From NCBI RefSeq assembly GCF_017307495.1, contig NZ_JAFKHE010000028.1:1-64000 (forward strand): a stretch of 64,000 nucleotides of DNA, given 5' to 3'. A model generated the notes under the pieces. That model saw only the letters and a list, made by a program, of their open reading frames with translations, made no database searches and was not told the DNA's origin. Both the position numbers and the translations under genes were made by a program. Positions within the stretch are counted from its first letter, which is position 1, and each line of letters begins with the position of its first letter. Positions 1 to 64,000 of the stretch are shown here, piece after piece. Origin of the DNA: Devosia sp. Lineage in GTDB: Bacteria; Pseudomonadota; Alphaproteobacteria; Rhizobiales; Devosiaceae.

Positions 1-183
1 TGGAGAGAACCAGCCGCGCACGCTCCCTCACGGCAGCGGTCTCACCCAGACCTCGATAAGACCGGCGCGGCGACGGCCGTTTCATTTGCGGACTACCCGC
101 GTGGCCCTGAACCGCGCCGGTCACCCCGCCCATCCATCACCCGGAGCCGCAAGGCGGCCGGATGCGTCGTCGTGGCGAATTCC

Positions 184-207
184 GGATATAAAGCTTTCTT
201 TATGTCC
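184..207. promoter_or_regulatory. Palindromic operator upstream of ahcY (SahR-like site)
   Basis: The arms GGATATAAAG (184-193) and CTTTATGTCC (198-207) form an inverted repeat with 9 of 10 positions matching around a 4-nt spacer. The site ends just before the likely -35 box at 211. ArsR-family regulators of the methionine/SAH cycle (SahR) in Hyphomicrobiales are described with ATAAAG...CTTTAT sites, so this is a plausible binding site for such a regulator. The regulator gene itself is not in the window. The repeat is directly visible; the regulator assignment is inference. Confidence 0.55.
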
Positions 208-210
208 CGG

Positions 211-239
211 TTGCTAGGCTTGGCGCGGTTCAGTATAAG
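211..239 (+). promoter_or_regulatory. Probable sigma-70 promoter of ahcY
   Basis: TTGCTA (211-216) and TATAAG (234-239) are separated by 17 nt. This would give transcription starting near 246 and a leader of about 27 nt before the ahcY start at 273. Upstream, positions 1-170 contain no gene that I can support. Confidence 0.5.
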
Positions 240-272
240 CCGGTCAAACACGACCGACAGGAGACAGGGCCG

Positions 273-1673
273 ATGGCCAGCAACAACGACTACGTGGTCG
301 CCGATATCGGCCTTGCCGACTATGGCCGCAAGGAAATCGGCATGGCCGAGATCGAGATGCCCGGGCTGATGGCGATCCGCGAGGAATATGCGGCCAGGCA
401 GCCGCTGAAGGGCGCGCGCATCGCCGGCTCGCTGCACATGACCATCCAGACCGCCGTGCTGATCGAGACGCTCAAGGCTCTCGGCGCGGATGTGCGCTGG
501 GTCAGCTGCAACATCTTCTCGACCCAGGACCATGCCGCCGCCGCGATCGCCGCCGCCGGCATCCCGGTGTTCGCCAGGAAGGGCGAAACGCTCGAGGAAT
601 ACTGGGACTACACCGACCGGATGATGGACTGGCCCGGCGGCACCACGCCCAACATGATCCTCGACGATGGCGGCGACGCCACCATGCTGGTGTTGACTGG
701 CGCCAAGGCCGAGACCGACGTGTCGGTGCTCGACAACCCGCACAGCGGGGAAGAGGAGATCTTCTTCGCCACGATCAGGAAGCGCCTCGCCAGGGAACCG
801 CACTTCTATTCGAAGATCCGCGCCAATATCCGCGGCGTGTCGGAAGAGACGACGACGGGCGTGATGCGGCTCTACCAGCTGCAGCAGAAGGGCGAGCTGC
901 CCTTCCCGGCGATCAACGTCAACGACAGCGTCACCAAGTCGAAGTTCGACAACAAGTACGGCACGCGTGAATCGCTGGTCGACGCCATCCGCCGCGGCAC
1001 CGACGTGATGCTGGCCGGCAAGGTGGCGATCGTGTGCGGCTATGGCGACGTCGGCAAGGGCTCGGCCCAGTCGCTGCGCGGCGCCGGCGCCCGCGTGCTG
1101 GTCACCGAGGTCGATCCGATCTGCGCGCTGCAGGCGGCAATGGACGGCTACGAGGTGGTGACGCTCGAGGATGCGGCGCATCGCGCCGACATCGTCGTCA
1201 CCGCCACGGGGAACAAGGACGTCGTCACCCTCGACGACATCCGCAACCTCAAGGACATGGCGATCGTCTGCAACATCGGCCACTTCGACAACGAGATCCA
1301 GGTTGCGGAACTGCGCAACTACAAGTGGACCAACGTCAAGCCGCAGGTCGACATCGTCGAGCTCGCGCCGGGCAGGCGCATCGTGCTGCTGTCCGAAGGG
1401 CGCCTGGTCAACCTCGGCAATGCCACCGGCCACCCGAGCTTCGTGATGAGCGCCTCGTTCGCCAACCAGACGCTGGCGCAGATCGAGCTGTGGACCAATG
1501 CCGACAAGCTGGACAAGGCCGTGCACGTGCTGCCCAAGCATCTCGACGAGAAAGTCGCCGAACTGCACCTGAGCAAGCTGGGCGCCAAGCTCACCAGGCT
1601 CAGCAAGGGCCAGGCCGACTATATCGGCGTCAGCGCCGAAGGGCCGTTCAAGTCCGAGCAGTACCGCTACTGA
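273..1673 (+). CDS. ahcY: Adenosylhomocysteinase (S-adenosyl-L-homocysteine hydrolase)
   Basis: This cytosolic enzyme reversibly splits S-adenosylhomocysteine into adenosine and homocysteine. It removes the product inhibitor of methyltransferases and feeds the methionine cycle. The 466-residue length is normal for bacterial SahH. The catalytic Lys/Asp segment [11 protein letters not shown] lies near residues 216-226. The NAD-binding glycine motif GYGDVGKGS is near 255-263, and the protein ends in the family signature KSEQYRY. The ATG at 273 is preceded by GGAGA at a suitable distance. Upstream is a palindromic operator that suggests control by a SAH- or methionine-sensing repressor, and an intrinsic terminator follows. 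The neighbourhood ahcY-divL-tsaE is typical of Hyphomicrobiales. Confidence 0.98.
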
Positions 1674-1680
1674 GTTTTCG

Positions 1681-1711
1681 AAGGGCGCCCACGAGGCGCC
1701 CTTTCTTTCTT
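1681..1711 (+). terminator. Intrinsic terminator after ahcY
   Basis: A perfect 9-bp stem AAGGGCGCC/GGCGCCCTT (1681-1689 and 1695-1703) has a 5-nt loop and is followed by the T-rich tract TCTTTCTT. It lies 8 nt after the ahcY stop codon. Confidence 0.85.
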
Positions 1712-1730
1712 GCCGTTGCACTTCCAGCGT

Positions 1731-1775
1731 CCGCCTTCTCCCCTTGCGGGAGAAGGTCAGGCGGAGAGTGAGGGG
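1731..1775. repeat. Short palindromic repeat (REP-like)
   Basis: An imperfect palindrome centred on CCTTCTCCCCTTGCGGGAGAAGG is followed by a GAGGGG tail. It belongs to the same general type as the larger paired element at 5088-5190, which has the core CCCTCTCCCC...GGGGAGAGGG. It lies in the ahcY-divL gap. Confidence 0.6.
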
Positions 1776-2121
1776 ATCACCCCCCACCCCCCGCAAAAAA
1801 ACCCGCCCAAATCACCGCGGCGTTAACGAAGCGTTCACTGTTCGGACTCCGGTCAACACCCTATCTGGCCACGATCCCCGCTCTTCACATGCAATTTGAC
1901 TCTTTTTGCGCGAATCCCCGCCCGGTAATGTCGGGTGATTCGGCGGTTACGGGTTCTTGTCCCGCCGGACACGCGGCGAATCACGGGGCTCGGCGCGGCA
2001 GTTTTGAGTGGTCACGCCTTCGAACCGGAAAAGTCTGCAACTTTTCCTGAAGGCGCTCAGGTGCGGTGTATCGCCGGCCATTGCGGCGGCGAGAGCGGCA
2101 ATTTCGGGTTAGGGGCAGTCT
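1776..2121. other. Intergenic region upstream of divL, no gene seen
   Basis: About 350 bp lie between the repeat and divL. No reading frame with convincing family features is present; the open frame 1935-2705 runs out of frame into divL and looks like a GC-rich shadow. It presumably holds the divL promoter. The only motif I noticed is TTAA-N7-TTCA at 1823-1837, a near match to the CtrA consensus TTAA-N7-TTAA. GGGG (2112-2115) lies a few bases before the divL ATG. Confidence 0.5.
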
Positions 2122-4599
2122 ATGGCGCCGGATCGGGTCCGGAACGATTGGGGATTCGCGGGGACGGTTGCGAGCCTCGTGACCCTGCTGAGCGCGTCGC
2201 CAGCCCTGGCCCAGGGCATCAGCTCCGGCAACGTCATGGGCGCCGCCCCCGTCGCCATCGCGCTGGGCGCCGGCGCCTTCGCGCTGATAGCGGTGGCGCT
2301 GGTGCGCCGCATGCTCAGAGACGGCCGCACCGCCCGACAGCGCGCCGCCGAGCAGATTTCGCGCCTGCGCGCCCGGGTCGACGAATACGAGGCGCTGCTC
2401 GCCGGCGGACGCGAGATCATCGTGCTGTGGGCCAACCCGGGCGAAGGCCCGCGCTTCCTCGGCCAGGCTTCGGCGTTGCTGCCGCCCGGCCGGCGGGCCG
2501 AGGCGGTGCTCGATTTCGCCACCTGGCTACCGGACGCCGATGCCGACCGGCTGGCGCGCGCCATCGAGGCGCTGCGCGTCGGCGGGCGCGGCTTCCAGCT
2601 GAACCTCGCGGCGAGGGACGGACGCACGGTGCGCGCCGTCGGCTCCCTGCTCGGCAACGGCGCGGCGCTGCGACTGCGGCCCGCCGTCGCGCCGGCGGCC
2701 GGTGAGACCGTGGCGACCATGCCCGCCCCCGCGGTTGCCGCCGAACCGGCGCCGACCGATACGGCCATGGCGCGCACGGTGCTCGCCAGCCTGGGCAAGC
2801 CCGCGTTCCTGCGCGACGGCTCCGGACGGCTCGTCTTCGCCAATGCGCCCTACCACGACCTGGCCCGGGCGCTGGGCCGCAAGACCAGCGAGAGCCAGCC
2901 GGCCGAGTTGATCGACCCCGGCCTGCTGCAGCGCAACCAGGCCGTGCCCGGCGATGCCCGCAAGCCGCAGGCCACGACGGTGACGCTCGGCGAACTGGGC
3001 GAGTTCGACGTCGTCGACTTCGCGGTCAACGGCGGCTCCGCCGGCTATCTGCACCCGCGGACCGACCCGGCCGCCAGGGACAACGGGCTGCATCACCTGA
3101 GCACCATCATCGAGGCGCTGGCCAGCCCGATCGCGATCTTCAACGCCAATCGCGAGCTGGTGCAGTTCAACCGCGCCTATCGCGACCTGTGGCAGCTCGA
3201 TGCCAACTGGCTGCGGCTGGGGCTCGACGAGCGGGCCATCCTCGACAAGCTGCGCACCGAGGGCAAGCTCCCCAACGAGCCCGACTACCAGGGCTGGCGC
3301 ACCCGGCACCTCAGCTCCTACCAGTTGCGCGGGCCGCGCGAGCTCGAGCCCTGGCACCTGCCCGACGGCCGCACCGTGCAGGTGATTGCGGCGCCGGCCG
3401 GCCCGAAGGGCGGGGTGATCTATGTGTTCGAGGACATCACCGACCAGTTGAACCTGAAGAGCCAGCACCAGGCGGTGCTGGACGTGCAGCGGTCGACGCT
3501 GAACGCACTGAGCGAAGCGGTGGCCGTGTTCGGCACCAACGGGCGGCTGACGCTCTCCAATCCCAAGCTGTCGACGCTGTGGAAGCTGCCGACCAACCTG
3601 TTCGCCGACAATCCGCATATCGACCAGATCGCCGAAGCGGCGGCCAAGGCCCTGCCCGACGACGGGGCAGCGATCTGGCGCGACCTCAAGCGCTCGATCA
3701 TCGACCTCAATCCGACGCGCTCGGACCGGCAGGGTCGCATCACCCGCGCCGACGGCAAGCTGATCGACTACGCCGTGGTGCGCCTGCCCGACGGGCAGAC
3801 GATGATGACCTTCCTCGACGTGACCGAGAGCGCCAACTACCAGCGCGTGCTCAAGGAGCGCAACGACGCTCTGATCACGGCCGACCGGCTGAAGGACGCG
3901 TTCGTCCAGAACGTTTCCTACGAGTTGCGCTCGCCGCTCACCAACATCATCGGCTTTGCCGACCTGCTGGCCTCGGGGGTCGCCGGTCAGCTCAACGACA
4001 AGCAGGCGAGCTACACCAACTACATCCGCGCCTCGAGCGCGACGCTGGGCGTGCTGATCGACAACATCCTCGACCTCGCGACGGTGGATGCGGGCATTGC
4101 CGAGCTGCAGCCCGAGCAGCAGGACGTCGCGGCGCTGGTCGAGAAGGCGCGCGCCGGGCTCACCGCCACCTTCCCCGAGGTCGATGGCGAACCGGCGCTC
4201 AACCTCAAGGTGGTGATCGAGCCGGACCTGCCGGTGTTCGTCGCCGACGGCACGCGCATCGTCAACGTGCTCTACAACCTGCTGTCGAACGCGGCCCGCT
4301 TCTCCGAGCCGGGCGGCGAGGTGAAGCTCACCGTCTCGGGCCGCACCGGGCGCCTCCAGTTCGTCGTCGAGGACGAGGGCGCCCCGATGTCGGAAGAGAT
4401 GCGGCAGGCGCTGCTCGACCGCGACGACGCGCTGACCGGCGCGGCGCGGCAGCGCGGCGCCGGCCTCGGCCTCGCCATCGTGCGTGCCTTCGTCAACATG
4501 CATGGCGGCACGATCAGCATCGAGCGGCGCGAGCCGCGCGGCACGCGGGTGATCGTCAGCCTGCCCAGCGACGTGGCGCTGGCGGGCGCGGCCGAGTAG
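2122..4599 (+). CDS. divL: DivL-like PAS pseudo-histidine kinase (Tyr in H-box)
   Basis: This is a membrane-anchored, PAS-containing histidine-kinase homologue of 825 residues. The N-terminus has a hydrophobic signal/TM stretch ending in SPALA (about 10-30) and a second TM segment near 41-62. PAS-like regions follow at about 320-440 and 450-570. The dimerisation box reads FVQNVSYELRSPLTNIIGF, with Tyr600 where the phospho-accepting His belongs. The N-box (NLLSNAARF, about 719) and G2 box (GAGLGLAIV, about 780) persist, while the G1 box (DEGAPM) is degenerate. Tyr at this position is the hallmark of DivL, which in Caulobacter modulates CckA and so the CtrA cell-cycle phosphorelay. Location between ahcY and tsaE supports orthology. 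The DivL name rests on the Tyr and the context; no alignment was run. Confidence 0.82.
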   Translation: MAPDRVRNDWGFAGTVASLVTLLSASPALAQGISSGNVMGAAPVAIALGAGAFALIAVALVRRMLRDGRTARQRAAEQISRLRARVDEYEALLAGGREIIVLWANPGEGPRFLGQASALLPPGRRAEAVLDFATWLPDADADRLARAIEALRVGGRGFQLNLAARDGRTVRAVGSLLGNGAALRLRPAVAPAAGETVATMPAPAVAAEPAPTDTAMARTVLASLGKPAFLRDGSGRLVFANAPYHDLARALGRKTSESQPAELIDPGLLQRNQAVPGDARKPQATTVTLGELGEFDVVDFAVNGGSAGYLHPRTDPAARDNGLHHLSTIIEALASPIAIFNANRELVQFNRAYRDLWQLDANWLRLGLDERAILDKLRTEGKLPNEPDYQGWRTRHLSSYQLRGPRELEPWHLPDGRTVQVIAAPAGPKGGVIYVFEDITDQLNLKSQHQAVLDVQRSTLNALSEAVAVFGTNGRLTLSNPKLSTLWKLPTNLFADNPHIDQIAEAAAKALPDDGAAIWRDLKRSIIDLNPTRSDRQGRITRADGKLIDYAVVRLPDGQTMMTFLDVTESANYQRVLKERNDALITADRLKDAFVQNVSYELRSPLTNIIGFADLLASGVAGQLNDKQASYTNYIRASSATLGVLIDNILDLATVDAGIAELQPEQQDVAALVEKARAGLTATFPEVDGEPALNLKVVIEPDLPVFVADGTRIVNVLYNLLSNAARFSEPGGEVKLTVSGRTGRLQFVVEDEGAPMSEEMRQALLDRDDALTGAARQRGAGLGLAIVRAFVNMHGGTISIERREPRGTRVIVSLPSDVALAGAAE

Positions 4600-4638
4600 G
4601 GCTTTGCGCGCGACGGCAGCCTCGGCTATGCCCAAGCC

Positions 4639-5079
4639 ATGAGCCAGACCCTCACCCTTGCCGACGACGATGCGACCGCCGCCCTGGGCCGCCGGCTCGC
4701 CGTCCGGCTCGAGCCCGGCGACCTGGTACTGCTCGAGGGCGACCTCGGCGCCGGCAAGACGGCACTGGCGCGCGCCATCGTCAGGACGCTGGTCGGGGAC
4801 GAGCGGCTCGACGTGCCCTCGCCGAGCTTTGCCCTGGTGCAGCCCTACGAGGCGAACGGCCACCCGATCCTGCACGCCGATCTCTATCGCCTCGGCGATC
4901 CGCGCGAGGTCGACGAACTGGGCCTGTTCGACCGGCCCGATGCGATCGTGCTCGTCGAGTGGGCGGAGCGATCGGCCGAGGTGGTGGCGCAGGGGACGGT
5001 GCAGGTGACGCTGGCGGTGCCGCCGGGCGGCGCGGGCCGGGTGGCGACGGTGGCGTTTGCCGATGGGCGGACGGTGTAG
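4639..5079 (+). CDS. tsaE: tRNA threonylcarbamoyladenosine biosynthesis ATPase TsaE
   Basis: This small P-loop ATPase of the TsaB/TsaD/TsaE system installs N6-threonylcarbamoyladenosine at A37 of ANN-decoding tRNAs. The 146 residues carry Walker A GDLGAGKT (about 34-41), the SPSFALVQ segment and HADLYRLG, followed by LVEWAER near the C-terminus, all usual for the TsaE/YjeE family. It lies 39 bp after divL on the same strand, so the two may be co-transcribed. In many Hyphomicrobiales a phosphotransferase and a nucleotidyltransferase (AmgK/MurU type) separate tsaE from addB. Here only a palindromic element does. Confidence 0.95.
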   Translation: MSQTLTLADDDATAALGRRLAVRLEPGDLVLLEGDLGAGKTALARAIVRTLVGDERLDVPSPSFALVQPYEANGHPILHADLYRLGDPREVDELGLFDRPDAIVLVEWAERSAEVVAQGTVQVTLAVPPGGAGRVATVAFADGRTV

Positions 5080-5087
5080 CCGCACTT

Positions 5088-5190
5088 CCCCTCACCCTGG
5101 CCCTCTCCCCAGCGGGGAGAGGGGACGCGAGACCACGGACAGTGCCACATCGCCCCCTCTCCCCGCTGGGGAGAGGGTCGGGGTGAGGGG
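5088..5190. repeat. Paired inverted palindromic element (BIME-like)
   Basis: Two roughly 37-bp arms face each other. The left runs from CCCCTCACCCTGG at 5088 to 5124. The right runs from about 5153 to 5190 and ends GGGTGAGGGG. Each arm is itself a palindrome of CCTCTCCCC and GGGGAGAGG. They are separated by about 28 nt of unrelated sequence. The whole element fills most of the gap between tsaE and addB. Confidence 0.8.
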
Positions 5191-5235
5191 CAGTGCCCGC
5201 TGGACTTCCCCGGCCCTACCCGCTCAAATCGCTGC

Positions 5236-8190
5236 ATGCGCCGCGACTCGCTCTTTTCCATCGCGCCCCACGCGCCCTTCCTTTCGACGCTCGCGGCGCG
5301 GGTGCTCGACGGCACGCTGTTGGGCGACTGGCGGCGCGAGGGGGCGTTCTGGCTCAGCGACGTCACCATCATCCTGCCGACGCGGCGCGCACGGCTGGCG
5401 CTGGCGGCGGAATTCGCGCGCCAATCGGGCGGGACGGCACTGCTGCCCGACATCCGCACCTTCGGCGGCGAGGTGGCGGACGAGGAGCCGTTCCTGCCGC
5501 CCTTCGATGCACCGGCGATCGCGCCGGCGGCCTCGGCGCTCGAGCGGCGGCTGACGCTGTCACACCTGGTGCGGCTGTTCGCCGAGCAGGCCGGGAGCTT
5601 CGCCACGCCCCCCAACGCGGCAGAAATCTTCTGGCTCGCCGACTCGCTGGGCGAGGTGGTGGACGATTTCACCATCGAGGGGGTCTCGCCCGACCAGCTG
5701 AAGGACCTGGTGCCCGAGAGCCTGGCGGAGAACTGGCAGCAGATCCTGAGGTTCCTCGACGTGGCGCTCAAGGCCTGGCCGGCGATCCTCGCCGAACAGG
5801 GCAAGATCGACGCCGCCGCGGCGCGCAACGAGCGGCTGCTGCGGCAGGCCGGGGCCGCCGCGCACATCTACGGCGACCGGCCGGTGATCGCGGCCGGCTC
5901 CACCGGCTCGATCCCGGCGACGGCAGCGCTGCTCAAGGCGATCGCGGAACTGCCGCGCGGCGTGCTGGTGCTGCCGGGGCTCGACACCGGCTTGTCGCCG
6001 GAGCAGCACGAACGGATGCTCACGGGCGGGACAACGCAGGGCCACCCGCAATACGGGCTGATGAAGCTGCTGCGCAGCCTCGAGGCCGGCATCGGCGACG
6101 TGGTCGAGCTGGCGGGCGCGCATCCGCGAACGACGCTGGCCCGTGCCGCCCTCGCCCCGGCCAGCGAGACCCCGAACTGGCCGGGCTGGCGGGCGGCGTT
6201 GCCGGTCGCCGATGCGCTGGCGGGGGTCTCGATCCTCGCCGCGCGCAACGCCGATGTCGAGGCGCGGGCGATCGCGCTCGCGGCCCGCGCCAAGCTGGCG
6301 GACGGCAAGACCGTCGGCATCATCGCGCGCGACCAGACCCTGGCCCGCCGCATCGCGGTGGAGCTCAAGCGCCACGGCATCGCGGTCGACGATGCGGCAG
6401 GAACCCCGCTCTACCAGTCGGGCGCCGGCCGCCTGGCGCGGCAGGTGCTGGCGGCCGCGGCGAGCGACTATGCGGCGATCGACATCATCGCGCTGCTGCG
6501 CAACGCGGCGGTGTCGCTGGGGCTCGACCGGCTCGACGTGCGCCGCGCGGCGGATCATCTGGATCTCAGGCTGCGCCGCATCCGTCCCCTGCCGGGGCTG
6601 GCCGGGTTGCACGGCCTCGCCGACCGGGACGACGTGCGCGCGGTGCTGACGCAGGTGGGCGCGGCGATGGAGCCGGTTACGGCGCTGCAGGCACAGGCCT
6701 CGCTGACCGCTCCCGAGCTGGCTGCGGCGCTGCGCCAGACCCTGGGCGCGCTCGCTCCCGACACGGAGCCGCCCGGCATGGTCGAGTTCCGGCGCTGGGC
6801 CGAGGACCTGGCGGCCACCGAGCAGGCCGGCACGCCGTTTCCGCCCAACGACCTCGATGCGGTGCTGGCGGCGCTGCTGGCCGGCGCCAAGGCGCAGGGG
6901 CCGGTGTCGCAGCGCGACGACATCCACATCTGGGGCGAGCTCGAGGCGCGGCTGCAGAATCCGGACCTGATGATCCTTGCCGGAATGAACGAGGACATCT
7001 GGCCGGCCGTCGCCGATCCCGGCCCGTGGCTCAGCCGCGGCATGCGCATCGGCATCGGGCTCGAGCCGCCGGAGCGGCAGCAGGGGCTGGCGGCGCACGA
7101 TTTCGCCATGGCGTTCGGCAATGCCGAGGTGCTGATCGCCTATGCCGAGCGCATCGGCACCTCACCCGCCCTGCCCTCGCCGCTCCTGCAGCGCATCGAT
7201 GCGTTCATCGGGGAGGCAGAGGCGAGAGCGCTGCGCGAACGTGGGGCGGTGTGGCTCGCCCAGGCCGAGGCGATCGACCATGCCGGCGTGCCGCGCCCGG
7301 CGCCGCGGCCAATGCCCAACCCGCCGGCCAGCCTCCGCCCGCGCAAACTGTCGATCACCGAGGTCGAGCCGCTGATGCGCTCGCCCTACGACATCTATGC
7401 CAAGCGCGTTCTCGGCCTCTACCGGCTCGAACCGCTCGGCACCGAGCCAAGCGCGCGCGAGCGCGGCACCATGATCCACGGCGTGTTCGAGCGCTTCATC
7501 CGCGACGGGCTGGATGTCGAGGCGGCCGATGCGCTGCCCACGATGATGGGATTTGCCCGGCAGGCCTTCGAGGGGCTCGACGCGATCAAGGAGCGGCGCG
7601 ACATCTGGCTCAAGCGCTTCGAGCGCGCGGCGCGGCAGTTCCTCGACTACGAGCGGAGGCGCGACCCGCACATCGCCGCGCGCCACGCCGAGCTCAGGGG
7701 GGAGTGGGTGTTCCCGACGCTCGACAATTTCACCCTCGTGGGCAAGGCCGACCGGCTCGACGTGAAGCGCGACGGCACGCTCGAGATCATCGACTTCAAG
7801 ACCGGCGGCGTGCCGGCGCCCGGCGACATGCGCGCCTTCGATGCGCCGCAGCTGTTGCTCGAGGCGGCGATGGCGCGCGCCGGCGTATTTGCCGAACTGG
7901 GGCCGGTCCACAGTTCGGCGCTGACCTACATCAAGATCGGCCTCGGGCCGGCGGCCTTCCAGGTCATGCCGTTCAGGCTGCCCAAGGGCCTGGAGCTGAT
8001 GGATGCAGTGGGCGAGATCGAGCGTCGCCTGCAGCGCCATGTCGACGCCTTCCTGCTGCATGACGGGTTGCCGATGACGGCGCGCATCCGGCCGCGGGCC
8101 GAGACGGGACGCAAATCCTTCCCTGGCGACTACGATCACCTGGCGCGCACCGACGAATGGACGCTGACGGCGGGGGTGGACGATCCATGA
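5236..8190 (+). CDS. addB: Double-strand break repair protein AddB (alphaproteobacterial type)
   Basis: This is the B subunit of the AddAB helicase-nuclease, which processes double-strand DNA ends for RecA-dependent repair. The 984 residues start with the inactivated helicase-like region (ILPTRRARLALAAEF) that lacks a Walker A motif. Near the C-terminus is a RecB-type PD-(D/E)XK nuclease domain with VGKADRLD and EIIDFKTGG (about 836-855). The protein contains no cysteine, so it cannot hold the four-Cys iron-sulfur cluster known from Bacillus AddB; alphaproteobacterial AddB is treated as a separate subfamily. It is followed after 10 bp by addA. The ATG at 5236 gives the usual N-terminus with no better alternative seen. 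Confidence 0.95.
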   Translation: MRRDSLFSIAPHAPFLSTLAARVLDGTLLGDWRREGAFWLSDVTIILPTRRARLALAAEFARQSGGTALLPDIRTFGGEVADEEPFLPPFDAPAIAPAASALERRLTLSHLVRLFAEQAGSFATPPNAAEIFWLADSLGEVVDDFTIEGVSPDQLKDLVPESLAENWQQILRFLDVALKAWPAILAEQGKIDAAAARNERLLRQAGAAAHIYGDRPVIAAGSTGSIPATAALLKAIAELPRGVLVLPGLDTGLSPEQHERMLTGGTTQGHPQYGLMKLLRSLEAGIGDVVELAGAHPRTTLARAALAPASETPNWPGWRAALPVADALAGVSILAARNADVEARAIALAARAKLADGKTVGIIARDQTLARRIAVELKRHGIAVDDAAGTPLYQSGAGRLARQVLAAAASDYAAIDIIALLRNAAVSLGLDRLDVRRAADHLDLRLRRIRPLPGLAGLHGLADRDDVRAVLTQVGAAMEPVTALQAQASLTAPELAAALRQTLGALAPDTEPPGMVEFRRWAEDLAATEQAGTPFPPNDLDAVLAALLAGAKAQGPVSQRDDIHIWGELEARLQNPDLMILAGMNEDIWPAVADPGPWLSRGMRIGIGLEPPERQQGLAAHDFAMAFGNAEVLIAYAERIGTSPALPSPLLQRIDAFIGEAEARALRERGAVWLAQAEAIDHAGVPRPAPRPMPNPPASLRPRKLSITEVEPLMRSPYDIYAKRVLGLYRLEPLGTEPSARERGTMIHGVFERFIRDGLDVEAADALPTMMGFARQAFEGLDAIKERRDIWLKRFERAARQFLDYERRRDPHIAARHAELRGEWVFPTLDNFTLVGKADRLDVKRDGTLEIIDFKTGGVPAPGDMRAFDAPQLLLEAAMARAGVFAELGPVHSSALTYIKIGLGPAAFQVMPFRLPKGLELMDAVGEIERRLQRHVDAFLLHDGLPMTARIRPRAETGRKSFPGDYDHLARTDEWTLTAGVDDP

Positions 8191-8200
8191 GAACCCAACA

Positions 8201-11200
8201 ATGAGCCGGCGTCTCCTCAAGCCCATGCCGGAGCAGATCGTGCTGCGCCAGCGCGATGCCTCGGACCCCGAGCGCAGCGTTTGGGTGACGGCGAACGCCG
8301 GCTCGGGCAAGACCTATGTGCTGACCGCCCGCGTGCTGCGCCTGCTGCTCAGTGGCGCCAAGCCGGAAGAAATCCTCTGCCTGACCTACACCAAGGCGGC
8401 CGCGGCGGAGATGCGCGGCCGCGTGGCCGAGCGCTTGGGGACGTGGGCGCTGGCGAGCGAGGACGATCTCACCGCCGAACTCACCGGGCTCAGCGGCAGG
8501 CCGCCGACCGACGACATGCGGCGACGCGCCCGCGCGCTGTTCGCGCACGCCCTCGAGGCGCCGGGCGGGCTGCGCATCCAGACCATCCACGCCTTCTGCG
8601 AGAGCGTGCTGCATCGCTTCCCGCGCGAGGCGGGCGTGCCGTTCGATTTCAGCGTGCTCGAGGAACACCAGCGCGACCTGATGCTGCTCGAAGCGCGCGA
8701 AACCGTGATCGCGCAAGGCCTGCGCGGCAGCGGCGAGGCGGCGGCGGTGGAGACGCTGTTCGGCCTGATGAGCGATTTCTCGATCGAGCAGGCGATCCTC
8801 GAGGCGCTGAACCAGCAGCGCAACCTGCGCCGCGTGCTGGCCGACCCGATGCGGGCCAAGCGCGAGCTCAGGCAACTGGTCGGCCATGCCGGGACGATCG
8901 ACGAGGTGCTCGACGAGCTCAGCTCGGGCTACACGCTGAGCCGGGCCGACCACGCCGAGATCTTCCGGCTGGTCGCGCCGGACCCCGGGGGCACCGGCTT
9001 CGTCGATCGGCTCGCCGAGGTTGATCCAGCGCGCCCCGAGCCCGATACGCTGATCGATGCCTTCCTCACCCAGGCCGACCGCACGCTGCGCAAGACCCTG
9101 CTCAAGAGGGCTACGGCAGCGCTGATCCCCGAGATCGCAGATCGTCTCGCGGCGGAGGGCGAACGCGTCGAGCGCCTCTACGGCAAGCTGGTCAAGGCCG
9201 AGCTGATCGCCCGCAGCGAAGCCATGCTCGACGTGGTCGCCGCCATCTCGGCGCATTACGAGAAGGCCAAGCGCGCCCGCTCGCTGCTCGATTTCGACGA
9301 CCTGATCGAAAAGCTGGCGGCGCTGCTGCGCAACGAGGCGCAGGGCCTGTGGGTGCGCTACAAGCTCGATGCCGGCCTCAGCCACATCCTCGTCGACGAG
9401 GGGCAGGACACCAACCCGCTGCAGTGGCAGGTGGTGGGAGCATTGATCGACGACTTCTTTTTCGGCGACAGCGCCGCCGACCGGCCGCGCACCCTGTTCG
9501 CGGTGGGCGACCAGAAGCAGTCGATCTTCTCGTTCCAGGGCGCCGATCCGGCCGTGTTCGTCGATGCCGGCCGGCAATATGCGTTCAGCGCCAAGGCCGC
9601 CGATTTCGAGATCACCCACGTGCCGCTGCGCCACAGCTTTCGCACGCTGCCCAATGTGCTGAACGCGGTGGACGAGGTGTTCAAGCGGCCCGACCTGCGC
9701 GCCGGCGCGCTCGAGGAGACAGGTGTCGTTCATGATACGGCACGATCCGAGGGCGGCGGCGTGGTGACATTGTGGCGGCCGATCCAGGACGAGGCGGAGC
9801 CAACCGACCCCGACAACTGGCCGACCGAGCCGCCGCTGATCCAGACGCAGAGCGCGCAGCGCAAGGTGGCCGAGCGCATCGCCCGGGAAATCCGAGGCTG
9901 GATCGATCTGAAGCGCCCGCTCGGCCCGCGCGGCCGGCCGGTGCGCGCCGACGACGTGCTGATCCTCGTGCAGGTGCGCAGCGTGCTGTTCCACGAGATC
10001 ATCCGGGCCCTGATCCGCGAGCGCATCCCGACGCCGGGCGCCGACCGGCTGGCGGTCACCACGCATATCGGCGTGCTCGACATGATGGCGCTGGGCGACG
10101 TGTTGAGTAATCCGGCCGACGACCTGCAGCTGGCGGCCCTGCTGCGCTCGCCGCTGTTCGACGTCAGCGAGGAGGACCTGCTGGAGCTGGCGCAGCCGCG
10201 CGGCGAAAACGAGCGGCTCTACTGGGCGATGAAAGGCTCGACCATCCCGTCGGTACAGGCGGCATTCGAGCAGCTCGAGAGCTGGCGCAACCGGCTCGAT
10301 TTCGAGCGGCCGTTCAACTTCTACGCCGACGTGCTCTATGCCGGCGGCGGCCTCAGGCGCATGCGCTCGCGCTTCGGCAGCGAGATCGACGACGTGATGG
10401 CGGAGTTCCTCGACCTTGCGCTCGAGCACGAGCAGGCGCCACAGCCTTCGCTGCTCGGCTTCCTCGCCGAGCTGCGCTCGCGCGAGGTGATCATCAAGCG
10501 CGAACTGGCCGAGGGCGGCGCGGGCGTACGGGTGATGACGGTGCATGGGGCCAAGGGCCTCGAAGCCCCGATCGTCATCCTCGCCGACGCGGCAACCACC
10601 GAGCGCGGGCGCGACCGGCGCAGCATCTACCTGCGGGCCAACCCGCCGCTCTTCATCCACGCCTCGTCCGCCGCGACGCATGTGGACGAGACGCGCGCGT
10701 TCAAGGACGAAGCCGACGGCGACCAGCAGGCCGAGTACTGGCGCAAGCTCTATGTCGCCATGACGCGGGCCGAGGACGAACTGTATGTCACGGGCTACCT
10801 CACCAAGATGGGGAAGGTCGAGGGCAGCTGGTACGAGGCGATCGAACAGGGCCTGAGCCCGCTGAGCGAGCCGGTGCTCGATGCCGAGGGCAAGCCGACG
10901 GCGCTGATCTATCCACGCGAGCGGCAGGTGGCAGCCCCGGCCGCCGCGGCGGCACAGCTGTCGCTCGACATGGCGCCGCCGCTGGTGCTGCCCCCCTTGC
11001 CGCCGCACCGGGCCCGGCAGGTCATCCGTCCGTCATCGGTCGACGCCCCGGCCGACCCCGAGCGGGCCCTGCAGACGCGCCTCGAGCAGAGCCTCGATCC
11101 GGAGACGGCGCGGCTCGCGGGCACGGCGCTGCATGCGCTGCTGCAACACCTGTCGCGGACGCCTCCCGAGCAGCGCGCGACAGTCGCCGCGCGGGCCCTG

Positions 11201-11623
11201 CCCCTGCTGCTGCCGGAAGCGCCGTCGCAGCACGAAGGGCTGGCGGGAAAGGCGATCTCGATCCTGTCGCGGCCGGACCTCGCACATCTGTTCGGACCCA
11301 ACAGCCGGGCCGAAGTGCCGTTCCTCGCCACGGCACTGCGCAACAGCCAAACGGTGACCATTGCCGGCCGCATCGACCGTCTGGTGGAAAGCGCGGACGA
11401 AATCCTGCTCGTCGATTTCAAGTCCGATGCCAGCCCGGCGATGGAACCCGATGGCATTCCAGGCGCTTACCAGAGGCAGCTGGCGCTCTATGCGCTCGCT
11501 GCAAGCCAGCTTTTCCCCCGCCATGCGGTCAGCGCCGCTATTCTCTGGACTAGCTTGGAATCGCTGGTAAAATTGTCACCGGCTGTTTTGGCGGAAGCGG
11601 CCCGGGGCTTCACCGTGCAGTGA
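8201..11623 (+). CDS. addA: Double-strand break repair helicase-nuclease AddA
   Basis: This UvrD/RecB-family 3'-5' helicase and nuclease is the A subunit of AddAB. The 1140 residues show Walker A ANAGSGKTYVLT (about 30-41), Walker B ILVDEGQDTNPLQW, motif III VGDQKQSIFSFQGADP, motif V MTVHGAKGLEAPIV and motif VI YVAMTRAEDELYVTGY. The C-terminal nuclease segment carries GRIDRLVE and LLVDFKSD. It begins 10 bp after addB, so the two form an operon. An in-frame ATG 24 nt downstream (8225) is a possible alternative start, since no strong Shine-Dalgarno marks 8201. Confidence 0.96.
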   Translation: MSRRLLKPMPEQIVLRQRDASDPERSVWVTANAGSGKTYVLTARVLRLLLSGAKPEEILCLTYTKAAAAEMRGRVAERLGTWALASEDDLTAELTGLSGRPPTDDMRRRARALFAHALEAPGGLRIQTIHAFCESVLHRFPREAGVPFDFSVLEEHQRDLMLLEARETVIAQGLRGSGEAAAVETLFGLMSDFSIEQAILEALNQQRNLRRVLADPMRAKRELRQLVGHAGTIDEVLDELSSGYTLSRADHAEIFRLVAPDPGGTGFVDRLAEVDPARPEPDTLIDAFLTQADRTLRKTLLKRATAALIPEIADRLAAEGERVERLYGKLVKAELIARSEAMLDVVAAISAHYEKAKRARSLLDFDDLIEKLAALLRNEAQGLWVRYKLDAGLSHILVDEGQDTNPLQWQVVGALIDDFFFGDSAADRPRTLFAVGDQKQSIFSFQGADPAVFVDAGRQYAFSAKAADFEITHVPLRHSFRTLPNVLNAVDEVFKRPDLRAGALEETGVVHDTARSEGGGVVTLWRPIQDEAEPTDPDNWPTEPPLIQTQSAQRKVAERIAREIRGWIDLKRPLGPRGRPVRADDVLILVQVRSVLFHEIIRALIRERIPTPGADRLAVTTHIGVLDMMALGDVLSNPADDLQLAALLRSPLFDVSEEDLLELAQPRGENERLYWAMKGSTIPSVQAAFEQLESWRNRLDFERPFNFYADVLYAGGGLRRMRSRFGSEIDDVMAEFLDLALEHEQAPQPSLLGFLAELRSREVIIKRELAEGGAGVRVMTVHGAKGLEAPIVILADAATTERGRDRRSIYLRANPPLFIHASSAATHVDETRAFKDEADGDQQAEYWRKLYVAMTRAEDELYVTGYLTKMGKVEGSWYEAIEQGLSPLSEPVLDAEGKPTALIYPRERQVAAPAAAAAQLSLDMAPPLVLPPLPPHRARQVIRPSSVDAPADPERALQTRLEQSLDPETARLAGTALHALLQHLSRTPPEQRATVAARALPLLLPEAPSQHEGLAGKAISILSRPDLAHLFGPNSRAEVPFLATALRNSQTVTIAGRIDRLVESADEILLVDFKSDASPAMEPDGIPGAYQRQLALYALAASQLFPRHAVSAAILWTSLESLVKLSPAVLAEAARGFTVQ

Positions 11624-11703
11624 CATTCATTGAACGGATGCTGGACTCTACCTAGCTTTTGGATCAAACAGACCGCCGCTTTCAACCCAAAAGGCAAATT
11701 CTT

Positions 11704-12027
11704 ATGACAACCCACGTTTCCGACGCCAATTTTGGCGAGGAAGTCCTGTCCTCGAAAGAGCCCGTACTCGTCGACTTCTGGGCCGAGTGGTGCGGCCCGT
11801 GTCGCGCCATTTCTCCGGTCCTCGAAGAGCTGTCGAGCGAGCTCCAGGGCAAGGTGAAGATCGTCAAGCTGAACGTCGATGAGAACCCGAACACCACCGT
11901 CAAGTACGGTGTGCGGTCGATCCCGACGATGATCCTGTTCAAGGGCGGCGAAGCCGCCGACATGAAGATCGGCGCCGGTACCCCCAAGGCGGGCCTCGCC
12001 AAGTGGCTGGAGAGCCACGCCGCCTGA
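11704..12027 (+). CDS. trxA: Thioredoxin 1 (WCGPC)
   Basis: This is a cytosolic disulfide reductase of 107 residues with the canonical active site EWCGPC (Cys30 and Cys33), the cis-proline segment SIPTMILF and buried Asp25. An upstream extension to 11659 is open but lacks family similarity. The ATG at 11704 is preceded by AAAAGG (11688-11693) and gives the standard length. It follows addA by 80 bp, as is usual in this order, and is followed by a strong terminator. A second thioredoxin gene of identical length lies directly downstream. Confidence 0.95.
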   Translation: MTTHVSDANFGEEVLSSKEPVLVDFWAEWCGPCRAISPVLEELSSELQGKVKIVKLNVDENPNTTVKYGVRSIPTMILFKGGEAADMKIGAGTPKAGLAKWLESHAA

Positions 12028-12057
12028 GGGCGCGGGCACTCGCCTGAGACTTCGATC

Positions 12058-12087
12058 AACGCCGCTGGCCCAGCCGGCGGCGTTTTT
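12058..12087 (+). terminator. Intrinsic terminator after trxA
   Basis: A 12-bp stem AACGCCGCTGGC/GCCGGCGGCGTT with one G-T wobble and a 3-nt loop is followed by a T run. It separates the two tandem thioredoxin genes, so the second needs its own promoter. Confidence 0.85.
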
Positions 12088-12233
12088 GCCTGGGGGGCCG
12101 CGCAGGCCCCTCACGGAGGCCGTTCCGGCGACAGTGGGAATGTCGTTCCGCCCACCAAAGCGTGAAAACCCATTCCTTTCCTTCCGCTGCGACTCCCGCT
12201 AGCTTCCATCGGCAATCAACGATGGAGGCTCGG

Positions 12234-12557
12234 TTGGGCCAGCGCGTGAACGACCAGAATTTCGATGCCGAAGTGCTCGGCGCCAAGGAACCCGTGCTGG
12301 TGGACTTCTGGGCCGAATGGTGCGCGCCGTGCAAGGCGATGGACCCCATCCTCGACCAGCTTGGCGAGGAGCTTGCCGGCAGGGTGAAGATCGTCAAGCT
12401 TGACGTCGACAACAACCCGGGCACCACCGTCAAATACAATGTCCGCGCCATGCCGACGCTCATCGTGTTCAAGGATGGCGAGCCGGTTGACTACAAGGTC
12501 GGGGCCGGCCAGTCGCGTGTGCAGCTGATCAAGTGGCTGGACCAGTTCGCGGCCTGA
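12234..12557 (+). CDS. Thioredoxin 2, tandem paralogue (WCAPC)
   Basis: This is a second thioredoxin of 107 residues. It can be aligned with TrxA by eye without gaps, including both Cys (30 and 33), but the active site is EWCAPC rather than EWCGPC. Other retained features are VLVDFWAEWC, KIVKLDVDNNP and AMPTLIVFKDGEP. An open frame extends upstream to 12162 with an ATG at 12222. I prefer the TTG at 12234, because GGAGG (12224-12228) lies 5 nt before it and the resulting protein is exactly as long as TrxA. The change in the CXXC dipeptide usually shifts redox potential, so a distinct role is possible. It may reflect a local duplication, though that is inference. Confidence 0.88.
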   Translation: MGQRVNDQNFDAEVLGAKEPVLVDFWAEWCAPCKAMDPILDQLGEELAGRVKIVKLDVDNNPGTTVKYNVRAMPTLIVFKDGEPVDYKVGAGQSRVQLIKWLDQFAA

Positions 12558-12630
12558 TTTGCGGCGCGACACGCGGCCCGTGCTCAATGTCGGCCGGCAG
12601 CGCGAGCGACAGGGCCGCTGAGCCTGCCGC

Positions 12631-12728
12631 TCCCCTCCCGCCCTGAGGGGAGGGGTTGGGGGTGGGGGTCCATCGGTGATCACCTGGCCACCCCCTCCCT
12701 CGATCCCTCCCCTCAAGGGGGAGGGAGG
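12631..12728. repeat. Palindromic element, copy 1 (GGTCCATCGG core)
   Basis: Two CCCTCCC...GGGAGGG-type palindromic arms flank a conserved core GGGTCCATCGGTGATCAC. A close copy with the same core (one base different) lies at 44651-44744. It fills the gap between the convergent trx2 and folC genes. It is probably a non-autonomous REP/BIME-like element and could act as a bidirectional terminator. Confidence 0.8.
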
Positions 12729-12743
12729 CACACCGTCCCCCAG

Positions 12744-14066
12744 TCAGGTCGGCGGCGTGCCGTTCTGGTGCAGCACGTGGCCGGCGAGGTAGAGCGAGCC
12801 GGCAAAGACCACGCGCATCGGGTGGCCGAGCGCCGCTGCGGCGGCGAGCGCGTTGAGGATCGACGCCGATTCCACCGCATCGAACCCGGCTGCTCGCGCC
12901 TCGGCAGCGATGGCGGCGGCGGGATGCGCGTTCGGCTCGCCCGGGATGGTGAGGGCGAAGACCTTCTCGGGCATGCCGGCGAAGGGGGCGAGGAAATCGG
13001 CGGGCTTGCGCGTGTTCATCAGGCCCATGATCAGCACCATGGGCAGGTGGCGATTGTCGTCCATCTGTCTCAGCGCCAGGGCCAGGGCGGCGGCGCCGTG
13101 GGCGTTGTGGCCGCCGTCGAGCCAGAGTTCGGAACCCTCGGGCAGCATCTGCAGCAGCGTGCCATGCACGGGCGCGAGACGGGCCGGCCATTGGACCGAA
13201 CGCAGGCCCTCGGCAATCTGCGCCTCGCTCACCGGCAGGCCGAAATGGCGGGTCGCGGCAATGGCGAGCGCGGCGTTGTCGAACTGGTGCGGCCCGATCA
13301 GCGCCGGCGGCGGCAGGTCGAGCAGCCCTTGCTCGTCGTGGTAGACCAGCCGGCCATCCTCGGGGCGGCCGTCGAAGTCCTCGCCCATCACCAGCGGGGT
13401 GATGCCGAGCCTGGCCGCCCGGCGCACCAGCACGTCGCGGCCCTCGGCGCGCTGGCGGCCGAACACGGCCCTGGCGCCGCGCTTGAGGATGCCGGCCTTG
13501 CTCACCGCGATCTCGCCCACCGTGTTGCCGAGGAAGGCCTGGTGGTCGTAGTCGACGGGCGTGATGACGACGCCCAGCGGGTGCTTGACGACGTTCGAAG
13601 CGTCATAGGTGCCGCCCATGCCGGTCTCGAGCAGCAGGTAATCCGCCTTCACCTCGGCAAACAGCTTGAATGCCGCGGCCGTGGTGATCTCGAAGAAGGT
13701 GATCGGATCGCCGCCGTTCGCCTCTTCACAGAACAGCAGAGCCTGGTTGAGCTTGCGCGACGACACCAGCTTGCCGGCGAGGCGAATGCGCTCGTTGAAG
13801 CGTACGAGGTGCGGCGAGGTCATCACATGCACCTTCTTGCCCGAGGCCTCGAGGAAGGCGCGCAGATACGCGATGGTCGAGCCCTTGCCGTTGGTGCCGG
13901 CCACGTGGATCACCGGCGGCAGGTGGTCCTCCGGATGGCCGATCTTGCCCAGCAGCCGCTCGATGCGATCGAGGCTCAGGTCGATAAGCTTTGGATGCAG
14001 CGCGAGGAGGCGCTTCAGGATGGCGTCGGTGCGGGACACGGGAACCAGATTCTCGAACAGCAGCAT
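12744..14066 (-). CDS. folC: Bifunctional folylpolyglutamate synthase / dihydrofolate synthase
   Basis: This cytosolic Mur-ligase-like enzyme adds glutamate to dihydropteroate and extends the glutamate tail of folates. The 440 residues have the ATP-binding loop HVAGTNGKGST (about 54-64), TSPHLVRFNERI, the ETGMGGTYDASNV segment, ITPVDYDHQAFLG and a C-terminal domain with LDGGHNAHG. It is last in a minus-strand run trpF-trpB-trpA-(small genes)-accD-folC, 45 bp after accD. The accD-folC pairing is common in proteobacteria. It converges on trx2 across a palindromic element. Confidence 0.96.
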   Translation of the reverse strand: MLLFENLVPVSRTDAILKRLLALHPKLIDLSLDRIERLLGKIGHPEDHLPPVIHVAGTNGKGSTIAYLRAFLEASGKKVHVMTSPHLVRFNERIRLAGKLVSSRKLNQALLFCEEANGGDPITFFEITTAAAFKLFAEVKADYLLLETGMGGTYDASNVVKHPLGVVITPVDYDHQAFLGNTVGEIAVSKAGILKRGARAVFGRQRAEGRDVLVRRAARLGITPLVMGEDFDGRPEDGRLVYHDEQGLLDLPPPALIGPHQFDNAALAIAATRHFGLPVSEAQIAEGLRSVQWPARLAPVHGTLLQMLPEGSELWLDGGHNAHGAAALALALRQMDDNRHLPMVLIMGLMNTRKPADFLAPFAGMPEKVFALTIPGEPNAHPAAAIAAEARAAGFDAVESASILNALAAAAALGHPMRVVFAGSLYLAGHVLHQNGTPPT

Positions 14067-14111
14067 GGCGCGCTTCTAGCACCCCGATATCGCTCGATGA
14101 AGGGCGTGCCG

Positions 14112-15071
14112 TTACTCGGCGTGCGCGGCCTCCGGCACGCCGACGAGGTCGTCGCCGGCACCGGCCGCCACCGGGGTCGCGAGGCGGGCCGGGGCGCTTT
14201 CGCTCAGTTCCTCGCGCTGCGGCGCCTTGGTCAGGAGCCCGACGATGGAACCGATGGTCTCGCGCAGGTTGTGGCGGTGGACGACCATGTCGACCATGCC
14301 GTGCTCGTACAGGTATTCCGAACGCTGGAAGCCCTTTGGCAGCTTCTCGCGAATGGTCTGCTCGATGACGCGCGGGCCGGCAAAGCCGATCAGCGCGCCC
14401 GGCTCGGCCAGGTGCACGTCGCCCAGCATGGCATAGGACGCGGTGACGCCGCCGGTCGTGGGGTTGGTGAACACCACGATGAAGGGCAGTCCGGCCTCGC
14501 GCAGGCGCAGCACGCCGACGGTAGTGCGCGGCATCTGCATCAGGGAGAGCACGCCCTCCTGCATGCGGGCGCCGCCCGAGGACACGAAGAGGATGAAGGG
14601 CGTCTTCCGGTGCGCGGCGGTCTCGAGGCCGGTGACGATGGCCGAGCCGGCAGCCATGCCGAGCGAGCCGCCCATGAAATCGAAATCCTGCACGGCGACG
14701 GTGACGGCCTGGCCGAACAGCTCGCCGGTCGCGACCGTGACGGCGTCCTCGGCGCCGGTCTTCAGGCGCTGCTCCTTGAGGCGATCGACATAGCGCTTGC
14801 TGTCCCGGAACTTCAGCGGATCGGTGGCCACCTGCGGCAGCGGCACGGTGTCGTACCTGCTGTCGTCGAGGAAGGTCGCGAGCCGGTCGGAAGCCTTGAT
14901 CTTCATGTGGTAGCCGGAATTGGGCACCACCCACATGTTGGCCTCGAGGTCGCGGTAGAACACCATCTCGCCCGACTCGGGGTCCTTGACCCAGAGGTTC
15001 TCCGATCCGGTGTCCTTCGGCTTCAAGAAGGAGCGGATGCGGGGACGGACGACGTTGTTGATCCAGTTCAT
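14112..15071 (-). CDS. accD: Acetyl-CoA carboxylase carboxyltransferase subunit beta, without zinc-ribbon cysteines
   Basis: With AccA, this subunit transfers CO2 from carboxybiotin to acetyl-CoA in the first step of fatty-acid synthesis. The 319 residues have the usual crotonase-like core, including [16 protein letters not shown] and [13 protein letters not shown]. The N-terminal zinc ribbon is degenerate: the positions equivalent to the four E. coli cysteines are Asp30, Ser33, Val49 and Ser52 (WVKDPESG and [10 protein letters not shown]). As far as I recall the same loss is shared by other Hyphomicrobiales AccD, so it is probably a clade trait and not damage. It lies 140 bp downstream of the HicB-like gene and 45 bp upstream of folC. 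Confidence 0.95.
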
Positions 15072-15163
15072 TGCCTAGCCTGTGCAGCTGCCGCTTTGCC
15101 GGTGCGTTGGGGCACCGGATGCGGGCCTATATGGTGATTGTGGCGAATATTATCAGCATCGCT

Positions 15164-15184
15164 CCCCGTGGTTAAGCCACGGGG
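15164..15184. other. Hairpin between hicB-like gene and accD
   Basis: A perfect 8-bp stem CCCCGTGG/CCACGGGG has a 5-nt loop. No T tract follows on either strand, so it is not a classical terminator. It could stabilise or attenuate the trp-hicB transcript before accD. Confidence 0.45.
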
Positions 15185-15211
15185 CTGGCCTTGGTAACCG
15201 GATTTGGTGGC

Positions 15212-15433
15212 TCAGGCGATAGCCGCCACACCGGACGGCGGCGGAATTTCGCGGCCCGCGTCTCGTGCGGCCTCGAGCCACATCTCGATGGCGTCCTGCA
15301 CGTTTGCGATCGCCTCCTCCGGCGTCTCACCGTCGCTCATGCAGCCCGGCAGATCGGGCACTGTCGCAGCAAACCCGCCGCCATCCGCCGCAGACAGGGG
15401 CGAGACGATCACGGGGTAAGTGAGCTGGGTCAT
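15212..15433 (-). CDS. HicB-like antitoxin family protein, no HicA partner
   Basis: This 73-residue protein has the compact HicB fold signature: YPVIVSPLSAADGGGFAATV, then PDLPGCMSDGETPEEAIANV and AIEMWLEAARDAGREIP. HicB proteins are usually antitoxins that neutralise the RNA-cleaving HicA toxin and autoregulate. No C-terminal DNA-binding extension is present, and no HicA-like frame is visible on either side. The gene upstream, 15 bp away on the same strand, encodes an unrelated zinc-ribbon protein. The pair is inserted between trpA and accD. The start is the ATG at 15433. The family is clear, but an antitoxin role without a toxin is not established. Confidence 0.8.
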   Translation of the reverse strand: MTQLTYPVIVSPLSAADGGGFAATVPDLPGCMSDGETPEEAIANVQDAIEMWLEAARDAGREIPPPSGVAAIA

Positions 15434-15448
15434 CCCGAGTACTTCGTC

Positions 15449-15640
15449 CTAGATACCTTGAGCACCACCGTCGCACTTAGGGCATCGTCTATGGTGAAAA
15501 TCTGAGCCGTTCGCGCCGTAAACATGACCACACCCATCGCGCTCGCATTGCAGCGCCCACTGATTGTGGTCGGTGCCCCTGAACTCGGTCTTCCGCAGTA
15601 GGCGCTGTCTATTGCGATTGATTTCGCCTTCCTCCGCCAC
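15449..15640 (-). CDS. Small zinc-ribbon protein of unknown function
   Basis: This short protein of about 63 residues has a C-x4-C (LQCERDGCGHVYG) and a C-x2-C (RRCPKCDGG) pair that could bind one zinc. The spacer GANGSDFHHRR is rich in polar residues. The pattern resembles small uncharacterised proteins sometimes seen near HicB-like genes; I do not recognise a function. The frame begins with GTG at 15640, 10 bp after trpA, inside a duplicated GAGGAAGGCGAA sequence, so the exact start is uncertain and the N-terminal residues may be fewer. It probably forms one transcription unit with the HicB-like gene. Confidence 0.6.
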   Translation of the reverse strand: MAEEGEINRNRQRLLRKTEFRGTDHNQWALQCERDGCGHVYGANGSDFHHRRCPKCDGGAQGI

Positions 15641-15650
15641 TTCGCCTTCC

Positions 15651-16478
15651 TCAGGCCGCCTTGGCCCGCTTCACGCCGCTCGCGAGGCCCGCGACCATGG
15701 TGGTCACTGCCGCGACCGTGCCAGCGGTGGCCTTGCCGTTGTCGAGCGAGCCGAGCACCGCGTTGCAGATCGCCGTGCCGACGGCGACGCCGTCGGATTC
15801 GCGACCGAACGTGGCAGCATCGTCGGCCGTCTTGATGCCGAAGCCGACGACCACGGGCAGGTCGGTATGGCTCTTGATCCGCTGGACGGCGGCGCCCACT
15901 CCGGCGTTCGCCTTGATGGTCGCGCCGGTGATGCCGGTCATCGAGACGTAGTAGACGAAGCCCGAGGTGTTGTTCAGCACGGCCGGCAGGCGCGCGTCGT
16001 CGGTGGTCGGCGTGGCGAGGCGGATGAAGTTGAGGCCGGCCTTCAGCGCCGGGATGCAAAGCTCCTCGTCTTCCTCGGGCGGCAGGTCGACGACGATCAG
16101 GCCGTCGACGCCCGCGGCCTTGGCGGCGGCGAGGAAGGCGTCGACGCCGAAGATGTAGATGGGGTTGTAGTAGCCCATCAGCACGATGGGGGTCTCGTCG
16201 TCCTTGCGGCGGAAGGCCTCGACCATGGCCAGGGTCTTCTTCATGTTCTGGCCCGCCGCCAGCGCGCGCTGGCCGGCGGCCTGGACGCCGGGGCCATCGG
16301 CCATCGGGTCGGAGAACGGCATGCCGAGTTCAATGATATCGGCGCCGGCAGCCGGCAGCGCATCGAGGATGGCCTGGCCGGTGGCGGGGTCGGGATCGCC
16401 CGCCATGGTGTAGGTGGCGAGCGCCGGACGGCCCTCGGCGACACATTTGGCAAAGCGGGCGGGAATGCGGGTGGTCAT
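15651..16478 (-). CDS. trpA: Tryptophan synthase alpha subunit
   Basis: This subunit cleaves indole-3-glycerol phosphate to indole and glyceraldehyde 3-phosphate and channels indole to TrpB. The 275 residues carry the catalytic Glu and Asp in [16 protein letters not shown] (about 46-61), the flexible loop with TDDARLP, and the phosphate-binding [12 protein letters not shown]. Its ATG directly follows the TrpB stop codon without any gap, a sign of translational coupling. Downstream come the zinc-ribbon and HicB-like genes instead of accD directly. Confidence 0.97.
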
Positions 16479-17699
16479 CTACTCGATCAATCCCAGGTAA
16501 CGGCCGACGCTCTCGACATCCTTGTCGCCGCGGCCCGAGAGGCAGAGGACGATGGTCTCGTCCTTCTTCATGGTCGGCGCCAGCTTGATCACTTCGGCGA
16601 GGCCGTGGGCGCTCTCCAGCGCCGGGATGATGCCCTCAAGCTTGGTGCAGAGCTGGAAGGCCTCGAGCGCCTCGTTGTCGGTGATCGGCACGTAGGTGAC
16701 GCGCTTGGTGTCGTGAAGGTACGAGTGCTCGGGACCCACGCCGGGATAGTCGAGGCCGGCCGAAATGGAGTGGCCCTCGAGGATCTGGCCGTCGGCGTCC
16801 TGCAGCAGGTAGGTGCGATTGCCGTGCAGCACGCCGGGGCGGCCGCCGGTCATCGAGGCGGCGTGGCCGTTCTCGACGTCGATGCCGTGCCCGCCGGCTT
16901 CGGCGCCATAGAGGCGAACCGACGGATCGTCGAGGAAGGCATGGAAGGTGCCGATGGCGTTCGAGCCGCCGCCCACGCAGGCCACGACGGCATCGGGCAG
17001 CTTGCCCTCGGCCTCGAAGAACTGGGCCTTGATCTCCTCGCCGATCACCGACTGGAAGTTGCGCACCATCTCGGGATAGGGGTGCGGGCCGGCGGCGGTG
17101 CCGATCAGGTAGTAGGTCGTCTCGACATTCGTCACCCAGTCGCGCAGCGCCTCGTTCATGGCGTCCTTGAGCGTGCCGGCGCCGGAGGTGACCGGGCGGA
17201 CCTCGGCGCCGAGCATCTTCATGCGCAGCACGTTCGGCCACTGCCGCTTCACGTCGGTGGCGCCCATGAAGATGGTGCAGGGCAGGCCGAAGCGGGCGCA
17301 GACCGTGGCGGTGGCGACGCCATGCTGGCCAGCGCCGGTCTCGGCGATGATGCGGGTCTTGCCCATGCGCTGGGCCAGCAGGATCTGGCCGATGCAGTTG
17401 TTGAGCTTGTGCGAGCCGGTGTGGTTCAGTTCCTCGCGCTTGAAGTACACCCTGGCGCCGCCAAGTTGCGCGGTAAGGCGCTCGGCGAAATAGAGCGGCG
17501 AGGGCCGGCCGGTATAGTGCTCGCCGAGATCCTTGACCTGGGCCTGGAAGGCGGGATCGACCTGGGCGGCACGATAGGCCTTCTCGAGGTCGAGGATCAG
17601 CGGCATCAGCGTCTCGGCAACGAAGCGGCCGCCATAGATACCGAAACGACCCTGCTCGTCGGGGCCGTTGCGAAGGGAGTTGGCCCGGATCGCAGTCAC
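16479..17699 (-). CDS. trpB: Tryptophan synthase beta subunit
   Basis: This PLP enzyme condenses indole with serine to form tryptophan. The 406 residues contain the Schiff-base lysine in [10 protein letters not shown] (about 90-99), the catalytic Glu in [11 protein letters not shown], and the PLP phosphate loop [13 protein letters not shown]. It lies 13 bp after trpF and abuts trpA, in the usual trpFBA order of Hyphomicrobiales where trpF is detached from the other trp genes. Confidence 0.98.
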
Positions 17700-17712
17700 T
17701 TGTCGCTAGCTC

Positions 17713-18363
17713 CTATGGGTGCGCGGCGCGCGCACTGTCGATGAAGGCCCTGATCAGTGCCGCGTCCTTGACGCCGGGCGCGGTCTCGACGCCGGATGAG
17801 ACATCGACGCCCATTGGCCGAACGGCCCTGATCGCCTCGCCCACCGTCGCGGGAGTAAGGCCACCGGAAAGCATGAACGGCACGCTGGGGTCAAGCGCCT
17901 TGAGCAGGCCCCAGTCAAACGACACGCCCAGCCCTCCGGGCCGGTCCGCACCCTTGGGCGGCTTGGCGTCGAGCAGGATCCGGTCGGCCGCCTCGACGAA
18001 GTCGGCGACCCGCGCCACGTCCTCGGCGGTGCCGATGGAAAGCGCCTTGAGAATGGCGATGCCGGCCTCGTCGCGGATGGCCTCGACGCGATGCGGGGTT
18101 TCCGGTCCGTGCAGCTGGATCCAGTCCGGCGACAGGGCCGCGACTTCCATCACCGTCGAGTTGTCCGGATTGACGAGGACGACGCAGGTTTCGACCCGCC
18201 CCCGGGCCTTCGAGATCAGCTCCTGCAACGTCTCCAGCCCGACATGCCGCGGACTGCGCTCGAAATGCATGAAGCCGACGATGTCGGCGCCGGCGTCTAT
18301 GGCCGCGTCGAGCAGTGCAGGCGTCTTGATGCCACAGATCTTGACGACGAGAGGGTCCGGCAT
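17713..18363 (-). CDS. trpF: Phosphoribosylanthranilate isomerase
   Basis: This TIM-barrel enzyme of tryptophan synthesis converts phosphoribosylanthranilate to CdRP. The 216 residues show the catalytic Cys in VKICGIKT (about 7-14) and the catalytic Asp in RILLDAKPPKG. The phosphate-binding segments FMLSGGLTPATVGEA and GVDVSSGVE are near the C-terminus. It is 13 bp downstream of lapA and 13 bp upstream of trpB on the minus strand. Confidence 0.97.
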   Translation of the reverse strand: MPDPLVVKICGIKTPALLDAAIDAGADIVGFMHFERSPRHVGLETLQELISKARGRVETCVVLVNPDNSTVMEVAALSPDWIQLHGPETPHRVEAIRDEAGIAILKALSIGTAEDVARVADFVEAADRILLDAKPPKGADRPGGLGVSFDWGLLKALDPSVPFMLSGGLTPATVGEAIRAVRPMGVDVSSGVETAPGVKDAALIRAFIDSARAAHP

Positions 18364-18376
18364 GGGAGGTCTTGGG

Positions 18377-18730
18377 TCAGCTGGTATGGGCGAAATCTTC
18401 AGCGCCGAGCGCCGAGTGCGGTTCGGGCGAGCGGCGAGCGAGCTCGAGCTCGCGATGCAGCCGTTCGGTCTCGCGCCGGAAATGGCGTTCGTCGCGGCGG
18501 TGCGAGCCCTGGGCGAACCAGGCCGCGACGCCGCCGAGCACGACGCCGACGAGGAGCACCGCGAACAACACCAGGAACAGCGGCACGCCGACGCCGGGCG
18601 CGGTCAGCGCTTCCACCGGGGCGAACGGATTGAAATTGACGACGACCAGTTGCCGGTTGGCGAGCGCGAACACGATCAGCGCCGCGCACAGCGGCACCAG
18701 CACGAACCAACCGACGACCCGCCTAATCAT
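18377..18730 (-). CDS. lapA: LapA-family (DUF1049) inner membrane protein
   Basis: This is a small membrane protein of 117 residues with two transmembrane helices (about 8-28 and 48-70) and the LapA/DUF1049 signature FALANRQLVVVNFNPF between them. A cytoplasmic arginine/glutamate-rich tail (RRDERHFRRETERLHREL) probably forms a coiled coil. In E. coli LapA acts with LapB in control of LPS synthesis through LpxC; here the role is inferred from the family only. It sits between ihfB and trpF with short gaps of 13-15 bp. Confidence 0.85.
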   Translation of the reverse strand: MIRRVVGWFVLVPLCAALIVFALANRQLVVVNFNPFAPVEALTAPGVGVPLFLVLFAVLLVGVVLGGVAAWFAQGSHRRDERHFRRETERLHRELELARRSPEPHSALGAEDFAHTS

Positions 18731-18745
18731 GGGAACTGCCAGACA

Positions 18746-19030
18746 TCATTCGGCGCGATTGATCCGTTCTCGGATTTCCTTGCCGGCCTTGAACTGCGGC
18801 ACGTACTTCTCGCCCACGTCCACGGTCTCGCCGGTCCGGGGGTTGCGCCCGACGCGGGCCGGACGGTTCTTGACCGAGAAGGCGCCGAAACCGCGCAACT
18901 CGACCCGGTCACCCCGCGCCATCGCGTCGCCGACCTCATCGAGGATGGCGTTGACGATGTTCTCGATATCCCGCTGGAACAGATGCGGATTTTCTTCGGA
19001 CAGTCGCTGCACGAGTTCGGACTTGATCAT
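18746..19030 (-). CDS. ihfB: Integration host factor subunit beta
   Basis: This is the DNA-bending nucleoid protein subunit of the HU/IHF family, 94 residues. It starts [10 protein letters not shown] and has the beta-arm segment [20 protein letters not shown] with the intercalating proline. The C-terminus [12 protein letters not shown] is typical. It lies in the conserved order sppA-ihfB-lapA-trpF. In addition to chromosome structuring, IHF commonly assists sigma-54 promoters; rpoN is elsewhere in this window. Confidence 0.95.
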
Positions 19031-19064
19031 ACCGCCCCCCGGCGCTTCCTACGGACAATGAATG

Positions 19065-20012
19065 TCACATCGGCTGCTGAGCGTGCCAAAGCGAGACCAG
19101 CCCGTCAAGCGACATCGCCTCGCCTACGCCGGAACGGACCACCTCGGCCGCGCTCCGGCCCAGCCAGCGGGTGATCCCGCCCCAGCCGGCCTCGGGCCGC
19201 GGGAAGTAGTCCACGACCGGCAGGTCGGCCGGCACCTGCTTGTCAGACTCGAGCCAGGCAACGGCCTCGGCCTCGCCGCCAATGGCGTCAATCAGCCGCG
19301 TCTCGATGCCTTTCCGCCCAGTGATGATGCGGCCGTCGGCGAGAGCCAGCGTCTCGGGCCGCGACAGCCCGCGACGCTCCGAAACGATGTCGACGAACCA
19401 CACGAACGAATCGTTGACCAGTGCCTGCAGCGAGGCGCGCACCTCACCCTGCATGGGCTCGTTGAGGTCGGGCTCGGCCTTGAGCGGTCCGGTTGACACC
19501 TTGTCCAGGGCGATGCCGATGGTAGACAGCAGCTTGCCGGCATCGACATGCTGGTAGAGCACGCCGATCGAGCCGACGATCGACAGGCGGCGCGCGAAGA
19601 TGCGGTCGGCCGCGATGGCGGTCATGTAGGCGGCCGAGGCCCCGAGCTCGTCGATGGTCGCGACCACCGGCTTGGTCTTGCGCAGGGTGCTCAGCGCCTC
19701 GTAGAGCTCCTCGCCGCCGGCGGTGGTGCCGCCGGGCGAGTTGATCGACACGATCACCGCCTTGACCGCGGCGTTGTCGGCAAGATCGGTCAGCACCTTC
19801 AGCCGCTCGCGGTCGGTGGTGATGGTCCCGGCAATGGTCACCCTTGCGATGCGGTCGCCGGGCGCACCCCCCTCGAGGGCGAAGCGGCCGGCGATGGCGA
19901 TGACCGCAACCGCGAGCGCCACGAAGAACAGGACCCGCCAGGTCCGTCGCGAGCGCCTGAGCACGCGGTTGGCGGGAACCAGGTGGGCGGGATCGCCGGG
20001 AGTATCGGTCAT
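19065..20012 (-). CDS. sppA: Signal peptide peptidase SppA (short, 36K type)
   Basis: This inner-membrane serine protease degrades cleaved signal peptides. The 315 residues have one N-terminal TM helix (about 24-42) preceded by an Arg-rich cytoplasmic stretch, then a ClpP-like domain with VSINSPGGTTAGGEELY. The catalytic Ser is in ELGASAAYM and the likely catalytic Lys in STGPLKAEPDL. An open frame extends to 20102, but the ATG at 20012 has GAGG upstream and gives the family's usual N-terminus. It is first in the minus-strand sppA-ihfB-lapA-trp run. Confidence 0.93.
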   Translation of the reverse strand: MTDTPGDPAHLVPANRVLRRSRRTWRVLFFVALAVAVIAIAGRFALEGGAPGDRIARVTIAGTITTDRERLKVLTDLADNAAVKAVIVSINSPGGTTAGGEELYEALSTLRKTKPVVATIDELGASAAYMTAIAADRIFARRLSIVGSIGVLYQHVDAGKLLSTIGIALDKVSTGPLKAEPDLNEPMQGEVRASLQALVNDSFVWFVDIVSERRGLSRPETLALADGRIITGRKGIETRLIDAIGGEAEAVAWLESDKQVPADLPVVDYFPRPEAGWGGITRWLGRSAAEVVRSGVGEAMSLDGLVSLWHAQQPM

Positions 20013-20123
20013 GGGAGGCCTCGAGCCGAACACGTGGACAGCAGGTAGCCCGTGGCGGGGCCGCAATGCAAGCGGCCCGCGCCCCGGCGTGCCGGCGCTC
20101 ATGGGCGCCCGCCGCGGGAGACT

Positions 20124-20816
20124 TCAGCGCCGGCGCGCGATCATGGAAATGGTGGCCAGGTCCTCGGGCCGGTTTGCCGGGGCGAGGCCGAACAGCGCGC
20201 GCACCATGTCGGGCAGCAGGGCCTCGAGGCTTGCCGCCGCGGTGGCGACGGGGCCGAACTGTCCGGCGAGCATCAGGCCGGCGAAGCCATGGGCCAGGCT
20301 CCACAGGGCCGCGATCTGGCGTGCCGACTGCGGCTCGCTCATCGGCTCGCGCCGTCCCAGGAAGGCGCCGACGGCATCGGCTGCCAGCCCGAAGCTTTCC
20401 GCCCCCGCCGCGAGCAGCCCGGGATCGTCAGGGCGGAGGCGCTCGCGCCGGAACATCAGGCCGAACTCGCCGGGATGCTCGAGCGCAAAGCGGACGTAGC
20501 CCAGGGCGGAGGCGATCACGTGTTCGGCCGAGCCCCGCTCGGCCCGTGCGATGGCCTCCCGCATGGTTGCGGCAAGCTTGGCCTGGGCGGCGATGGCCAC
20601 CTCGGTGAGGAGCCCGGTGACATCGCCGAAGTGGTGCGCCGGCGCCGCATGGGAAACCCCGGCCCGTCGCGCGCAACCGCGCAGCGTCAGGCCTTCGATG
20701 CCCTTTTCGGCGAGTTCCTCGACCGCGGCGGCAAGCAGGGCCTTGCGCAGGTCGCCGTGATGGTAGGGCCGGGATTGGGCGGGGAGCGGCGCGGATTGGT
20801 CGACAGGGGTGATCAT
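20124..20816 (-). CDS. TetR/AcrR-family regulator with WHG-type C-terminal domain
   Basis: This is a 230-residue repressor with an N-terminal TetR helix-turn-helix (ALLAAAVEELAEKGIEGLTL, then AGVSHAAPAHHF, about 27-70) and a C-terminal ligand-binding domain containing SLAHGFAGLMLAG, like the WHG class. It faces a small membrane-protein gene across a 111-bp gap that contains a perfect-looking operator (20841-20868), so it most likely controls itself and that gene. The ligand is unknown. Confidence 0.92.
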   Translation of the reverse strand: MITPVDQSAPLPAQSRPYHHGDLRKALLAAAVEELAEKGIEGLTLRGCARRAGVSHAAPAHHFGDVTGLLTEVAIAAQAKLAATMREAIARAERGSAEHVIASALGYVRFALEHPGEFGLMFRRERLRPDDPGLLAAGAESFGLAADAVGAFLGRREPMSEPQSARQIAALWSLAHGFAGLMLAGQFGPVATAAASLEALLPDMVRALFGLAPANRPEDLATISMIARRR

Positions 20817-20840
20817 GTCCCTGACTAGCGCCGGATCATG

Positions 20841-20868
20841 ACGGTGTCAAAATCAATCTTGACACTGT
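20841..20868. promoter_or_regulatory. TetR operator and embedded promoter
   Basis: The inverted repeat ACGGTGTCAA (20841-20850) and TTGACACTGT (20859-20868) matches at 9 of 10 positions around an 8-nt spacer. TTGACA, a perfect -35 hexamer, occurs at 20859-20864 facing the membrane-protein gene and also on the opposite strand facing the tetR gene. Repressor binding would block both directions. Confidence 0.7.
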
Positions 20869-20927
20869 AAAGTTGATGACGTAGAGCCACGACGGGTCGC
20901 AAGGGGCGACCGGAGGGAGATGGTGAA

Positions 20928-21479
20928 ATGCCGAGGATCCTGTTCTGGACGCTGGCCGGGGCGACGCTCGCGCTCTACCTGACAATGCTCGCCTGGTCGC
21001 TGCCGACTGTGTCGGCCGGGTCCGGAGGGCTAGCTCCGTTCGACATGCGGCCTGGCGGCTACAGCTTCGAGGAGGCGCGGCAGTTCCTGGCGTCACTGAC
21101 GCCCGCGGCGGCACGATTCTACCGCGAGGTGCAGCATGCGCTGGATATCGCCTATCCCGCGCTCAACGCCTTGACGCTGTTCCTCGCCATCGCTGCCCTG
21201 CTCCCGCGTCGCCTTGGCGCCTGGCGCTTCGCATGCGCGGCCCCCGCCCTGCTGGTGGCGCCGCTCGACTGGCTCGAGAACGGCGCCGTCGCGCTCATGC
21301 TCGATGCCGGAGCCGACGGGGTGACGGCGCAGATGGTCGCGACGGCAAGCGGCTGGACGCAGTTGAAGTCGACGGCGACAGCCATCGCCATGTCCGCCGT
21401 GCTGCTGCTTCTCGTCGTGAAGGCGGGCCGGGCATGGGCCGGGCGCCTGCGCCAGCGAAACGTCAGTCGAGCCGCCTGA
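20928..21479 (+). CDS. Four-helix integral membrane protein of unknown function
   Basis: This 183-residue protein has hydrophobic segments at about 4-27, 72-92, 98-118 and 145-168. The loop between the first two is periplasmic or cytoplasmic and contains GGYSFEEARQFLASLTPAA. I do not recognise a catalytic motif. It starts at the ATG 20928 behind GGAGGG and is transcribed divergently from the TetR gene, so it is the likely regulated target. Its 3' end overlaps the convergent GNAT gene by 17 bp. Confidence 0.8.
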   Translation: MPRILFWTLAGATLALYLTMLAWSLPTVSAGSGGLAPFDMRPGGYSFEEARQFLASLTPAAARFYREVQHALDIAYPALNALTLFLAIAALLPRRLGAWRFACAAPALLVAPLDWLENGAVALMLDAGADGVTAQMVATASGWTQLKSTATAIAMSAVLLLLVVKAGRAWAGRLRQRNVSRAA

Positions 21480-21975
21480 CCATGTAGCGGGCGGTTTCCT
21501 CGTAGCTCAGCAGCTTGCCATAGAGCTCGGGGACGTCGGTCACCGCAAAGCCGTGGCGCTCCCAGAACGGGATGGAGCCGTTGACGGCAACCAGCGTCAT
21601 GGTCGGGTAGCCCTCGGCGACGGCGTGCTTGTGCAGCGCCTCGACGATCCTAGACGCAGCGCCGATGCGGCGGGCCACCGGCAGCAGGCAGAGGTCGTGC
21701 AGGTAGTAGGTGTCGGGCTCGGCCGGCAGGCGCTTCAGCAGCGTATTGAGCGGGGGGAGCGAGGCGTAGGTCCAGGGGTGGCTCAGGACGTAGCCGGCCG
21801 GCTTCTCGCCGATCTCGAGCAAGTAGCAGCCGTGCTGGTAGAGCTTCAGGCGCTCGGCCAGCACCTCGGGGGACTCGAAGAAATCGACATGCACGGTGTC
21901 GGCAATGCCTTGCACCGCCGGCAAGTCGTAGGCGGTCATGGCGCGCCAGGCGACATCGTTCAAAACCATCGGCAT
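21463..21975 (-). CDS. GNAT-family N-acetyltransferase
   Basis: This predicted acetyl-CoA-dependent acetyltransferase has 170 residues and the GNAT core YYLHDLCLLPVARRIGAASR as the acetyl-CoA pyrophosphate-binding region. NGSIPFWERHGF follows, a typical motif-B end. The substrate is unknown. It lies between the membrane protein (convergent, overlapping 17 bp) and rpsA. It is part of a small accessory insertion between sppA and rpsA, which are close neighbours in many relatives. Confidence 0.85.
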   Translation of the reverse strand: MPMVLNDVAWRAMTAYDLPAVQGIADTVHVDFFESPEVLAERLKLYQHGCYLLEIGEKPAGYVLSHPWTYASLPPLNTLLKRLPAEPDTYYLHDLCLLPVARRIGAASRIVEALHKHAVAEGYPTMTLVAVNGSIPFWERHGFAVTDVPELYGKLLSYEETARYMVRRLD

Positions 21976-22073
21976 TCCCCAAACAACGGCCGTACCCGCC
22001 CCGACGCTGACCGGCGCGTCCGCTCACCGAGGTCATTCCCGGTGGGCAAACGGGTCGAAGCGGACATTGTCTC

Positions 22074-22105
22074 AAACAAAGGGCCCGCACCAATGGTGCG
22101 AGCCC
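22074..22105 (-). terminator. Intrinsic terminator after rpsA
   Basis: Read on the minus strand, the stem GGGCTCGCACC/GGTGCGGGCCC (one wobble, 3-nt loop) is followed by TTTGTTT. It lies about 40 nt past the rpsA stop codon. Confidence 0.85.
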
Positions 22106-22145
22106 CGAATTCCGGATCGCGGACGTTCTCCCGCCCGCGAACGGC

Positions 22146-23843
22146 TTACTTCTCGTCGCGGCCCTTGAGCGCGGCGCCCAGGATGTCGCCGAGCGAAGCG
22201 CCCGAGTCCGACGAACCGTAGGCCGCCACGGCTTCCTTCTCCTCGGCGATTTCAAGCGCCTTGATGGAGAGCTGGATGCGCTGGGTCTTGCGATCGTACT
22301 GAGTGACGCGCGCGTCGACCTTCTCGCCCTTGGAGAAACGCTCCGGACGCTGGTCGTTGCGGTCACGCGACAGGTCGGCGCGACGGATGAAGGCGGTCAT
22401 CTCGGTGTCGTTGATGCGCACTTCGATGCCACCGTCGTTGACCTCGGTCACGGTGCCGGTGACGACCGAACCCTTGCGGATGCCGTCGCCGCCAGCATCG
22501 GCCACGTCACCGACTGCCAGCTGCTTGATACCGAGCGAGATGCGCTCCTTCTCGACGTCGACGTCGAGCACCTTGGCCTGGACGACATCGCCCCGGTTGT
22601 ACTCGTCGAGCGCCTGCTCGCCCGGCTTCTGCCAGTCGAGGTCGGAGAGGTGCACCATGCCGTCGACATCGCCGTCGAGGCCGATGAACAGGCCGAACTC
22701 GGTCTTGTTCTTGACCTCGCCCTCGACCGTCGACCCCGGCGGATACTTGTCCGCGAAGGTTTCCCACGGGTTCGCGAGGGTCTGCTTGAGGCCCAGCGAG
22801 ATGCGGCGCTTCTCGGGATCGACCTCGAGCACCATCACTTCGACTTCCTGCGAGGTCGAGACGATCTTGCCCGGGTGGACGTTCTTCTTGGTCCAGCTCA
22901 TCTCGGAGACGTGGATCAGGCCTTCGATGCCCGGCTCCAGTTCCACGAACGCACCGTAGTCGGTGATGTTGGTCACGCGGCCGGTGAACTTGGCGCCGAC
23001 CGGGTACTTGGCGGCGATGCCGTCCCACGGATCGGCCTGGAGCTGCTTCATGCCCAGGCTGATGCGGTGGCTCTCGTGGTTGATGCGGACGATCTGGACC
23101 TTGATGGTCTCGCCGATCGACAGCACTTCGGACGGGTGGTTGACCCGGCGCCACGCGATATCGGTGACGTGCAGCAGGCCGTCGATGCCGCCGAGGTCGA
23201 CGAACGCACCGTAGTCGGTGATGTTCTTGACCACGCCGTCGACCACCTGGCCCTCTTCGAGCTGCTGGACGATCTCGGAACGCTGCTCGGCGCGGCTTTC
23301 CTCGAGGATGGCGCGACGCGACACGACGATATTGCCGCGGCGCTTGTCCATCTTCAGGATCTGGAACGGCTGCGGGACATTCATGAGCGGAGCGATGTCG
23401 CGGATCGGACGGATGTCGACCTGCGAGCGCGGCAGGAAGGCCACGGCGCCCTCGAGGTCAACGGTGAAGCCACCCTTGACCTGGTTGAAGATGATGCCTT
23501 CGACGCGCTGGTTGGCGTTGTACATCTCTTCGAGCTTGACCCAGCTCTCTTCGCGGCGGGCCTTCTCACGCGAAAGCACGGCCTCGCCGACGGCGTTCTC
23601 GACGCGGTCGACATAGACCTCTACTTCCGAGCCGACCTTGATGGTGCCGTCACGGCCGGCGGCGCCGAATTCCTTGAGCGCAATGCGCCCTTCGGTCTTC
23701 AGGCCGACGTCGATGATGGCGAGATCCTTCTCGATCGCCACGACGCGGCCCTTGACCACGGTCCCTTCCAGGGGCTCGTTCTCAAGGAACGAGTCGAGCA
23801 GCAGGGATTCGAAGTCTTCCTTGGTAACAGTTTGAACTGCCAA
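22146..23843 (-). CDS. rpsA: 30S ribosomal protein S1 (UUG start)
   Basis: This ribosomal protein recruits mRNA to the 30S subunit. The 565 residues hold six S1 domains, starting at about 34 (VVKGRVVAIEKDLAIIDVG), 117, 202, 289, 375 and 465. A frame extends upstream to 23903, but the N-terminal 20 residues there look unlike S1. The TTG at 23843 lies 7 nt after GGAG and yields AVQTVTKEDFESLL, which resembles the family's N-terminus. It follows cmk by 173 bp, the standard cmk-rpsA order, and ends before a clear terminator. Confidence 0.95.
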   Translation of the reverse strand: MAVQTVTKEDFESLLLDSFLENEPLEGTVVKGRVVAIEKDLAIIDVGLKTEGRIALKEFGAAGRDGTIKVGSEVEVYVDRVENAVGEAVLSREKARREESWVKLEEMYNANQRVEGIIFNQVKGGFTVDLEGAVAFLPRSQVDIRPIRDIAPLMNVPQPFQILKMDKRRGNIVVSRRAILEESRAEQRSEIVQQLEEGQVVDGVVKNITDYGAFVDLGGIDGLLHVTDIAWRRVNHPSEVLSIGETIKVQIVRINHESHRISLGMKQLQADPWDGIAAKYPVGAKFTGRVTNITDYGAFVELEPGIEGLIHVSEMSWTKKNVHPGKIVSTSQEVEVMVLEVDPEKRRISLGLKQTLANPWETFADKYPPGSTVEGEVKNKTEFGLFIGLDGDVDGMVHLSDLDWQKPGEQALDEYNRGDVVQAKVLDVDVEKERISLGIKQLAVGDVADAGGDGIRKGSVVTGTVTEVNDGGIEVRINDTEMTAFIRRADLSRDRNDQRPERFSKGEKVDARVTQYDRKTQRIQLSIKALEIAEEKEAVAAYGSSDSGASLGDILGAALKGRDEK

Positions 23844-24016
23844 ACTAATTCTCCAGTTGCGCCCGGTGGCTGGTGTTGAGGACTCGGGCGCCATCGTCAT
23901 CAAAAGTGACGATCCGGTGCGCCGGCGCGCGAGCCAAAACGATTGTCGAGATTGGTTTCCGCTGCCGGCTCTTGGAACTTGCCGGGGGACGAAAGCCGCA
24001 AGGTTTGGTTTAGCAG

Positions 24017-24658
24017 CTAGTTGTGCTGCGCCTTGCGCGCCATGACCCCGTCGACAATGGCGACGGCTGCGCGGAGTGCGGCTTCTATATCCAGAAGCGT
24101 GGTGTCCAGCAAGTGGGCATCGGGCGCGGGATAGAAGCCGCCGTTCGGGTTCGCCAGGTCACGGGCGTCCCGCTGTTCTATCTGGTGATAGAGGGCGTAT
24201 CGATCAACCACCTGCCCGCGGGCCTCGAGCTGGCGGGCCCGCCGTTCCATGCGCGCCTTGCTGTCCGCCTCGATGAACAGCTTCACGTCGGCATCGGGCG
24301 CGATCTTGGTGCCGATATCGCGGCCGTCGAGCACGGCGCCGCCCGGCCGGAGGGCGAACTGGCGCTGAAAATCGTACAGGGCGGCGCGCACGTCGGCGAT
24401 CACCGCCACCTTGCTGGCCAGCACGCCGATATCGGCGGCGGACAGGGCGACCGCGTCGAGATGGGCCGTGTCGACGGCGCGCGCGGCGGCCACGGCGGCC
24501 GCCTCGAAGCCCGGGGCGCCCTCGAGCGCGGCGACGGCGCGGCCCACGGCGCGGTAGAGCAGGCCGGTATCGAGATGCGGCAGGCGGTAGTGCCGGGCCA
24601 GCCCCGCGGCGAGCGTCCCCTTGCCCGAGGCGGCAGGTCCATCGACTGCGATGATCAT
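24017..24658 (-). CDS. cmk: Cytidylate kinase
   Basis: This enzyme phosphorylates CMP and dCMP with ATP. The 213 residues start at MIIAVDGPAASGKGTLA, with the P-loop GPAASGKGT near residues 7-15. HLDTGLLYRAVG, LDGRDIGTKIAP and a LID region RRARQLEARG follow. The open frame reaches 24757, but the ATG at 24658 has GGGGAGA upstream and gives the usual length. In many relatives aroA precedes cmk; here the gene upstream is the divergent TIGR02300-family gene. Confidence 0.96.
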   Translation of the reverse strand: MIIAVDGPAASGKGTLAAGLARHYRLPHLDTGLLYRAVGRAVAALEGAPGFEAAAVAAARAVDTAHLDAVALSAADIGVLASKVAVIADVRAALYDFQRQFALRPGGAVLDGRDIGTKIAPDADVKLFIEADSKARMERRARQLEARGQVVDRYALYHQIEQRDARDLANPNGGFYPAPDAHLLDTTLLDIEAALRAAVAIVDGVMARKAQHN

Positions 24659-24764
24659 GGGCTCTCCCCTCGCGCCACCGGCTATGGTCGCCTGACTAGC
24701 ATCCGCCATCGGGGCGGGCCAGCCGGGGGGAAATCTACCCCCAGAGTTCGCGCGCATTTTGGGT

Positions 24765-24793
24765 TTGACACGAGAAAACTTTCACCCTAACCG
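24765..24793 (+). promoter_or_regulatory. Probable promoter of the TIGR02300-family gene
   Basis: TTGACA at 24765-24770 is a perfect -35 hexamer. A weak -10 (CTAACC or TAACCG) lies 16-17 nt downstream. The coding start is about 50 nt further on at 24841. Confidence 0.45.
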
Positions 24794-24840
24794 GACCTCT
24801 CCCTGCGGGCCCTCCCCCCGCACATTGAAGAGGCAAGCAA

Positions 24841-25263
24841 TTGGCCAAGGACGAACGCGGTACGAAGCGGGAAGACCCCGATACCGGCAAGAAGTTCTAC
24901 GACCTCAACAAGGATCCGATCGTCTCGCCTTACACCGGCAAATCCTATCCGCGCTCCTATTTCGACAACCTCGTGGCCACGACGGCGCGCGTGAAGGCCG
25001 CGCCGGAGCGTGACGAAGAGGACGAGGACGAAGAGCTCGAGACGGAAGAGGCAGCCGATCCGGGTGCTCCCGAGATCGTTTCGCTCGAAGACGCCGATGC
25101 CGAGGAAGCGGGCGCCGACGAGGGCGAGGAAATTCCCGATGTCGAGGACGTCGAGGATGTCGAAGACCTCGGCGAGGACGAAGACGTGTTCCTCGAAGAG
25201 GATGAGGACGAGGACGAAGACCTCGACTTCGACGTGGGTGGCGGCGGCGGCGACGAGCGCTGA
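24841..25263 (+). CDS. TIGR02300-family acidic protein
   Basis: This 140-residue protein has a conserved N-terminal signature (GTKREDPDTGKKFYDLNKDP, then IVSPYTGKSYPRSYF) and a long Asp/Glu-rich tail from about residue 58. A short glycine stretch lies near the end. The family is restricted to alphaproteobacteria and its function is unknown. The start is TTG at 24841 with GAAGAGG upstream, as the family N-terminus MAKDERGTKR requires. Adjacency to a tRNA-Ala gene is conserved in relatives. Confidence 0.88.
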   Translation: MAKDERGTKREDPDTGKKFYDLNKDPIVSPYTGKSYPRSYFDNLVATTARVKAAPERDEEDEDEELETEEAADPGAPEIVSLEDADAEEAGADEGEEIPDVEDVEDVEDLGEDEDVFLEEDEDEDEDLDFDVGGGGGDER

Positions 25264-25449
25264 CCGATGCCCGTGGGTGGCCTCGGGGGCAATTCCGCAG
25301 GCCACTTTCACATAGGTGTAAAAAACCCGCTTGCCACGAGCGGATCACCTAGGTAGATAGCACCCGCGCTGCGACGGAGACGCCGCCGCGCGAAATCCCA
25401 AGGCCCGGCCAGACCCGGGCATCCGGATGTGATCCATGTGATCGTTGAT

Positions 25450-25525
<76 letters not shown>

Positions 25526-25536
25526 ATCCTCAAAAG

Positions 25537-25560
25537 ACCCCGGCACGTGCCGGGGTTTTT
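25537..25560 (+). terminator. Intrinsic terminator after tRNA-Ala
   Basis: A perfect palindrome ACCCCGGCACGTGCCGGGGT is followed by a T run, 11 nt after the tRNA 3' end. Confidence 0.9.
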
Positions 25561-25586
25561 GCTTTCTGGCCGTACGGACGCGGGGC

Positions 25587-26621
25587 CTAGCCTTCGGACG
25601 GCGTCTCCAGCACCGAGCTGGCCGGAGCGGAGAGGTGCCAGCGGACGGCTTGGGTGGACCGCTCGAGGCTCGAGCGTCCGCCCAGCGACAGCGGCGTGAC
25701 GCGGTCGAGGACGACGGTGCCGAACCCCCTCACCTTGGCGGGAGCTTTGGGTAGCGGCGGATCGAACTGTTCGAGCCACTCGATCTCGAGGGTAGGCTCC
25801 GGGCCGGGCTCGAGCCGCCAGGATACCGCGATCGAACCGCCCCGGCCGGAAAGGACGCCGTACTTGGCCGAGTTGGTGCCGAGTTCGTGGAACGCCATGC
25901 CCAGGCTCTGGACCGTGCTGGGCGACACGGAGAGGAGCGGCCCCGAAATCACGACGACATCCTCGTGGCCGAAGACCGAAAGCTGCTCCTTGACGATCTC
26001 GGCCAGGGTCGATCCCGACCACTCGGACTTCACCAGCAGATCATGCGAGGCGGCCAGGGCGGTGATCCGCTCGCGCACCTTGCCCTGGAACTCCTGGATC
26101 GATTGCGAGCGCAGGCCCGTCTCGCGGATCAGCGACAGGATGACGGCGTACTGATTCTTCACCCGGTGGTTGATCTCACGCAGCAGCAGGCGGATGCGCG
26201 CCTCGCTCTCGCGCGCCGCCGTGATGTCGCGGGCGATCTTGGAGGCGCCCACCACGTTACCCTGGGCATCGCGGATGGGCGAGACTGTCAGCGAGACATG
26301 GATGCGGGTGCCGTCCTTGCGCAGCCTGACCGTCTCGAAGCTCTCGACGCGCTCATTGGCGCGGATGCGACGGATGATCCCGGTCTCTTCATCGCGCAAA
26401 TGGTCGGGGATCAGCATGGTGATCGAGCGGCCGATCGCTTCGTGCGCCGCATAGCCGAACATGCGCTCGGCCGCCGGGTTCCAGTCGGTAATGATGCTGT
26501 TGAGGTCCTTGGCGATGACGGCGTCAAACGACGACTCGATGATCGCGGCCAGCCGCGCCTCGGCGATGCGCGGATCGCCATGATCCGGCGACGGTCGTTC
26601 TCGGCTCTTGTCGTCACGCAA
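25587..26621 (-). CDS. PAS-domain sensor histidine kinase, HWE family
   Basis: This cytoplasmic sensor kinase has 344 residues and no TM segment. A PAS domain occupies about 20-140 (IIESSFDAVIAKDLNSIITD, ending ASKIARDITAARESE). The H-box is LLLREINHRVKNQ with the phospho-His near 152. The N-box is FHELGTNSAKYG and the EIEWLEQF segment supplies the Trp-x-Glu that defines HWE kinases. HWE kinases often act in the general stress response or light sensing of alphaproteobacteria. No response regulator gene is adjacent, so the partner is unknown. Confidence 0.92.
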   Translation of the reverse strand: MRDDKSRERPSPDHGDPRIAEARLAAIIESSFDAVIAKDLNSIITDWNPAAERMFGYAAHEAIGRSITMLIPDHLRDEETGIIRRIRANERVESFETVRLRKDGTRIHVSLTVSPIRDAQGNVVGASKIARDITAARESEARIRLLLREINHRVKNQYAVILSLIRETGLRSQSIQEFQGKVRERITALAASHDLLVKSEWSGSTLAEIVKEQLSVFGHEDVVVISGPLLSVSPSTVQSLGMAFHELGTNSAKYGVLSGRGGSIAVSWRLEPGPEPTLEIEWLEQFDPPLPKAPAKVRGFGTVVLDRVTPLSLGGRSSLERSTQAVRWHLSAPASSVLETPSEG

Positions 26622-26684
26622 CTGTCATTGCCCTTGCCCCCGGTCAAAACATGCTTTGCGCAGTTTGGTTCCAGGGGCAAGGCG

Positions 26685-26724
26685 CAGAAAAGAAGGCGAG
26701 GAGCCGGGACAAGCCCCTCGCCTT
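26685..26724 (-). terminator. Intrinsic terminator after the DUF1344 gene
   Basis: On the minus strand the stem AAGGCGAGG/CCTCGCCTT (26716-26724 and 26693-26701), with a 14-nt loop, is followed by CTTTTCT. It lies about 25 nt past the stop codon of the DUF1344 gene. Confidence 0.8.
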
Positions 26725-26747
26725 AGTGCTGCCGATGCTGGGGAGGA

Positions 26748-27005
26748 TCAGCCGGCAGTAATGGCCGAGGCTTCGTTCACCTTGCCCTTGACGGTGTAGG
26801 TGATCGTCACCTTTTCACCGGCCTTGAGCTTGGAGAAGTCGCACTTGGGCGCGAACTGGTACACGGCCTTGTCGGCGAGGGTCACCGTGCAGGCCTTGGC
26901 GTCCATGGACAGGATGGCGCCCTTGGCGGTGCTGTCGGCCGCCAGCGCCATCGAGCTGGCACCAACGGAAGCAACGAGCATCAGGGGGATGAGGAACTTG
27001 CGCAT
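26748..27005 (-). CDS. Secreted DUF1344-family small protein
   Basis: This 85-residue protein has a signal peptide (MRKFLIPLMLVAS...ALAAD, cleavage near 23) and a short beta-rich mature part with ILSMDAKACTVTLADKAVYQ and KLKAGEKVTITYTVKGK, the DUF1344 pattern. The mature protein has two Cys (in KACTV and PKCDF). The open frame reaches 27113, but the ATG at 27005 begins the signal peptide. Its function is unknown; the location is periplasmic. It is transcribed away from the two-component system that follows. Confidence 0.85.
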   Translation of the reverse strand: MRKFLIPLMLVASVGASSMALAADSTAKGAILSMDAKACTVTLADKAVYQFAPKCDFSKLKAGEKVTITYTVKGKVNEASAITAG

Positions 27006-27188
27006 GACGATCTCCTTTTCGTCGGGTTCGCCACGCTCTAGAGTGGCGGCCGAGGCGTCTTGCGTCGGCGTCAGCGAGACTGGTCCCGGCCGATTGCCTG
27101 CCCCTTTCCCCAAACTTACTTATTCGTAAGCCATCAGCCCCGGGTGCGGGTGTATGCTACCCGCGAACGCCAACGTTCGGGTGCCGCG

Positions 27189-27869
27189 TTGAAAGTCGTT
27201 GTCGCAGAGGACGACCGCACGTCGTCGGAATTCATCCGCAAGGGCCTGACCCAGGAAGGGCACAGCGTCGAGTGCGTCTACGACGGGCGCGATGCGCTGA
27301 CCTATTGCCTGTACAACCGGTGCGACGTGCTGGTGCTCGACCGCATGATGCCCGGCATGGACGGGCTGACCGTCGCCAAGGCGCTGCGCGCCGCCGGCCG
27401 GACCATGCCGATCCTCTTCCTCACCTCGATGGGCGACGTCGATGACCGGGTCGAGGGGCTGCTGGCCGGCGGGGACGACTACCTCGTCAAGCCGTTCCAC
27501 TTCTCCGAGCTGATGGCGCGCATCGTCGTGCTGGCGCGCCGGCCGCAGGTGGCCGAGGCGCCGAGCAAGCTCAGCGTGCATGACCTGGAGCTCGACCTGA
27601 TGGCCCATACGGCGACGCGCGGCGGGCAGCGGCTCGACCTGCAGGCCAAGGAGTTCGCCATCCTGGCGCTGCTCGTCCGCAACGCCGGCCGGATCGTCAC
27701 CAAGACCATGCTGCTCGAGCAGGTCTGGGACTTCAACTTCGACCCCCAGACCACCGTGGTCGAGACGCACATGAGCCGGTTGCGCGCCAAGGTGGACAAG
27801 CCGTTCGAGGTGCCGCTCATCCACACCACCCGCAACACCGGCTATTCGATCCATGCACCGCGTGGGTAG
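27189..27869 (+). CDS. OmpR-family response regulator
   Basis: This two-component response regulator of 226 residues has an N-terminal receiver domain with acidic pair VVVAEDD, phospho-acceptor Asp in VLVLDRMMPGMDG (about 54) and Lys in DDYLVKPFH. A winged-helix DNA-binding domain follows (QRLDLQAKEFAILALL, TVVETHMSRLRAKVD, NTGYSIHAP). A frame opens at 27060, but residues before the TTG at 27189 do not belong to the family. No strong Shine-Dalgarno marks this TTG. Its end overlaps the kinase gene by 17 bp. Confidence 0.92.
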   Translation: MKVVVAEDDRTSSEFIRKGLTQEGHSVECVYDGRDALTYCLYNRCDVLVLDRMMPGMDGLTVAKALRAAGRTMPILFLTSMGDVDDRVEGLLAGGDDYLVKPFHFSELMARIVVLARRPQVAEAPSKLSVHDLELDLMAHTATRGGQRLDLQAKEFAILALLVRNAGRIVTKTMLLEQVWDFNFDPQTTVVETHMSRLRAKVDKPFEVPLIHTTRNTGYSIHAPRG

Positions 27870-29229
27870 CATCCTGGCGGGAGCGGCGTTCCGCTCCGCC
27901 TGGCTATCGCTGCTGCTGTTCCTCGCCGTGTTCTTCATCGCCGGACTGGTGGTGGTGAGCCAGACCCGCAGCGAGGCCGAGAGCGAGATCCGCGCCCTGA
28001 TCAGCAACGAGTTCCAGCTGTTCAGGGAGGCCTCCGCGAACGGCGGCGATTCGCAGCTTCAGGACCTGGTGGACGAGTCGGCGCGCTTTGCCGGGCCGCG
28101 CGATTTCGTGGTGGCGTACTACAGTGCCGACGCAACGCTGCTGGCGGGCGATGCCATCCCGCTGCCGGCCCCGGTGGGCTGGAGCACCATCACCACCGCC
28201 CCCCCGGGGGCGGCGCCCGAGCAATACCTGGCGCTGACCGAGCGGATCGGGGCGAACCTCGTGACCTTCGGGCGCACGCTGCGCTTCGTCCAGGTCGGAT
28301 CGGACGCGCTGTGGCGGGCCCTGATGCTGGCGAGCGTGGTGGTCGGCATCGGCGCCCTCGGCATCGGCTACCTGATGAGCCACGGCGTTTCGGCCAAGCT
28401 CGACCGGATGGCGGCGACGCTCGAGCGGGTGGCGCGGGGCGAGAGCCGGGTGCGCCTGCCGGTCGGGCGCTCCAACGACCAGGTCGATCGCGTCGCGGTG
28501 CAGATGAACGCGCATCTCGACCGGCTGAGCGACCTGCTCGATACCATGCGCAACACAATCATCTCGATCGCGCACGACCTCAAGTCGCCGCTCAACCGCG
28601 CCTACATCCTGCTGCAGGAGGCGGCGGACGAGCGCGGCAGGCAGGGCCGTGCACGCCTGATCGAGGAAGCGCAAGGCGAGATCGAGCGGCTCAACGGCAT
28701 CTTCGACACGGTGCTGCGCATCTCCCGCATCGAGGCGTCCGACGACCAGTCCGGCTTCGTGCCCTTTTCGGCCAACAAGCTGGTGGGCGAGATCTTGCAG
28801 ACCTTCGAGCCGGTAATCGAGGAGTCGCGGCAGACGCTGGTCGCGCGCGAGTCCGCGGACGACGTGACGATCGTGGGCGACCGGCGCATGGTGGTGCAGA
28901 TGCTGGTCAACCTCATCACCAATGCCTCGCGCTACAGCCCGGCGGGCGCCCGCATCGAGGTCGCCGCCGGCATGGACGACCACCACCCGGTGCTGGTCGT
29001 GGCCGACAACGGCCCGGGCATAGCCGAGCACCAGCGCAAGGCCGTCTTCGAGCCGTTCCGCCGGCTCAATCCGGAACGGGACGAGAAGGGCTCCGGGCTC
29101 GGGCTGGCGCTCGTCCAGGCCATTGCCACGCGCCACCGCGCCACGGTGGAGCTCGAAAACAACGACCCGGGCCTGCGCGTGGTTGTGCGCTTTCCGCCGG
29201 CGCCGCCGCCCAAGCTTGAGCATTTGTAA
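27853..29229 (+). CDS. Membrane sensor histidine kinase, partner of the upstream regulator
   Basis: This 458-residue sensor kinase has TM helices at about 12-36 and 153-175 flanking a periplasmic sensor domain of roughly 115 residues. A HAMP-like linker (SAKLDRMAATLERVARGESR) follows. The H-box is IISIAHDLKSPLNRAYILL with the phospho-His near 243. The catalytic domain shows LVNLITNASRYSP, VADNGPGIAEH and GSGLGLALVQAIA. The gene overlaps the response regulator by 17 bp, so they are a cognate pair. A secreted protein gene follows and may be a target or signal component. Confidence 0.93.
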   Translation: MHRVGSILAGAAFRSAWLSLLLFLAVFFIAGLVVVSQTRSEAESEIRALISNEFQLFREASANGGDSQLQDLVDESARFAGPRDFVVAYYSADATLLAGDAIPLPAPVGWSTITTAPPGAAPEQYLALTERIGANLVTFGRTLRFVQVGSDALWRALMLASVVVGIGALGIGYLMSHGVSAKLDRMAATLERVARGESRVRLPVGRSNDQVDRVAVQMNAHLDRLSDLLDTMRNTIISIAHDLKSPLNRAYILLQEAADERGRQGRARLIEEAQGEIERLNGIFDTVLRISRIEASDDQSGFVPFSANKLVGEILQTFEPVIEESRQTLVARESADDVTIVGDRRMVVQMLVNLITNASRYSPAGARIEVAAGMDDHHPVLVVADNGPGIAEHQRKAVFEPFRRLNPERDEKGSGLGLALVQAIATRHRATVELENNDPGLRVVVRFPPAPPPKLEHL

Positions 29230-29342
29230 GTCTCGCGCCAGGACGAAGCAAAGCTGAGGGGCCAGTCTCGCCGCCGTCGATGCAGTCGCACCGGCCGCCG
29301 GCACACGCTCCGCCGACGTGTTCCATCCTGCGGAGATCACTC

Positions 29343-29744
29343 ATGACCAAGTTCTCGAGCCTTTCGATCGTTGCCCTTGTCACCGCGCTTGCCATGGCGA
29401 GCCCGGTCTTTGCCGCATCGCCGACGTTCGTCAACGCCGCCCCCGGCACCGGGATGAGCGTCGATGCTTTCGCCAGCGAGCTCTCCGTCTTCAACGGCAA
29501 TGAGATCAACGACCTGCTGCACGCCACCAAGGTGACCGTGTACAGCTTCAACACGGCCTGGACCGACAAGGCGGGCAAGGCCGTCGGCCTGCTGACCGAC
29601 AACAGCGGGAGCATCTCGCGGCTGCGCGCGGCGCTGGACAAGAACCCCGAGGCGGTGAAGCTGCTGGCCGCCCACAATATCAAGGTCGACCAGGTCGTCG
29701 ACATTATCGACGGCGGCAGCAACGTCCAGCTCTACATCCAGTAG
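29343..29744 (+). CDS. Secreted protein of unknown function
   Basis: This 133-residue protein has a clear signal peptide (MTKFSSLSIVALVTALAMAS, AFAAS-like cleavage near 25). The mature part is all soluble, with a segment on short helices (NEINDLLHATKVTVYSF, SRLRAALDKNPEAVKLLAAH) and ends VQLYIQ. No cysteine is visible. The ATG at 29343 has GGAG upstream. It lies 113 bp after the sensor kinase gene on the same strand. I do not recognise a named family. Confidence 0.75.
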   Translation: MTKFSSLSIVALVTALAMASPVFAASPTFVNAAPGTGMSVDAFASELSVFNGNEINDLLHATKVTVYSFNTAWTDKAGKAVGLLTDNSGSISRLRAALDKNPEAVKLLAAHNIKVDQVVDIIDGGSNVQLYIQ

Positions 29745-29766
29745 GCCCGAGCGGGCCCTGGCTGCA

Positions 29767-29795
29767 CGGGTGCCGCTCCGCCGGAGCGGCGCCCG
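29767..29795. other. GC-rich hairpin after the secreted-protein gene
   Basis: A 12-bp stem CGGGTGCCGCTC/GAGCGGCGCCCG (one wobble, 5-nt loop) lies 23 nt after the stop codon. It may terminate transcription, but only a weak T tract (CTTTC) follows. Confidence 0.5.
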
Positions 29796-29899
29796 TCCGC
29801 TTTCGGGCTCGACAGGCGGCGTCGGACCGCCTATATCGCGCGCCCCGCCTGCACTTCCCTGACCGGCGGCCCCCTCATCGGCGACCGGCGGAGACAGGA

Positions 29900-31159
29900 A
29901 TGGCGCGGACCCATTGCGGCATGGATTTCGGCACTTCCAACTCCACCTTCGCGGTCGCGGGCGGCAACGAGCCGCCCCGGCTGTTGCCGCTCGAGGACGG
30001 CAAGCCGACCATCCCGTCGGCGATCTTCTTTTCGTTCGAGGACGACCTCGCCTATTTCGGCCGGCGGGCGGTGAGCGAATATGTCACCGGCGCCGACGGG
30101 CGACTGATGCGCTCGATCAAGAGCGTGCTCGGCACGAGCCTTTTCAACGACACCACGCGGGTGAAACGCGAGGCGCTGAAGTTCTCCGAGATTCTCGGTC
30201 GCTTCGTCGGTGAGTTGAAGCACCGCGCCGAGGCGAACCTGGGCCACGAGATCAACCAGATCGTTTGCGGCCGCCCGGTGCGCTTCGTCGACGACGACGA
30301 CGCCGCCGATGTCGAGGCACAGCATCAGCTCGAGAGCGCCGTCACGGCGCAGGGCTTCCGCCATGTCGAATTCCAGTTCGAGCCCATCGCCGCGGCGCTT
30401 GACTACGAACAGCAGGTGACCGGCGAGGAGCTGGGGCTCGTCGCCGACATCGGCGGTGGCACCTCGGATTTCACGGTGATCCGTGTGTCGCCGGAACGGG
30501 CCCGGGCCAAGGACCGCAAGGCCGATATCCTCGCCACCGCCGGCGTTCACATCGGGGGCACCGACTTCGACCGGCTCCTGTCGCTCAAGAAGGTGATGCC
30601 GCTGATGGGCTATGGCACCGAGACGGCGGACGGCAAGCGTCCCCTGCCCTCGGCGCCCTATTACGACCTCGCCACCTGGCACCGCATCAACCGGCTCTAC
30701 AACGCCAAGGTGATGGCCGAGCTGCGCTCGACCCAGCAGGAGGCGCAGTTCCCCGATCTCGTCGCCATGCTGGTGGCGCTGGTCGAGGACCGGCAGGGCC
30801 ACCGGCTGGCCGGCCGGGTCGAGGAGGCCAAGATCGCGCTCAGCGAGGCACCGCTGACGCAGTTCCGCTTCGCCACCCGCGATGTGCGGCTCGAAACGAC
30901 GATCGCGGTCGAGGAGCTCGATGCGGCACTGGCCGCGGCCAACGAGGCCGTTGCCCGGGCCATCGGGCGAACGCTGGCACATGCCGGCATCGGCGGCGAT
31001 CGCATCGATACGCTCATCCTGACCGGCGGCTCGGCCCGGGTTCCGGCGGTGGCCAGCATGCTGCGCGGACTCTTCCCCCGGGCGAGGGCGGTGGAAACCG
31101 ACGCCTTCGGCAGCGTCGGGCTCGGCCTCGCCATCGACGCCGCGCGCCGCTTCGGCTGA
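29900..31159 (+). CDS. Hsp70-family protein (YegD-like chaperone homologue)
   Basis: This actin/Hsp70-fold ATPase-domain protein has 419 residues and lacks the C-terminal substrate-binding domain of DnaK. The phosphate-1 loop is [13 protein letters not shown] (about 7-19), the second is [16 protein letters not shown], and the adenosine motif is [17 protein letters not shown]. This arrangement matches YegD-type proteins, whose substrates are not known. The gene stands alone between unrelated genes. Confidence 0.9.
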
Positions 31160-31243
31160 CGCCCGACGACTTGACCGGAATCAAGGCCCTGGCCGCCCCG
31201 CCCCCTAGTGTTGGCCTGCTGGCCGATACTGGAGATGGGGGCG

Positions 31244-32074
31244 ATGCGGATGTGGCAGGTGATCGGTCTGAGCGTGCTGGCCGCATTGGCGCTCGCCGGG
31301 GCCTATGCCCTGTGGAGCGGCGCCGAGTTCGAGGGACGCATCGCGGCGCTGCGGGCGCGGCTCGAGGCGGGACCGGCCGCGTCCGCGACGCCGGACCTGC
31401 CCGCGATCGTACGAACCTATGCCGAGCGCGCCGGGGGCAGCTCCGGCGGGCCGGCGGTGATCCACCTGACGCACGCGGCCCGGTTGGCCACGGCAGTCGG
31501 GCAACCGCCGTCCGACATCGCCGCCGACCAGTGGGCTTCCACCGCGATGCCGGGCATCGTCTGGCGCGGACACGGCAGCATGCTCGGCATCCCGCTGGTC
31601 GTGCTCGACAGCTACGTGGATGGCCATGGGCTGCTGGAGGCGCGCATCGGCGGCGCCATCCGTGCCGCCTACGGGGCCGGCGGCCCGTTCGACAAGGGCG
31701 AGCTGCAGCGTTACCTGTCCGAACTGCCCCTGCTGCCCGACGCGATCCTCAACAACTCCGCGCTGCGCTGGCGCCAGGTGGACGCAACCAGCGTGGAAGT
31801 CACCGCCGATACGCCGGACGGGCCGGCGTCGGCCCGGTTCAGTTTCGATGCAGGGGGCGATATCGTGGGCATAGTAGCCGACGACCGGCCGATGACGGTG
31901 GGCAACAGCACGCAGCCGACGCGGTGGGTTGGCACCTATGCCGGCTACCGGCAGTTTGGCCGCTATCGCGTGCCCAGCCATGGCGAGGTCGGCTGGCAGC
32001 TGCCCGAAGGCCTGTTCACCTACTGGCGCGGCGAGGTGACCAGCTACGAGCCCTGGCCGCGATCCGGGGGCTAG
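31244..32074 (+). CDS. DUF6544-family protein
   Basis: This 276-residue protein has one N-terminal TM helix (about 5-24, VIGLSVLAALALAGAYALW). Conserved blocks DQWASTAMPGIVWRG, VLDSYVDGHGLLEARI and FDKGELQRYLSELPLLPDAI match my recollection of DUF6544. The frame opens at 31208. I take the ATG at 31244 because GGAG (31231-31234) lies 9 nt upstream and the hydrophobic helix then starts immediately. Its stop codon overlaps the convergent cupin gene by 3 bp. The function is unknown. Confidence 0.75.
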   Translation: MRMWQVIGLSVLAALALAGAYALWSGAEFEGRIAALRARLEAGPAASATPDLPAIVRTYAERAGGSSGGPAVIHLTHAARLATAVGQPPSDIAADQWASTAMPGIVWRGHGSMLGIPLVVLDSYVDGHGLLEARIGGAIRAAYGAGGPFDKGELQRYLSELPLLPDAILNNSALRWRQVDATSVEVTADTPDGPASARFSFDAGGDIVGIVADDRPMTVGNSTQPTRWVGTYAGYRQFGRYRVPSHGEVGWQLPEGLFTYWRGEVTSYEPWPRSGG

Positions 32075-32403
32075 AGGAAGTCGTCGCGGCGCGGGGTGAA
32101 GCTGTCGATCAGCTTGCCGGCCTCGAGCGCCTTCACCCCATGCACCAGCCCGGACGGAACGATATAGGCGCCGCCCGTGCCGATGATCTGGGTGACGCCG
32201 TCGATGGTCACCTCGAACACGCCGTCGGCGACATAGCTCGTCTGCAGGTGCGGATGCGAATGGAGCGCGCCCACGCCGCCCTTGTCGAAGGTGAACTCGA
32301 CCAGCATCAGCTCGGGCAGGTCGAGGATGACGCGCCGGCTCGAACCATCGAGCTGGGTGACCTTGCCGTCGCCGGGCTGGGCGAAAACCGTGGGAGTGCT
32401 CAT
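32071..32403 (-). CDS. KdgF-like cupin (uronate metabolism)
   Basis: This single-domain cupin has 110 residues. The metal-binding motif includes ALHSHPHLQTSYVADGVFEV (His-x-His and Gln) and PSGLVHGVKALE. KdgF cupins convert unsaturated uronates from pectin or alginate to 4,5-unsaturated-ring-opened keto sugars. The gene overlaps the end of uxaC by 4 bp (ATGA), so the two are translationally coupled and a role in uronate use is likely. Assignment to KdgF is from size, motif and context. Confidence 0.72.
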   Translation of the reverse strand: MSTPTVFAQPGDGKVTQLDGSSRRVILDLPELMLVEFTFDKGGVGALHSHPHLQTSYVADGVFEVTIDGVTQIIGTGGAYIVPSGLVHGVKALEAGKLIDSFTPRRDDFL

Positions 32404-33818
32404 AGCTTGTAGGCCTTCTTCACGAGGTTGTAGCTCAGGTCGCGCGCCACTTCGTGCGCCTCGTCCTCATCGAGCCGGTGCTCGGTGACCAGCCGCGCGA
32501 GGAAGGCGCAGTCGATGCGGCGGGCGACGTCGTGGCGGGCCGGGATAGAGGGGAAGGCGCGGGTGTCGTCGTTGAAGCCGACGGTGTTGTAGAAGCCGGC
32601 CGTCTCGGTCGCCATCTCGCGGAAGCGGCGCATGCCCTCGGGGCTGTCGTGGAACCACCAGGGCGGCCCGAGCTTCAGCGAGGGATAGACGCCGGCCAGC
32701 GGGGCGAGCTCGCGCGCATAGGTGCTTTCGTCGAGCGTGAACAGGATAATCGACAGCCCCGGCTCGGTCCCGACTGCGTCGAGCAGCGGCTTCAGCGCGC
32801 CGACATAGTCGGTGCGCGAGGGAATGTCGAAGCCCTTGTCGCGCCCGAAGCGAGCCAGCATGGTCGGCGAGTGGTTGCGCCAGGCGCCCGGATGGATCTG
32901 CAGCACCAGCCCGTCCTCGATCGACATGCGCGCCATCTCGGTGAGCATCTGGGCCCGGAACAGGGCGCGCTCGCGCGCGTCGGCCTGGCCGGTGCGCACG
33001 CGGTCGAACAGCTGTCCGGCTTCCTTGGGATTGAGGTTGGCGGTTTCGGCGGTCGGATGGCCGTGGTCGGACGAGGTCGCGCCGAACTGCCTGAAATAGG
33101 CGCGGCGCTTGCGGTGCGCCTCGAGATAGCCGTTCCAGTGCCCGGTGTCCTCGCCGGTCAGCTCGCCCAGCCGGTCGAGGTTCGAGGCAAAGCCGGCGAA
33201 GTCCGGATCGACCACCGAGTCGGGGCGGTAGGCCGGCACCACCCGGCCCTTCCAGCCGCTGTCACGGATCATCCGGTGCCACTCGAGCTCGTCGGTCGCC
33301 GCATCGGTGGTCGAGATCACCTCGAGGTTGAAGCGCTCGAACAGGGCGCGCGGACGATAGTCGTCGCGCTGAAGCAGTTCGGCGATGCGGTCGTAGATCG
33401 CGTCGGCATTGGCCTCGCCCAGCCGCTCGGTGATGCCGAACAGCGTCGCGAAGGTATGGTCCAGCCACATGCGCGTCGGCGTGCCGCGGAACAGGTGGTA
33501 GTTCCGGGCGAAGAGCCGCCAGATCGCCCGTCCGTCGGTCTCGACGGCGGCGCCGTCGGTGGTCGGCACGCCCAGGTCCTCGAGCCGCACGCCCTGGCTG
33601 AACAGCATGCGGAACACGTAGTGGTCGGGCACGATCAGCAGTTGCGCCGGATCGGGGAAGCTCTGGTTCTCGGCGTACCAGCGCGGCTCCGTATGGCCGT
33701 GCGGCGAGACCAGCGGCAGGTCGCGGATGCCGGCATAGAGCGCCCGCGCCACGGCGCGCGCCTTCGGCTCGGCATCGAACAGCCGGTCCTCATCGAGATA
33801 CGCCGCAGCCACCCTCAT
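32400..33818 (-). CDS. uxaC: Glucuronate (uronate) isomerase
   Basis: This enzyme isomerises D-glucuronate to D-fructuronate and D-galacturonate to D-tagaturonate, the first intracellular step of uronate catabolism. The 472 residues show LVSPHGHTEPRWYAEN (metal-site His residues, about 37-52), EVISTTDAATDELEWH and the C-terminal YNTVGFNDDTRAFPSIPARH. It is 4 bp overlapped with a KdgF-like cupin. No other uronate genes (uxuB, kdgK, transporter) are next to it, so the pathway is completed elsewhere. Confidence 0.95.
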   Translation of the reverse strand: MRVAAAYLDEDRLFDAEPKARAVARALYAGIRDLPLVSPHGHTEPRWYAENQSFPDPAQLLIVPDHYVFRMLFSQGVRLEDLGVPTTDGAAVETDGRAIWRLFARNYHLFRGTPTRMWLDHTFATLFGITERLGEANADAIYDRIAELLQRDDYRPRALFERFNLEVISTTDAATDELEWHRMIRDSGWKGRVVPAYRPDSVVDPDFAGFASNLDRLGELTGEDTGHWNGYLEAHRKRRAYFRQFGATSSDHGHPTAETANLNPKEAGQLFDRVRTGQADARERALFRAQMLTEMARMSIEDGLVLQIHPGAWRNHSPTMLARFGRDKGFDIPSRTDYVGALKPLLDAVGTEPGLSIILFTLDESTYARELAPLAGVYPSLKLGPPWWFHDSPEGMRRFREMATETAGFYNTVGFNDDTRAFPSIPARHDVARRIDCAFLARLVTEHRLDEDEAHEVARDLSYNLVKKAYKL

Positions 33819-33907
33819 CCTCCCCGAACCGGTTGGTTACTTAGCGGGTCGCACCATAGGAAGCGCGGCCCGCCACTGTCCAGCCCGGTTCGGCATGGGG
33901 AGCGTCG

Positions 33908-34426
33908 CTAGGAGCGCGGCATCGCGGCGATGAGGGCATCCAGTTCGTCGAACTGCTCGGGGTATGCCCCCGTGCTGCCCGAGGCAATGGCCTCGTCGAG
34001 CGCCGCCTTGCTCGGATACCGGTCGGTGACGACCAGCAGGGTCCTGCCGTCCTTCTCCTCGAAAGTGACCGTGGTCACCGATCCTCCCTCGGCGCCTTCC
34101 TCGTTGGTCCAGACGATCCGTTCTGCCGGCACCACCTCGAGGTAGCGCCCGAAGAACGCCATCGGCTCTGCCGTGCCGGGAACGGCAAACTCGAAGCGAT
34201 AGGTACCGCCCGTGCGGGCATCGATCTCGCAGGAGACGAGGGTGATGCCGAACGACTTCGGCGCCCACCAGCGTTTCATCAGCTCCGGCCTGGTCCAGGC
34301 CTCGAAGACCAGCCGGGCCGGACCGTGGATCGTGCGCGTTACGACCAGCTCGAGGTCGGAGCGCCGCTCGGTCGTGGTCGCATGCCCGCTGGAAGTGGTT
34401 TCAGTCACGCGCTGGTCCATCTGCAT
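33908..34426 (-). CDS. SRPBCC-family protein (AHSA1-type)
   Basis: This 172-residue START-like fold protein carries the AHSA1 pattern TRTIHGPARLVFEAWTRPEL and MKRWWAPKSF, then TYRFEFAVPG and RIVWTNEEGAEG. AHSA1 stands for activator of Hsp90 ATPase homologue, but bacterial members mostly bind hydrophobic ligands and their substrate is rarely known. The gene overlaps the ArsR-type regulator by 26 bp and so belongs to its autoregulated operon. Confidence 0.88.
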   Translation of the reverse strand: MQMDQRVTETTSSGHATTTERRSDLELVVTRTIHGPARLVFEAWTRPELMKRWWAPKSFGITLVSCEIDARTGGTYRFEFAVPGTAEPMAFFGRYLEVVPAERIVWTNEEGAEGGSVTTVTFEEKDGRTLLVVTDRYPSKAALDEAIASGSTGAYPEQFDELDALIAAMPRS

Positions 34427-34766
34427 TCTCCCTTTGCTGCAATTCCGCCACGACCTTGTCCAGTTCGTCGAAACGTTTGGCCCAGAGCTGGCGGTAGCGC
34501 TCGATCCACGCCGCCTCCTCCTCGAGCCGCTGGTGTCCCAGCCGGCAGGTGCGCACGCGCCCGACCTTCCGGGTGGTGACCAGTCCCGCGGCCTCGAGCA
34601 CGCTGACGTGCTTCTTCATGCCCGTCAGGGTCATGTGAAACCGGTCGGCAAGCTCGCTGATCGAGGCATCCGAGCGCCCGAGCTGCTCGAGCACGCCACG
34701 GCGCGTGGCGTCCGACAGTGCGGAGAACGAGGCATCGAAGCGGGGCTGCGAATTATACTGAACCAT
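34401..34766 (-). CDS. ArsR-family HTH regulator paired with SRPBCC protein
   Basis: This winged-helix repressor has 121 residues and the core FSALSDATRRGVLEQLGRSD, MTLTGMKKHVSVLEAAGLV and HTH-wing segment KVGRVRTCRLG. It lacks the Cys metal site of arsenic ArsR, so it belongs to the class commonly encoded with SRPBCC proteins. The frame opens at 34802, but the ATG at 34766 gives the normal N-terminus MVQYNSQPRFDASF. The start codon lies inside a perfect inverted repeat that is probably its own operator. Confidence 0.88.
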   Translation of the reverse strand: MVQYNSQPRFDASFSALSDATRRGVLEQLGRSDASISELADRFHMTLTGMKKHVSVLEAAGLVTTRKVGRVRTCRLGHQRLEEEAAWIERYRQLWAKRFDELDKVVAELQQRENADGPARD

Positions 34767-34776
34767 ACGGTTCAGT
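34757..34776. promoter_or_regulatory. ArsR-type autoregulatory operator overlapping the start codon
   Basis: A perfect inverted repeat ACTGAACC (34757-34764) and GGTTCAGT (34769-34776) surrounds a 4-nt ATAC spacer. The ATG of the regulator (34766-34764 on the minus strand) lies within it. Binding would therefore block initiation of the regulator-SRPBCC operon. Confidence 0.7.
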
Positions 34777-34829
34777 TTATAGACAGGCGCGGACCGGCGC
34801 ACAAGGGGCCGAGTCCCCTCCGTGGGTGG

Positions 34830-35804
34830 TCAGGTTCCGTTGACCCGGTAGAGCCGTGCCATGGTCAGCACGTTCTGCACCACGCGGGCCCGCAACTCGG
34901 GCGGGCCCAGCACCTCGACGTCGCCGCCGATCCGCGTCAACTCATGGCTGGCCCAGCCGATCTCCTCGATCGGCACGTCGAACTCGGCCCAGCCGTCCGC
35001 GTCCGGTGTCACGGTCAGCGCTTCGATGGCCTGGCGGACCGTGTCGCTCAAATCCCGGAGCTTGCGCCGCCCGCGCTCGCTGGCCCGCACCCTGGCGGTG
35101 CCGACATAGATGTCGCGCTCGAACTGGCGCGTCGCCTCGACCCAGTGGCTGGGCAGGTCGAAGTCCTTCGGCCGGGTGAAGGTCTCGCCGGTCGGGCCGA
35201 GCGCCTGGATCTGCGACAGCCGGTAGGTGCGGATATTGCCCTCGCGCTGCGCCACGACGTACCAGATGCCGCCCTTCAGCACGAGGCCGAGCGGCTCGAT
35301 CACCCGGTCCCGGGTGTCCGTCCAGCTCTCGTAGCGGATGGCGATGCGGGTCTCGCTCCACACCGCCTCGGCGACGAGCTTGAGGAACTCCGGCTTGTAG
35401 CCGGGCTGGAACCAGCCGCGCGGGTCGAGGTGGAAGCGCGAACTCATGCGGCGCGCCTCGGCCTGCCAGTCGGCCGGCAGCGCGGCGAGCAGCTTGAGCT
35501 CGGCCTGGGCCGCCTCGTCGCCGAGCCCCAGTTCGCCGGCCGGACCGGGCAGGCCGGAAAAGAACAGGGCGCGCGCCTCGGGGGCGGTCAGCCCGTTCAG
35601 CCTGGTCTTCCAGCCGTCGAGCAGGGCGAACCCGCCATTGCGGCCGGTTTCGGCATAGACCGGCACGCCGGCGGCGCTCAACTGGTCGATGTCGCGATAG
35701 ACGGTGCGCACCGAGACCTCGAGTTCCTCGGCCAGCCTGTCGGCGCTGGTCCGCCCGCGCGTCTGCAGGATCATCAGGATGGTGAGTAGTCGGCTGGCTC
35801 GCAT
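34830..35804 (-). CDS. YafY-type HTH/WYL transcriptional regulator
   Basis: This regulator of 324 residues has an N-terminal HTH (LLTILMILQTRGRTSADRLA, VSVRTVYRDIDQL, about 6-40) and a WYL-like domain in the middle (IRYESWTDTRDRVIEPLGLV, GGIWYVVAQREGN, about 160-200) with a C-terminal WCX extension. WYL regulators respond to small ligands or nucleic acids. It faces a DUF1127 gene across an 87-bp gap with a candidate operator, so it probably represses or activates that gene and itself. Confidence 0.92.
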   Translation of the reverse strand: MRASRLLTILMILQTRGRTSADRLAEELEVSVRTVYRDIDQLSAAGVPVYAETGRNGGFALLDGWKTRLNGLTAPEARALFFSGLPGPAGELGLGDEAAQAELKLLAALPADWQAEARRMSSRFHLDPRGWFQPGYKPEFLKLVAEAVWSETRIAIRYESWTDTRDRVIEPLGLVLKGGIWYVVAQREGNIRTYRLSQIQALGPTGETFTRPKDFDLPSHWVEATRQFERDIYVGTARVRASERGRRKLRDLSDTVRQAIEALTVTPDADGWAEFDVPIEEIGWASHELTRIGGDVEVLGPPELRARVVQNVLTMARLYRVNGT

Positions 35805-35826
35805 GAAATCTTCTCTACCCGATCAA

Positions 35827-35847
35827 CCCTGACGGCCGATGTCAGAG
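35827..35847. promoter_or_regulatory. Candidate operator between WYL regulator and DUF1127 gene
   Basis: Inverted repeat CCCTGAC (35827-35833) and GTCAGAG (35841-35847), matching at 6 of 7 positions with a 7-nt spacer. The inner CTGAC/GTCAG is perfect. It lies 23 bp from the regulator's start and 44 bp from the DUF1127 start, suiting control of both. Confidence 0.55.
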
Positions 35848-35891
35848 TTATGCCGGTAGAGTCGTTTCGCAAGCGATAAGGAGAGTGGACG

Positions 35892-36122
35892 ATGAATCTC
35901 GAGCGGGTGAGGAGCGAAGCGACACTGGAACAGGCAATGGCCGGAGCGTTGCTGCCGGACGTGGCGGCAAGGCCCCGGCGCCTCGGCAACTGGCTGCGGC
36001 TGGCGCTGGCGCGGCTTCAGGCCAACGCGCTGCTGCGACGTACGCTCAAGCCGATGCGGAAGACCCGCATCGACGAACTGTCGCCCTACATCCTCAGGGA
36101 TATCGGCTGGCCGCCCCGGTGA
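35892..36122 (+). CDS. DUF1127-family small protein
   Basis: This 76-residue basic protein has the C-terminal DUF1127 motif LSPYILRDIGWPPR and many Arg/Leu residues forming amphipathic helices. Some DUF1127 proteins in alphaproteobacteria link to phosphate, RNA or stress regulation, but the role here is unknown. The ATG at 35892 follows AAGGAGAG. It is transcribed divergently from the WYL regulator, its likely controller. Confidence 0.85.
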   Translation: MNLERVRSEATLEQAMAGALLPDVAARPRRLGNWLRLALARLQANALLRRTLKPMRKTRIDELSPYILRDIGWPPR

Positions 36123-36134
36123 GGGCGGCGCCGA

Positions 36135-37097
36135 TCAGGCGGCCTGCCGGTCGAACTGGCCGTGCCGCATGAAGCGCCACAGGTAGCCGGGCAGGATCGC
36201 CCCCATCGCCGTGGGGGCGACGCCGAAGGCGGCAAGCGTGCGCTTGTCGCGGATGGCCGCCTCGGAGACGACATTGTCGGCCTGCAGCAGCTCGACCTGG
36301 TCGCCGGTGATGAGCGGCGCGGGCAGGAGCGAGAGCGGCAAGGCCAGCAGCTTGGCCAGGCCGGCCGGCAGCGGCACGACGGGATTGGTCCGGCCGGTCC
36401 CGGCGACCACGCGCTTGACCAGCTCGGTATGGGACACGACTTCCGGCCCGCCGAGCTCATAGATCCGTCCGCCCTTGACTGCGCCCTCGGCCGCGGCGGC
36501 AATGGCGAGCGCGAGGTCGCCCACATAGAGCGGCTGGAAGCGGGATTTGCCGCCGATCACCGGCAGCACCGGCAGCAGGCGGGCCAGCTTGCCGTAGAGG
36601 TTGATGAAGCCGTCGCCGGGCCCGAACACGATCGAGGGACGGATCACCACCGCCGACGAGAAGGCCGACAGCACTTCGCTCTCGCCCAGCGCCTTGGAGC
36701 GCGCGTAGCTGCTCGGGCTCTGCGCATCGGCGCCGATGGCCGAGACATGCACCAGGTGCTCGACCCCCAGCGCCGTCGCCGCCTCGGCAATATTGCGCGC
36801 GCCCTGCGCGTGGACGGCGCGGAAGCGCTGCTTGCCGCTCTCGTGGCCGATGCCGACGAGGTTGACGACGATCGAGGCGCCCCTGATGGCGCGCTCGACC
36901 GAATCACGGTTGCGGATATTGGCCTGGATGGGCATCACCTGCCCGACCATGCCGAGCGGCTTGACGTGCCCGGCGAGGTCGGGCCGACGCACCGCCACCC
37001 GGATGCGATAGCCCCTGTCCGTCAGTACCTGCACCAGCTGTGTCCCGATGAAACCGGCACCGCCGAAAATGGTGACGAGATTGTTCGAGAACTCCAT
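36135..37097 (-). CDS. Complex I NDUFA9-family atypical SDR protein
   Basis: This is an NAD(P)-binding atypical short-chain dehydrogenase of 320 residues. The nucleotide motif is TIFGGAGFIGTQLV (about 9-22); YARSKALGESEVL replaces the classical YxxxK. The order of segments matches the family related to the NDUFA9 accessory subunit of mitochondrial complex I. The open frame reaches 37256; the ATG at 37097 (MEFSNNLVTIFGG) is the proper start, with the conserved N-terminus. It converges on the DUF1127 gene. Substrate unknown; complex I association is inferred from family naming. Confidence 0.88.
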   Translation of the reverse strand: MEFSNNLVTIFGGAGFIGTQLVQVLTDRGYRIRVAVRRPDLAGHVKPLGMVGQVMPIQANIRNRDSVERAIRGASIVVNLVGIGHESGKQRFRAVHAQGARNIAEAATALGVEHLVHVSAIGADAQSPSSYARSKALGESEVLSAFSSAVVIRPSIVFGPGDGFINLYGKLARLLPVLPVIGGKSRFQPLYVGDLALAIAAAAEGAVKGGRIYELGGPEVVSHTELVKRVVAGTGRTNPVVPLPAGLAKLLALPLSLLPAPLITGDQVELLQADNVVSEAAIRDKRTLAAFGVAPTAMGAILPGYLWRFMRHGQFDRQAA

Positions 37098-37295
37098 GGC
37101 GCTTGCGGCTCCCTTGGCGCGATCAGGCTGCCCCGCTTCTAGCGCGCGCGGGGAGGTCGTGTCGAGGGTTCGGACCGTCGCAGCCCGCATGTCCGCGGCG
37201 CCTGCGGGCACGGCGATGCACATTCTGTCGCCAACAGTGAACCGGCGCATTGACACGCCCCTCGCCTTCCCCTACGTAGCGGCGCCCATCGGATT

Positions 37296-37380
37296 GCCCT
37301 GGTGGCGGAATTGGTAGACGCGCACGGTTCAGGTCCGTGTGTTTAACGACGTGGAGGTTCGAGTCCTCTCCAGGGCACCA
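37296..37380 (+). tRNA. tRNA-Leu (anticodon CAG)
   Basis: An 85-nt class II tRNA begins GCCCTGGTGGCGGAATTGG and has an encoded CCA end. The anticodon stem CACGG/CCGTG encloses TTCAGGT, so the anticodon is CAG. A variable arm (TGTTTAACGACGT) and the T arm GGTTCGAGTCC follow. The acceptor stem is GCCCTGG/CCAGGGC. No clear terminator is visible after it; 37381-37528 holds no gene I can support. Confidence 0.97.
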
Positions 37381-37528
37381 TCGCTGCTTCCGGACTACCA
37401 ACCGGCTCGATAGCTTACGGGTTTTCAACGTCTTGCCCGGATGAGATTGTGCAACAAAGGTGTGCACCGGTGCTCCCAGGGCTGGCCTTTCACACCGTTC
37501 CCGCAACCCGTTGCCGACACGACCGAGA

Positions 37529-37951
37529 TCAGGCCACCCGCCTGCCCTCGGCGTCGATCACCACCTCGCCGTCCTCCTTGATGAAGGGGCCAATGTCGGG
37601 GTTGTCGAGGATGTCCAGCACCAGTTCGGACGGCCGGCATAGCCGCGTGCCGCGCGGGGCGACGACGAAGGGGCGGTTGAGCAGGATCGGGTGGCGCCCG
37701 ATCGCATCGAGCAGCTCATCGTCGGTCTTGCCCGGGTCGCCGAGGTCGAGGTCGTCGAACGGCGTGTCCTTGCGCCGCAGCGCCTCGCGGACGGTGAGGC
37801 CGGCGTCGCCGACGAGCCGGGCCACGGTTTCCCGGTCTGGCGGCGTCTTCAGGTACTCGACCACCGTCGGCTCGACGCCGCTCTGGCGGATCATCGCGAG
37901 GGTGTTGCGGGAGGTGCCGCAATCGGGGTTGTGGTAGATCGTGACGGTCAT
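37529..37951 (-). CDS. arsC: Arsenate reductase, glutaredoxin-coupled type
   Basis: This enzyme reduces arsenate to arsenite using glutathione and glutaredoxin. The 140 residues have the catalytic Cys in IYHNPDCGTSRNTL (about 5-18) and RHPILLNRPFVVAP. The frame opens far upstream to 38371 through the aquaporin gene in another frame; the ATG at 37951 overlaps the aquaporin stop by 4 bp and is the real start. It is the last gene of an arsR-arsC(LMWP)-aqp-arsC operon. Confidence 0.93.
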   Translation of the reverse strand: MTVTIYHNPDCGTSRNTLAMIRQSGVEPTVVEYLKTPPDRETVARLVGDAGLTVREALRRKDTPFDDLDLGDPGKTDDELLDAIGRHPILLNRPFVVAPRGTRLCRPSELVLDILDNPDIGPFIKEDGEVVIDAEGRRVA

Positions 37952-38616
37952 GTTGCCTGCTCTGGTGCCAGGAACCACCGGCAGAAACCGGCGGCAAGAA
38001 GGGCTCCGGACAGCTGCGCGACGATGAACAGGGGTACATCGTCGGGCCGGATGCCGGAGAAGGTGGGGGTCAGCGCCCGCGCCAGCGTCACGGCCGGGTT
38101 TGCGAACGAGGTCGAGGCGGTGAACCAGTAGGCGGCGACGATGTAGCTGCCGACCAGTGCCGGCACGGCCTGCGGCCGGCTCCGCGCAGCGATCAGGATG
38201 GTCAGCAGCAGGCCGAAAGTGGCGACACTCTCGGAGAGCCACTGGGTCATGCCGGTGCGGGGCTGAGCGCCGAGCGCAAGCGCCGGGACGTCGAACATCA
38301 GGTGCGCGACGATGGTACCGGCGATGCCGCCGAGGACCTGCGCAACCACGTAGAGCCCGGCGGCGCGCCACGGCAAGGCCCGTTGCAGGGCCGAAACCAG
38401 CGTCACCGCCGGATTGAAGTGCGCTCCCGAGACCGGGCCGAGGATGGTGATCAGCACGAACAGGATGGCCCCGGTGGGAACCGTGTTGCCGAGCAGGCCC
38501 AACGCGACATCGTCGGTCAACCGATCGGCCATGATGCCCGAGCCGACTACCGTCGCCACCAGCATGGCTGTTCCCAGCGCCTCGGCGGCGAGCCGGCGGA
38601 CGAGATCAGCAGCCAT
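37948..38616 (-). CDS. aqpS: Aquaporin/aquaglyceroporin (AqpS-like) of the ars operon
   Basis: This 222-residue MIP channel has six TM segments and two NPA boxes, SGAHFNPAVTLVSAL (about 63-77) and TSFANPAVTLARAL (about 170-183). In Sinorhizobium meliloti the ars operon uses AqpS as an arsenite exit channel in place of an ArsB or Acr3 pump. The same arrangement is present here, with arsenate reductases on both sides. It overlaps arsC by 4 bp. The name rests on context; other roles such as glycerol or silicate transport are possible. Confidence 0.88.
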   Translation of the reverse strand: MAADLVRRLAAEALGTAMLVATVVGSGIMADRLTDDVALGLLGNTVPTGAILFVLITILGPVSGAHFNPAVTLVSALQRALPWRAAGLYVVAQVLGGIAGTIVAHLMFDVPALALGAQPRTGMTQWLSESVATFGLLLTILIAARSRPQAVPALVGSYIVAAYWFTASTSFANPAVTLARALTPTFSGIRPDDVPLFIVAQLSGALLAAGFCRWFLAPEQAT

Positions 38617-38662
38617 CGGGCGCCCCGGCAGCCGGCTGCGTGCAGGTTCTGTCCACTCTCAT

Positions 38663-39193
38663 TCAGGCCACCTGCGGCGCCAGCACGGTTCCACCCTGCA
38701 TGGCGCCGATGCCGCGCAGCCTGCCGGTCAGCGTCAGCCGGTCGATGCTATCGAGCGGCAGGCTGATGAACGCGCCGATACGATTGCGCATATAGCCGAG
38801 GGCGCCCTCGAAGGCCGCGCGCTGCCTGAAGTCCGGGCCCTGCACGGCGGCAGGATCTTCGATGCCCCAGTGGGCAGTCAACGGCTGGCCCGGCCAGATC
38901 GGGCACGCTTCTCCAGCGGCCTGGTCGCAGACGGTGAATACGAAGTCCATCTTCGGCGCATCCGGGCCGGCGAACTCGTCCCAGGCTTTCGAGCGCAGCC
39001 CTTCGGTGGAAATGCCCGCCGCCGCAAGCACCTCCAGCGTCATGGGATGTACCTGGCCCTTGGGATGGCTGCCGGCGGAGTAGGCCCGAAACCGGTCGCC
39101 GCCGACATGGTTGAGCAGCGCCTCGCCCAGGATCGAGCGGGCTGAGTTGCCGGTGCAGAGGAAGAGGGCGTTGTAGACGCGGTCAGCAGGCAC
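38663..39193 (-). CDS. arsC: Arsenate reductase, low-molecular-weight phosphatase (thioredoxin-coupled) type
   Basis: This 176-residue protein has the LMW-PTP phosphate loop FLCTGNSARSILGEALLN (C-x5-R, about 12-29), the catalytic Asp-region HWGIEDPAAVQG and the redox Cys in FTVCDQAAGEACP. It reduces arsenate via an intramolecular Cys cascade coupled to thioredoxin. The start overlaps arsR by 11 bp, and 46 bp separate it from the aquaporin gene. A second, unrelated arsenate reductase type lies downstream in the same operon. Confidence 0.92.
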   Translation of the reverse strand: MPADRVYNALFLCTGNSARSILGEALLNHVGGDRFRAYSAGSHPKGQVHPMTLEVLAAAGISTEGLRSKAWDEFAGPDAPKMDFVFTVCDQAAGEACPIWPGQPLTAHWGIEDPAAVQGPDFRQRAAFEGALGYMRNRIGAFISLPLDSIDRLTLTGRLRGIGAMQGGTVLAPQVA

Positions 39194-39554
39194 AGGTGGC
39201 CTCCCTGGTTGAGGTGGAGCAGCAATCGGCGGCGACCGCGGCAGCGGGGAAACAGACCTCGGGATGTCCCGAGCAGCAGTCGCGCATGAGGAACTCGACG
39301 AGGCCCGACAGGCCCTCGAAGTTCGCCGAATAGAGGATCGAGCGGGCCTCGCGCCGGGAGGTCACGAGGCCTGCCCGTTCGAGGTTCGCCAGGTGGAAGG
39401 AGGCACTGGAGGACGAGGCGCCGACGACCTCGGCAACGGCCCCGGCCGGCATGCCGCCAGGTCCGGCCACCACCAAGGCCCGCACCATCTGCAACCGGGT
39501 CGGCTGGGACAGGGCGCCGAACGCCGCGAGGGCCTGCGGTTCGTCGAGTCTCAT
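39183..39554 (-). CDS. arsR: ArsR-family arsenic repressor with Cys-rich C-terminus
   Basis: This 123-residue metalloregulator has the ArsR HTH core (AAFGALSQPTRLQMVRALVV, SSSSASFHLANLERAGLV, REARSILYSANF). The C-terminus carries MRDCCSGHPEVC, then DCCSTSTREATCAC, many candidate arsenite-binding thiols. It heads the minus-strand arsenic operon. The start codon at 39554 falls in an inverted repeat that is likely its operator. Confidence 0.95.
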   Translation of the reverse strand: MRLDEPQALAAFGALSQPTRLQMVRALVVAGPGGMPAGAVAEVVGASSSSASFHLANLERAGLVTSRREARSILYSANFEGLSGLVEFLMRDCCSGHPEVCFPAAAVAADCCSTSTREATCAC

Positions 39555-39580
39555 TTCAACCTCTCAAGAGTTATTGAAAT
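39553..39580. promoter_or_regulatory. Candidate ArsR operator
   Basis: A perfect inverted repeat ATTTCAA (39553-39559) and TTGAAAT (39574-39580), with a 14-nt spacer, covers the arsR start codon and the adjoining upstream bases. The spacing and position suit an autoregulatory ArsR site. Confidence 0.55.
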
Positions 39581-39724
39581 GGTGATAGCCTGCGGCGGAC
39601 GCCGACGCCAGTCCCCGGCGATCACCGGCGTGACGCTCACCCTCGGTCCGGCGCTCGCGGGCGCGGCGCTCGCCGCCATCGTGACGCATCGACAAACCAC
39701 TCCCGGTGCGTGAGTATCCTGACG

Positions 39725-40180
39725 ATGACGGACACCCAGCGGCTCCATCCTACCGGCAGGCTCGTGCCCGACGAGCTCGATGAGGCCATGGTGCGCGCCG
39801 TGGTCGACGCCTTCTACGCCCGGGCGCGGCGGGACGAGGTCGTGGGACCGGTGTTCAACCGCGTGATCGCGCCCGAGGACTGGCCGGCGCACCTCGACAA
39901 GATCGCCGACTTCTGGAGCTCGATGCTGCTGGGCACCGGTCGCTACATGGGCCGGCCGATGCCCAGGCACATCGCCATCCCCGAGCTCGCGGACACGCAT
40001 TTCCAGCGCTGGCTGACGCTGTTCCGGATGACCGTCGAGGAGCTGTGCCCGCCGGCCGTGGCGGCGCTGTTCGTCGAGCGGGCCGAGACCATCGGCAACA
40101 ACTTCCGCATCCGCATCGCCCAGTTCCGCGGCGAGGACCCGCGCCAGCTCAAGCTGATGCGGGCGGGGACCGCGCTGTAG
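39725..40180 (+). CDS. Group III truncated hemoglobin
   Basis: This small heme protein of about 151 residues has the 2-on-2 globin pattern AVVDAFYARARRDEVVGPVF (helix B), HFQRWLTLF (proximal His of the F helix followed by Trp at G8) and PRHIAIPELADT. Members bind O2 or NO and group III is found mostly in proteobacteria and actinobacteria. The frame also opens from a GTG at 39710; no Shine-Dalgarno clearly separates the two choices. It diverges from arsR, so it may share the promoter region. Confidence 0.85.
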   Translation: MTDTQRLHPTGRLVPDELDEAMVRAVVDAFYARARRDEVVGPVFNRVIAPEDWPAHLDKIADFWSSMLLGTGRYMGRPMPRHIAIPELADTHFQRWLTLFRMTVEELCPPAVAALFVERAETIGNNFRIRIAQFRGEDPRQLKLMRAGTAL

Positions 40181-40204
40181 CGCGCGCCGCTGGCGGCAGC
40201 CGGG

Positions 40205-42058
40205 CTACTCCTCGATGACGGCAAAGAGCTGGCGGCGCACCTCGGCCTCGTCGCCGGCCCGCGCCGCGGCCTCGAGCGCAGCCAGTGCGGCGGTGAGTTG
40301 CTTGGCGCGCAGCGAGGCCGGGGCAGCTTTCAGGATGCGCGGCTGGCTGGTGCGCTGCGCGTTGGCCGGATCGAAGAACAGCTCCTCGACCAGCTTCTCT
40401 CCCGGCCGCATGCCGGTCTCGACCAGCGCGATGTCCCCCCCGGGGTTGTCGGCGGTCTTTACGGTCAGGCCGGCGAGGCGGATCATGTTCTCGGCGAGTT
40501 CGCGGATGGCGACTGGCTCACCCATCTCGAGCAGGAACACGTCGCCGCCCTCCGCCAGCGCACCGGCCTGGACGATCAGTTCGGCCGCCTCGTGGATCGA
40601 CATGAAATAGCGCGTCATGCGGCTGTCGGTCAGCGTCACCGGCCCGCCGGCGGCAATCTGTTCGCGGAACAGCGGCACCACGGAACCGTTCGAGCCCAGC
40701 ACGTTGCCGAAGCGCACGGCGCAGTAGGGCCGATCGCGACCGGCCTGGCGCACGATCAGCTCGGCCCAGCGCTTGGTGGCGCCCATCACGCTCGAGGGCC
40801 GTACCGCCTTGTCGGTGGAAATCAGCACAAAACGCCCGATCCCGGCCTCGACCGCCGCCTCGACCAGCACGCGGGTGCCGAACACGTTGTTGCGCACTGC
40901 CTCGAGGACATTGGCTTCGAGCAGGGGCACCTGCTTGTGCGCGGCGGCGTGGAACACGACCTCGACGCGATGCTCGGTCAGCGTGCGGCGAACGAGAGGG
41001 GCATCGCAGACCGAACCGAGCACGGCGACGACCGGTACGTCGGCCACGGCCCGCAGGTGCCGCTCGACTTCGTAGAGGGCGAACTCGTTGGCTTCGAGCA
41101 GGACGAGCTTCGTCGGCCGCTGGCGGACGATCAGGCCGGTGAGTTCCGCGCCGATCGAGCCGCCGGCTCCGGTGACGAGGATGACGCGCTCCCGCAGGAT
41201 CGAGGCGACCAGTACCGGATCGGCCGGCACGGCGGAGCGGCCAAGCAGGTCGTCGATGTCGATCTCGCGCAACTGGCCGACCTGGTACTTGCCGGCGACG
41301 ATGTCCGAGATGGCCGGCAGCGTCCGGATCTTGACCGGCAGGCGGCTCAGCTCGGCGACGATGCGGCCGCGCTGGCCGGCATCGGCCGAGGCGATCGACA
41401 GGACGACCTCGCGCACGCCGCGGTTGCGGATCAGCTCGTCGAGCTTGGCCGGCGGATAGACGCGAATACCGGCGACATCGCGTCCCCACAGCGTACGATC
41501 GTCGTCGAGGAAGGCGACGACGTAGTTTCGGCTGCCGTTGCGCAGGGCCTCGGCCAGCTGGGTGCCGGCCGAGCCCGCGCCGTAGATGACGACACCGCGG
41601 GCATGGCCCATGTTGCGCTCGGGCAGCGACAGCAGTCCCTTGGCGAGGAAGCGCGAACCGGCGACGAGCAGCGTGCCGAAGACGAAATAGAACAGCGGCA
41701 CGGTGCGTGGAAATACGGCGAGGCGCAGGGCCTCGGCGACGAACAGCGCCGCCACCCAGATCACGGTGGCAACGAGCATCGCCTCGATCATGGTCCACAG
41801 CGCACGCTCCGGCAGGTAGCGGATCACGGCGCGATAGAGCCCGAGGCGAACGAACACCGGCACGGCGATCACCGGCGCCAGCAGCATCAGGCCGAGATGG
41901 GCCGGACCCGGCGGGGCATAGGGCGGCGCGAGGCGGATGGCAAAGCTCAGCCACAGCACCCCGAACAGGCCCACCATGTCGAAGCCGATGAACAGGACGC
42001 GCTTCAACGGGCGCGGCAGGCTGCTGAGCGCATCCCGGACTTTTTCCAATGCGTCCAT
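40205..42058 (-). CDS. Nucleoside-diphosphate-sugar 4,6-dehydratase, large WbpM/CapD/PglF type
   Basis: This 617-residue membrane-anchored enzyme likely converts UDP-GlcNAc to a 4-keto-6-deoxy sugar for surface polysaccharide. The N-terminal region has several TM helices (about 20-120) and a first Rossmann domain (VVIYGAGSAGTQLAEAL). The C-terminal SDR domain has LVTGAGGSIGAELTGLI (about 297), VFHAAAHKQVPLLE, LISTDKAVRPSSVMGATKRW with Met in place of the usual catalytic Tyr, and MRPGEKLVEELFFD. An upstream GTG at 42067 is possible, but I prefer the ATG at 42058. No glycan gene cluster surrounds it. Confidence 0.92.
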   Translation of the reverse strand: MDALEKVRDALSSLPRPLKRVLFIGFDMVGLFGVLWLSFAIRLAPPYAPPGPAHLGLMLLAPVIAVPVFVRLGLYRAVIRYLPERALWTMIEAMLVATVIWVAALFVAEALRLAVFPRTVPLFYFVFGTLLVAGSRFLAKGLLSLPERNMGHARGVVIYGAGSAGTQLAEALRNGSRNYVVAFLDDDRTLWGRDVAGIRVYPPAKLDELIRNRGVREVVLSIASADAGQRGRIVAELSRLPVKIRTLPAISDIVAGKYQVGQLREIDIDDLLGRSAVPADPVLVASILRERVILVTGAGGSIGAELTGLIVRQRPTKLVLLEANEFALYEVERHLRAVADVPVVAVLGSVCDAPLVRRTLTEHRVEVVFHAAAHKQVPLLEANVLEAVRNNVFGTRVLVEAAVEAGIGRFVLISTDKAVRPSSVMGATKRWAELIVRQAGRDRPYCAVRFGNVLGSNGSVVPLFREQIAAGGPVTLTDSRMTRYFMSIHEAAELIVQAGALAEGGDVFLLEMGEPVAIRELAENMIRLAGLTVKTADNPGGDIALVETGMRPGEKLVEELFFDPANAQRTSQPRILKAAPASLRAKQLTAALAALEAAARAGDEAEVRRQLFAVIEE

Positions 42059-42185
42059 TCGACCCACATGCCGCCCAGCCGGTCGCGGCGCCGCGACCGA
42101 GAGGTTTCTTAGCGGTGCGGCCCGGCCTTTCCAACGCCTTTATGCTGTGGCATCACAGCCCCTACCGTTCGATCAGGATCACGAC

Positions 42186-42800
42186 ATGACCGTCAGACTG
42201 CACCGGGGCGACCTGCCCGACCTGTCCCGCTATGGCCGGGAGGTGGCGATCGACACCGAGACGATGGGGCTCGATCCGCGGCGCGACCGGCTGTGCGTGG
42301 TGCAGCTGTCGCCGGGCGACGGCAGCGCCGACGTGGTGCAGATCCCGGCCGACCTCAAGGAGGCGCCGAACCTGGTGAAGCTGCTCTCCGATCCCGGGGT
42401 CACCAAGATTTTCCACTACGCGCGCTTCGACATGGCGGTGCTGAAGCACCGCTTCGGCATCGTCACCGGGCCGATCTACTGCACCAAGATCGCCTCGCGG
42501 CTGGTGCGCACCTATACCGACCGGCACGGGCTCAAGGACCTGGTGCGCGAGCTGCTGAACATCGACCTCAACAAGCAGCAACAGAGTTCGGACTGGGGCG
42601 CCGAGAAGATCTCCGAGGCGCAGCTCGACTATGCCGCCTCCGACGTGCTCTATCTGCACGACGTCAAGCGCCATCTCGATCGCATGCTGAAGCGCGAGGG
42701 GCGCGTCGAGCTGGCCGCCGCCTGCTTCGAGTTCCTCAAGCACCGGATCGACCTTGACCTCCAGGGCTGGGACGAGACGGACATCTTCGCGCACAGCTGA
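42186..42800 (+). CDS. Ribonuclease D-like 3'-5' exonuclease
   Basis: This 204-residue DEDDy-type exonuclease domain carries the first motif REVAIDTETMGLDP (about 17-30), the second FHYARFDMAVLKHRF and the third YAASDVLYLHDV with the Tyr and Asp. Lacking the HRDC domains of E. coli RNase D, it is a short form common in alphaproteobacteria. It heads the plus-strand block lptC-lptA-lptB with its stop overlapping the lptC start by one base (TGATG). A start in the frame at 41937 is not supported; the ATG at 42186 gives the family N-terminus. Confidence 0.9.
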   Translation: MTVRLHRGDLPDLSRYGREVAIDTETMGLDPRRDRLCVVQLSPGDGSADVVQIPADLKEAPNLVKLLSDPGVTKIFHYARFDMAVLKHRFGIVTGPIYCTKIASRLVRTYTDRHGLKDLVRELLNIDLNKQQQSSDWGAEKISEAQLDYAASDVLYLHDVKRHLDRMLKREGRVELAAACFEFLKHRIDLDLQGWDETDIFAHS

Positions 42801-43438
42801 TGGCCGCGGTCGCCGCTCCCACCGACACGCGCGAGCGGCTCTATCGTGGCCTGATGCGGCGCAACCGGATCGTGGCCGTGCTGCGCTGGGTGGTCCCGGC
42901 CGCGGGCGCCGCGGTGCTGGCGGTGGTGATCGGGGCGATGGCGCTCGACGCCCTCGCGCACCGCTTCGGCTTCGCCAACATCCGCATCGACCGCGACAAC
43001 CTCGTGGTCGAGACGCCGCAACTCACCTCGACCGGGCAGGACGGCACGGTGTTCTCGGTCACGGCCCAGTCGGCCCGGGTGTCGGTGACGCAGCGCGACA
43101 TCATCGACATGGCCGAGGCACGCCTCACCATGGCCCCCAGCAAGGGCGCGACGGTGACGGCGACGGCCGCGGCGGCGCAGTTCCAGACCTCCAACCAGCT
43201 CCTCAGCGTCCCGGGCACCACCCGCGTGCAGGGCACGGACGGGCTCGAGGGCACGGTGGACGGGATCTTCGCCGACCTGATGCAGTGGACGATGACGGCG
43301 AGCGGCAAGGTCCATCTCAGCATGCCGGACGGCGCGACGCTCGATGCCGGCGGCATGAGCTACGACCACAAGACCCGGCTCTACAGCTTCAAGGACGTGA
43401 CGGTGAACCTGACCATGACGCCGGGGGAAGGCAAGTGA
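42800..43438 (+). CDS. lptC: LPS export ABC transporter periplasmic protein LptC
   Basis: This bitopic inner-membrane protein of 212 residues has a TM helix (about 27-50) and a periplasmic beta-jellyroll (DNLVVETPQLTSTGQDGTVF, SVTAQSARVSV...). It receives LPS from LptBFG and passes it to LptA. The gene overlaps the RNase D-like gene by one base and lptA by four (GTGA). Confidence 0.92.
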   Translation: MAAVAAPTDTRERLYRGLMRRNRIVAVLRWVVPAAGAAVLAVVIGAMALDALAHRFGFANIRIDRDNLVVETPQLTSTGQDGTVFSVTAQSARVSVTQRDIIDMAEARLTMAPSKGATVTATAAAAQFQTSNQLLSVPGTTRVQGTDGLEGTVDGIFADLMQWTMTASGKVHLSMPDGATLDAGGMSYDHKTRLYSFKDVTVNLTMTPGEGK

Positions 43439-43887
43439 AGCACCGCCTCGCCCTCGCTCTCGCCCTGCTGCTGCTCGCCGCCCCGGTCGTCGCCGCCGAG
43501 CCGGTCAAGATCACGGCCGACAACTTCACCGTCGACCAGGGCAACAAGTCCGGCACGTTCACCGGCAGCGTCGTCATCACCCGCACCAACCTGACGATCT
43601 GGGCCAACAAGGTGGTGGTCACCTACGGCAAGGGCGGCGAGAGCGACATCGACACCATCACCGCCACCGGCGCGGTGCGGATCAAGACCCCGGCGCAGGA
43701 AGCCACCGGCGGCCGCGCCACGTTCGATCCACTGACCCAGATCCTCAAGCTCACCGAGAACGTCACCGTGCTCAACGCCCAGGGCAAGGTGAGCGGACCG
43801 GAACTCACCATCAACCTGGCCAGCCAAACCTCGACCTTCGAGGGCGGCAAGGGCGGGCGGGTCACCGGGGTGTTCACCCCGCAATGA
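43435..43887 (+). CDS. lptA: Lipopolysaccharide transport periplasmic protein LptA (GUG start)
   Basis: This 150-residue periplasmic bridge protein has a signal peptide (KHRLALALALLLLAAPVVAA, cleavage near 22) and an OstA-like beta-jellyroll (VKITADNFTVDQGNKSGTF, AKGKVSGPELTINL-like ending). It carries LPS between LptC and LptD. The start is the GTG at 43435 overlapping the lptC stop; a longer frame belongs to another gene. Its stop overlaps the lptB ATG by four bases. Confidence 0.92.
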   Translation: MKHRLALALALLLLAAPVVAAEPVKITADNFTVDQGNKSGTFTGSVVITRTNLTIWANKVVVTYGKGGESDIDTITATGAVRIKTPAQEATGGRATFDPLTQILKLTENVTVLNAQGKVSGPELTINLASQTSTFEGGKGGRVTGVFTPQ

Positions 43888-44645
43888 GCGCCGCCGCGGA
43901 CCCCTCAGGTACCCTCGACCAGAGCGGCTGGCTCGTGGCGCACGGGCTCAACAAGCGCTTCGGCAAGCGCACCGTGGTCGAGGACGTGAGTCTGGCGGTG
44001 CGGCGCGGCGAGGCGGTGGGCCTGCTCGGCCCGAACGGCGCCGGCAAGACCACGGTCTTCACCATGATCATGGGGCTGGTCAAGCCGGACAAGGGCCGCA
44101 TCCTGCTCGACGGGCGGCCGATCACCAACCTGCCGCTGTTCCAGCGCGGCCGGCTCGGCATCGGCTACCTGCCGCAGGAAAGCTCGATCTTCCGGGGCTT
44201 GAGCGTCGAGGGCAACATCCTTGCCGTGCTCGAGGGCCACGTCCCGCGCCGCGCCGCCCGCATCGAGCGGCTCAACCAGTTGCTCGACGAGTTCCACATC
44301 CGCCACATCGCCAGGTCCAATGCGATGGCGCTGTCGGGCGGCGAACGCCGCCGCGTCGAAATCGCCCGCGCCGTGGCCTCCGACCCGTTGTTCATCCTGC
44401 TCGACGAGCCCTTCGCCGGGGTCGATCCGATCGCGGTGGGCGAGGTGAAGACCCTGGTCCGGCACCTGACGCGGCGCGGCATCGGCGTGCTGATCACCGA
44501 TCACTCGGTGCGCGAGACGCTGTCGCTGGTCGATCGCGCCTACCTGATCCACGAGGGGCGCGTGATGATCCAGGGCAAGCCCGAGATGATCGCCGCCGAC
44601 CCCGAGGCGCGGCGGGTCTACCTGGGCGACACGTTCGACACGTGA
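43884..44645 (+). CDS. lptB: LPS export ABC transporter ATPase LptB
   Basis: This ATPase powers LPS extraction by LptFG. The 253 residues show Walker A GLLGPNGAGKTTVFTM (about 47-62), Q-loop GYLPQESSIFRGL, signature ALSGGERRRVEIARAV, Walker B LFILLDEPFAGVDPI and the H-loop TDHSVRETL. The start overlaps lptA (ATGA). It is followed by a palindromic element and the rpoN promoter. Confidence 0.97.
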   Translation: MSAAADPSGTLDQSGWLVAHGLNKRFGKRTVVEDVSLAVRRGEAVGLLGPNGAGKTTVFTMIMGLVKPDKGRILLDGRPITNLPLFQRGRLGIGYLPQESSIFRGLSVEGNILAVLEGHVPRRAARIERLNQLLDEFHIRHIARSNAMALSGGERRRVEIARAVASDPLFILLDEPFAGVDPIAVGEVKTLVRHLTRRGIGVLITDHSVRETLSLVDRAYLIHEGRVMIQGKPEMIAADPEARRVYLGDTFDT

Positions 44646-44650
44646 AATGC

Positions 44651-44744
44651 TCCCCTCCCCCTTGAGGGAGGGGTCGGGGGTGGGGTCCATCGGCGATCAC
44701 AGGAGCACCCCCTCCCTCGCTCCCTCCCCTCAAGGGGGAGGGAG
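44651..44744. repeat. Palindromic element, copy 2 (GGTCCATCGG core)
   Basis: Arms built from CTCCCCCTTGAGGGAGGGG and CCTCCCCTCAAGGGGGAGGG flank the core GGGGTCCATCGGCGATCAC. The core differs by one base from the copy at 12631-12728. It separates lptB from rpoN and is the second clear copy of this family in the window. Confidence 0.8.
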
Positions 44745-44774
44745 GCCCCCGCAACAAGCGAGACGCGCTGCAGC

Positions 44775-44790
44775 TTGGCACGCTTCTTGC
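44775..44790 (+). promoter_or_regulatory. Sigma-54 (-24/-12) promoter motif upstream of rpoN
   Basis: TTGGCACGCTTCTTGC matches the -24/-12 consensus TGGCACG-N4-TTGC, with the GG (44777-44778) and GC (44789-44790) pairs 12 bp apart as required. It lies 78 bp upstream of the rpoN start, so RpoN may control its own gene. A near-palindrome GTGACAG/CTGTTAC at 44826-44847 lies between. The motif is exact; the function is inferred. Confidence 0.65.
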
Positions 44791-44867
44791 CCTCCATCCT
44801 TGCCCAACCGGACCGAATGTGCATTGTGACAGCGGGAAGCCTGTTACGTGCCGCGGGAGTGTAGTGC

Positions 44868-46373
44868 ATGGCCTTGTCGCCACGGCTTGAGGTTCGCCAG
44901 GGCCAGAGCCTGACGCTCACGCCGCAATTGATGCAGTCGATCCGGCTGCTGCAGCTCAGCCACCTCGAACTCAATGCCTTCGTCGAAGCCGAACTGCTGC
45001 GCAACCCGCTGCTCGAGCGCGAGGACGCAGAGCCGGGCGAGACCGACACGGTCGAGCCAGCCGAGCGTCCGGTCGAACTCAACGCCGCCGAGGACACGGT
45101 CGACTTCTCCGAGCGCATCCAGTCGGCCGACTCGATCGCCGACGGCTACGACACTGCGGTCGAGAACGTCTTCCCAGAGCAGGACAGCACCGACCGGCGC
45201 GCCGATGCGCAGCCCTGGAGCGAACGCGGTGGCGGCGACGGCGAGCCGGCCGACATCGACCAGTTCGTCGCGGCGCGGCTCAGCCTCGGCGATCACCTTG
45301 CCGCGCAGGCCGGCCTCATCATCGCCGACCCGGCTGAGCGCCTGATCGCGCAGTTCCTGATCGACAGCCTGAACGAGGCAGGCTACCTCGCCGTCGAGCT
45401 CGATACCGTCGCCACACAACTCGGTGCGCCGCTGGAGTCGGTCGAAGCTGTGCTGGGAAAGCTGCAGACCCTCGACCCTGTCGGCGTATTCGCCCGCGAC
45501 GTGCGCGAATGCCTCGCTCTGCAACTGCGGGAGAAGGATCGGCTCGATCCGCTGATGCAGCGCCTGCTCGACCATCTGGAGCTAATCGCCGGGCACGACA
45601 TGGCCAGGCTGATGCGCGACGTCGGCGTCGACCGCGAGGATCTGGCCGACATGCTGGCCGAGTTGCGCCAGCTCGACCCCAAGCCCGGTCGCGCCTTCGA
45701 GTCCGGGCCGGTGGAGGCCGTGGTTCCGGATGTCTATGTCCGTCCGGGTCCCGGCGGCGAGTGGCAGATCGAGCTCAATTCCGACGTGCTGCCGCGCGTG
45801 CTCGTCAACCGCACCTACTATGCCTCGGTGACCAGGAAGACGCGCGATACGGCGGAAAAGACCTTCCTCACCGATTGCCTCGCCACTGCCAACTGGCTGG
45901 CCAAGAGCCTCGACCAGCGCGCCCAGACCATCCTCAAGGTCACCGCCGAGATCGTCAGGCAGCAGGACGGCTTCCTGCAGCACGGCATCACGCATCTGAG
46001 GCCGATGACGCTCAGGGCCGTCGCCGATGCCATCGAGATGCACGAGTCGACGGTGAGCCGCGTCACCTCGAACAAATACGTGTCGACGCCGCGCGGCCTG
46101 TTCGAGATGAAGTACTTCTTCACCACCGCGCTCGCCTCGTCGACCGGCGAGGGGGACCACTCGGCGGAAGCGGTGCGTTATCGCATCCGGCAACTGATCG
46201 AGGCCGAGCAGCCGGGCGACATCCTCTCGGACGACACGATCGCCGAGATGCTCCAGAAGGAAAAGGGCATCGAGGTGGCCCGCCGCACGGTCGCCAAGTA
46301 TCGCGAAGGCATGAACATCCCGAGTTCGGTCATCCGCCGGCGGCAGAAACGGGCCCTGGCGGCAGCGCGGTAA
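44868..46373 (+). CDS. rpoN: RNA polymerase sigma-54 factor
   Basis: This alternative sigma factor for -24/-12 promoters has 501 residues. The N-terminal activator-interacting region I includes QGQSLTLTPQLMQSIRLLQL (about 11-30), the acidic region II lies near 52-110, and the C-terminal RpoN box is ARRTVAKYREGMNIPSS (about 470-486) after the HTH MTLRAVADAIEMHESTVSRV. It is preceded by a sigma-54-type promoter and followed by hpf and ptsN, the usual nitrogen-PTS arrangement. Confidence 0.97.
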   Translation: MALSPRLEVRQGQSLTLTPQLMQSIRLLQLSHLELNAFVEAELLRNPLLEREDAEPGETDTVEPAERPVELNAAEDTVDFSERIQSADSIADGYDTAVENVFPEQDSTDRRADAQPWSERGGGDGEPADIDQFVAARLSLGDHLAAQAGLIIADPAERLIAQFLIDSLNEAGYLAVELDTVATQLGAPLESVEAVLGKLQTLDPVGVFARDVRECLALQLREKDRLDPLMQRLLDHLELIAGHDMARLMRDVGVDREDLADMLAELRQLDPKPGRAFESGPVEAVVPDVYVRPGPGGEWQIELNSDVLPRVLVNRTYYASVTRKTRDTAEKTFLTDCLATANWLAKSLDQRAQTILKVTAEIVRQQDGFLQHGITHLRPMTLRAVADAIEMHESTVSRVTSNKYVSTPRGLFEMKYFFTTALASSTGEGDHSAEAVRYRIRQLIEAEQPGDILSDDTIAEMLQKEKGIEVARRTVAKYREGMNIPSSVIRRRQKRALAAAR

Positions 46374-46579
46374 GCTGCCTGGCCGGCTCCTCCGCCGAAG
46401 CAGAAAAGATATGCCCTCTTCTCGCACCGGCTTTTGTCGCCGCACAATCCCCGCGACCCGATCCGCATTCGCCGCATTGCCCCCTGCGAGGGGGCGGGCT
46501 AGACTCCTGCTTGCCGGGGAGTTCACCTCTGGTGGTGGGCGGCTCCGGCCGGCTACCACCAATTCAAGAGAGGACTTCC

Positions 46580-47143
46580 ATGACTCTGCGTGTTTCAGGA
46601 AAGAACATGGATGTCGGCGACGCGCTTCGGGCCAAGGCACAGGGGCACTTCGACGCGGTCGTGAAGAAGTATTTCGACGGCAACTACAACGGCCACATGA
46701 CGCTCGAGCCGGAGGGCTCGGGGTTCAACGCGCAATGCCTCGTTCACCTCGACTCTGGCACGGTGCTGCAGTCGAACGCCTATGGCGGCGACGCCATCTC
46801 GGCCTACCAGCTGATGGTCGACGCGATCGAGAAGCGGCTGCGGCGCTATAACCGCAAGCTCAAGGCCCATCGCAAGCACAACGGCACGAACGAGGAGGCC
46901 CCGTCATACGTGCTCGCCGCCCCGGGCGACGAGGAGCTCGCCGAGGACTACTCCCCGCCGGTGATCGCCGAGACCACCTCGAGCCTGAGGCAGATGTCTG
47001 TGGGAGAAGCGGTCATGCAGCTTGATCTGACCCAGGCAGAAGTGGTCGTATTCCGGCATGCTGGACATGGTGGCCTGAATGTGGTCTACCGCCGCGCCGA
47101 CGGCAATATTGGCTGGATCGATCCTGCCCTCAAGCCGAACTAG
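46580..47143 (+). CDS. hpf: Ribosome hibernation promoting factor, long form
   Basis: This ribosome-associated protein has 187 residues. It has an N-terminal HPF/YfiA domain (MTLRVSGKNMDVGDALRAKA, FNAQCLVHLDSGTVLQSNAY) and a C-terminal domain of the long HPF type (MSVGEAVMQLDLTQAEVVVF). It dimerises 70S ribosomes into 100S in stationary phase. The ATG at 46580 has AGAGAGGA upstream; an in-frame open stretch extends back to 45509 through rpoN in another frame and is not coding. It lies in the rpoN-hpf-ptsN series. Confidence 0.95.
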   Translation: MTLRVSGKNMDVGDALRAKAQGHFDAVVKKYFDGNYNGHMTLEPEGSGFNAQCLVHLDSGTVLQSNAYGGDAISAYQLMVDAIEKRLRRYNRKLKAHRKHNGTNEEAPSYVLAAPGDEELAEDYSPPVIAETTSSLRQMSVGEAVMQLDLTQAEVVVFRHAGHGGLNVVYRRADGNIGWIDPALKPN

Positions 47144-47191
47144 GGCTCCCAGAGAGCGTGTCCTCTCCGCTTCCACGATAGGAACTTCTTG

Positions 47192-47659
47192 ATGGAATTG
47201 GCTGATATCCTCTCCGAGGAGGCCGTGATTGTTTGCTCGGGCATCAAGACCAAGTCCGAGGTCCTGCACAAGCTCTCCGAATGCGCTGCCAGGGTCACCG
47301 GACAGAGTGTAGCGACCATCTTCGAAGCGGTGAATGCGCGCGAGCAACTGGGGTCGACCGGCCTCGGCAACGGCATCGCCATTCCGCACGGCAAGTTCGC
47401 CGGTCTGGATTCGGTGTCGGCCGTGTTCGCCAGGCTGACCACGCCGATCGACTTCGAGGCGGTCGACGACCAGCCGGTCGACCTGGTCATGATGCTGCTC
47501 GCCCCCCTGGGGGCGGGCGCCGACCACCTGAAGGCCCTGGCCCGGGTGGCGCGCCTGCTGCGCACCGATGCGGTCGTGGCACGCCTGCGCGCGGCCGAGG
47601 ACGCCGCAGAACTGTACGCGATCCTGACCCAGCCGCTCACCCAGACGCAGGCCGCCTGA
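47192..47659 (+). CDS. ptsN: PTS IIA-like nitrogen regulatory protein
   Basis: This EIIA-Ntr protein of 155 residues has the phosphorylated His in GNGIAIPHGKFAG (about 66) and the usual flanking segments LGSTGLG and LLAPLGAGADHLKAL. It links nitrogen and potassium control to carbon status through phosphorylation by EI-Ntr and NPr. A TTG at 47189 is directly before the ATG; I use the ATG at 47192. It lies 48 bp after hpf and ends the rpoN unit, followed by a REP element. Confidence 0.95.
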   Translation: MELADILSEEAVIVCSGIKTKSEVLHKLSECAARVTGQSVATIFEAVNAREQLGSTGLGNGIAIPHGKFAGLDSVSAVFARLTTPIDFEAVDDQPVDLVMMLLAPLGAGADHLKALARVARLLRTDAVVARLRAAEDAAELYAILTQPLTQTQAA

Positions 47660-47703
47660 GAGCCCGCAGACGGCCTCGGCTGCAGCCACCACCGACCTCT
47701 TGG

Positions 47704-47777
47704 CCCCGCGATAGCGGGAATCTCTGTCTTGGGAGGCCCCGTAAACGGGGTTTCCCGCTTTCGCGGGAATGGCCCGG
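47704..47777. repeat. REP/BIME-like element, divergent copy
   Basis: Contains CCCGCTTTCGCGGGAATGG on one side and GCGATAGCGGGAATCTCTGTCTT on the other. It is related to the three better-preserved copies at 49550, 52600 and 54391 but with a changed middle (GGAGGCCCCGTAAACGGGG). It lies between ptsN and DUF1150. Confidence 0.7.
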
Positions 47778-47815
47778 TGCTGAACTCCGTCGCTCAGCGA
47801 TGGAGGATCAAGCCG

Positions 47816-48088
47816 TCAGTGCAGGGTGACGATGCCGAAGGACTTGTCGCTCAGCCACTCTGCGACGGCCTCTTCGCTATCGCCGACCATCAGCGGCGAG
47901 CCATCGGCCGAGACCACGATGTGGAAATCGGTCTCCTCGTCGAAATCGGCGCCGGGCAGGATCGGCCCCATCTCCGCGCCCTTGACGTGCTTGACATAGA
48001 CCACCGCGTTGCCGCCGAGCGCCATGAACTGGGCTTCGGTCAGGTTCCGCAGGGGATTGTCGAAAGGCTGTTCTCTGTTCTCTTGCAT
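47816..48088 (-). CDS. DUF1150-family protein
   Basis: This 90-residue protein has the DUF1150 signature LTEAQFMALGGNAVVYVKHV followed by GPILPGADFDEETDFHIVVS and SPLMVGDSEEAVAEWL. Its function is unknown. In alphaproteobacteria the family is regularly encoded directly after an Hsp20 small heat shock gene, as here (15 bp after the stop of the upstream gene), so it may work with it. Confidence 0.88.
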   Translation of the reverse strand: MQENREQPFDNPLRNLTEAQFMALGGNAVVYVKHVKGAEMGPILPGADFDEETDFHIVVSADGSPLMVGDSEEAVAEWLSDKSFGIVTLH

Positions 48089-48103
48089 CTCATGTTCCCC
48101 TTT

Positions 48104-48523
48104 CTAGGCAGAACGTATCTCGATCCGACGGGCAATCTTTTCGGCCTTTGGACGAACAACTGAGATCACCAGCATCCCGTTCCTCAGTTCGGCGTCCTGG
48201 ACCACCATGCCGTCGGCGAGCAGGAAGTTCCTTTGAAACTGCCGCGCGGCGATGCCGCGATGCAGGTATTCGCGTGTCGCGTCGTCCTTCTGCCGGCCGC
48301 GCACCAGCAACTGGTTGTCTTCCACCGTGACGTCGAGGTCGCTCTCGGCGAACCCGGCGACGGCGATGGAAATGACGAAGCTCTCCGCGCCCTCCCGCTC
48401 GAGCGTGCGCTCGATGTTGTAGGGCGGATAGCCGTCGGCGGCCTTGCTCAAGCGGTCGATGCGTTCCTCGAAGGCATCGAAACCAAGCAGGAAGGGCGCC
48501 GAAAACATGGAGACGCGCGACAT
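48104..48523 (-). CDS. Small heat shock protein, Hsp20 family
   Basis: This 139-residue ATP-independent holdase has an alpha-crystallin domain (PYNIERTLEREGAESFVISI, about 32-51, DLDVTVEDNQLLVRGRQ, ending HRGIAARQFQRNFLLADGMV and the IEIRSA tail). The frame opens at a TTG (48541), but the ATG at 48523 has AAGGA 7 nt upstream and is the start. It is followed by the DUF1150 gene. Heat-shock control is likely but no promoter or ROSE element was identified. Confidence 0.93.
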   Translation of the reverse strand: MSRVSMFSAPFLLGFDAFEERIDRLSKAADGYPPYNIERTLEREGAESFVISIAVAGFAESDLDVTVEDNQLLVRGRQKDDATREYLHRGIAARQFQRNFLLADGMVVQDAELRNGMLVISVVRPKAEKIARRIEIRSA

Positions 48524-48650
48524 CCGATCGTCCTTGTTCAAAGCAACGGTTCGTGAAGCGGCCCGAGTTTCAGTGGCACCGTTTCATGCTCGTGATATGG
48601 GTCCGGCACGGGGCCGGATCAAGTCCGGCGGGGGGTAGGAGAACCAGGAC

Positions 48651-49517
48651 TTGGAGCAACAGACGGTGGCGGTGGTGATCCCCGCCTACAAGGCCGAGCG
48701 GTTTATCGGCGAGGCGGTGAAATCGGTCCTGGCGCAGAGCTTTCCGGACTGGCAGATCTGGATCATCGCCGATGACGGCACCGACTACGAGGCGCTGCTG
48801 GGCCGGGCCGGCCTCAGCGATCCACGCTTCCACTTCCTCTCGACCGGCCGGGTCGCTGCCGGCGCCTCGCGCGCCCGCAACCTCGCACTCGACCGGATCG
48901 AGACGCCCTACGCCGCCATCCTCGATGCCGATGACCGACTGAAGCCGAACAAGCTGGAACTGGCGATCGCGGCGCTTGCCGAAGCGCCGATCGTCTCGAG
49001 CGCGCTCGACGTGATGGACGAGCGCTACCGGCGGCTGCGACTGGTGGGCGACGGTCCGGACCGCCGCCTGGCGCCGGGGAGCTACAAGTTCACCAACCTG
49101 TCGATGGATTCGATGATCGTCTGGGACCGGCGCCGGTGCGATGCCCGCTACGACCCCGACCTTTCCAACATGACCGATCTCGAACTGTTGATGCAGTTGT
49201 GGCGTACCGCCGGGGTCGTGCATCACCTGGGCACGCCGCAGCACGACTACGTCAAGATCGCCAGTTCGATGAGCAATAGCGAAGGTGTCACCGCCAGGAT
49301 GATCGCGTCCAAGACCACCCTGCTCGAGCGGCTGCAGGGCGGGCACTACAGCTTCGCCGCCCCCGACGCCGCCGAGGGCCTGATCGCCTTCCTCGAGTTG
49401 TCGCTGGCCGCCGAGGCCGCTTATCCGGCCGCGCTTCAGGAAAAGCCCGGCCTGTTGTTCGAGGACCATCTCGAGCCGATGCTCAGGGCCCATGAGGCGC
49501 GGGTAAAGGGGGACTAG
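48651..49517 (+). CDS. Family 2 glycosyltransferase (UUG start)
   Basis: This 288-residue GT-A enzyme has VAVVIPAYKAERFIGEAVKS (about 6-25), the metal-binding region AAILDADDRLKP (D-x-D), and the FLST...AGASRARNLALDRIET segment. A substrate sugar cannot be told. The start is TTG at 48651 with AGGAGA upstream; no in-frame ATG lies nearby that would keep the VIPAYK strand. The gene stands alone before a REP element. Confidence 0.88.
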   Translation: MEQQTVAVVIPAYKAERFIGEAVKSVLAQSFPDWQIWIIADDGTDYEALLGRAGLSDPRFHFLSTGRVAAGASRARNLALDRIETPYAAILDADDRLKPNKLELAIAALAEAPIVSSALDVMDERYRRLRLVGDGPDRRLAPGSYKFTNLSMDSMIVWDRRRCDARYDPDLSNMTDLELLMQLWRTAGVVHHLGTPQHDYVKIASSMSNSEGVTARMIASKTTLLERLQGGHYSFAAPDAAEGLIAFLELSLAAEAAYPAALQEKPGLLFEDHLEPMLRAHEARVKGD

Positions 49518-49549
49518 CGGACTGCACCGGCGGCCGCCGTAACGCACAG

Positions 49550-49630
49550 AGTCATTCCCGCGAAAGCGGGAACCTCTGTTTTCGGCGCGTGCGGCCAACG
49601 GAGATCCCCGCTTTCGCGGGGATGACCCGG
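49550..49630. repeat. REP/BIME-like element, copy A
   Basis: Palindromes ATTCCCGCGAAAGCGGGAA and GATCCCCGCTTTCGCGGGGAT face each other around the middle CCTCTGTTTTCGGCGCG...CGGAGATC. The same middle occurs in inverted orientation at 52600-52683. It lies between the glycosyltransferase and rbsK genes, which converge. Confidence 0.85.
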
Positions 49631-49667
49631 GTGTGGTCCGAAAACAAGCTTCTCCCCATCCGGCCGT

Positions 49668-50564
49668 TCAGCCCCGCAGCGCCTTCTCTACATCCGCCGC
49701 ATAGGGCACCGAGGGCTGCGCGCCAGGCTTCAGCACGGCAAGGCTAGCGGCCACCGCAGCGCGGCGCATGGCGGGCTCGAGGGCGAGGCCCTGGTCGAGG
49801 CCGGCGGCAAGGTAGCCGCAGAAGGTGTCGCCGGCGCCCACCGTATCGACCGGCTCCACCCGCATGGCCGGCACGCTGAAGCTTCCGGCCGGGGTGGCGG
49901 CGCGGGCGCCGTCGGCCCCCAGGGTGACGATCACGGTCTGGTTCTGCGAGCGGGCCCAGTCAGTCATGGCGGCGTCGAGCCGGTCGAGTCCGGCGCCGGT
50001 CAGCAGTTCGAACTCGGTCTCGTTGGCGATGACGATCGAGGCCTGCTCGGCCACCGCCCTGGTCGTCGTGAGGAAGGGGGCGGTGTTGAGGATCGAGACC
50101 ACGCCCTGCGCCTTGGCCAGTTCAAGCGCCCGTTCGGTCGCCGCCTGCGGAATCTCCTGCTGCAGCATCAGCACCGAGCCGATGCCGAGCCCGGCGAGCG
50201 CCGCATCGGCATCGGCCGGGCCCATCGTGCCGTTGGCGCCGGGCAGGATGGCGATGACGTTCTCGCCCGCGTCGTCGACGAAGATCATGGCGATGCCGGT
50301 CGGGCCCTCGACCGTGCGCACATGCGATAGATCGACCCCATCGCCGCGTAGAAGTTTCAAGGCTTCTGCTGCAAAAGCATCGGAACCTGCCGCTGCGAAC
50401 ATACGGACTTCCACCCCGGCCCGACGCGCCGCCAGGGCCTGGTTGGCGCCCTTGCCCCCGGCCGCCATCGAGAACTGGTGCCCCGGCACGGTCTCGCCGG
50501 GCTTGGGAATGCGGCTCACGGTGCCGATCAGGTCGAGATTGGTGGAGCCGAGAACCGTAATCAT
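49668..50564 (-). CDS. rbsK: Ribokinase
   Basis: This PfkB-family sugar kinase phosphorylates D-ribose at O5. The 298 residues have MITVLGSTNLDLIGTVSRIP, the PfkB signature 1 GGKGANQALAARRAG (about 37-51) and the catalytic Asp in DTVGAGDTFCGYLAAG (about 240-255). It is the last of four overlapping minus-strand genes; no ribose transporter is adjacent. Related PfkB substrates such as deoxyribose are possible. Confidence 0.92.
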   Translation of the reverse strand: MITVLGSTNLDLIGTVSRIPKPGETVPGHQFSMAAGGKGANQALAARRAGVEVRMFAAAGSDAFAAEALKLLRGDGVDLSHVRTVEGPTGIAMIFVDDAGENVIAILPGANGTMGPADADAALAGLGIGSVLMLQQEIPQAATERALELAKAQGVVSILNTAPFLTTTRAVAEQASIVIANETEFELLTGAGLDRLDAAMTDWARSQNQTVIVTLGADGARAATPAGSFSVPAMRVEPVDTVGAGDTFCGYLAAGLDQGLALEPAMRRAAVAASLAVLKPGAQPSVPYAADVEKALRG

Positions 50565-51079
50565 TCGAGGACCTTGGGTATGGTGTTCCAGTTGCGCATG
50601 GTGGCAACCGCCCCCTTCTCCAACTGCCGGTCGAACTTGTCCAGCCCCGGCCCATGCCGCCCGTCCGGCTGGCGCCAGCCGACGAGGAAGAGGTCGCGGG
50701 CATCGACCCGCACGATGTCATAGTCGCCGGTGGCGCCGGTGAATTTCGTGTTGTTCGACAATGGCTTATCGAACATCATCACGTAGCGATGGAACGGCCC
50801 CTCGTCGGGATAGGCGGCGAACGGAGTGGAGGCAAGCATGGCTTCTATCTCGTCGCCGGTGCGGATCAGCGCCTGGCTGGACCAGCCCCAGCGCCTCGCG
50901 ATCGCCGCCTCGAGCTCGGCCTTGGGCTCATGGCCGCACTCGAAGCGCACGTTGCCGCTGGCGAGGATGGTCTTGACGCCGCTATAGCCCAGCTCTTCGC
51001 AAAGCGCCTTGAGCTCGGCCATCTTCATCTGGCGCTTGCCGACATTGACGGCCCGCAGGAAAGCGACCCAGACGGTCAT
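50561..51079 (-). CDS. DUF1697-family protein
   Basis: This 172-residue protein starts WVAFLRAVNVGKRQMKMAEL and has LGYSGVKTILASGNVRFEC and the C-terminal TMRNWNTIPKVLE, all usual for DUF1697. Its function is unknown. It overlaps rbsK and ydeI-like gene by 4 bp each (ATGA), so the operon is translationally coupled. Confidence 0.9.
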   Translation of the reverse strand: MTVWVAFLRAVNVGKRQMKMAELKALCEELGYSGVKTILASGNVRFECGHEPKAELEAAIARRWGWSSQALIRTGDEIEAMLASTPFAAYPDEGPFHRYVMMFDKPLSNNTKFTGATGDYDIVRVDARDLFLVGWRQPDGRHGPGLDKFDRQLEKGAVATMRNWNTIPKVLE

Positions 51080-51675
51080 TTGGCCTTCTGGGGATAGATC
51101 GTCTCCCCCGCCTTCAGCATGTCGACGAAGGTCCTGATCTTCTTCTCGCGCCCGGCGGGGGTCTTGAGGTTGTGAATACGGAAGGCGAGCGCGAAGCGGT
51201 TCTGCTCGGTCAGCTTGCCCAGCATTTCTTTCGCTGCCGGCTCGGCGTCGATCGCCGCCTGCAGGTCGTCGGGGATCTTCAGGTCCTTGCCGCTGCCATA
51301 AGCCTTGTCCCAGCGGCCATCAGCCTTGGCGGCAGCGACATGGGCGCGACCGTGGTCGGTCATCAGCCCCGCCTGTTCGAGCCGGGCGACATTGTCGACG
51401 TTGATCTTGCTCCACACGCTCTTGCGTCCACGCGGCGTGTAGCGCTGCAGGAAGCTCCTCTCGTCGTGGCCCTTGCGGATTGCGTCAATCCAGCCCCAGC
51501 ACAGGACGGCGTCGATCGCCTCCTTGGCATTGATCGACTTGAGGCCCGAGCCGGCCTTGTGCATCTTGATCCAGACCTCGTCGGCCTTGTCGTGGTTGGC
51601 CGCCAGCCAGTCGTAGAACGCCCGAAAGTCTTCGAACTCGCGCACATTGTCGTGGTTGACGACGAACGGCGCCAT
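51076..51675 (-). CDS. YdeI/OmpD-associated family protein
   Basis: This 199-residue protein carries the YdeI/OmdA pattern: FRAFYDWLAANHDKADEVWI near the start, LCWGWIDAIRKGHDERSFLQ in the middle, PDDLQAAIDAEP and a C-terminal NLKTPAGREKKIRTFVDML. Family members have been linked to bacteriocin or antibiotic tolerance, but the mechanism is unknown. It overlaps the nat stop by one base and the DUF1697 start by four. Confidence 0.88.
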   Translation of the reverse strand: MAPFVVNHDNVREFEDFRAFYDWLAANHDKADEVWIKMHKAGSGLKSINAKEAIDAVLCWGWIDAIRKGHDERSFLQRYTPRGRKSVWSKINVDNVARLEQAGLMTDHGRAHVAAAKADGRWDKAYGSGKDLKIPDDLQAAIDAEPAAKEMLGKLTEQNRFALAFRIHNLKTPAGREKKIRTFVDMLKAGETIYPQKAK

Positions 51676-52502
51676 CAGGCTGCCCCTCGCTCGACGACCT
51701 TGTGAAGCGCCGGCTCAAGCCGCTCGTCATTGGGCAGAGCGATGCCGAACGGGCCGGAGAGAACCTCGCGCAGTTCGGCGACCGAACCGAGCAACCGGGT
51801 CTCGCTGTCCCCGCCGATTGCGTGGATGTTGAAACGGAGGTTGCGGAGTGCCAGGCGCCGCCCCTTGTCGACCCGGGCCGCGACCAGCCGCTCGCGGAAG
51901 GCCGGACTCGACGAAACACTCTCGTTCATCCGGACCAGGGCATCGGCCTCCGGCTCGGCGGTGGTGAAAGCATAAAGCGGCTGCCACTCCGCCCCGATCT
52001 GCGATTCGAGCCGCCACAGGCCATCCGTTTGGCTGAGCCGACAGGGCTCGTGCGGAGTCGCCTGCTCGACATCGGCGCGCAGGCGCAGCGGCGCGGTCGG
52101 CGTCTGGCCGCCGAAGCCGACATCGACGAGGTAGCTGGAACCGGCGATGTCGACGGTGAGCAGCACATGCGTGGGCGGACCATCGACGGGCTCGACCTGC
52201 CCCCACAGCACAGTGGCCGCGTGCAGCTTCACGGCGAAGTCCAGTTCCTCGAGCATGGCCTTGAACAGCAGGTTGTGTTCGAGGCAATAGCCGCCGCGAC
52301 GGTCGAACAGGAGCTTCTGCTGCAGGTTTGCGAGCTCGAGCCGGACGGGCACCCGCATCAGAGGATCGAGGTTCTCGAACGGAATGGCCGAAAGGTGCAG
52401 CTGCATCAGTTGGCCCAAGGTCTCCAGCGAAGGAGCGATCGAGCCGGCAAAGCCGATGCGCTCGAACCAGGCATCGATATTGGCCTTAGTCGCCACGGAC
52501 AT
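51675..52502 (-). CDS. Arylamine N-acetyltransferase family protein
   Basis: This enzyme transfers acetyl from acetyl-CoA to arylamines or hydrazines by a ping-pong mechanism. The 275 residues have the catalytic triad: Cys in RRGGYCLEHN (about 73), His in GPPTHVLLTV (about 111) and Asp in SYLVDVGFGG (about 126). The frame opens at 52592; I take the ATG at 52502, since GGTGGGG lies just upstream and the N-terminus then fits the family. It heads the nat-ydeI-DUF1697-rbsK operon. Confidence 0.9.
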   Translation of the reverse strand: MSVATKANIDAWFERIGFAGSIAPSLETLGQLMQLHLSAIPFENLDPLMRVPVRLELANLQQKLLFDRRGGYCLEHNLLFKAMLEELDFAVKLHAATVLWGQVEPVDGPPTHVLLTVDIAGSSYLVDVGFGGQTPTAPLRLRADVEQATPHEPCRLSQTDGLWRLESQIGAEWQPLYAFTTAEPEADALVRMNESVSSSPAFRERLVAARVDKGRRLALRNLRFNIHAIGGDSETRLLGSVAELREVLSGPFGIALPNDERLEPALHKVVERGAA

Positions 52503-52599
52503 CCCCACCGCCGATTCCGGGAGGGCCATAATGATGAAGCGGCGCGGCTTTGTCACCCCGACCAGTGGGGAAGTGTTCACCGACGACGGCATCGGTCAC

Positions 52600-52683
52600 A
52601 GGGTCATCCCCGCGAAAGCGGGGATCTCCGTTTTGCCGCCCGCGCCGAAAACAGAGGTTCCCGCTTTCGCGGGAATGACTCCG
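52600..52683. repeat. REP/BIME-like element, copy B (inverted)
   Basis: TCATCCCCGCGAAAGCGGGGAT and TTCCCGCTTTCGCGGGAATGA flank the middle CTCCGTTTTGCCGCCCGCG...AAACAGAGG, which is the reverse complement of the middle in copies A and C. It lies between nat and uppP. Confidence 0.85.
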
Positions 52684-52727
52684 TGGGTCACGGCAAGCAT
52701 CCGGATCAGTCCGCACGAACGGCCCGA

Positions 52728-53540
52728 CTACCTGAACAGCAGGACGGCCCAAAGCCCAATCGCACCTACGAAAATCCGCCAGTATGCGAAGATGGCGAAG
52801 CCGTGCCGCGAGATGTAGTCGAGCAGGTAGCGGACGACGAAGAAGGCGACGACGAACGCGGCAGCGAACCCGATGATCACGGCGGCACCGAGCTCGGCGG
52901 TGATGAACTCACGGCTCTTGTAGAGATCGTACAGGAAGGCGCCGCCCATGATCGGCATGGCGATGAAGAAGGTGAACTCCGCCGCCGAGCGCTTGTCGGT
53001 GCCGAGCAGGAGCGAGCCGACGATCGTCGCGCCGGAGCGCGACACGCCCGGGACCAGCGCCAGCATCTGGAACAGCCCGATATAGAGGCAAAGGAGTGGG
53101 GGGTAGTTGTAGATATCTGTGTATTTCGGCGTCAGCTTGAGCTGGTCGACATAGAGCAGCACGATGCCGCCGACGATCAGCGATACGCAGAATACCACCG
53201 GCGTCTCGTAGATCACGTTCTTGATGAAGTCGTGCAGCAGCACGCCGGCAATCGCCGCCGGAAACGATGCCAGCACCACCCCCAGGATGAAGCGCAGGGC
53301 CCCGGGCTTGCGGGCCATGGCGTCCTTGGCGATGCCGACGAGGCGTCCGAAATAGACCACGAGGATGGCGAGGATGGCGCCGAACTGGATCAGCACCTCG
53401 AATACACGCCCCGGGCTGTTGAAACCGAGGAAATGACCAGCGAGCAGAATGTGGGCGGTCGACGAGACCGGTAGGAATTCGGTAAGCCCCTCGATGATCC
53501 CGAGGATCAGGGGCACAAAAAGACCTTGATCGGCGTTCAT
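52728..53540 (-). CDS. uppP: Undecaprenyl-diphosphate phosphatase (BacA type)
   Basis: This polytopic membrane enzyme recycles undecaprenyl pyrophosphate for peptidoglycan and other envelope polymers. The 270 residues have the acidic motif [16 protein letters not shown] (about 14-29) and the [10 protein letters not shown] motif (about 174-183), with eight or so TM segments. The start is the ATG at 53540 with AGGGGA upstream. It faces fzlA across 86 bp, a conserved alphaproteobacterial arrangement with queG next. Confidence 0.96.
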
Positions 53541-53626
53541 CTGATCCCCTAACTCAACCCCACCGCTCGGGGCGCCGGGCGGCATCTAGCCCGATTTGCG
53601 GTAGCCCGCCAAGGATCGAACAGCGC

Positions 53627-54304
53627 ATGCCAAGGTTGCTCCAGCACCGGCTCGACCCGTCCTCCCGCCTCGCCCGCCTGATGTTCGCCGAGTATGGCGT
53701 CGGGATCGATCTCGAGGACATCAAGCCGTGGACGCGCGACCCCGCTCTGCTCGAGATCAATCCGGCGGCGACGGTGCCCATCCTCGTCGACACGCAGGAG
53801 CCGCCGATCATCGGAACGATGGCGGTGATCCACGCAATCGAGGATCGCTACGCGCCAAGCGCGGTTGCCGGCCTTGTTCCGATGCAGCCGGCCATGCGCA
53901 ACGAGATGTGGCGGCTCAACGAGTGGGTCCTGGTCAAGCTCAACGACGAGGTGACGCGCTACATCCTCGAAGAGAAGATCGTGAAGCGCGACCAGCGCGG
54001 CGCCGTGCCCGATCCCGGCGTGCTGCGCGTCGCCAAGGCCAACCTCGCCGAGCATCTCAACTACTTCAACTGGCTGTTCGCGACCCGGCACTGGATCGCC
54101 GGCGACGCCATGACGCTCGCCGATTTCGCACTGGCCGCACATCTGTCCAGCCTCGACTATCTGGGCGATGTGCTGTGGGACACCTCGATCGAGACGCGCA
54201 ACTGGTATGCCCGCATCAAGTCGCGCCCCGCCTTCCGCACCCTGCTCAACGACCGCATCGGCGGCATGCCGGCCGCGGCCGGCTACGCTGACTTGGACTT
54301 CTAG
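53627..54304 (+). CDS. fzlA: GST-fold protein, probable FtsZ-binding FzlA
   Basis: This 225-residue protein has a GST N-terminal thioredoxin-like domain (MPRLLQHRLDPSSRLARLMF, LEINPAATVPILVD) and an all-helical C-terminal domain (YFNWLFATRHWIAGDAMTLA). It ends in the tail GYADLDF. FzlA in Caulobacter is a GST-like protein that binds and curves FtsZ filaments, and its conserved acidic C-terminal tail is essential. Position between uppP and queG and the tail support that identity over a detoxifying GST. Direct FtsZ binding is inferred. Confidence 0.65.
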   Translation: MPRLLQHRLDPSSRLARLMFAEYGVGIDLEDIKPWTRDPALLEINPAATVPILVDTQEPPIIGTMAVIHAIEDRYAPSAVAGLVPMQPAMRNEMWRLNEWVLVKLNDEVTRYILEEKIVKRDQRGAVPDPGVLRVAKANLAEHLNYFNWLFATRHWIAGDAMTLADFALAAHLSSLDYLGDVLWDTSIETRNWYARIKSRPAFRTLLNDRIGGMPAAAGYADLDF

Positions 54305-54316
54305 TCCAACCCAACG

Positions 54317-54350
54317 TTGGATTAGCGTGCGGGAGTTGGAACTAATCCAG
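54317..54350. repeat. Inverted repeat after fzlA
   Basis: TTGGATTAG (54317-54325) and CTAATCCAG (54342-54350) match at 8 of 9 positions around a 16-nt spacer, next to the smaller palindrome CCAACGTTGG at 54311-54320. It may be a regulatory site for the queG side or a weak terminator; no T tract follows. Confidence 0.4.
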
Positions 54351-54390
54351 CGCTGCGTTGGAATAGGGGCGAGGTGCTATCCTCCATGCA

Positions 54391-54471
54391 CGGTGTCATT
54401 CGGCGAAAGCGGGAACCTCTGTCTTGTTGCAGGCACCGCAAACGGAGATCCCGCTTTCGCGGGATGACACA
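54391..54471. repeat. REP/BIME-like element, copy C, abutting the queG start
   Basis: Palindromes ATTCGGCGAAAGCGGGAA and GATCCCGCTTTCGCGGGATGA flank the middle CCTCTGTCTTGTTGCAGGCA...CAAACGGAGATC. This is the same orientation as copy A. It ends directly before the likely GTG start of queG at 54472. Confidence 0.8.
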
Positions 54472-55623
54472 GTGACAGAAGCGCAAGACCGCACAGAACT
54501 GCTCGCCAAGCTCCGTGCCCGCGCCACAAGCCTCGGCTTTTCTGCCTTCGGCGTGGCGCGGGCCGATGCACGGCCGGATCTGCCGGAAAAGCTCGAGACC
54601 GCGCTGGCGCGGCACTGGCATGGCGAAATGGCCTGGATGGCCGAGACGGTGGAGCGCCGCGCCGCGCCGGCGGGGCTGTGGCCCGGAGCCCGCTCGGTGA
54701 TCATGCTGGGCATGAACTACGGCCCGGACTCCGATCCGATGTCCGACCTCAGCAAGCCGGGCATCGGCAACATCTCGGTCTATGCCCGCAACCGTGACTA
54801 CCACGATGTGGTCAAGGGCAAGCTCAAGGAGATCGCAGGTCTCGTCCGGCGCTGGACCGGCGAGGAGGCCAAGGTCTTCGTCGACACTGCCCCGGTGATG
54901 GAAAAGCCGCTCGCCGAGGCGGCGGGCATCGGCTGGCAGGGCAAGCACACGGTGCTCGTTTCGCGCGATTACGGTTCGTGGCTGTTCCTCGGCGCGATCT
55001 TCACTGCCGCAGAGTTCCCGGCCGACGACCCGCACCCCGAAAGCTGCGGCAACTGCCGGCGCTGCCTCGATGTCTGCCCGACCGATGCCTTCCCCGCGCC
55101 GTTCCAGCTCGATGCGCGGCGTTGCCTCAGCTACCTCAACATCGAGCATCCGGGCCCGATCCCGCACGAGTTCCGCACCGCCATGGGCAACCGCATCTAT
55201 GGCTGCGACGACTGCCTCGCGGTGTGCCCGTGGAACAAGTTCGCCTCGGCGACGCGGGAGATGAAGCTGATGGCGCGCGACGAGCTGCGCGCGCCGGCGC
55301 TGGCCGATCTGCTGCAACTCGACGAGGTCAAGTTCCGCGCCCTGTTCACCGGCTCGCCGATCAAGCGCATCGGCCACGCGCGGTTCCTGCGCAACGTCCT
55401 CGTCGCTGCGGGCAATTCCGCGGACGACGCGCTCGTCCCGCTCGTCGAAGCGCGGCTCGGCGACCCCGATCCGCTCATCCGCGGCGCTGCGGTGTGGGCC
55501 GTCCGACGCCTTGTGAACGAAGCGCGCGCGGACGCGCTGAGGCTTGCCTTTTTGCCCGATGAGGGCGACATGAGCGTCCAGGCAGAGTGGAGCGCAGCCG
55601 TCCAGCCGGCGCGCGCAAACTAG
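54472..55623 (+). CDS. queG: Epoxyqueuosine reductase
   Basis: This cobalamin and iron-sulfur enzyme performs the last step of queuosine formation in tRNA. The 383 residues include AEAAGIGWQGKHTVLVS (about 145-161), two 4Fe-4S sites with SCGNCRRCLDVCPTDAFP (about 189-206) and GCDDCLAVCPWNKF, and a C-terminal HEAT-like part. The GTG at 54472 directly follows a REP palindrome with only a weak GGGA ribosome site. An upstream TTG at 54424 would put coding sequence in the repeat. It follows fzlA in the usual order. Confidence 0.94.
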   Translation: MTEAQDRTELLAKLRARATSLGFSAFGVARADARPDLPEKLETALARHWHGEMAWMAETVERRAAPAGLWPGARSVIMLGMNYGPDSDPMSDLSKPGIGNISVYARNRDYHDVVKGKLKEIAGLVRRWTGEEAKVFVDTAPVMEKPLAEAAGIGWQGKHTVLVSRDYGSWLFLGAIFTAAEFPADDPHPESCGNCRRCLDVCPTDAFPAPFQLDARRCLSYLNIEHPGPIPHEFRTAMGNRIYGCDDCLAVCPWNKFASATREMKLMARDELRAPALADLLQLDEVKFRALFTGSPIKRIGHARFLRNVLVAAGNSADDALVPLVEARLGDPDPLIRGAAVWAVRRLVNEARADALRLAFLPDEGDMSVQAEWSAAVQPARAN

Positions 55624-55635
55624 AGACCACTTCAG

Positions 55636-56508
55636 ATGGGCGTCTTCTTCTTCGGCATGGGCTACTCCTCGCGGGCCACGGCGCGAGCATTGCATCAGTT
55701 GCGCGACCCGGACATCCCGATTTCCGGCACGACCCGCAGCGAGGAGGGCGCCGAGGCCTTCGCCGACACCAACTACCGCATCCACATCTTCGACGGCGAG
55801 GTCCGCGGGGCGACGCTCGGGCCAGACCTGCGGAAGGCAACGCACGTCATTCTCTCGATCCCGCCCGACGAGCGTGGCGACCCCGCCCTGCTGCACCACC
55901 GCGCCGATCTCGATGCGGCGCAGAATCTCGAATGGATCGGGTACTTCTCGACCGTCGGCGTCTATGGCGATTTCGGCGGCCAGTGGGTCGACGAGGACGC
56001 GCCGACGCGGCCGGTCAATGTCCGGTCGCAGCAGCGGGTCGAGGCCGAGCAGGCCTGGCGCGACTACGCCGGGGCGCGCGGCGTGCCATTGTTCATCGAG
56101 CGGCTGGCCGGCATCTATGGCCCCGGCCGCTCCGCCTTCGACAAGCTGCGCGAGGGCACGGCCCGGCGCATCGTCAAGCCGGGGCAGGTGTTCAATCGCG
56201 TCCACGTGGCCGACATCGGGCGGATCACGGCGCTGGCGGCGCTCGCCAAGCTCGAGGGCACCTACAACCTCGCCGATGCAGAACCGGCCCCGCCGCAGGA
56301 CCTCGTGACCTATGCGGCCCAGATGATGGGGATCGCCCCCCCACCGGAGATTCCGTTCGAGACGGCGCAGATGACCGAGATGGCGCGCAGCTTCTACTCC
56401 GACAACAAGCGGGTTTCGTCCAAGCGCGTGCTCGCGGCGCTGGGCACCGAACTCGAGTTCCCGACCTATCGCGAAGGCCTCGACGCCATCTGGAAAGCAC
56501 ACGCGTGA
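55636..56508 (+). CDS. NAD(P)-dependent epimerase/dehydratase-like SDR protein (YeeZ-like)
   Basis: This 290-residue extended/atypical SDR protein begins VFFFGMGYSSRATARAL, where the glycine motif is GMGYSS. It has IGYFSTVGVYGDFGGQWVDE, EAEQAWRDYAG and FNRVHVADIGRITAL. It resembles YeeZ-type proteins whose reaction is unknown. It starts 12 bp after queG, so co-transcription is likely, and its end overlaps the GNAT gene by 4 bp. Confidence 0.88.
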   Translation: MGVFFFGMGYSSRATARALHQLRDPDIPISGTTRSEEGAEAFADTNYRIHIFDGEVRGATLGPDLRKATHVILSIPPDERGDPALLHHRADLDAAQNLEWIGYFSTVGVYGDFGGQWVDEDAPTRPVNVRSQQRVEAEQAWRDYAGARGVPLFIERLAGIYGPGRSAFDKLREGTARRIVKPGQVFNRVHVADIGRITALAALAKLEGTYNLADAEPAPPQDLVTYAAQMMGIAPPPEIPFETAQMTEMARSFYSDNKRVSSKRVLAALGTELEFPTYREGLDAIWKAHA

Positions 56509-57161
56509 GTGCGCCGCGGCCGGCCAAGGCCCGTCCCTCCCGCATTGTGCTCGATGGCCGGTACGTACGACTCGAGCCGCTCGGACCACGGCACGCCGCC
56601 GATCTCTATCGCGCCTCGTCCGCCCCCGACGCGGCGCAACGCTTCGCCTACCTGTTCGAGACTCCGCCGGCCTCGGAGACCGAGATGCGGGGCTGGGTCG
56701 ACAAGGTGTCCGCCCAGGACGACCCGATGCTGTTCGCCGTCATCGACACGGCAACAGGCAAGGCCGGCGGCCGGCAGGCGCTGATGCGCATCGTGCCCGA
56801 GCACGGCGTCATCGAGATCGGCTCGATCTACTGGGGCCCGGACATCGCCAGGACTCGCCGCGCCACCGAGGCGCTCTACCTGTTCGCCCGGCACGTCTTC
56901 GACGATCTCGGCTATCGCCGCTTCGAGTGGAAGTGCAACGACCGTAACGAGCCCTCCAAGCGCGCCGCGACGCGCTTCGGGTTCTCCTACGAAGGCACGT
57001 TCCGGCAGCACATGATCGTCAAGGGCGAGAACCGCGACACGGCCTGGTTCTCGATGCTCGACAGCGAGTGGCCGGCGCGCAAGGCCGCGTTCGAACGCTG
57101 GCTCGACCCGGCCAATTTCGATGCCGAGGGGCGACAACTCGCGCCGCTTCGCCTCGTGTGA
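56505..57161 (+). CDS. GNAT-family N-acetyltransferase (RimJ/RimL-like)
   Basis: This 218-residue acetyltransferase starts at the GTG 56505 overlapping the SDR stop (GTGA). It has the RimJ/RimL-like segments VLDGRYVRLEPLGPRHAADL, EIGSIYWGPDIARTRRATEA and FEWKCNDRNEPSKRAATRFG, then FSYEGTFRQHMIVKGENRDT. Such enzymes acetylate protein N-termini or small molecules; the substrate is unknown. It is the third gene of the queG unit. Confidence 0.9.
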   Translation: MSAPRPAKARPSRIVLDGRYVRLEPLGPRHAADLYRASSAPDAAQRFAYLFETPPASETEMRGWVDKVSAQDDPMLFAVIDTATGKAGGRQALMRIVPEHGVIEIGSIYWGPDIARTRRATEALYLFARHVFDDLGYRRFEWKCNDRNEPSKRAATRFGFSYEGTFRQHMIVKGENRDTAWFSMLDSEWPARKAAFERWLDPANFDAEGRQLAPLRLV

Positions 57162-57165
57162 GGAA

Positions 57166-57966
57166 CTAGATATCCAGCGCCAGTTGCTCCGGCGGCACAG
57201 CGATCTCGCGCTCGACCGCCGCCTCGAGCAGTTCGAGGTCCTCGGGCCGGCTTAGCCGATGGTCGCCGTCGGGCACCAGCGTGAAGGTGACCGGGTCGGT
57301 CAACAGGTGCTGCACGAGCTTCAGCGCATGGTCGCGCGGCACGTCCGGGTCCTTGCCGCCCTGCAGGATCGTCACCGGGCAGCCCACATCGATGCCGCGC
57401 CCGAACATCAGGTGCTCCCGGCCGTCCTCGATCAGTCTGGCGGTGATCGGATAGGGGTCGGCGGAATATTCCGAGGGTTGCTCGACGACGCCGGTCTCGC
57501 GCAGCGCCTTCAGCTCCTTCTTCGAAAAGCCCTTCAGCATCAGTTCCTCGGTCATGTCGACCGCCGGGGCGATCAATACCAGCGCCTTGACCCGGCTGTT
57601 GCCGAGTCGGTGCATGTGCCGCGCGAGGAGCAGCGCCAGCCAGCCGCCCATCGACGAGCCGACGATTACCTGCGGTCCTTCGGTCTGGGCGAAGACGGCC
57701 AGCGCTTCCTCGAGCCAGCGCGAGATCGTCCCGTCGAGGAACTCGCCACCCGACTGGCCATGGCCGGAATAATCGAACCGGGTCACCGCCACGCCCCTGT
57801 CGGCGCCGAACCGGTCGAGCGCCGTCGCCTTCGAACCGGTCATCTCGGAGCGGTAACCGCCGAGCCAGAAGATGCCGGGCGCCTTGCCGGTCCGGGGCAG
57901 CATGGCGACGCGCCGCGCGCCCGCCCCCGCGCCGACTTCAAGGTACTCGAGCGCCGGTTCCGTCAT
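57166..57966 (-). CDS. Alpha/beta hydrolase
   Basis: This serine hydrolase of about 266 residues has the nucleophile elbow VIVGSSMGGWLALLLA, FDYSGHGQSGGEFLDGTISRW near 70-88, acid-loop LQGGKDPDVP and the catalytic His in VPDGDHRLSRPEDLEL. The pattern resembles ABHD10-like thioesterases, but the substrate is not known. The frame opens at a TTG (57981); the ATG at 57966 has GGAG 9 nt upstream. It converges on the GNAT gene. Confidence 0.88.
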   Translation of the reverse strand: MTEPALEYLEVGAGAGARRVAMLPRTGKAPGIFWLGGYRSEMTGSKATALDRFGADRGVAVTRFDYSGHGQSGGEFLDGTISRWLEEALAVFAQTEGPQVIVGSSMGGWLALLLARHMHRLGNSRVKALVLIAPAVDMTEELMLKGFSKKELKALRETGVVEQPSEYSADPYPITARLIEDGREHLMFGRGIDVGCPVTILQGGKDPDVPRDHALKLVQHLLTDPVTFTLVPDGDHRLSRPEDLELLEAAVEREIAVPPEQLALDI

Positions 57967-58147
57967 CACCATCGACTCCAATGTGGAAAAGGCCTATGCC
58001 CCGAGCCTCGCTTCGCGGCAACAGTTTGTCGACGATGTGCCTCGAGCGTGTGTTTCTTGCGCCACCCGGTGTTGACTTATGCCCGGCGCAGCACGATTTT
58101 AGCGCGGATTTCCCGCCGCTTCGGTAACAGTTGAAGGATCGCCTGCC

Positions 58148-58684
58148 ATTCGTCGTCCCATGAGACCCGTCGCCCCCCAGAAGGATGGGCCGCAATCCAA
58201 CGAGGACATCTCCTCCCCCGACGTCCAGCTCATCGATGGCGAAGGCGCCAATCGCGGCGTTGTGCGCACGCGTGAAGCGCTCGCTGAAGCGCAGGAGCAG
58301 GGACTGGATCTCGTCATCATCTCGCCGAACGCGACGCCGCCGGTGGCCAAGATCCTGGATCTCGGCCGCTTCAAGTATTCCGCCCAGAAGAAGGCAGCGG
58401 AAGCGCGCAAGAAGCAGAAGGTGATCGAGGTCAAGGAAATCCAGATGCGTCCTGGCATCGATACCCATGACTACGAGACCAAGATGAAGGCGCTGGCGCG
58501 CTTCCTCGAGGATGGCGACCGCGTCAAGGTCACCATGCGCTTCCGCGGCCGCGAGATGGCGCACCAGGAACTGGGCATGCAACTGCTCGTCAAGGTGCAG
58601 AACGAGTTCGAGGCCAAGGCCAAGGTCGAATCGGCCCCCCGTTCGGAAGGTCGCCAGATGGTTATGGTGCTGGCTCCCAAGTGA
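58148..58684 (+). CDS. infC: Translation initiation factor IF-3, probable AUU start
   Basis: This factor dissociates ribosomes and proofreads initiation codons. A 174-residue frame starts with ATG at 58160. I place the start 4 codons earlier at ATT 58148, because AAGGA (58134-58138) lies 9 nt before it and the added residues give (I/M)[17 protein letters not shown], the N-terminus usual in Hyphomicrobiales. E. coli infC also starts at AUU, which lets IF-3 repress its own synthesis. Core motifs: [44 protein letters not shown]. The gene is not adjacent to rpmI. Confidence 0.95.
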
Positions 58685-58711
58685 GGGCCGACACCATCCG
58701 ACCGACATGAC

Positions 58712-58734
58712 AAGGGCGCCCGCAAGGCGCCCTT
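58712..58734. terminator. Weak terminator hairpin between infC and DUF423
   Basis: A perfect 9-bp stem AAGGGCGCC/GGCGCCCTT with a 5-nt loop stands between the convergent infC and DUF423 genes. The T tract on either strand is short (CTTCTGCT on the plus side), so it may be weak. Confidence 0.6.
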
Positions 58735-58741
58735 CTGCTAT

Positions 58742-59101
58742 CTACGAACGCCGGCCCCAGATGCCGGATACCATCACCAGCACCCAGCCGGCGATCATCG
58801 CACCGCCACCGGTCGGCGCGGCCATCGGGAACAGCGCATTGCCGGTGAAGGCCCGCATGACGAGATCGCCTGCGAACAGCGCAACCCCCACCGTCATCAC
58901 CGCACCGGCTGCCACCGCCAGCCGGCTGGCCGCCATCAGGCTGAGGCCGATCAGCACCGGCGCGTGCAGGAGCAGGAAATTGGCGGCGATCCCGAGATTG
59001 TCGTCGCCGGCATGGCTGGCGCGTGCCGCCGCGGCCACGCCAAGGGCGCCGAACAATCCGGCGGCGGTGACCAGCAGTCGGCCGGGAACAGTACTCGACA
59101 T
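58742..59101 (-). CDS. DUF423-family membrane protein
   Basis: This 119-residue protein has four hydrophobic segments. Its pattern includes AGLFGALGVAAAARASHAGD near the start, then LLLHAPVLIGLSLMAASR and APTGGGAMIAGWVLVMVSG, as in the DUF423/YgdD-type family. The ATG at 59101 has GAGGAAAA upstream; the open frame to 59224 extends past the terminator of the neighbouring gene and is not coding. Function unknown. Confidence 0.85.
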   Translation of the reverse strand: MSSTVPGRLLVTAAGLFGALGVAAAARASHAGDDNLGIAANFLLLHAPVLIGLSLMAASRLAVAAGAVMTVGVALFAGDLVMRAFTGNALFPMAAPTGGGAMIAGWVLVMVSGIWGRRS

Positions 59102-59144
59102 GGATTTTCCTCGAGGCGCCCGCGATCGATAGCCGAGGCGACGA

Positions 59145-59178
59145 CAAACGAAAAGGCCGGGGATCGCTCCCCGGCCTT
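59145..59178 (-). terminator. Intrinsic terminator after the F420-reductase-like gene
   Basis: On the minus strand, the perfect 11-bp stem AAGGCCGGGGA/TCCCCGGCCTT has a GCGA loop and is followed by TTCGTTTG. It lies about 25 nt after the stop of the gene at 59203-59823. Confidence 0.88.
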
Positions 59179-59202
59179 GTCGTCTGCTGCAGGTTTTTCG
59201 GA

Positions 59203-59823
59203 TCAGGCGGCGAGCTTCAGCCATGCCGGGGCAATAGCGGTGCCCTGGCCGAGGCCGTAGCCGAAGCGGATGTTCAGCATGCCGACCGGCTCGACGAGGC
59301 GAGCGCCGTCAAGGCCGCCGACCTTTTCGACCGCGAAGCCCGCGGCGCTGACCAGCGCGGCAACCGCGTCGACGGCAGCGGCGTCGTTGCCGGCGAGGAA
59401 CACCGGGACATGGGCGGTGGCGGAGGCGGGGGTGTCGAACAGGCTGGCGAAGATCGTGTTGAAGCCCTTCACCACCTTGGCGGCGGGCGCAGCGGCCTGC
59501 AGTTCTTCGGCGGCCGAGGTCGTGTGGCCAATCGCCAGGCCCGAGAAGTCGGCCTTCACCGGGTTGGTCATGTCGACGACGGTCTTGCCGGCGAGTTCAA
59601 GGGTCTTCACCAGTTCCAGCGCTACCGGGTAGGGCACGGCGAGGACGACGATGTCGGCACCGGCGACGGCCGACTTGTAGTCGGTCACGGTGGCGCCCAC
59701 GGACTTGGCGAAGTCGGCAGCGGCGGCGACATTGGAGGCGCCGAGCACCAGTTCGGTCTTGCCGGCAAGGCGCTTGGCGAGGCCCTTGCCCATGTTGCCG
59801 AGGCCGAGGATTGCGGTGGTCAT
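59203..59823 (-). CDS. NADPH-dependent F420 reductase-like oxidoreductase
   Basis: This 206-residue Rossmann protein has the dinucleotide motif TAILGLGNMGKGLAKRL (about 3-19), IVVLAVPYPVALELVKTL, VVDMTNPVKADF and KVVKGFNTIFASLFDTP. It belongs to the NADP oxidoreductase, coenzyme F420-dependent family. Bacteria such as this need not make F420; relatives are ferric- or quinone-type reductases of uncertain substrate. It diverges from a LysR gene, which may control it. Confidence 0.85.
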   Translation of the reverse strand: MTTAILGLGNMGKGLAKRLAGKTELVLGASNVAAAADFAKSVGATVTDYKSAVAGADIVVLAVPYPVALELVKTLELAGKTVVDMTNPVKADFSGLAIGHTTSAAEELQAAAPAAKVVKGFNTIFASLFDTPASATAHVPVFLAGNDAAAVDAVAALVSAAGFAVEKVGGLDGARLVEPVGMLNIRFGYGLGQGTAIAPAWLKLAA

Positions 59824-59927
59824 TTGGGAAATCCCTCTGTTGCGATTGCGATGACCCCTATCTAGTCCCGGCCTCTGGAGTATAGAATTGCCGCCATTCG
59901 CGCTTCACCCTTGCATCAAGGTATCGA

Positions 59928-60815
59928 ATGGCAGAGCTGATCAACCTCGAGACTTTTGTCACGGCGGTGAAGTCGGGAAGCTTCGCCGGCGCGGCGCGGC
60001 TGCTCGGCATCTCGCCGGCCATGGTCGGACGACGCATCCAGGCGCTGGAGGAGCATCACGGCGCCCGGCTGATCGAACGCACCACGCGCGCGCAGCGGCT
60101 GACCGAGCTGGGCGAGAGCTTCTACGCGCAGGCCCAAGCCGTGCTCGAGGCGATGAGCGAGCTCGACGACCTCACGCGCACCGAGCCTGGCAGGCTCACC
60201 GGCCGCATCCGGGCGACCGGACCGGCAACACTCGGCATCCACCGGCTCGCCGCCATCGTCGCCCGCTTCTGCGAGCTCAATCCGGCTGTGACGGTCGAGC
60301 TGAGCCTCAACGACCGGCGCGCCGACCTCATCGCCGAGGGCTATGACGTGGCGGTCCGCGTCGGCGAGTTGCAGGCCTCGAGCATGATTGCACGGCGGAT
60401 CGGCACCTATCGCTTTCGCTGCGCCGCCGCCCCGTCCTATGCCGCCTCGCTTGGCCTGCCGCTGACACCCGAGGAACTGCGCCACCATCGCTGCATCCTC
60501 AATCTCAACATGAGTCCGCGCAACCGCTGGCCGTTCATCGGCCCCGGCGGGGTCTCGGTGGTGGCGGAGGTCGAGGGCGGGCTGCAGATCGACAATGGCG
60601 AGGCCCAGCTCGCGGCGGCCCTGGCCGGGGCCGGTATCGTGTACCTCCCGGTCGACCTGGTGGAGGCGCCGCTCAAGACCGGCGAGCTGATCGAAGTGCT
60701 GCCGCACTGGAACAGGATGACGCTGCCCATCCATATTGTCCATCCGTCGCGCCGACTGGTTCCGCGCCGGTTGAGCGCATTCATGGATGCGATCGCCGCC
60801 GGCTTGAAGGAGTAA
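59928..60815 (+). CDS. LysR-family transcriptional regulator
   Basis: This 295-residue regulator has an N-terminal winged HTH (LINLETFVTAVKSGSFAGAA, SPAMVGRRIQALEEHHGARL, about 4-50) and a C-terminal periplasmic-binding-like effector domain (GRLTGRIRATGPATLGIHRL). It faces the F420-reductase-like gene across about 104 bp and, as usual for LysR genes, probably controls it. The inducer is unknown. Confidence 0.94.
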   Translation: MAELINLETFVTAVKSGSFAGAARLLGISPAMVGRRIQALEEHHGARLIERTTRAQRLTELGESFYAQAQAVLEAMSELDDLTRTEPGRLTGRIRATGPATLGIHRLAAIVARFCELNPAVTVELSLNDRRADLIAEGYDVAVRVGELQASSMIARRIGTYRFRCAAAPSYAASLGLPLTPEELRHHRCILNLNMSPRNRWPFIGPGGVSVVAEVEGGLQIDNGEAQLAAALAGAGIVYLPVDLVEAPLKTGELIEVLPHWNRMTLPIHIVHPSRRLVPRRLSAFMDAIAAGLKE

Positions 60816-60911
60816 CCATCGGCCGCGGCTAGCGCGGTTAACTTCACGCGCTAACCACTTCAACTCGTCCACCGGCCGCACTACTGGCCTTAACGAGCAT
60901 AATTTCGTAAA

Positions 60912-61703
60912 ATGCCCGGCATGAGTACGGCCGTGCGCAGCGTAACAGCGTCAGACTATCTTTCGCGCATTCTCGCGCGCGAGGTGGTCGATCGCCGCTC
61001 AGCCACCCAACTGGACGGGATCGCTCGCAAGGTCGAACTGCTGTGCACGGCCTGGGGAGGCGAGCACATCGTCGAAGTCGTCCCGGGAGGAGGCTTCGAG
61101 AAGTCGACCGCCAATCGCTCCGGCATCTGCATGGATTTCGTCGTCTGGATCCGAACCGATGCGGGGCGCCGCATCCCCGAGGTCTACGAGTCCATGCATG
61201 CGACGTTTCAGCGGCTGGGCCTCAGGCCGATCCGACGCGACGTCACTATCGCGCTGCAGGTCGGCACCATTGCCGTCGACGTCCTGCCCGCGAGGCGGCT
61301 GTCGATGATCTCGGACATCCACGAGATCTACTCCAGCCGCCGGGCCCAGGCGATCACCACGAACCTGCACCAGCACGTGCTCGACAGTCACGAGGCCAAT
61401 CGGCAGGACGAGATTCGCATCCTTAAGCTCTGGCGCGACCAGAACGGGCTGGACTTTCCCTCGTTCTACCTGGAACTCGCGACCAACGCGGCGCTGCGCC
61501 GACGGCCGGTCGGCGCCCTCGTCGACAACGTCTGGGCCACGCTCGGCTTCCTCGAGCGCCTGCTGGTGCCGCGTGCCATGCTCGATCCGGCCAATGCCGC
61601 CAACATTGTATCGGACGAGTTGACCGCCCCGCAGAAGCGCTTCATCGCCCTCGCCGCGGCCGCCGCCCGCAGCGGCCGGCCATGGTCGGAGATCGTGAGA
61701 TAG
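60912..61703 (+). CDS. CD-NTase-like nucleotidyltransferase with degraded active site
   Basis: This 263-residue protein matches, by eye, bacterial polymerase-beta-type nucleotidyltransferases of the SMODS/CD-NTase group. The usual GSFAKGT...SGTDIDLF region is here GGFEKSTANRSGICMDFVVW. Cys73 replaces the first metal-binding Asp; Asp75 and the third carboxylate Asp123 (GTIAVDVLPAR) persist. The C-terminal part (EIRILKLWRDQNGLDFPSFY, DPANAANIVSDELTAPQKR) fits the helical domain. No effector gene, E1/E2 or HORMA-like gene is adjacent. Starts are 60912 or the ATG at 60921. Function unknown; loss of canonical catalysis is inferred. Confidence 0.75.
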   Translation: MPGMSTAVRSVTASDYLSRILAREVVDRRSATQLDGIARKVELLCTAWGGEHIVEVVPGGGFEKSTANRSGICMDFVVWIRTDAGRRIPEVYESMHATFQRLGLRPIRRDVTIALQVGTIAVDVLPARRLSMISDIHEIYSSRRAQAITTNLHQHVLDSHEANRQDEIRILKLWRDQNGLDFPSFYLELATNAALRRRPVGALVDNVWATLGFLERLLVPRAMLDPANAANIVSDELTAPQKRFIALAAAAARSGRPWSEIVR

Positions 61704-61833
61704 GTACCAAGGCCTTGTTGCGGGCACACCATCTCCACAACACCGGCTGTCATCCCAGCGCGTTTGGCACTGCCGCAGCCTATCCTGGGGCCATTGAGGT
61801 CAGTCAGAAGCCCTTAATTTCCGGAGGCGTATC

Positions 61834-62283
61834 ATGGCCCGATCCTCGGAGGAGGAGCCGATGTTCGACCACAAGGAAACTCTGTTCCACGTCGCCAGCC
61901 TGCTGGCGCGCCAGCTCTCCAGCGGCTTGCGCGAGGCGCTCGTGCCGTTCGGGCTGCATCCTGCCCAGTTCACCGCGCTCAGCGAGATCGCGCAGCGCGA
62001 AGGATTGACGCAGGCCGAGCTCGTGGTACGGCTCCATCTCGAGCAGCCGGGCGTGGCGCGCACGCTGGCCGCGCTCGAGGCGGAGGGCTGGATCGAGAAG
62101 TCCTCGCTCGGCAAGGGCCGGGCACAGGGGCTGTATCTCAGTGCGCGCGCCAGGGAGATACTGCCCTTGGCGGCCCAAGCCGCGGCGGAAGCCGACCGGC
62201 AGGCGGTGGCCTCGTTGAGCCGCACCGAGGCGGCACTGCTGATCGACGGGCTGAGCGAACTGGCTGCGGCAAACCGGGCGTAG
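61834..62283 (+). CDS. MarR-family transcriptional regulator
   Basis: This 149-residue winged-helix regulator has LFHVASLLARQLSSGLREAL, HPAQFTALSEIAQREGLTQA (about 40-59), the recognition segment VRLHLEQPGVARTLAALEAE and the wing KGRAQGLYLSARAREIL. The ATG at 61834 has GGAGG 6 nt upstream. It controls unknown targets; neither neighbour is an obvious transporter or catabolic gene. Confidence 0.92.
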   Translation: MARSSEEEPMFDHKETLFHVASLLARQLSSGLREALVPFGLHPAQFTALSEIAQREGLTQAELVVRLHLEQPGVARTLAALEAEGWIEKSSLGKGRAQGLYLSARAREILPLAAQAAAEADRQAVASLSRTEAALLIDGLSELAAANRA

Positions 62284-62291
62284 CCGCCCCC

Positions 62292-62320
62292 TTGCACCTC
62301 GACGCCTTTCCCCCTATACA
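62292..62320 (+). promoter_or_regulatory. Promoter of the rpmI-rplT operon
   Basis: TTGCAC (62292-62297) and TATACA (62315-62320) with exactly 17 nt between them form a near-consensus promoter. The leader of about 87 nt to the rpmI start contains GGTCC...GGACC and GGCGGTTC...GACCGCC pairing, which could be a ribosomal-protein regulatory structure. Confidence 0.7.
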
Positions 62321-62413
62321 CCCGGCTTCTTCGACGGGTCGCCCGGCCAAAAGGCATGCCGTGGCGGTTCGAAATGCTGGTCCCCCGGGACCGCCTCTAA
62401 CAGGACAAGCAAA

Positions 62414-62614
62414 ATGCCAAAGATGAAGACTAAATCGGGCGCCAAGAAGCGCTTCAAGATGACTGCGACGGGCCGCGTCAAGACCGGCGTCGCGGGCAAG
62501 CGTCACCGCCTCCTTAGCCACGATGCCGACTACATCCGCTCTCACCGGGGGACCAAGATCCTCAAGAAGGGCGATGAAAGTCTGGTCAAGTGGTACATGC
62601 CGTACAACCGTTAA
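62414..62614 (+). CDS. rpmI: 50S ribosomal protein L35
   Basis: This 66-residue basic protein starts MPKMKTKSGAKKRFKMTATG and contains GKRHRLLSHD, the L35 signature. The ATG has AGGA upstream and lies behind a clear promoter. It is followed 12 bp later by rplT. In many bacteria infC precedes rpmI directly; here infC is about 3.7 kb upstream. Confidence 0.97.
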   Translation: MPKMKTKSGAKKRFKMTATGRVKTGVAGKRHRLLSHDADYIRSHRGTKILKKGDESLVKWYMPYNR

Positions 62615-62626
62615 GGAGCCGAACCT

Positions 62627-63028
62627 ATGTCCCGCGTTAAGAGAGGCGTCACCGCCCACACTCGCCACAAGAAGGTCCTGAAGGCTGCTTCGGGCTTCTA
62701 CGGCCGCCGCAAGAATACCATCCGCACCGCCAAGGCCGCCGTCGACAAGGCCGGCCAGTACGCGTACCGCGATCGCCGGGTCAAGAAGCGCAACTTCCGC
62801 GCCCTCTGGATCCAGCGCATCAACGCCGCGGTACGTGACCACGGCCTGACCTACGGTCGATTTATCGACGGCCTCAGCAAGGCCGAGATTGCCGTCGACC
62901 GCAAGGTGCTCTCCGATCTCGCGATCACCGAGCCCGCAGCGTTCGCCGCGCTGGTTGCCCAGGCCAAGAAGGCCCTGGGGTATCTCGAGAAGCTCGAGAC
63001 GACCACGCACGAGCGCATCAGCGCGTAA
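62627..63028 (+). CDS. rplT: 50S ribosomal protein L20
   Basis: This 133-residue protein starts [20 protein letters not shown] and includes the RNA-binding [20 protein letters not shown] segment. It binds 23S rRNA early in 50S assembly. It is co-transcribed with rpmI and followed by a strong terminator before pheS. Confidence 0.97.
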
Positions 63029-63057
63029 TCGCCTAGCCTTTTCTGAGGCCTCAAGCT

Positions 63058-63106
63058 AAGCCTTGCGCCGCCCGAACATTCGGGACGGCGCGGGGCTTTT
63101 GTGTTT
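63058..63106 (+). terminator. Intrinsic terminator after rplT
   Basis: A long hairpin pairs AAGCCTTGCGCCGCCCGAA with TTCGGGACGGCGCGGGGCTT, with few mismatches and a 2-nt loop region, followed by TTTTGTGTTT. It ends the rpmI-rplT transcript. Confidence 0.88.
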
Positions 63107-63134
63107 CTGCGCCAAGCGCCGCCCCACACGCGGC

Positions 63135-63230
63135 GTCACCCCGGCGAAGGCCGGGGTCCATCATGAGACAGTTCCTCCCGCTGGGGCGGTGGAAGACCTC
63201 GAGATGGATACCGGCCTCCGCCGGTATGAC
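63135..63230. repeat. Paired palindromic element before pheS
   Basis: GTCACCCCGGCGAAGGCCGG and ATACCGGCCTCCGCCGGTAT are two palindromes facing each other. The outer ends GTCA...TGAC and inner GTCCAT...ATGGAT also pair. It is another REP/BIME-like family, with a core unlike the 47.7-54.5 kb copies. Confidence 0.75.
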
Positions 63231-63268
63231 CGGTGGGTGGGAGGCATGACAGACAAATGGATAGAATA

Positions 63269-64000
63269 ATGTCCCTCGACGCTCAGATTGCCACCCTCCG
63301 CGCTGATATCGGCGCTGCCGTCGCCGCCGCCGGCGATGAAGCCGCCATCGAAGCGGTGCGCGTCTCCGCGCTCGGCAAGAAGGGCTCGGTCTCCGCGCTG
63401 CTCGCCACGCTCGGCGGCATCGCGCCGGAGGAGCGCAAGTCGGCCGGCGCCGCCATCAATGGCCTCAAGACCGAGGTCACCGCGCTGATCGAGGCCAAGG
63501 CCGGGGAACTCGCCAAGTCTGCGCTCGATGCCCGCCTCGCCGCCGAGCGCGTCGACGTCACCCTGCCGGTGCGCCCCGCGCCGACCGCCGAGGGCCGCAT
63601 CCATCCGGTCAGCCAGGTGATCGACGAGATCACGGCGATCTTTTCCGACATGGGCTTTTCGATCGCCGAAGGTCCAGACATCGAGACCGACTGGTACAAT
63701 TTCACCGCGCTGAACTTCCCCGAGGGGCATCCGGCGCGCGAAATGCACGACACCTTCTTCATGGCCCCCGCGCCGGACGGGGTGAAGCGCGTGCTGCGCA
63801 CCCACACCTCGCCGGTGCAGATCCGGACCATGCTCAACACCAACGAGAAGCCGGCAGCGCCCTATCTCACCCCGACGATCGATCCGCCGATCCGCGTGGT
63901 GATGCCGGGCCGCACCTACCGGCACGACTCCGACCAGACCCACACGCCGATGTTCCACCAGGTCGAGGGCCTGGTCATCGACAAGAGCTCGCATATCGGC
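63269..64000 (+). CDS. pheS: Phenylalanyl-tRNA synthetase alpha subunit (partial, runs off the window)
   Basis: This class II synthetase subunit charges tRNA-Phe with phenylalanine, with PheT. The window holds 244 residues from the start: an N-terminal coiled-coil region ([29 protein letters not shown]), then the [20 protein letters not shown] motif-1 region and the start of the catalytic core ([44 protein letters not shown]). The rest lies beyond 64000. Order rpmI-rplT-pheS is standard. Confidence 0.96.

Follow-up and report, generated by a model that had tools for sequence, protein, structure and literature searches.

An ordinary hicAB toxin-antitoxin locus between trpA and accD has probably decayed in the window (the whole stretch of DNA that was analysed, 64,000 nucleotides in length), leaving hicB as an orphan and a foreign gene for a small four-cysteine (C4), zinc-ribbon-like protein in the place of hicA, with the two genes apparently not paired in function. 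The site looks like an instance of gene turnover at a toxin-antitoxin site rather than a new two-gene system, and is real but ordinary.

Organization of the locus

The features of the region are as follows, in the direction of transcription of the minus strand.

15651..16478, minus strand: trpA, the upstream neighbour, whose stop lies 10 bp before the C4 gene
15449..15640, minus strand: C4 zinc-ribbon-like gene, an ORF of 63 aa with a GTG start, occupying the place of hicA
15212..15433, minus strand: hicB, an ORF of 73 aa with an ATG start that matches PF15919, an orphan HicB-like antitoxin domain
15164..15184, minus strand: 8-bp perfect hairpin, CCCCGTGG CTTAA CCACGGGG, between hicB and accD, without a T run
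15126..15156, minus strand: possible accD promoter region CTGATAATATTCGCCACAATCACCATATAGG, from comparison by eye
14112..15071, minus strand: accD, the downstream neighbour, present in all 19 genomes sampled from the genus, its own included

The order on the minus strand is trpB, trpA, 10 bp, the C4 gene, 15 bp, hicB, 140 bp, accD, and folC, with the trpA stop at 15651 and the accD start at 15071. We take the flanking genes to be trp, accD, and folC by recognition of their sequences, and trpA also by its place after trpB. The ORF coordinates agree with the preliminary description, in which the C4 and hicB genes lay on one strand at spacings of 10 and 15 bp. The gap of 10 bp makes co-transcription with the trp genes plausible. 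Translation of the C4 gene and hicB would most likely use the 3′ portion of the trp message, and with so short a gap ribosomes ending trpA could probably move on to the C4 gene and, after it, to hicB.

With regard to accD, the core (GCCACAAT) of the element upstream of it is kept in 18 of the 19 genus genomes, while the remainder varies (by eye). For this reason accD may have its own promoter, and the comparison suggests that it is located in the element at 15126-15156; a consensus promoter scan returned none. The hairpin region between hicB and accD has a fold z of -1.69 (12 of 200 shuffles fold equally well), and a 6-bp version of the hairpin occurs 3′ of trpA in one congener (G014). No tRNA that might have served as an insertion site was found within 10000-22000 of the window. 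A terminator-like site on the plus strand (15594-15616), inside the C4 gene but on the opposite strand, was attributed to chance, two such sites being found against a shuffle mean of 1.7. Elsewhere in the window, 11659-12027 and 12162-12557 hold tandem thioredoxin-like genes with the motifs WCGPC and WCAPC.

The orphan antitoxin gene hicB

The 73-aa product of hicB matches PF15919 with 57 bits (cut-off 27, E 2.9e-15) and UPF0150 with 31.8 bits (cut-off 27.3), both in Pfam, and is a bona fide HicB-domain protein of the kind found in HicAB type II toxin-antitoxin systems (PF07927/PF15919, COG1724/COG1598). Longer HicB proteins carry an RHH or HTH domain, whereas the window protein corresponds to the N-terminal domain only, its length leaving no space for such a DNA-binding part. 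In Sinorhizobium meliloti, HicB contacts HicA through its N-terminal domain and the promoter through its C-terminal domain (PMC6327479). The window HicB, consisting of the HicA-binding domain alone, is probably idle locally, or might neutralise a related HicA arriving on mobile DNA.

The window genome differs from an ordinary HicAB carrier in having no related hicA: no match at E <= 0.01 was obtained when it was searched with a genus-type HicA query. The slot holds no hicA either, so that for HicA of the genus type the earlier view of a hicB without any HicA stands. Solitary hicB genes are known, for example two in a defence island of Methanosarcina barkeri (PMC10865869). The likeness to the window is an antitoxin gene without its toxin; the difference is that in the window the vacated toxin place is filled by an unrelated gene, behind trpA and in no defence island.

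The GC3 of hicB is 0.79, at the 3% mark of the distribution of host pieces. Its product is 86% and 84% identical to those of the hicB genes in the same slot of two congeners (G015 and G017, respectively). Differences among the three genes are mostly synonymous (dN/dS ~0.05-0.06, a rough estimate because synonymous sites are near saturation). The value between G015 and G017 alone is 0.06 and both have a damaged hicA, so hicB appears to be under strong protein-level constraint despite the damage and is therefore more than debris. Moreover, the hicB frame is open in 6 of 6 genomes with the genus-type gene (at >=70% identity), while hicA is intact in one of them only (G008).

The same slot in congeners

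The accD region was taken from 18 congeners, with trpA-accD gaps measured from the final trpA residue in the alignment. The junction measures ~96-268 bp with no gene recognised in 7 of the 18, the gap is ~1.1 kb in three, no trpA lies within 1.5 kb of accD in six, and hicA plus hicB lie between the two genes in two (G015 and G017). The statement that trpA normally stands directly before accD in relatives is accordingly only partly right.

In G015 and G017, the order is trpA-hicA-hicB-accD. The start of hicA is 2 bp past the trpA stop, and hicA read in the frame it had originally would overlap hicB as ATGA. In both, the gene has suffered a one-base deletion at the identical alignment column, ~20 codons from its end:

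L039 1263-1500: damaged hicA of G015
L040 1263-1500: damaged hicA of G017

The first 59 codons are open in both species and show a dN/dS of ~0.24 between them, which leaves room for continued production of a truncated HicA; the tail past the deletion is near neutral (0.31/0.39). An identical deletion in two well-separated species could mark an ancient truncation in a gene that continues to be expressed, or else a site of frameshifting.

The same hicAB family is also found beside a serA-like gene in G008 (L043), G012 (L042), and G018 (L041). Of these three, each with an open hicB, G008 has an intact hicA (80 aa, overlapping hicB) and G012 and G018 have a damaged one. The G008 HicA reaches 19 bits against PF07927, under the cut-off of 27, and no NCBIfam model matched the genus-type HicA. 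The naming is nevertheless reasonable because hicB is adjacent and because the G015 and G017 genes contain GGSHYK, which we take to be the HicA motif carrying its His.

The C4 gene of the window stands in the position that hicA holds in G015 and G017. When the slot is aligned with those of the two species, trpA and hicB match well, and no convincing similarity to hicA is seen between them (by eye). A HicA-profile search of the window at E 0.1 gave no match. On these two results a relic of hicA at or next to the C4 gene, for which the preliminary description had advised a profile search, was rejected.

The accD tree puts the window together with G015 and G017 in a group of eight (fork support 91/95, inner order partly open). 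The other five of this group are without the genus-type hicB, and the three bearers form no clade (2 changes). A single gain of hicAB followed by later loss would be a simple story for this tree, one that the tree does not force. Because the slot of G015 and G017 holds hicA and then hicB, the window hicB most likely survives from an ordinary hicAB locus, and the remnant that the preliminary description offered as an alternative gains support from the damaged hicA beside hicB in that slot. The sequence of events may be pictured as follows. An ancestor of some members of the genus would have acquired an ordinary mobile hicAB locus in the trpA-accD interval, and a one-base deletion would have damaged hicA. 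Presumably after this damage, a foreign and probably mobile C4 gene would have replaced hicA immediately downstream of trpA in the window lineage, with hicB left as an orphan antitoxin.

The C4 protein and its family

The 63-aa C4 protein has its four cysteines at C32, C37, C53, and C56. It reached no cut-off in Pfam (best E 0.041), had no match in NCBIfam or PADLOC, and gave E 0.07-0.1 at best in PHROGs; the family libraries were also tried with its relatives, and no name or function was found for the family. The family is nonetheless genuine, with 15 invariant columns across 12 aligned members, including three of the four cysteines (the first is absent in one row). Polar residues are conserved besides the cysteines (e.g., D24, H25, Q27, N44, D47, H49, and R51), and the window protein carries the family core GTDHxQ...C...CG..YGANGSDFHxRxCPxCxGG. 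It differs from the other 11 aligned relatives in missing two residues (mostly YI or YV) before the first cysteine. The AF2 model (pLDDT 83.5) has three strands and a short helix. A fold search with this model gave nothing significant, the top hit being RNA polymerase II chain I with E 2.0, and neither did a comparison of the sequence profile with the PDB (E 3.1).

The C4 gene is foreign to its host. Its GC3 is 0.60, below the host minimum of 0.65 among 2424 overlapping 63-codon pieces from six window genes, and the family had no match in any of the 18 congeners, including G015 and G017 with hicB in the slot. Matches were found in at least 5 of 135 other genomes of the window's taxonomic family, at least 9 of 396 of the order (one weak), at least 1 of 384 of the class, and at least 4 of 397 of the phylum (two weak, with stops); the genome samples overlap, and the frequencies are lower bounds since the larger samples were scored for part of the first-look candidates. 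Relatives also occur at 13 loci in named species genomes and in 8 virus-labelled contigs.

The gene is probably mobile. Two of 72,556 plasmid records contain a relative, one being a 2.8-Mb record and the other a 4.5-kb plasmid of Roseomonas mucosa, in which the unannotated relative (L089 404-592) lies just before a mobilization-annotated gene; this plasmid is typed as non-mobilizable. No match was found at E 0.01 among 50,697 phage records, and none in plasmids when the C4 stretch was searched as DNA.

Restriction operons and fusions

Nine loci (L004-L007, L009, L011, L012, L061, and L062) are type I restriction operons in which a C4 gene separates hsdS from hsdR. Pfam and PADLOC identified the subunits of L004, and Pfam the HsdS of L062; the remaining subunits were assigned from their resemblance to these. 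The L004 C4 gene (3983-4225) begins 17 bp past hsdS, with a stop that overlaps the start of hsdR, and L011 and L062 have extra sequence between the C4 gene and hsdR. The C4 gene of L003 follows a protein with an HSDR_N domain. The C4 genes of the hsd operons (Rhodobacter-group records and two genomes of the window's taxonomic family) encode proteins 50-56% identical to that of the window, which differs from them in having trpA and hicB as neighbours with no hsd gene, and two residues fewer.

The C4 domain also forms the C-terminus of a conserved protein of ~300 aa beginning with IGIDYSGA (L071, L073, L074, and L075) and of a shortened protein of this type (L017). This fusion partner gave no Pfam match in the two members scanned, and its NCBIfam similarity is weak; from its motif spacing, we liken it to RNase-H-like nucleases. 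In addition, an SRAP gene adjoins the C4 gene in L068-L070 and a phage terminase gene in L066, while about ten further loci have no linked gene that was recognised. Judged by its position between hsdS and hsdR and its fusions elsewhere, the C4 protein probably acts independently of HicB, as a small accessory factor that binds nucleic acids in DNA-processing or restriction systems.

Recurrence and alternative explanations

The preliminary description considered that the two genes may form a two-gene system distinct from classical HicAB, in which case adjacency of the two families should recur. No HicB was found, with a HicB profile built for the analysis, in the flanks of 33 of 33 distinct C4 loci (L002-L014, L017, L060-L064, L066-L071, L073-L078, L088, and L089, of which L068-L070 are close relatives of one another). 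Duplicates had been removed (L015, same as L010; L065, same as L060; L072, same as L002; L080, same as L077), as had three weak loci (L079, L086, and L087, the last two with an internal stop), which show no HicB either. Flanks extend 1.5-4 kb where the contig allows, and a HicB past a contig end would be missed where they are shorter (276 bp on one side in L010, 272 bp in L071). HicB-profile matches in L089 (E 0.16) and L088 (E 0.32) were taken as chance, as were weak HicA-profile matches near the C4 relatives of L067 (E 0.01) and L005 (E 0.026, antisense to hsdR). This lack of HicB in the sample, an outcome that the preliminary description had itself named as refuting, removes the support for a recurring pair, which was rejected, and the congeners, none of which gave a match to the C4 family, lend the two-gene system no support either.

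A new toxin-antitoxin pair, in which the C4 protein would be a toxin or RNA-binding effector under HicB in place of HicA, is consistent with the place of the gene, its strand, its close spacing, and the polar residues that the family keeps beyond its cysteines. It is very improbable, however, as the arrangement is seen in one genome only and the family occurs in restriction operons and other settings without HicB. HicA-HicB pairs are moreover reported never to be mixed with other partners, domain fusions excepted (PMC2701414), so that a functional replacement of HicA would be a surprise. No paper in the literature searched combines "HicB" and "zinc ribbon". Of the earlier proposal that the C4 protein replaces HicA as the partner, the positional half is upheld (the gene fills the hicA slot), but nothing beyond position speaks for the functional half. 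More speculative still, with hardly any weight given to it, is a version in which a nucleic-acid-targeting effector of a defence-linked family displaced HicA and would now be held in check by the inherited HicB; the family is called defence-linked because of its presence inside type I restriction operons and its fusion to a protein likened by motif spacing to RNase-H-like nucleases. If this were true, an antitoxin would have gained a new, unrelated partner through gene replacement.

It is also unlikely that hicB has been domesticated for a host function and kept past the decay of hicA, the C4 gene being a passenger. The low dN/dS and the open frame in every genome with the gene would fit such a role, but the estimate suffers from near-saturated synonymous sites and the five congeners of the nearest group do without the genus-type gene. 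Decay of the C4 gene as junk on its way to loss is distinctly improbable. The two residues missing before the first cysteine could be read in this way, yet the reading frame with its start and stop is undamaged, none of the four cysteines is lost, and the gene differs from its nearest relatives chiefly at synonymous sites (dN/dS ~0.06-0.07 against L072 and L064; dS is saturated against L010 and L060), although most of the history behind these values predates arrival in the window lineage.

The preferred reading, decay of hicAB with a foreign gene in the vacated place, also has points against it. The C4 gene fits the hicA slot within a few bases, a neat coincidence for a chance insertion. The constraint on hicB between G015 and G017 persists despite their damaged hicA, and that hicA, with its 59 open codons, may be alive. 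The three hicB-bearing genomes form no clade on the accD tree, and the genus-type HicA is sub-threshold in PF07927 and absent from NCBIfam.

Implications

The locus offers a clear snapshot of toxin-antitoxin turnover, from entry beside a housekeeping operon through loss of the toxin and survival of the antitoxin to a foreign occupant. The placement of the C4 family in restriction operons merits more attention than the window locus itself, and a protein encoded between the type I specificity and restriction subunits could be an overlooked accessory or regulator.
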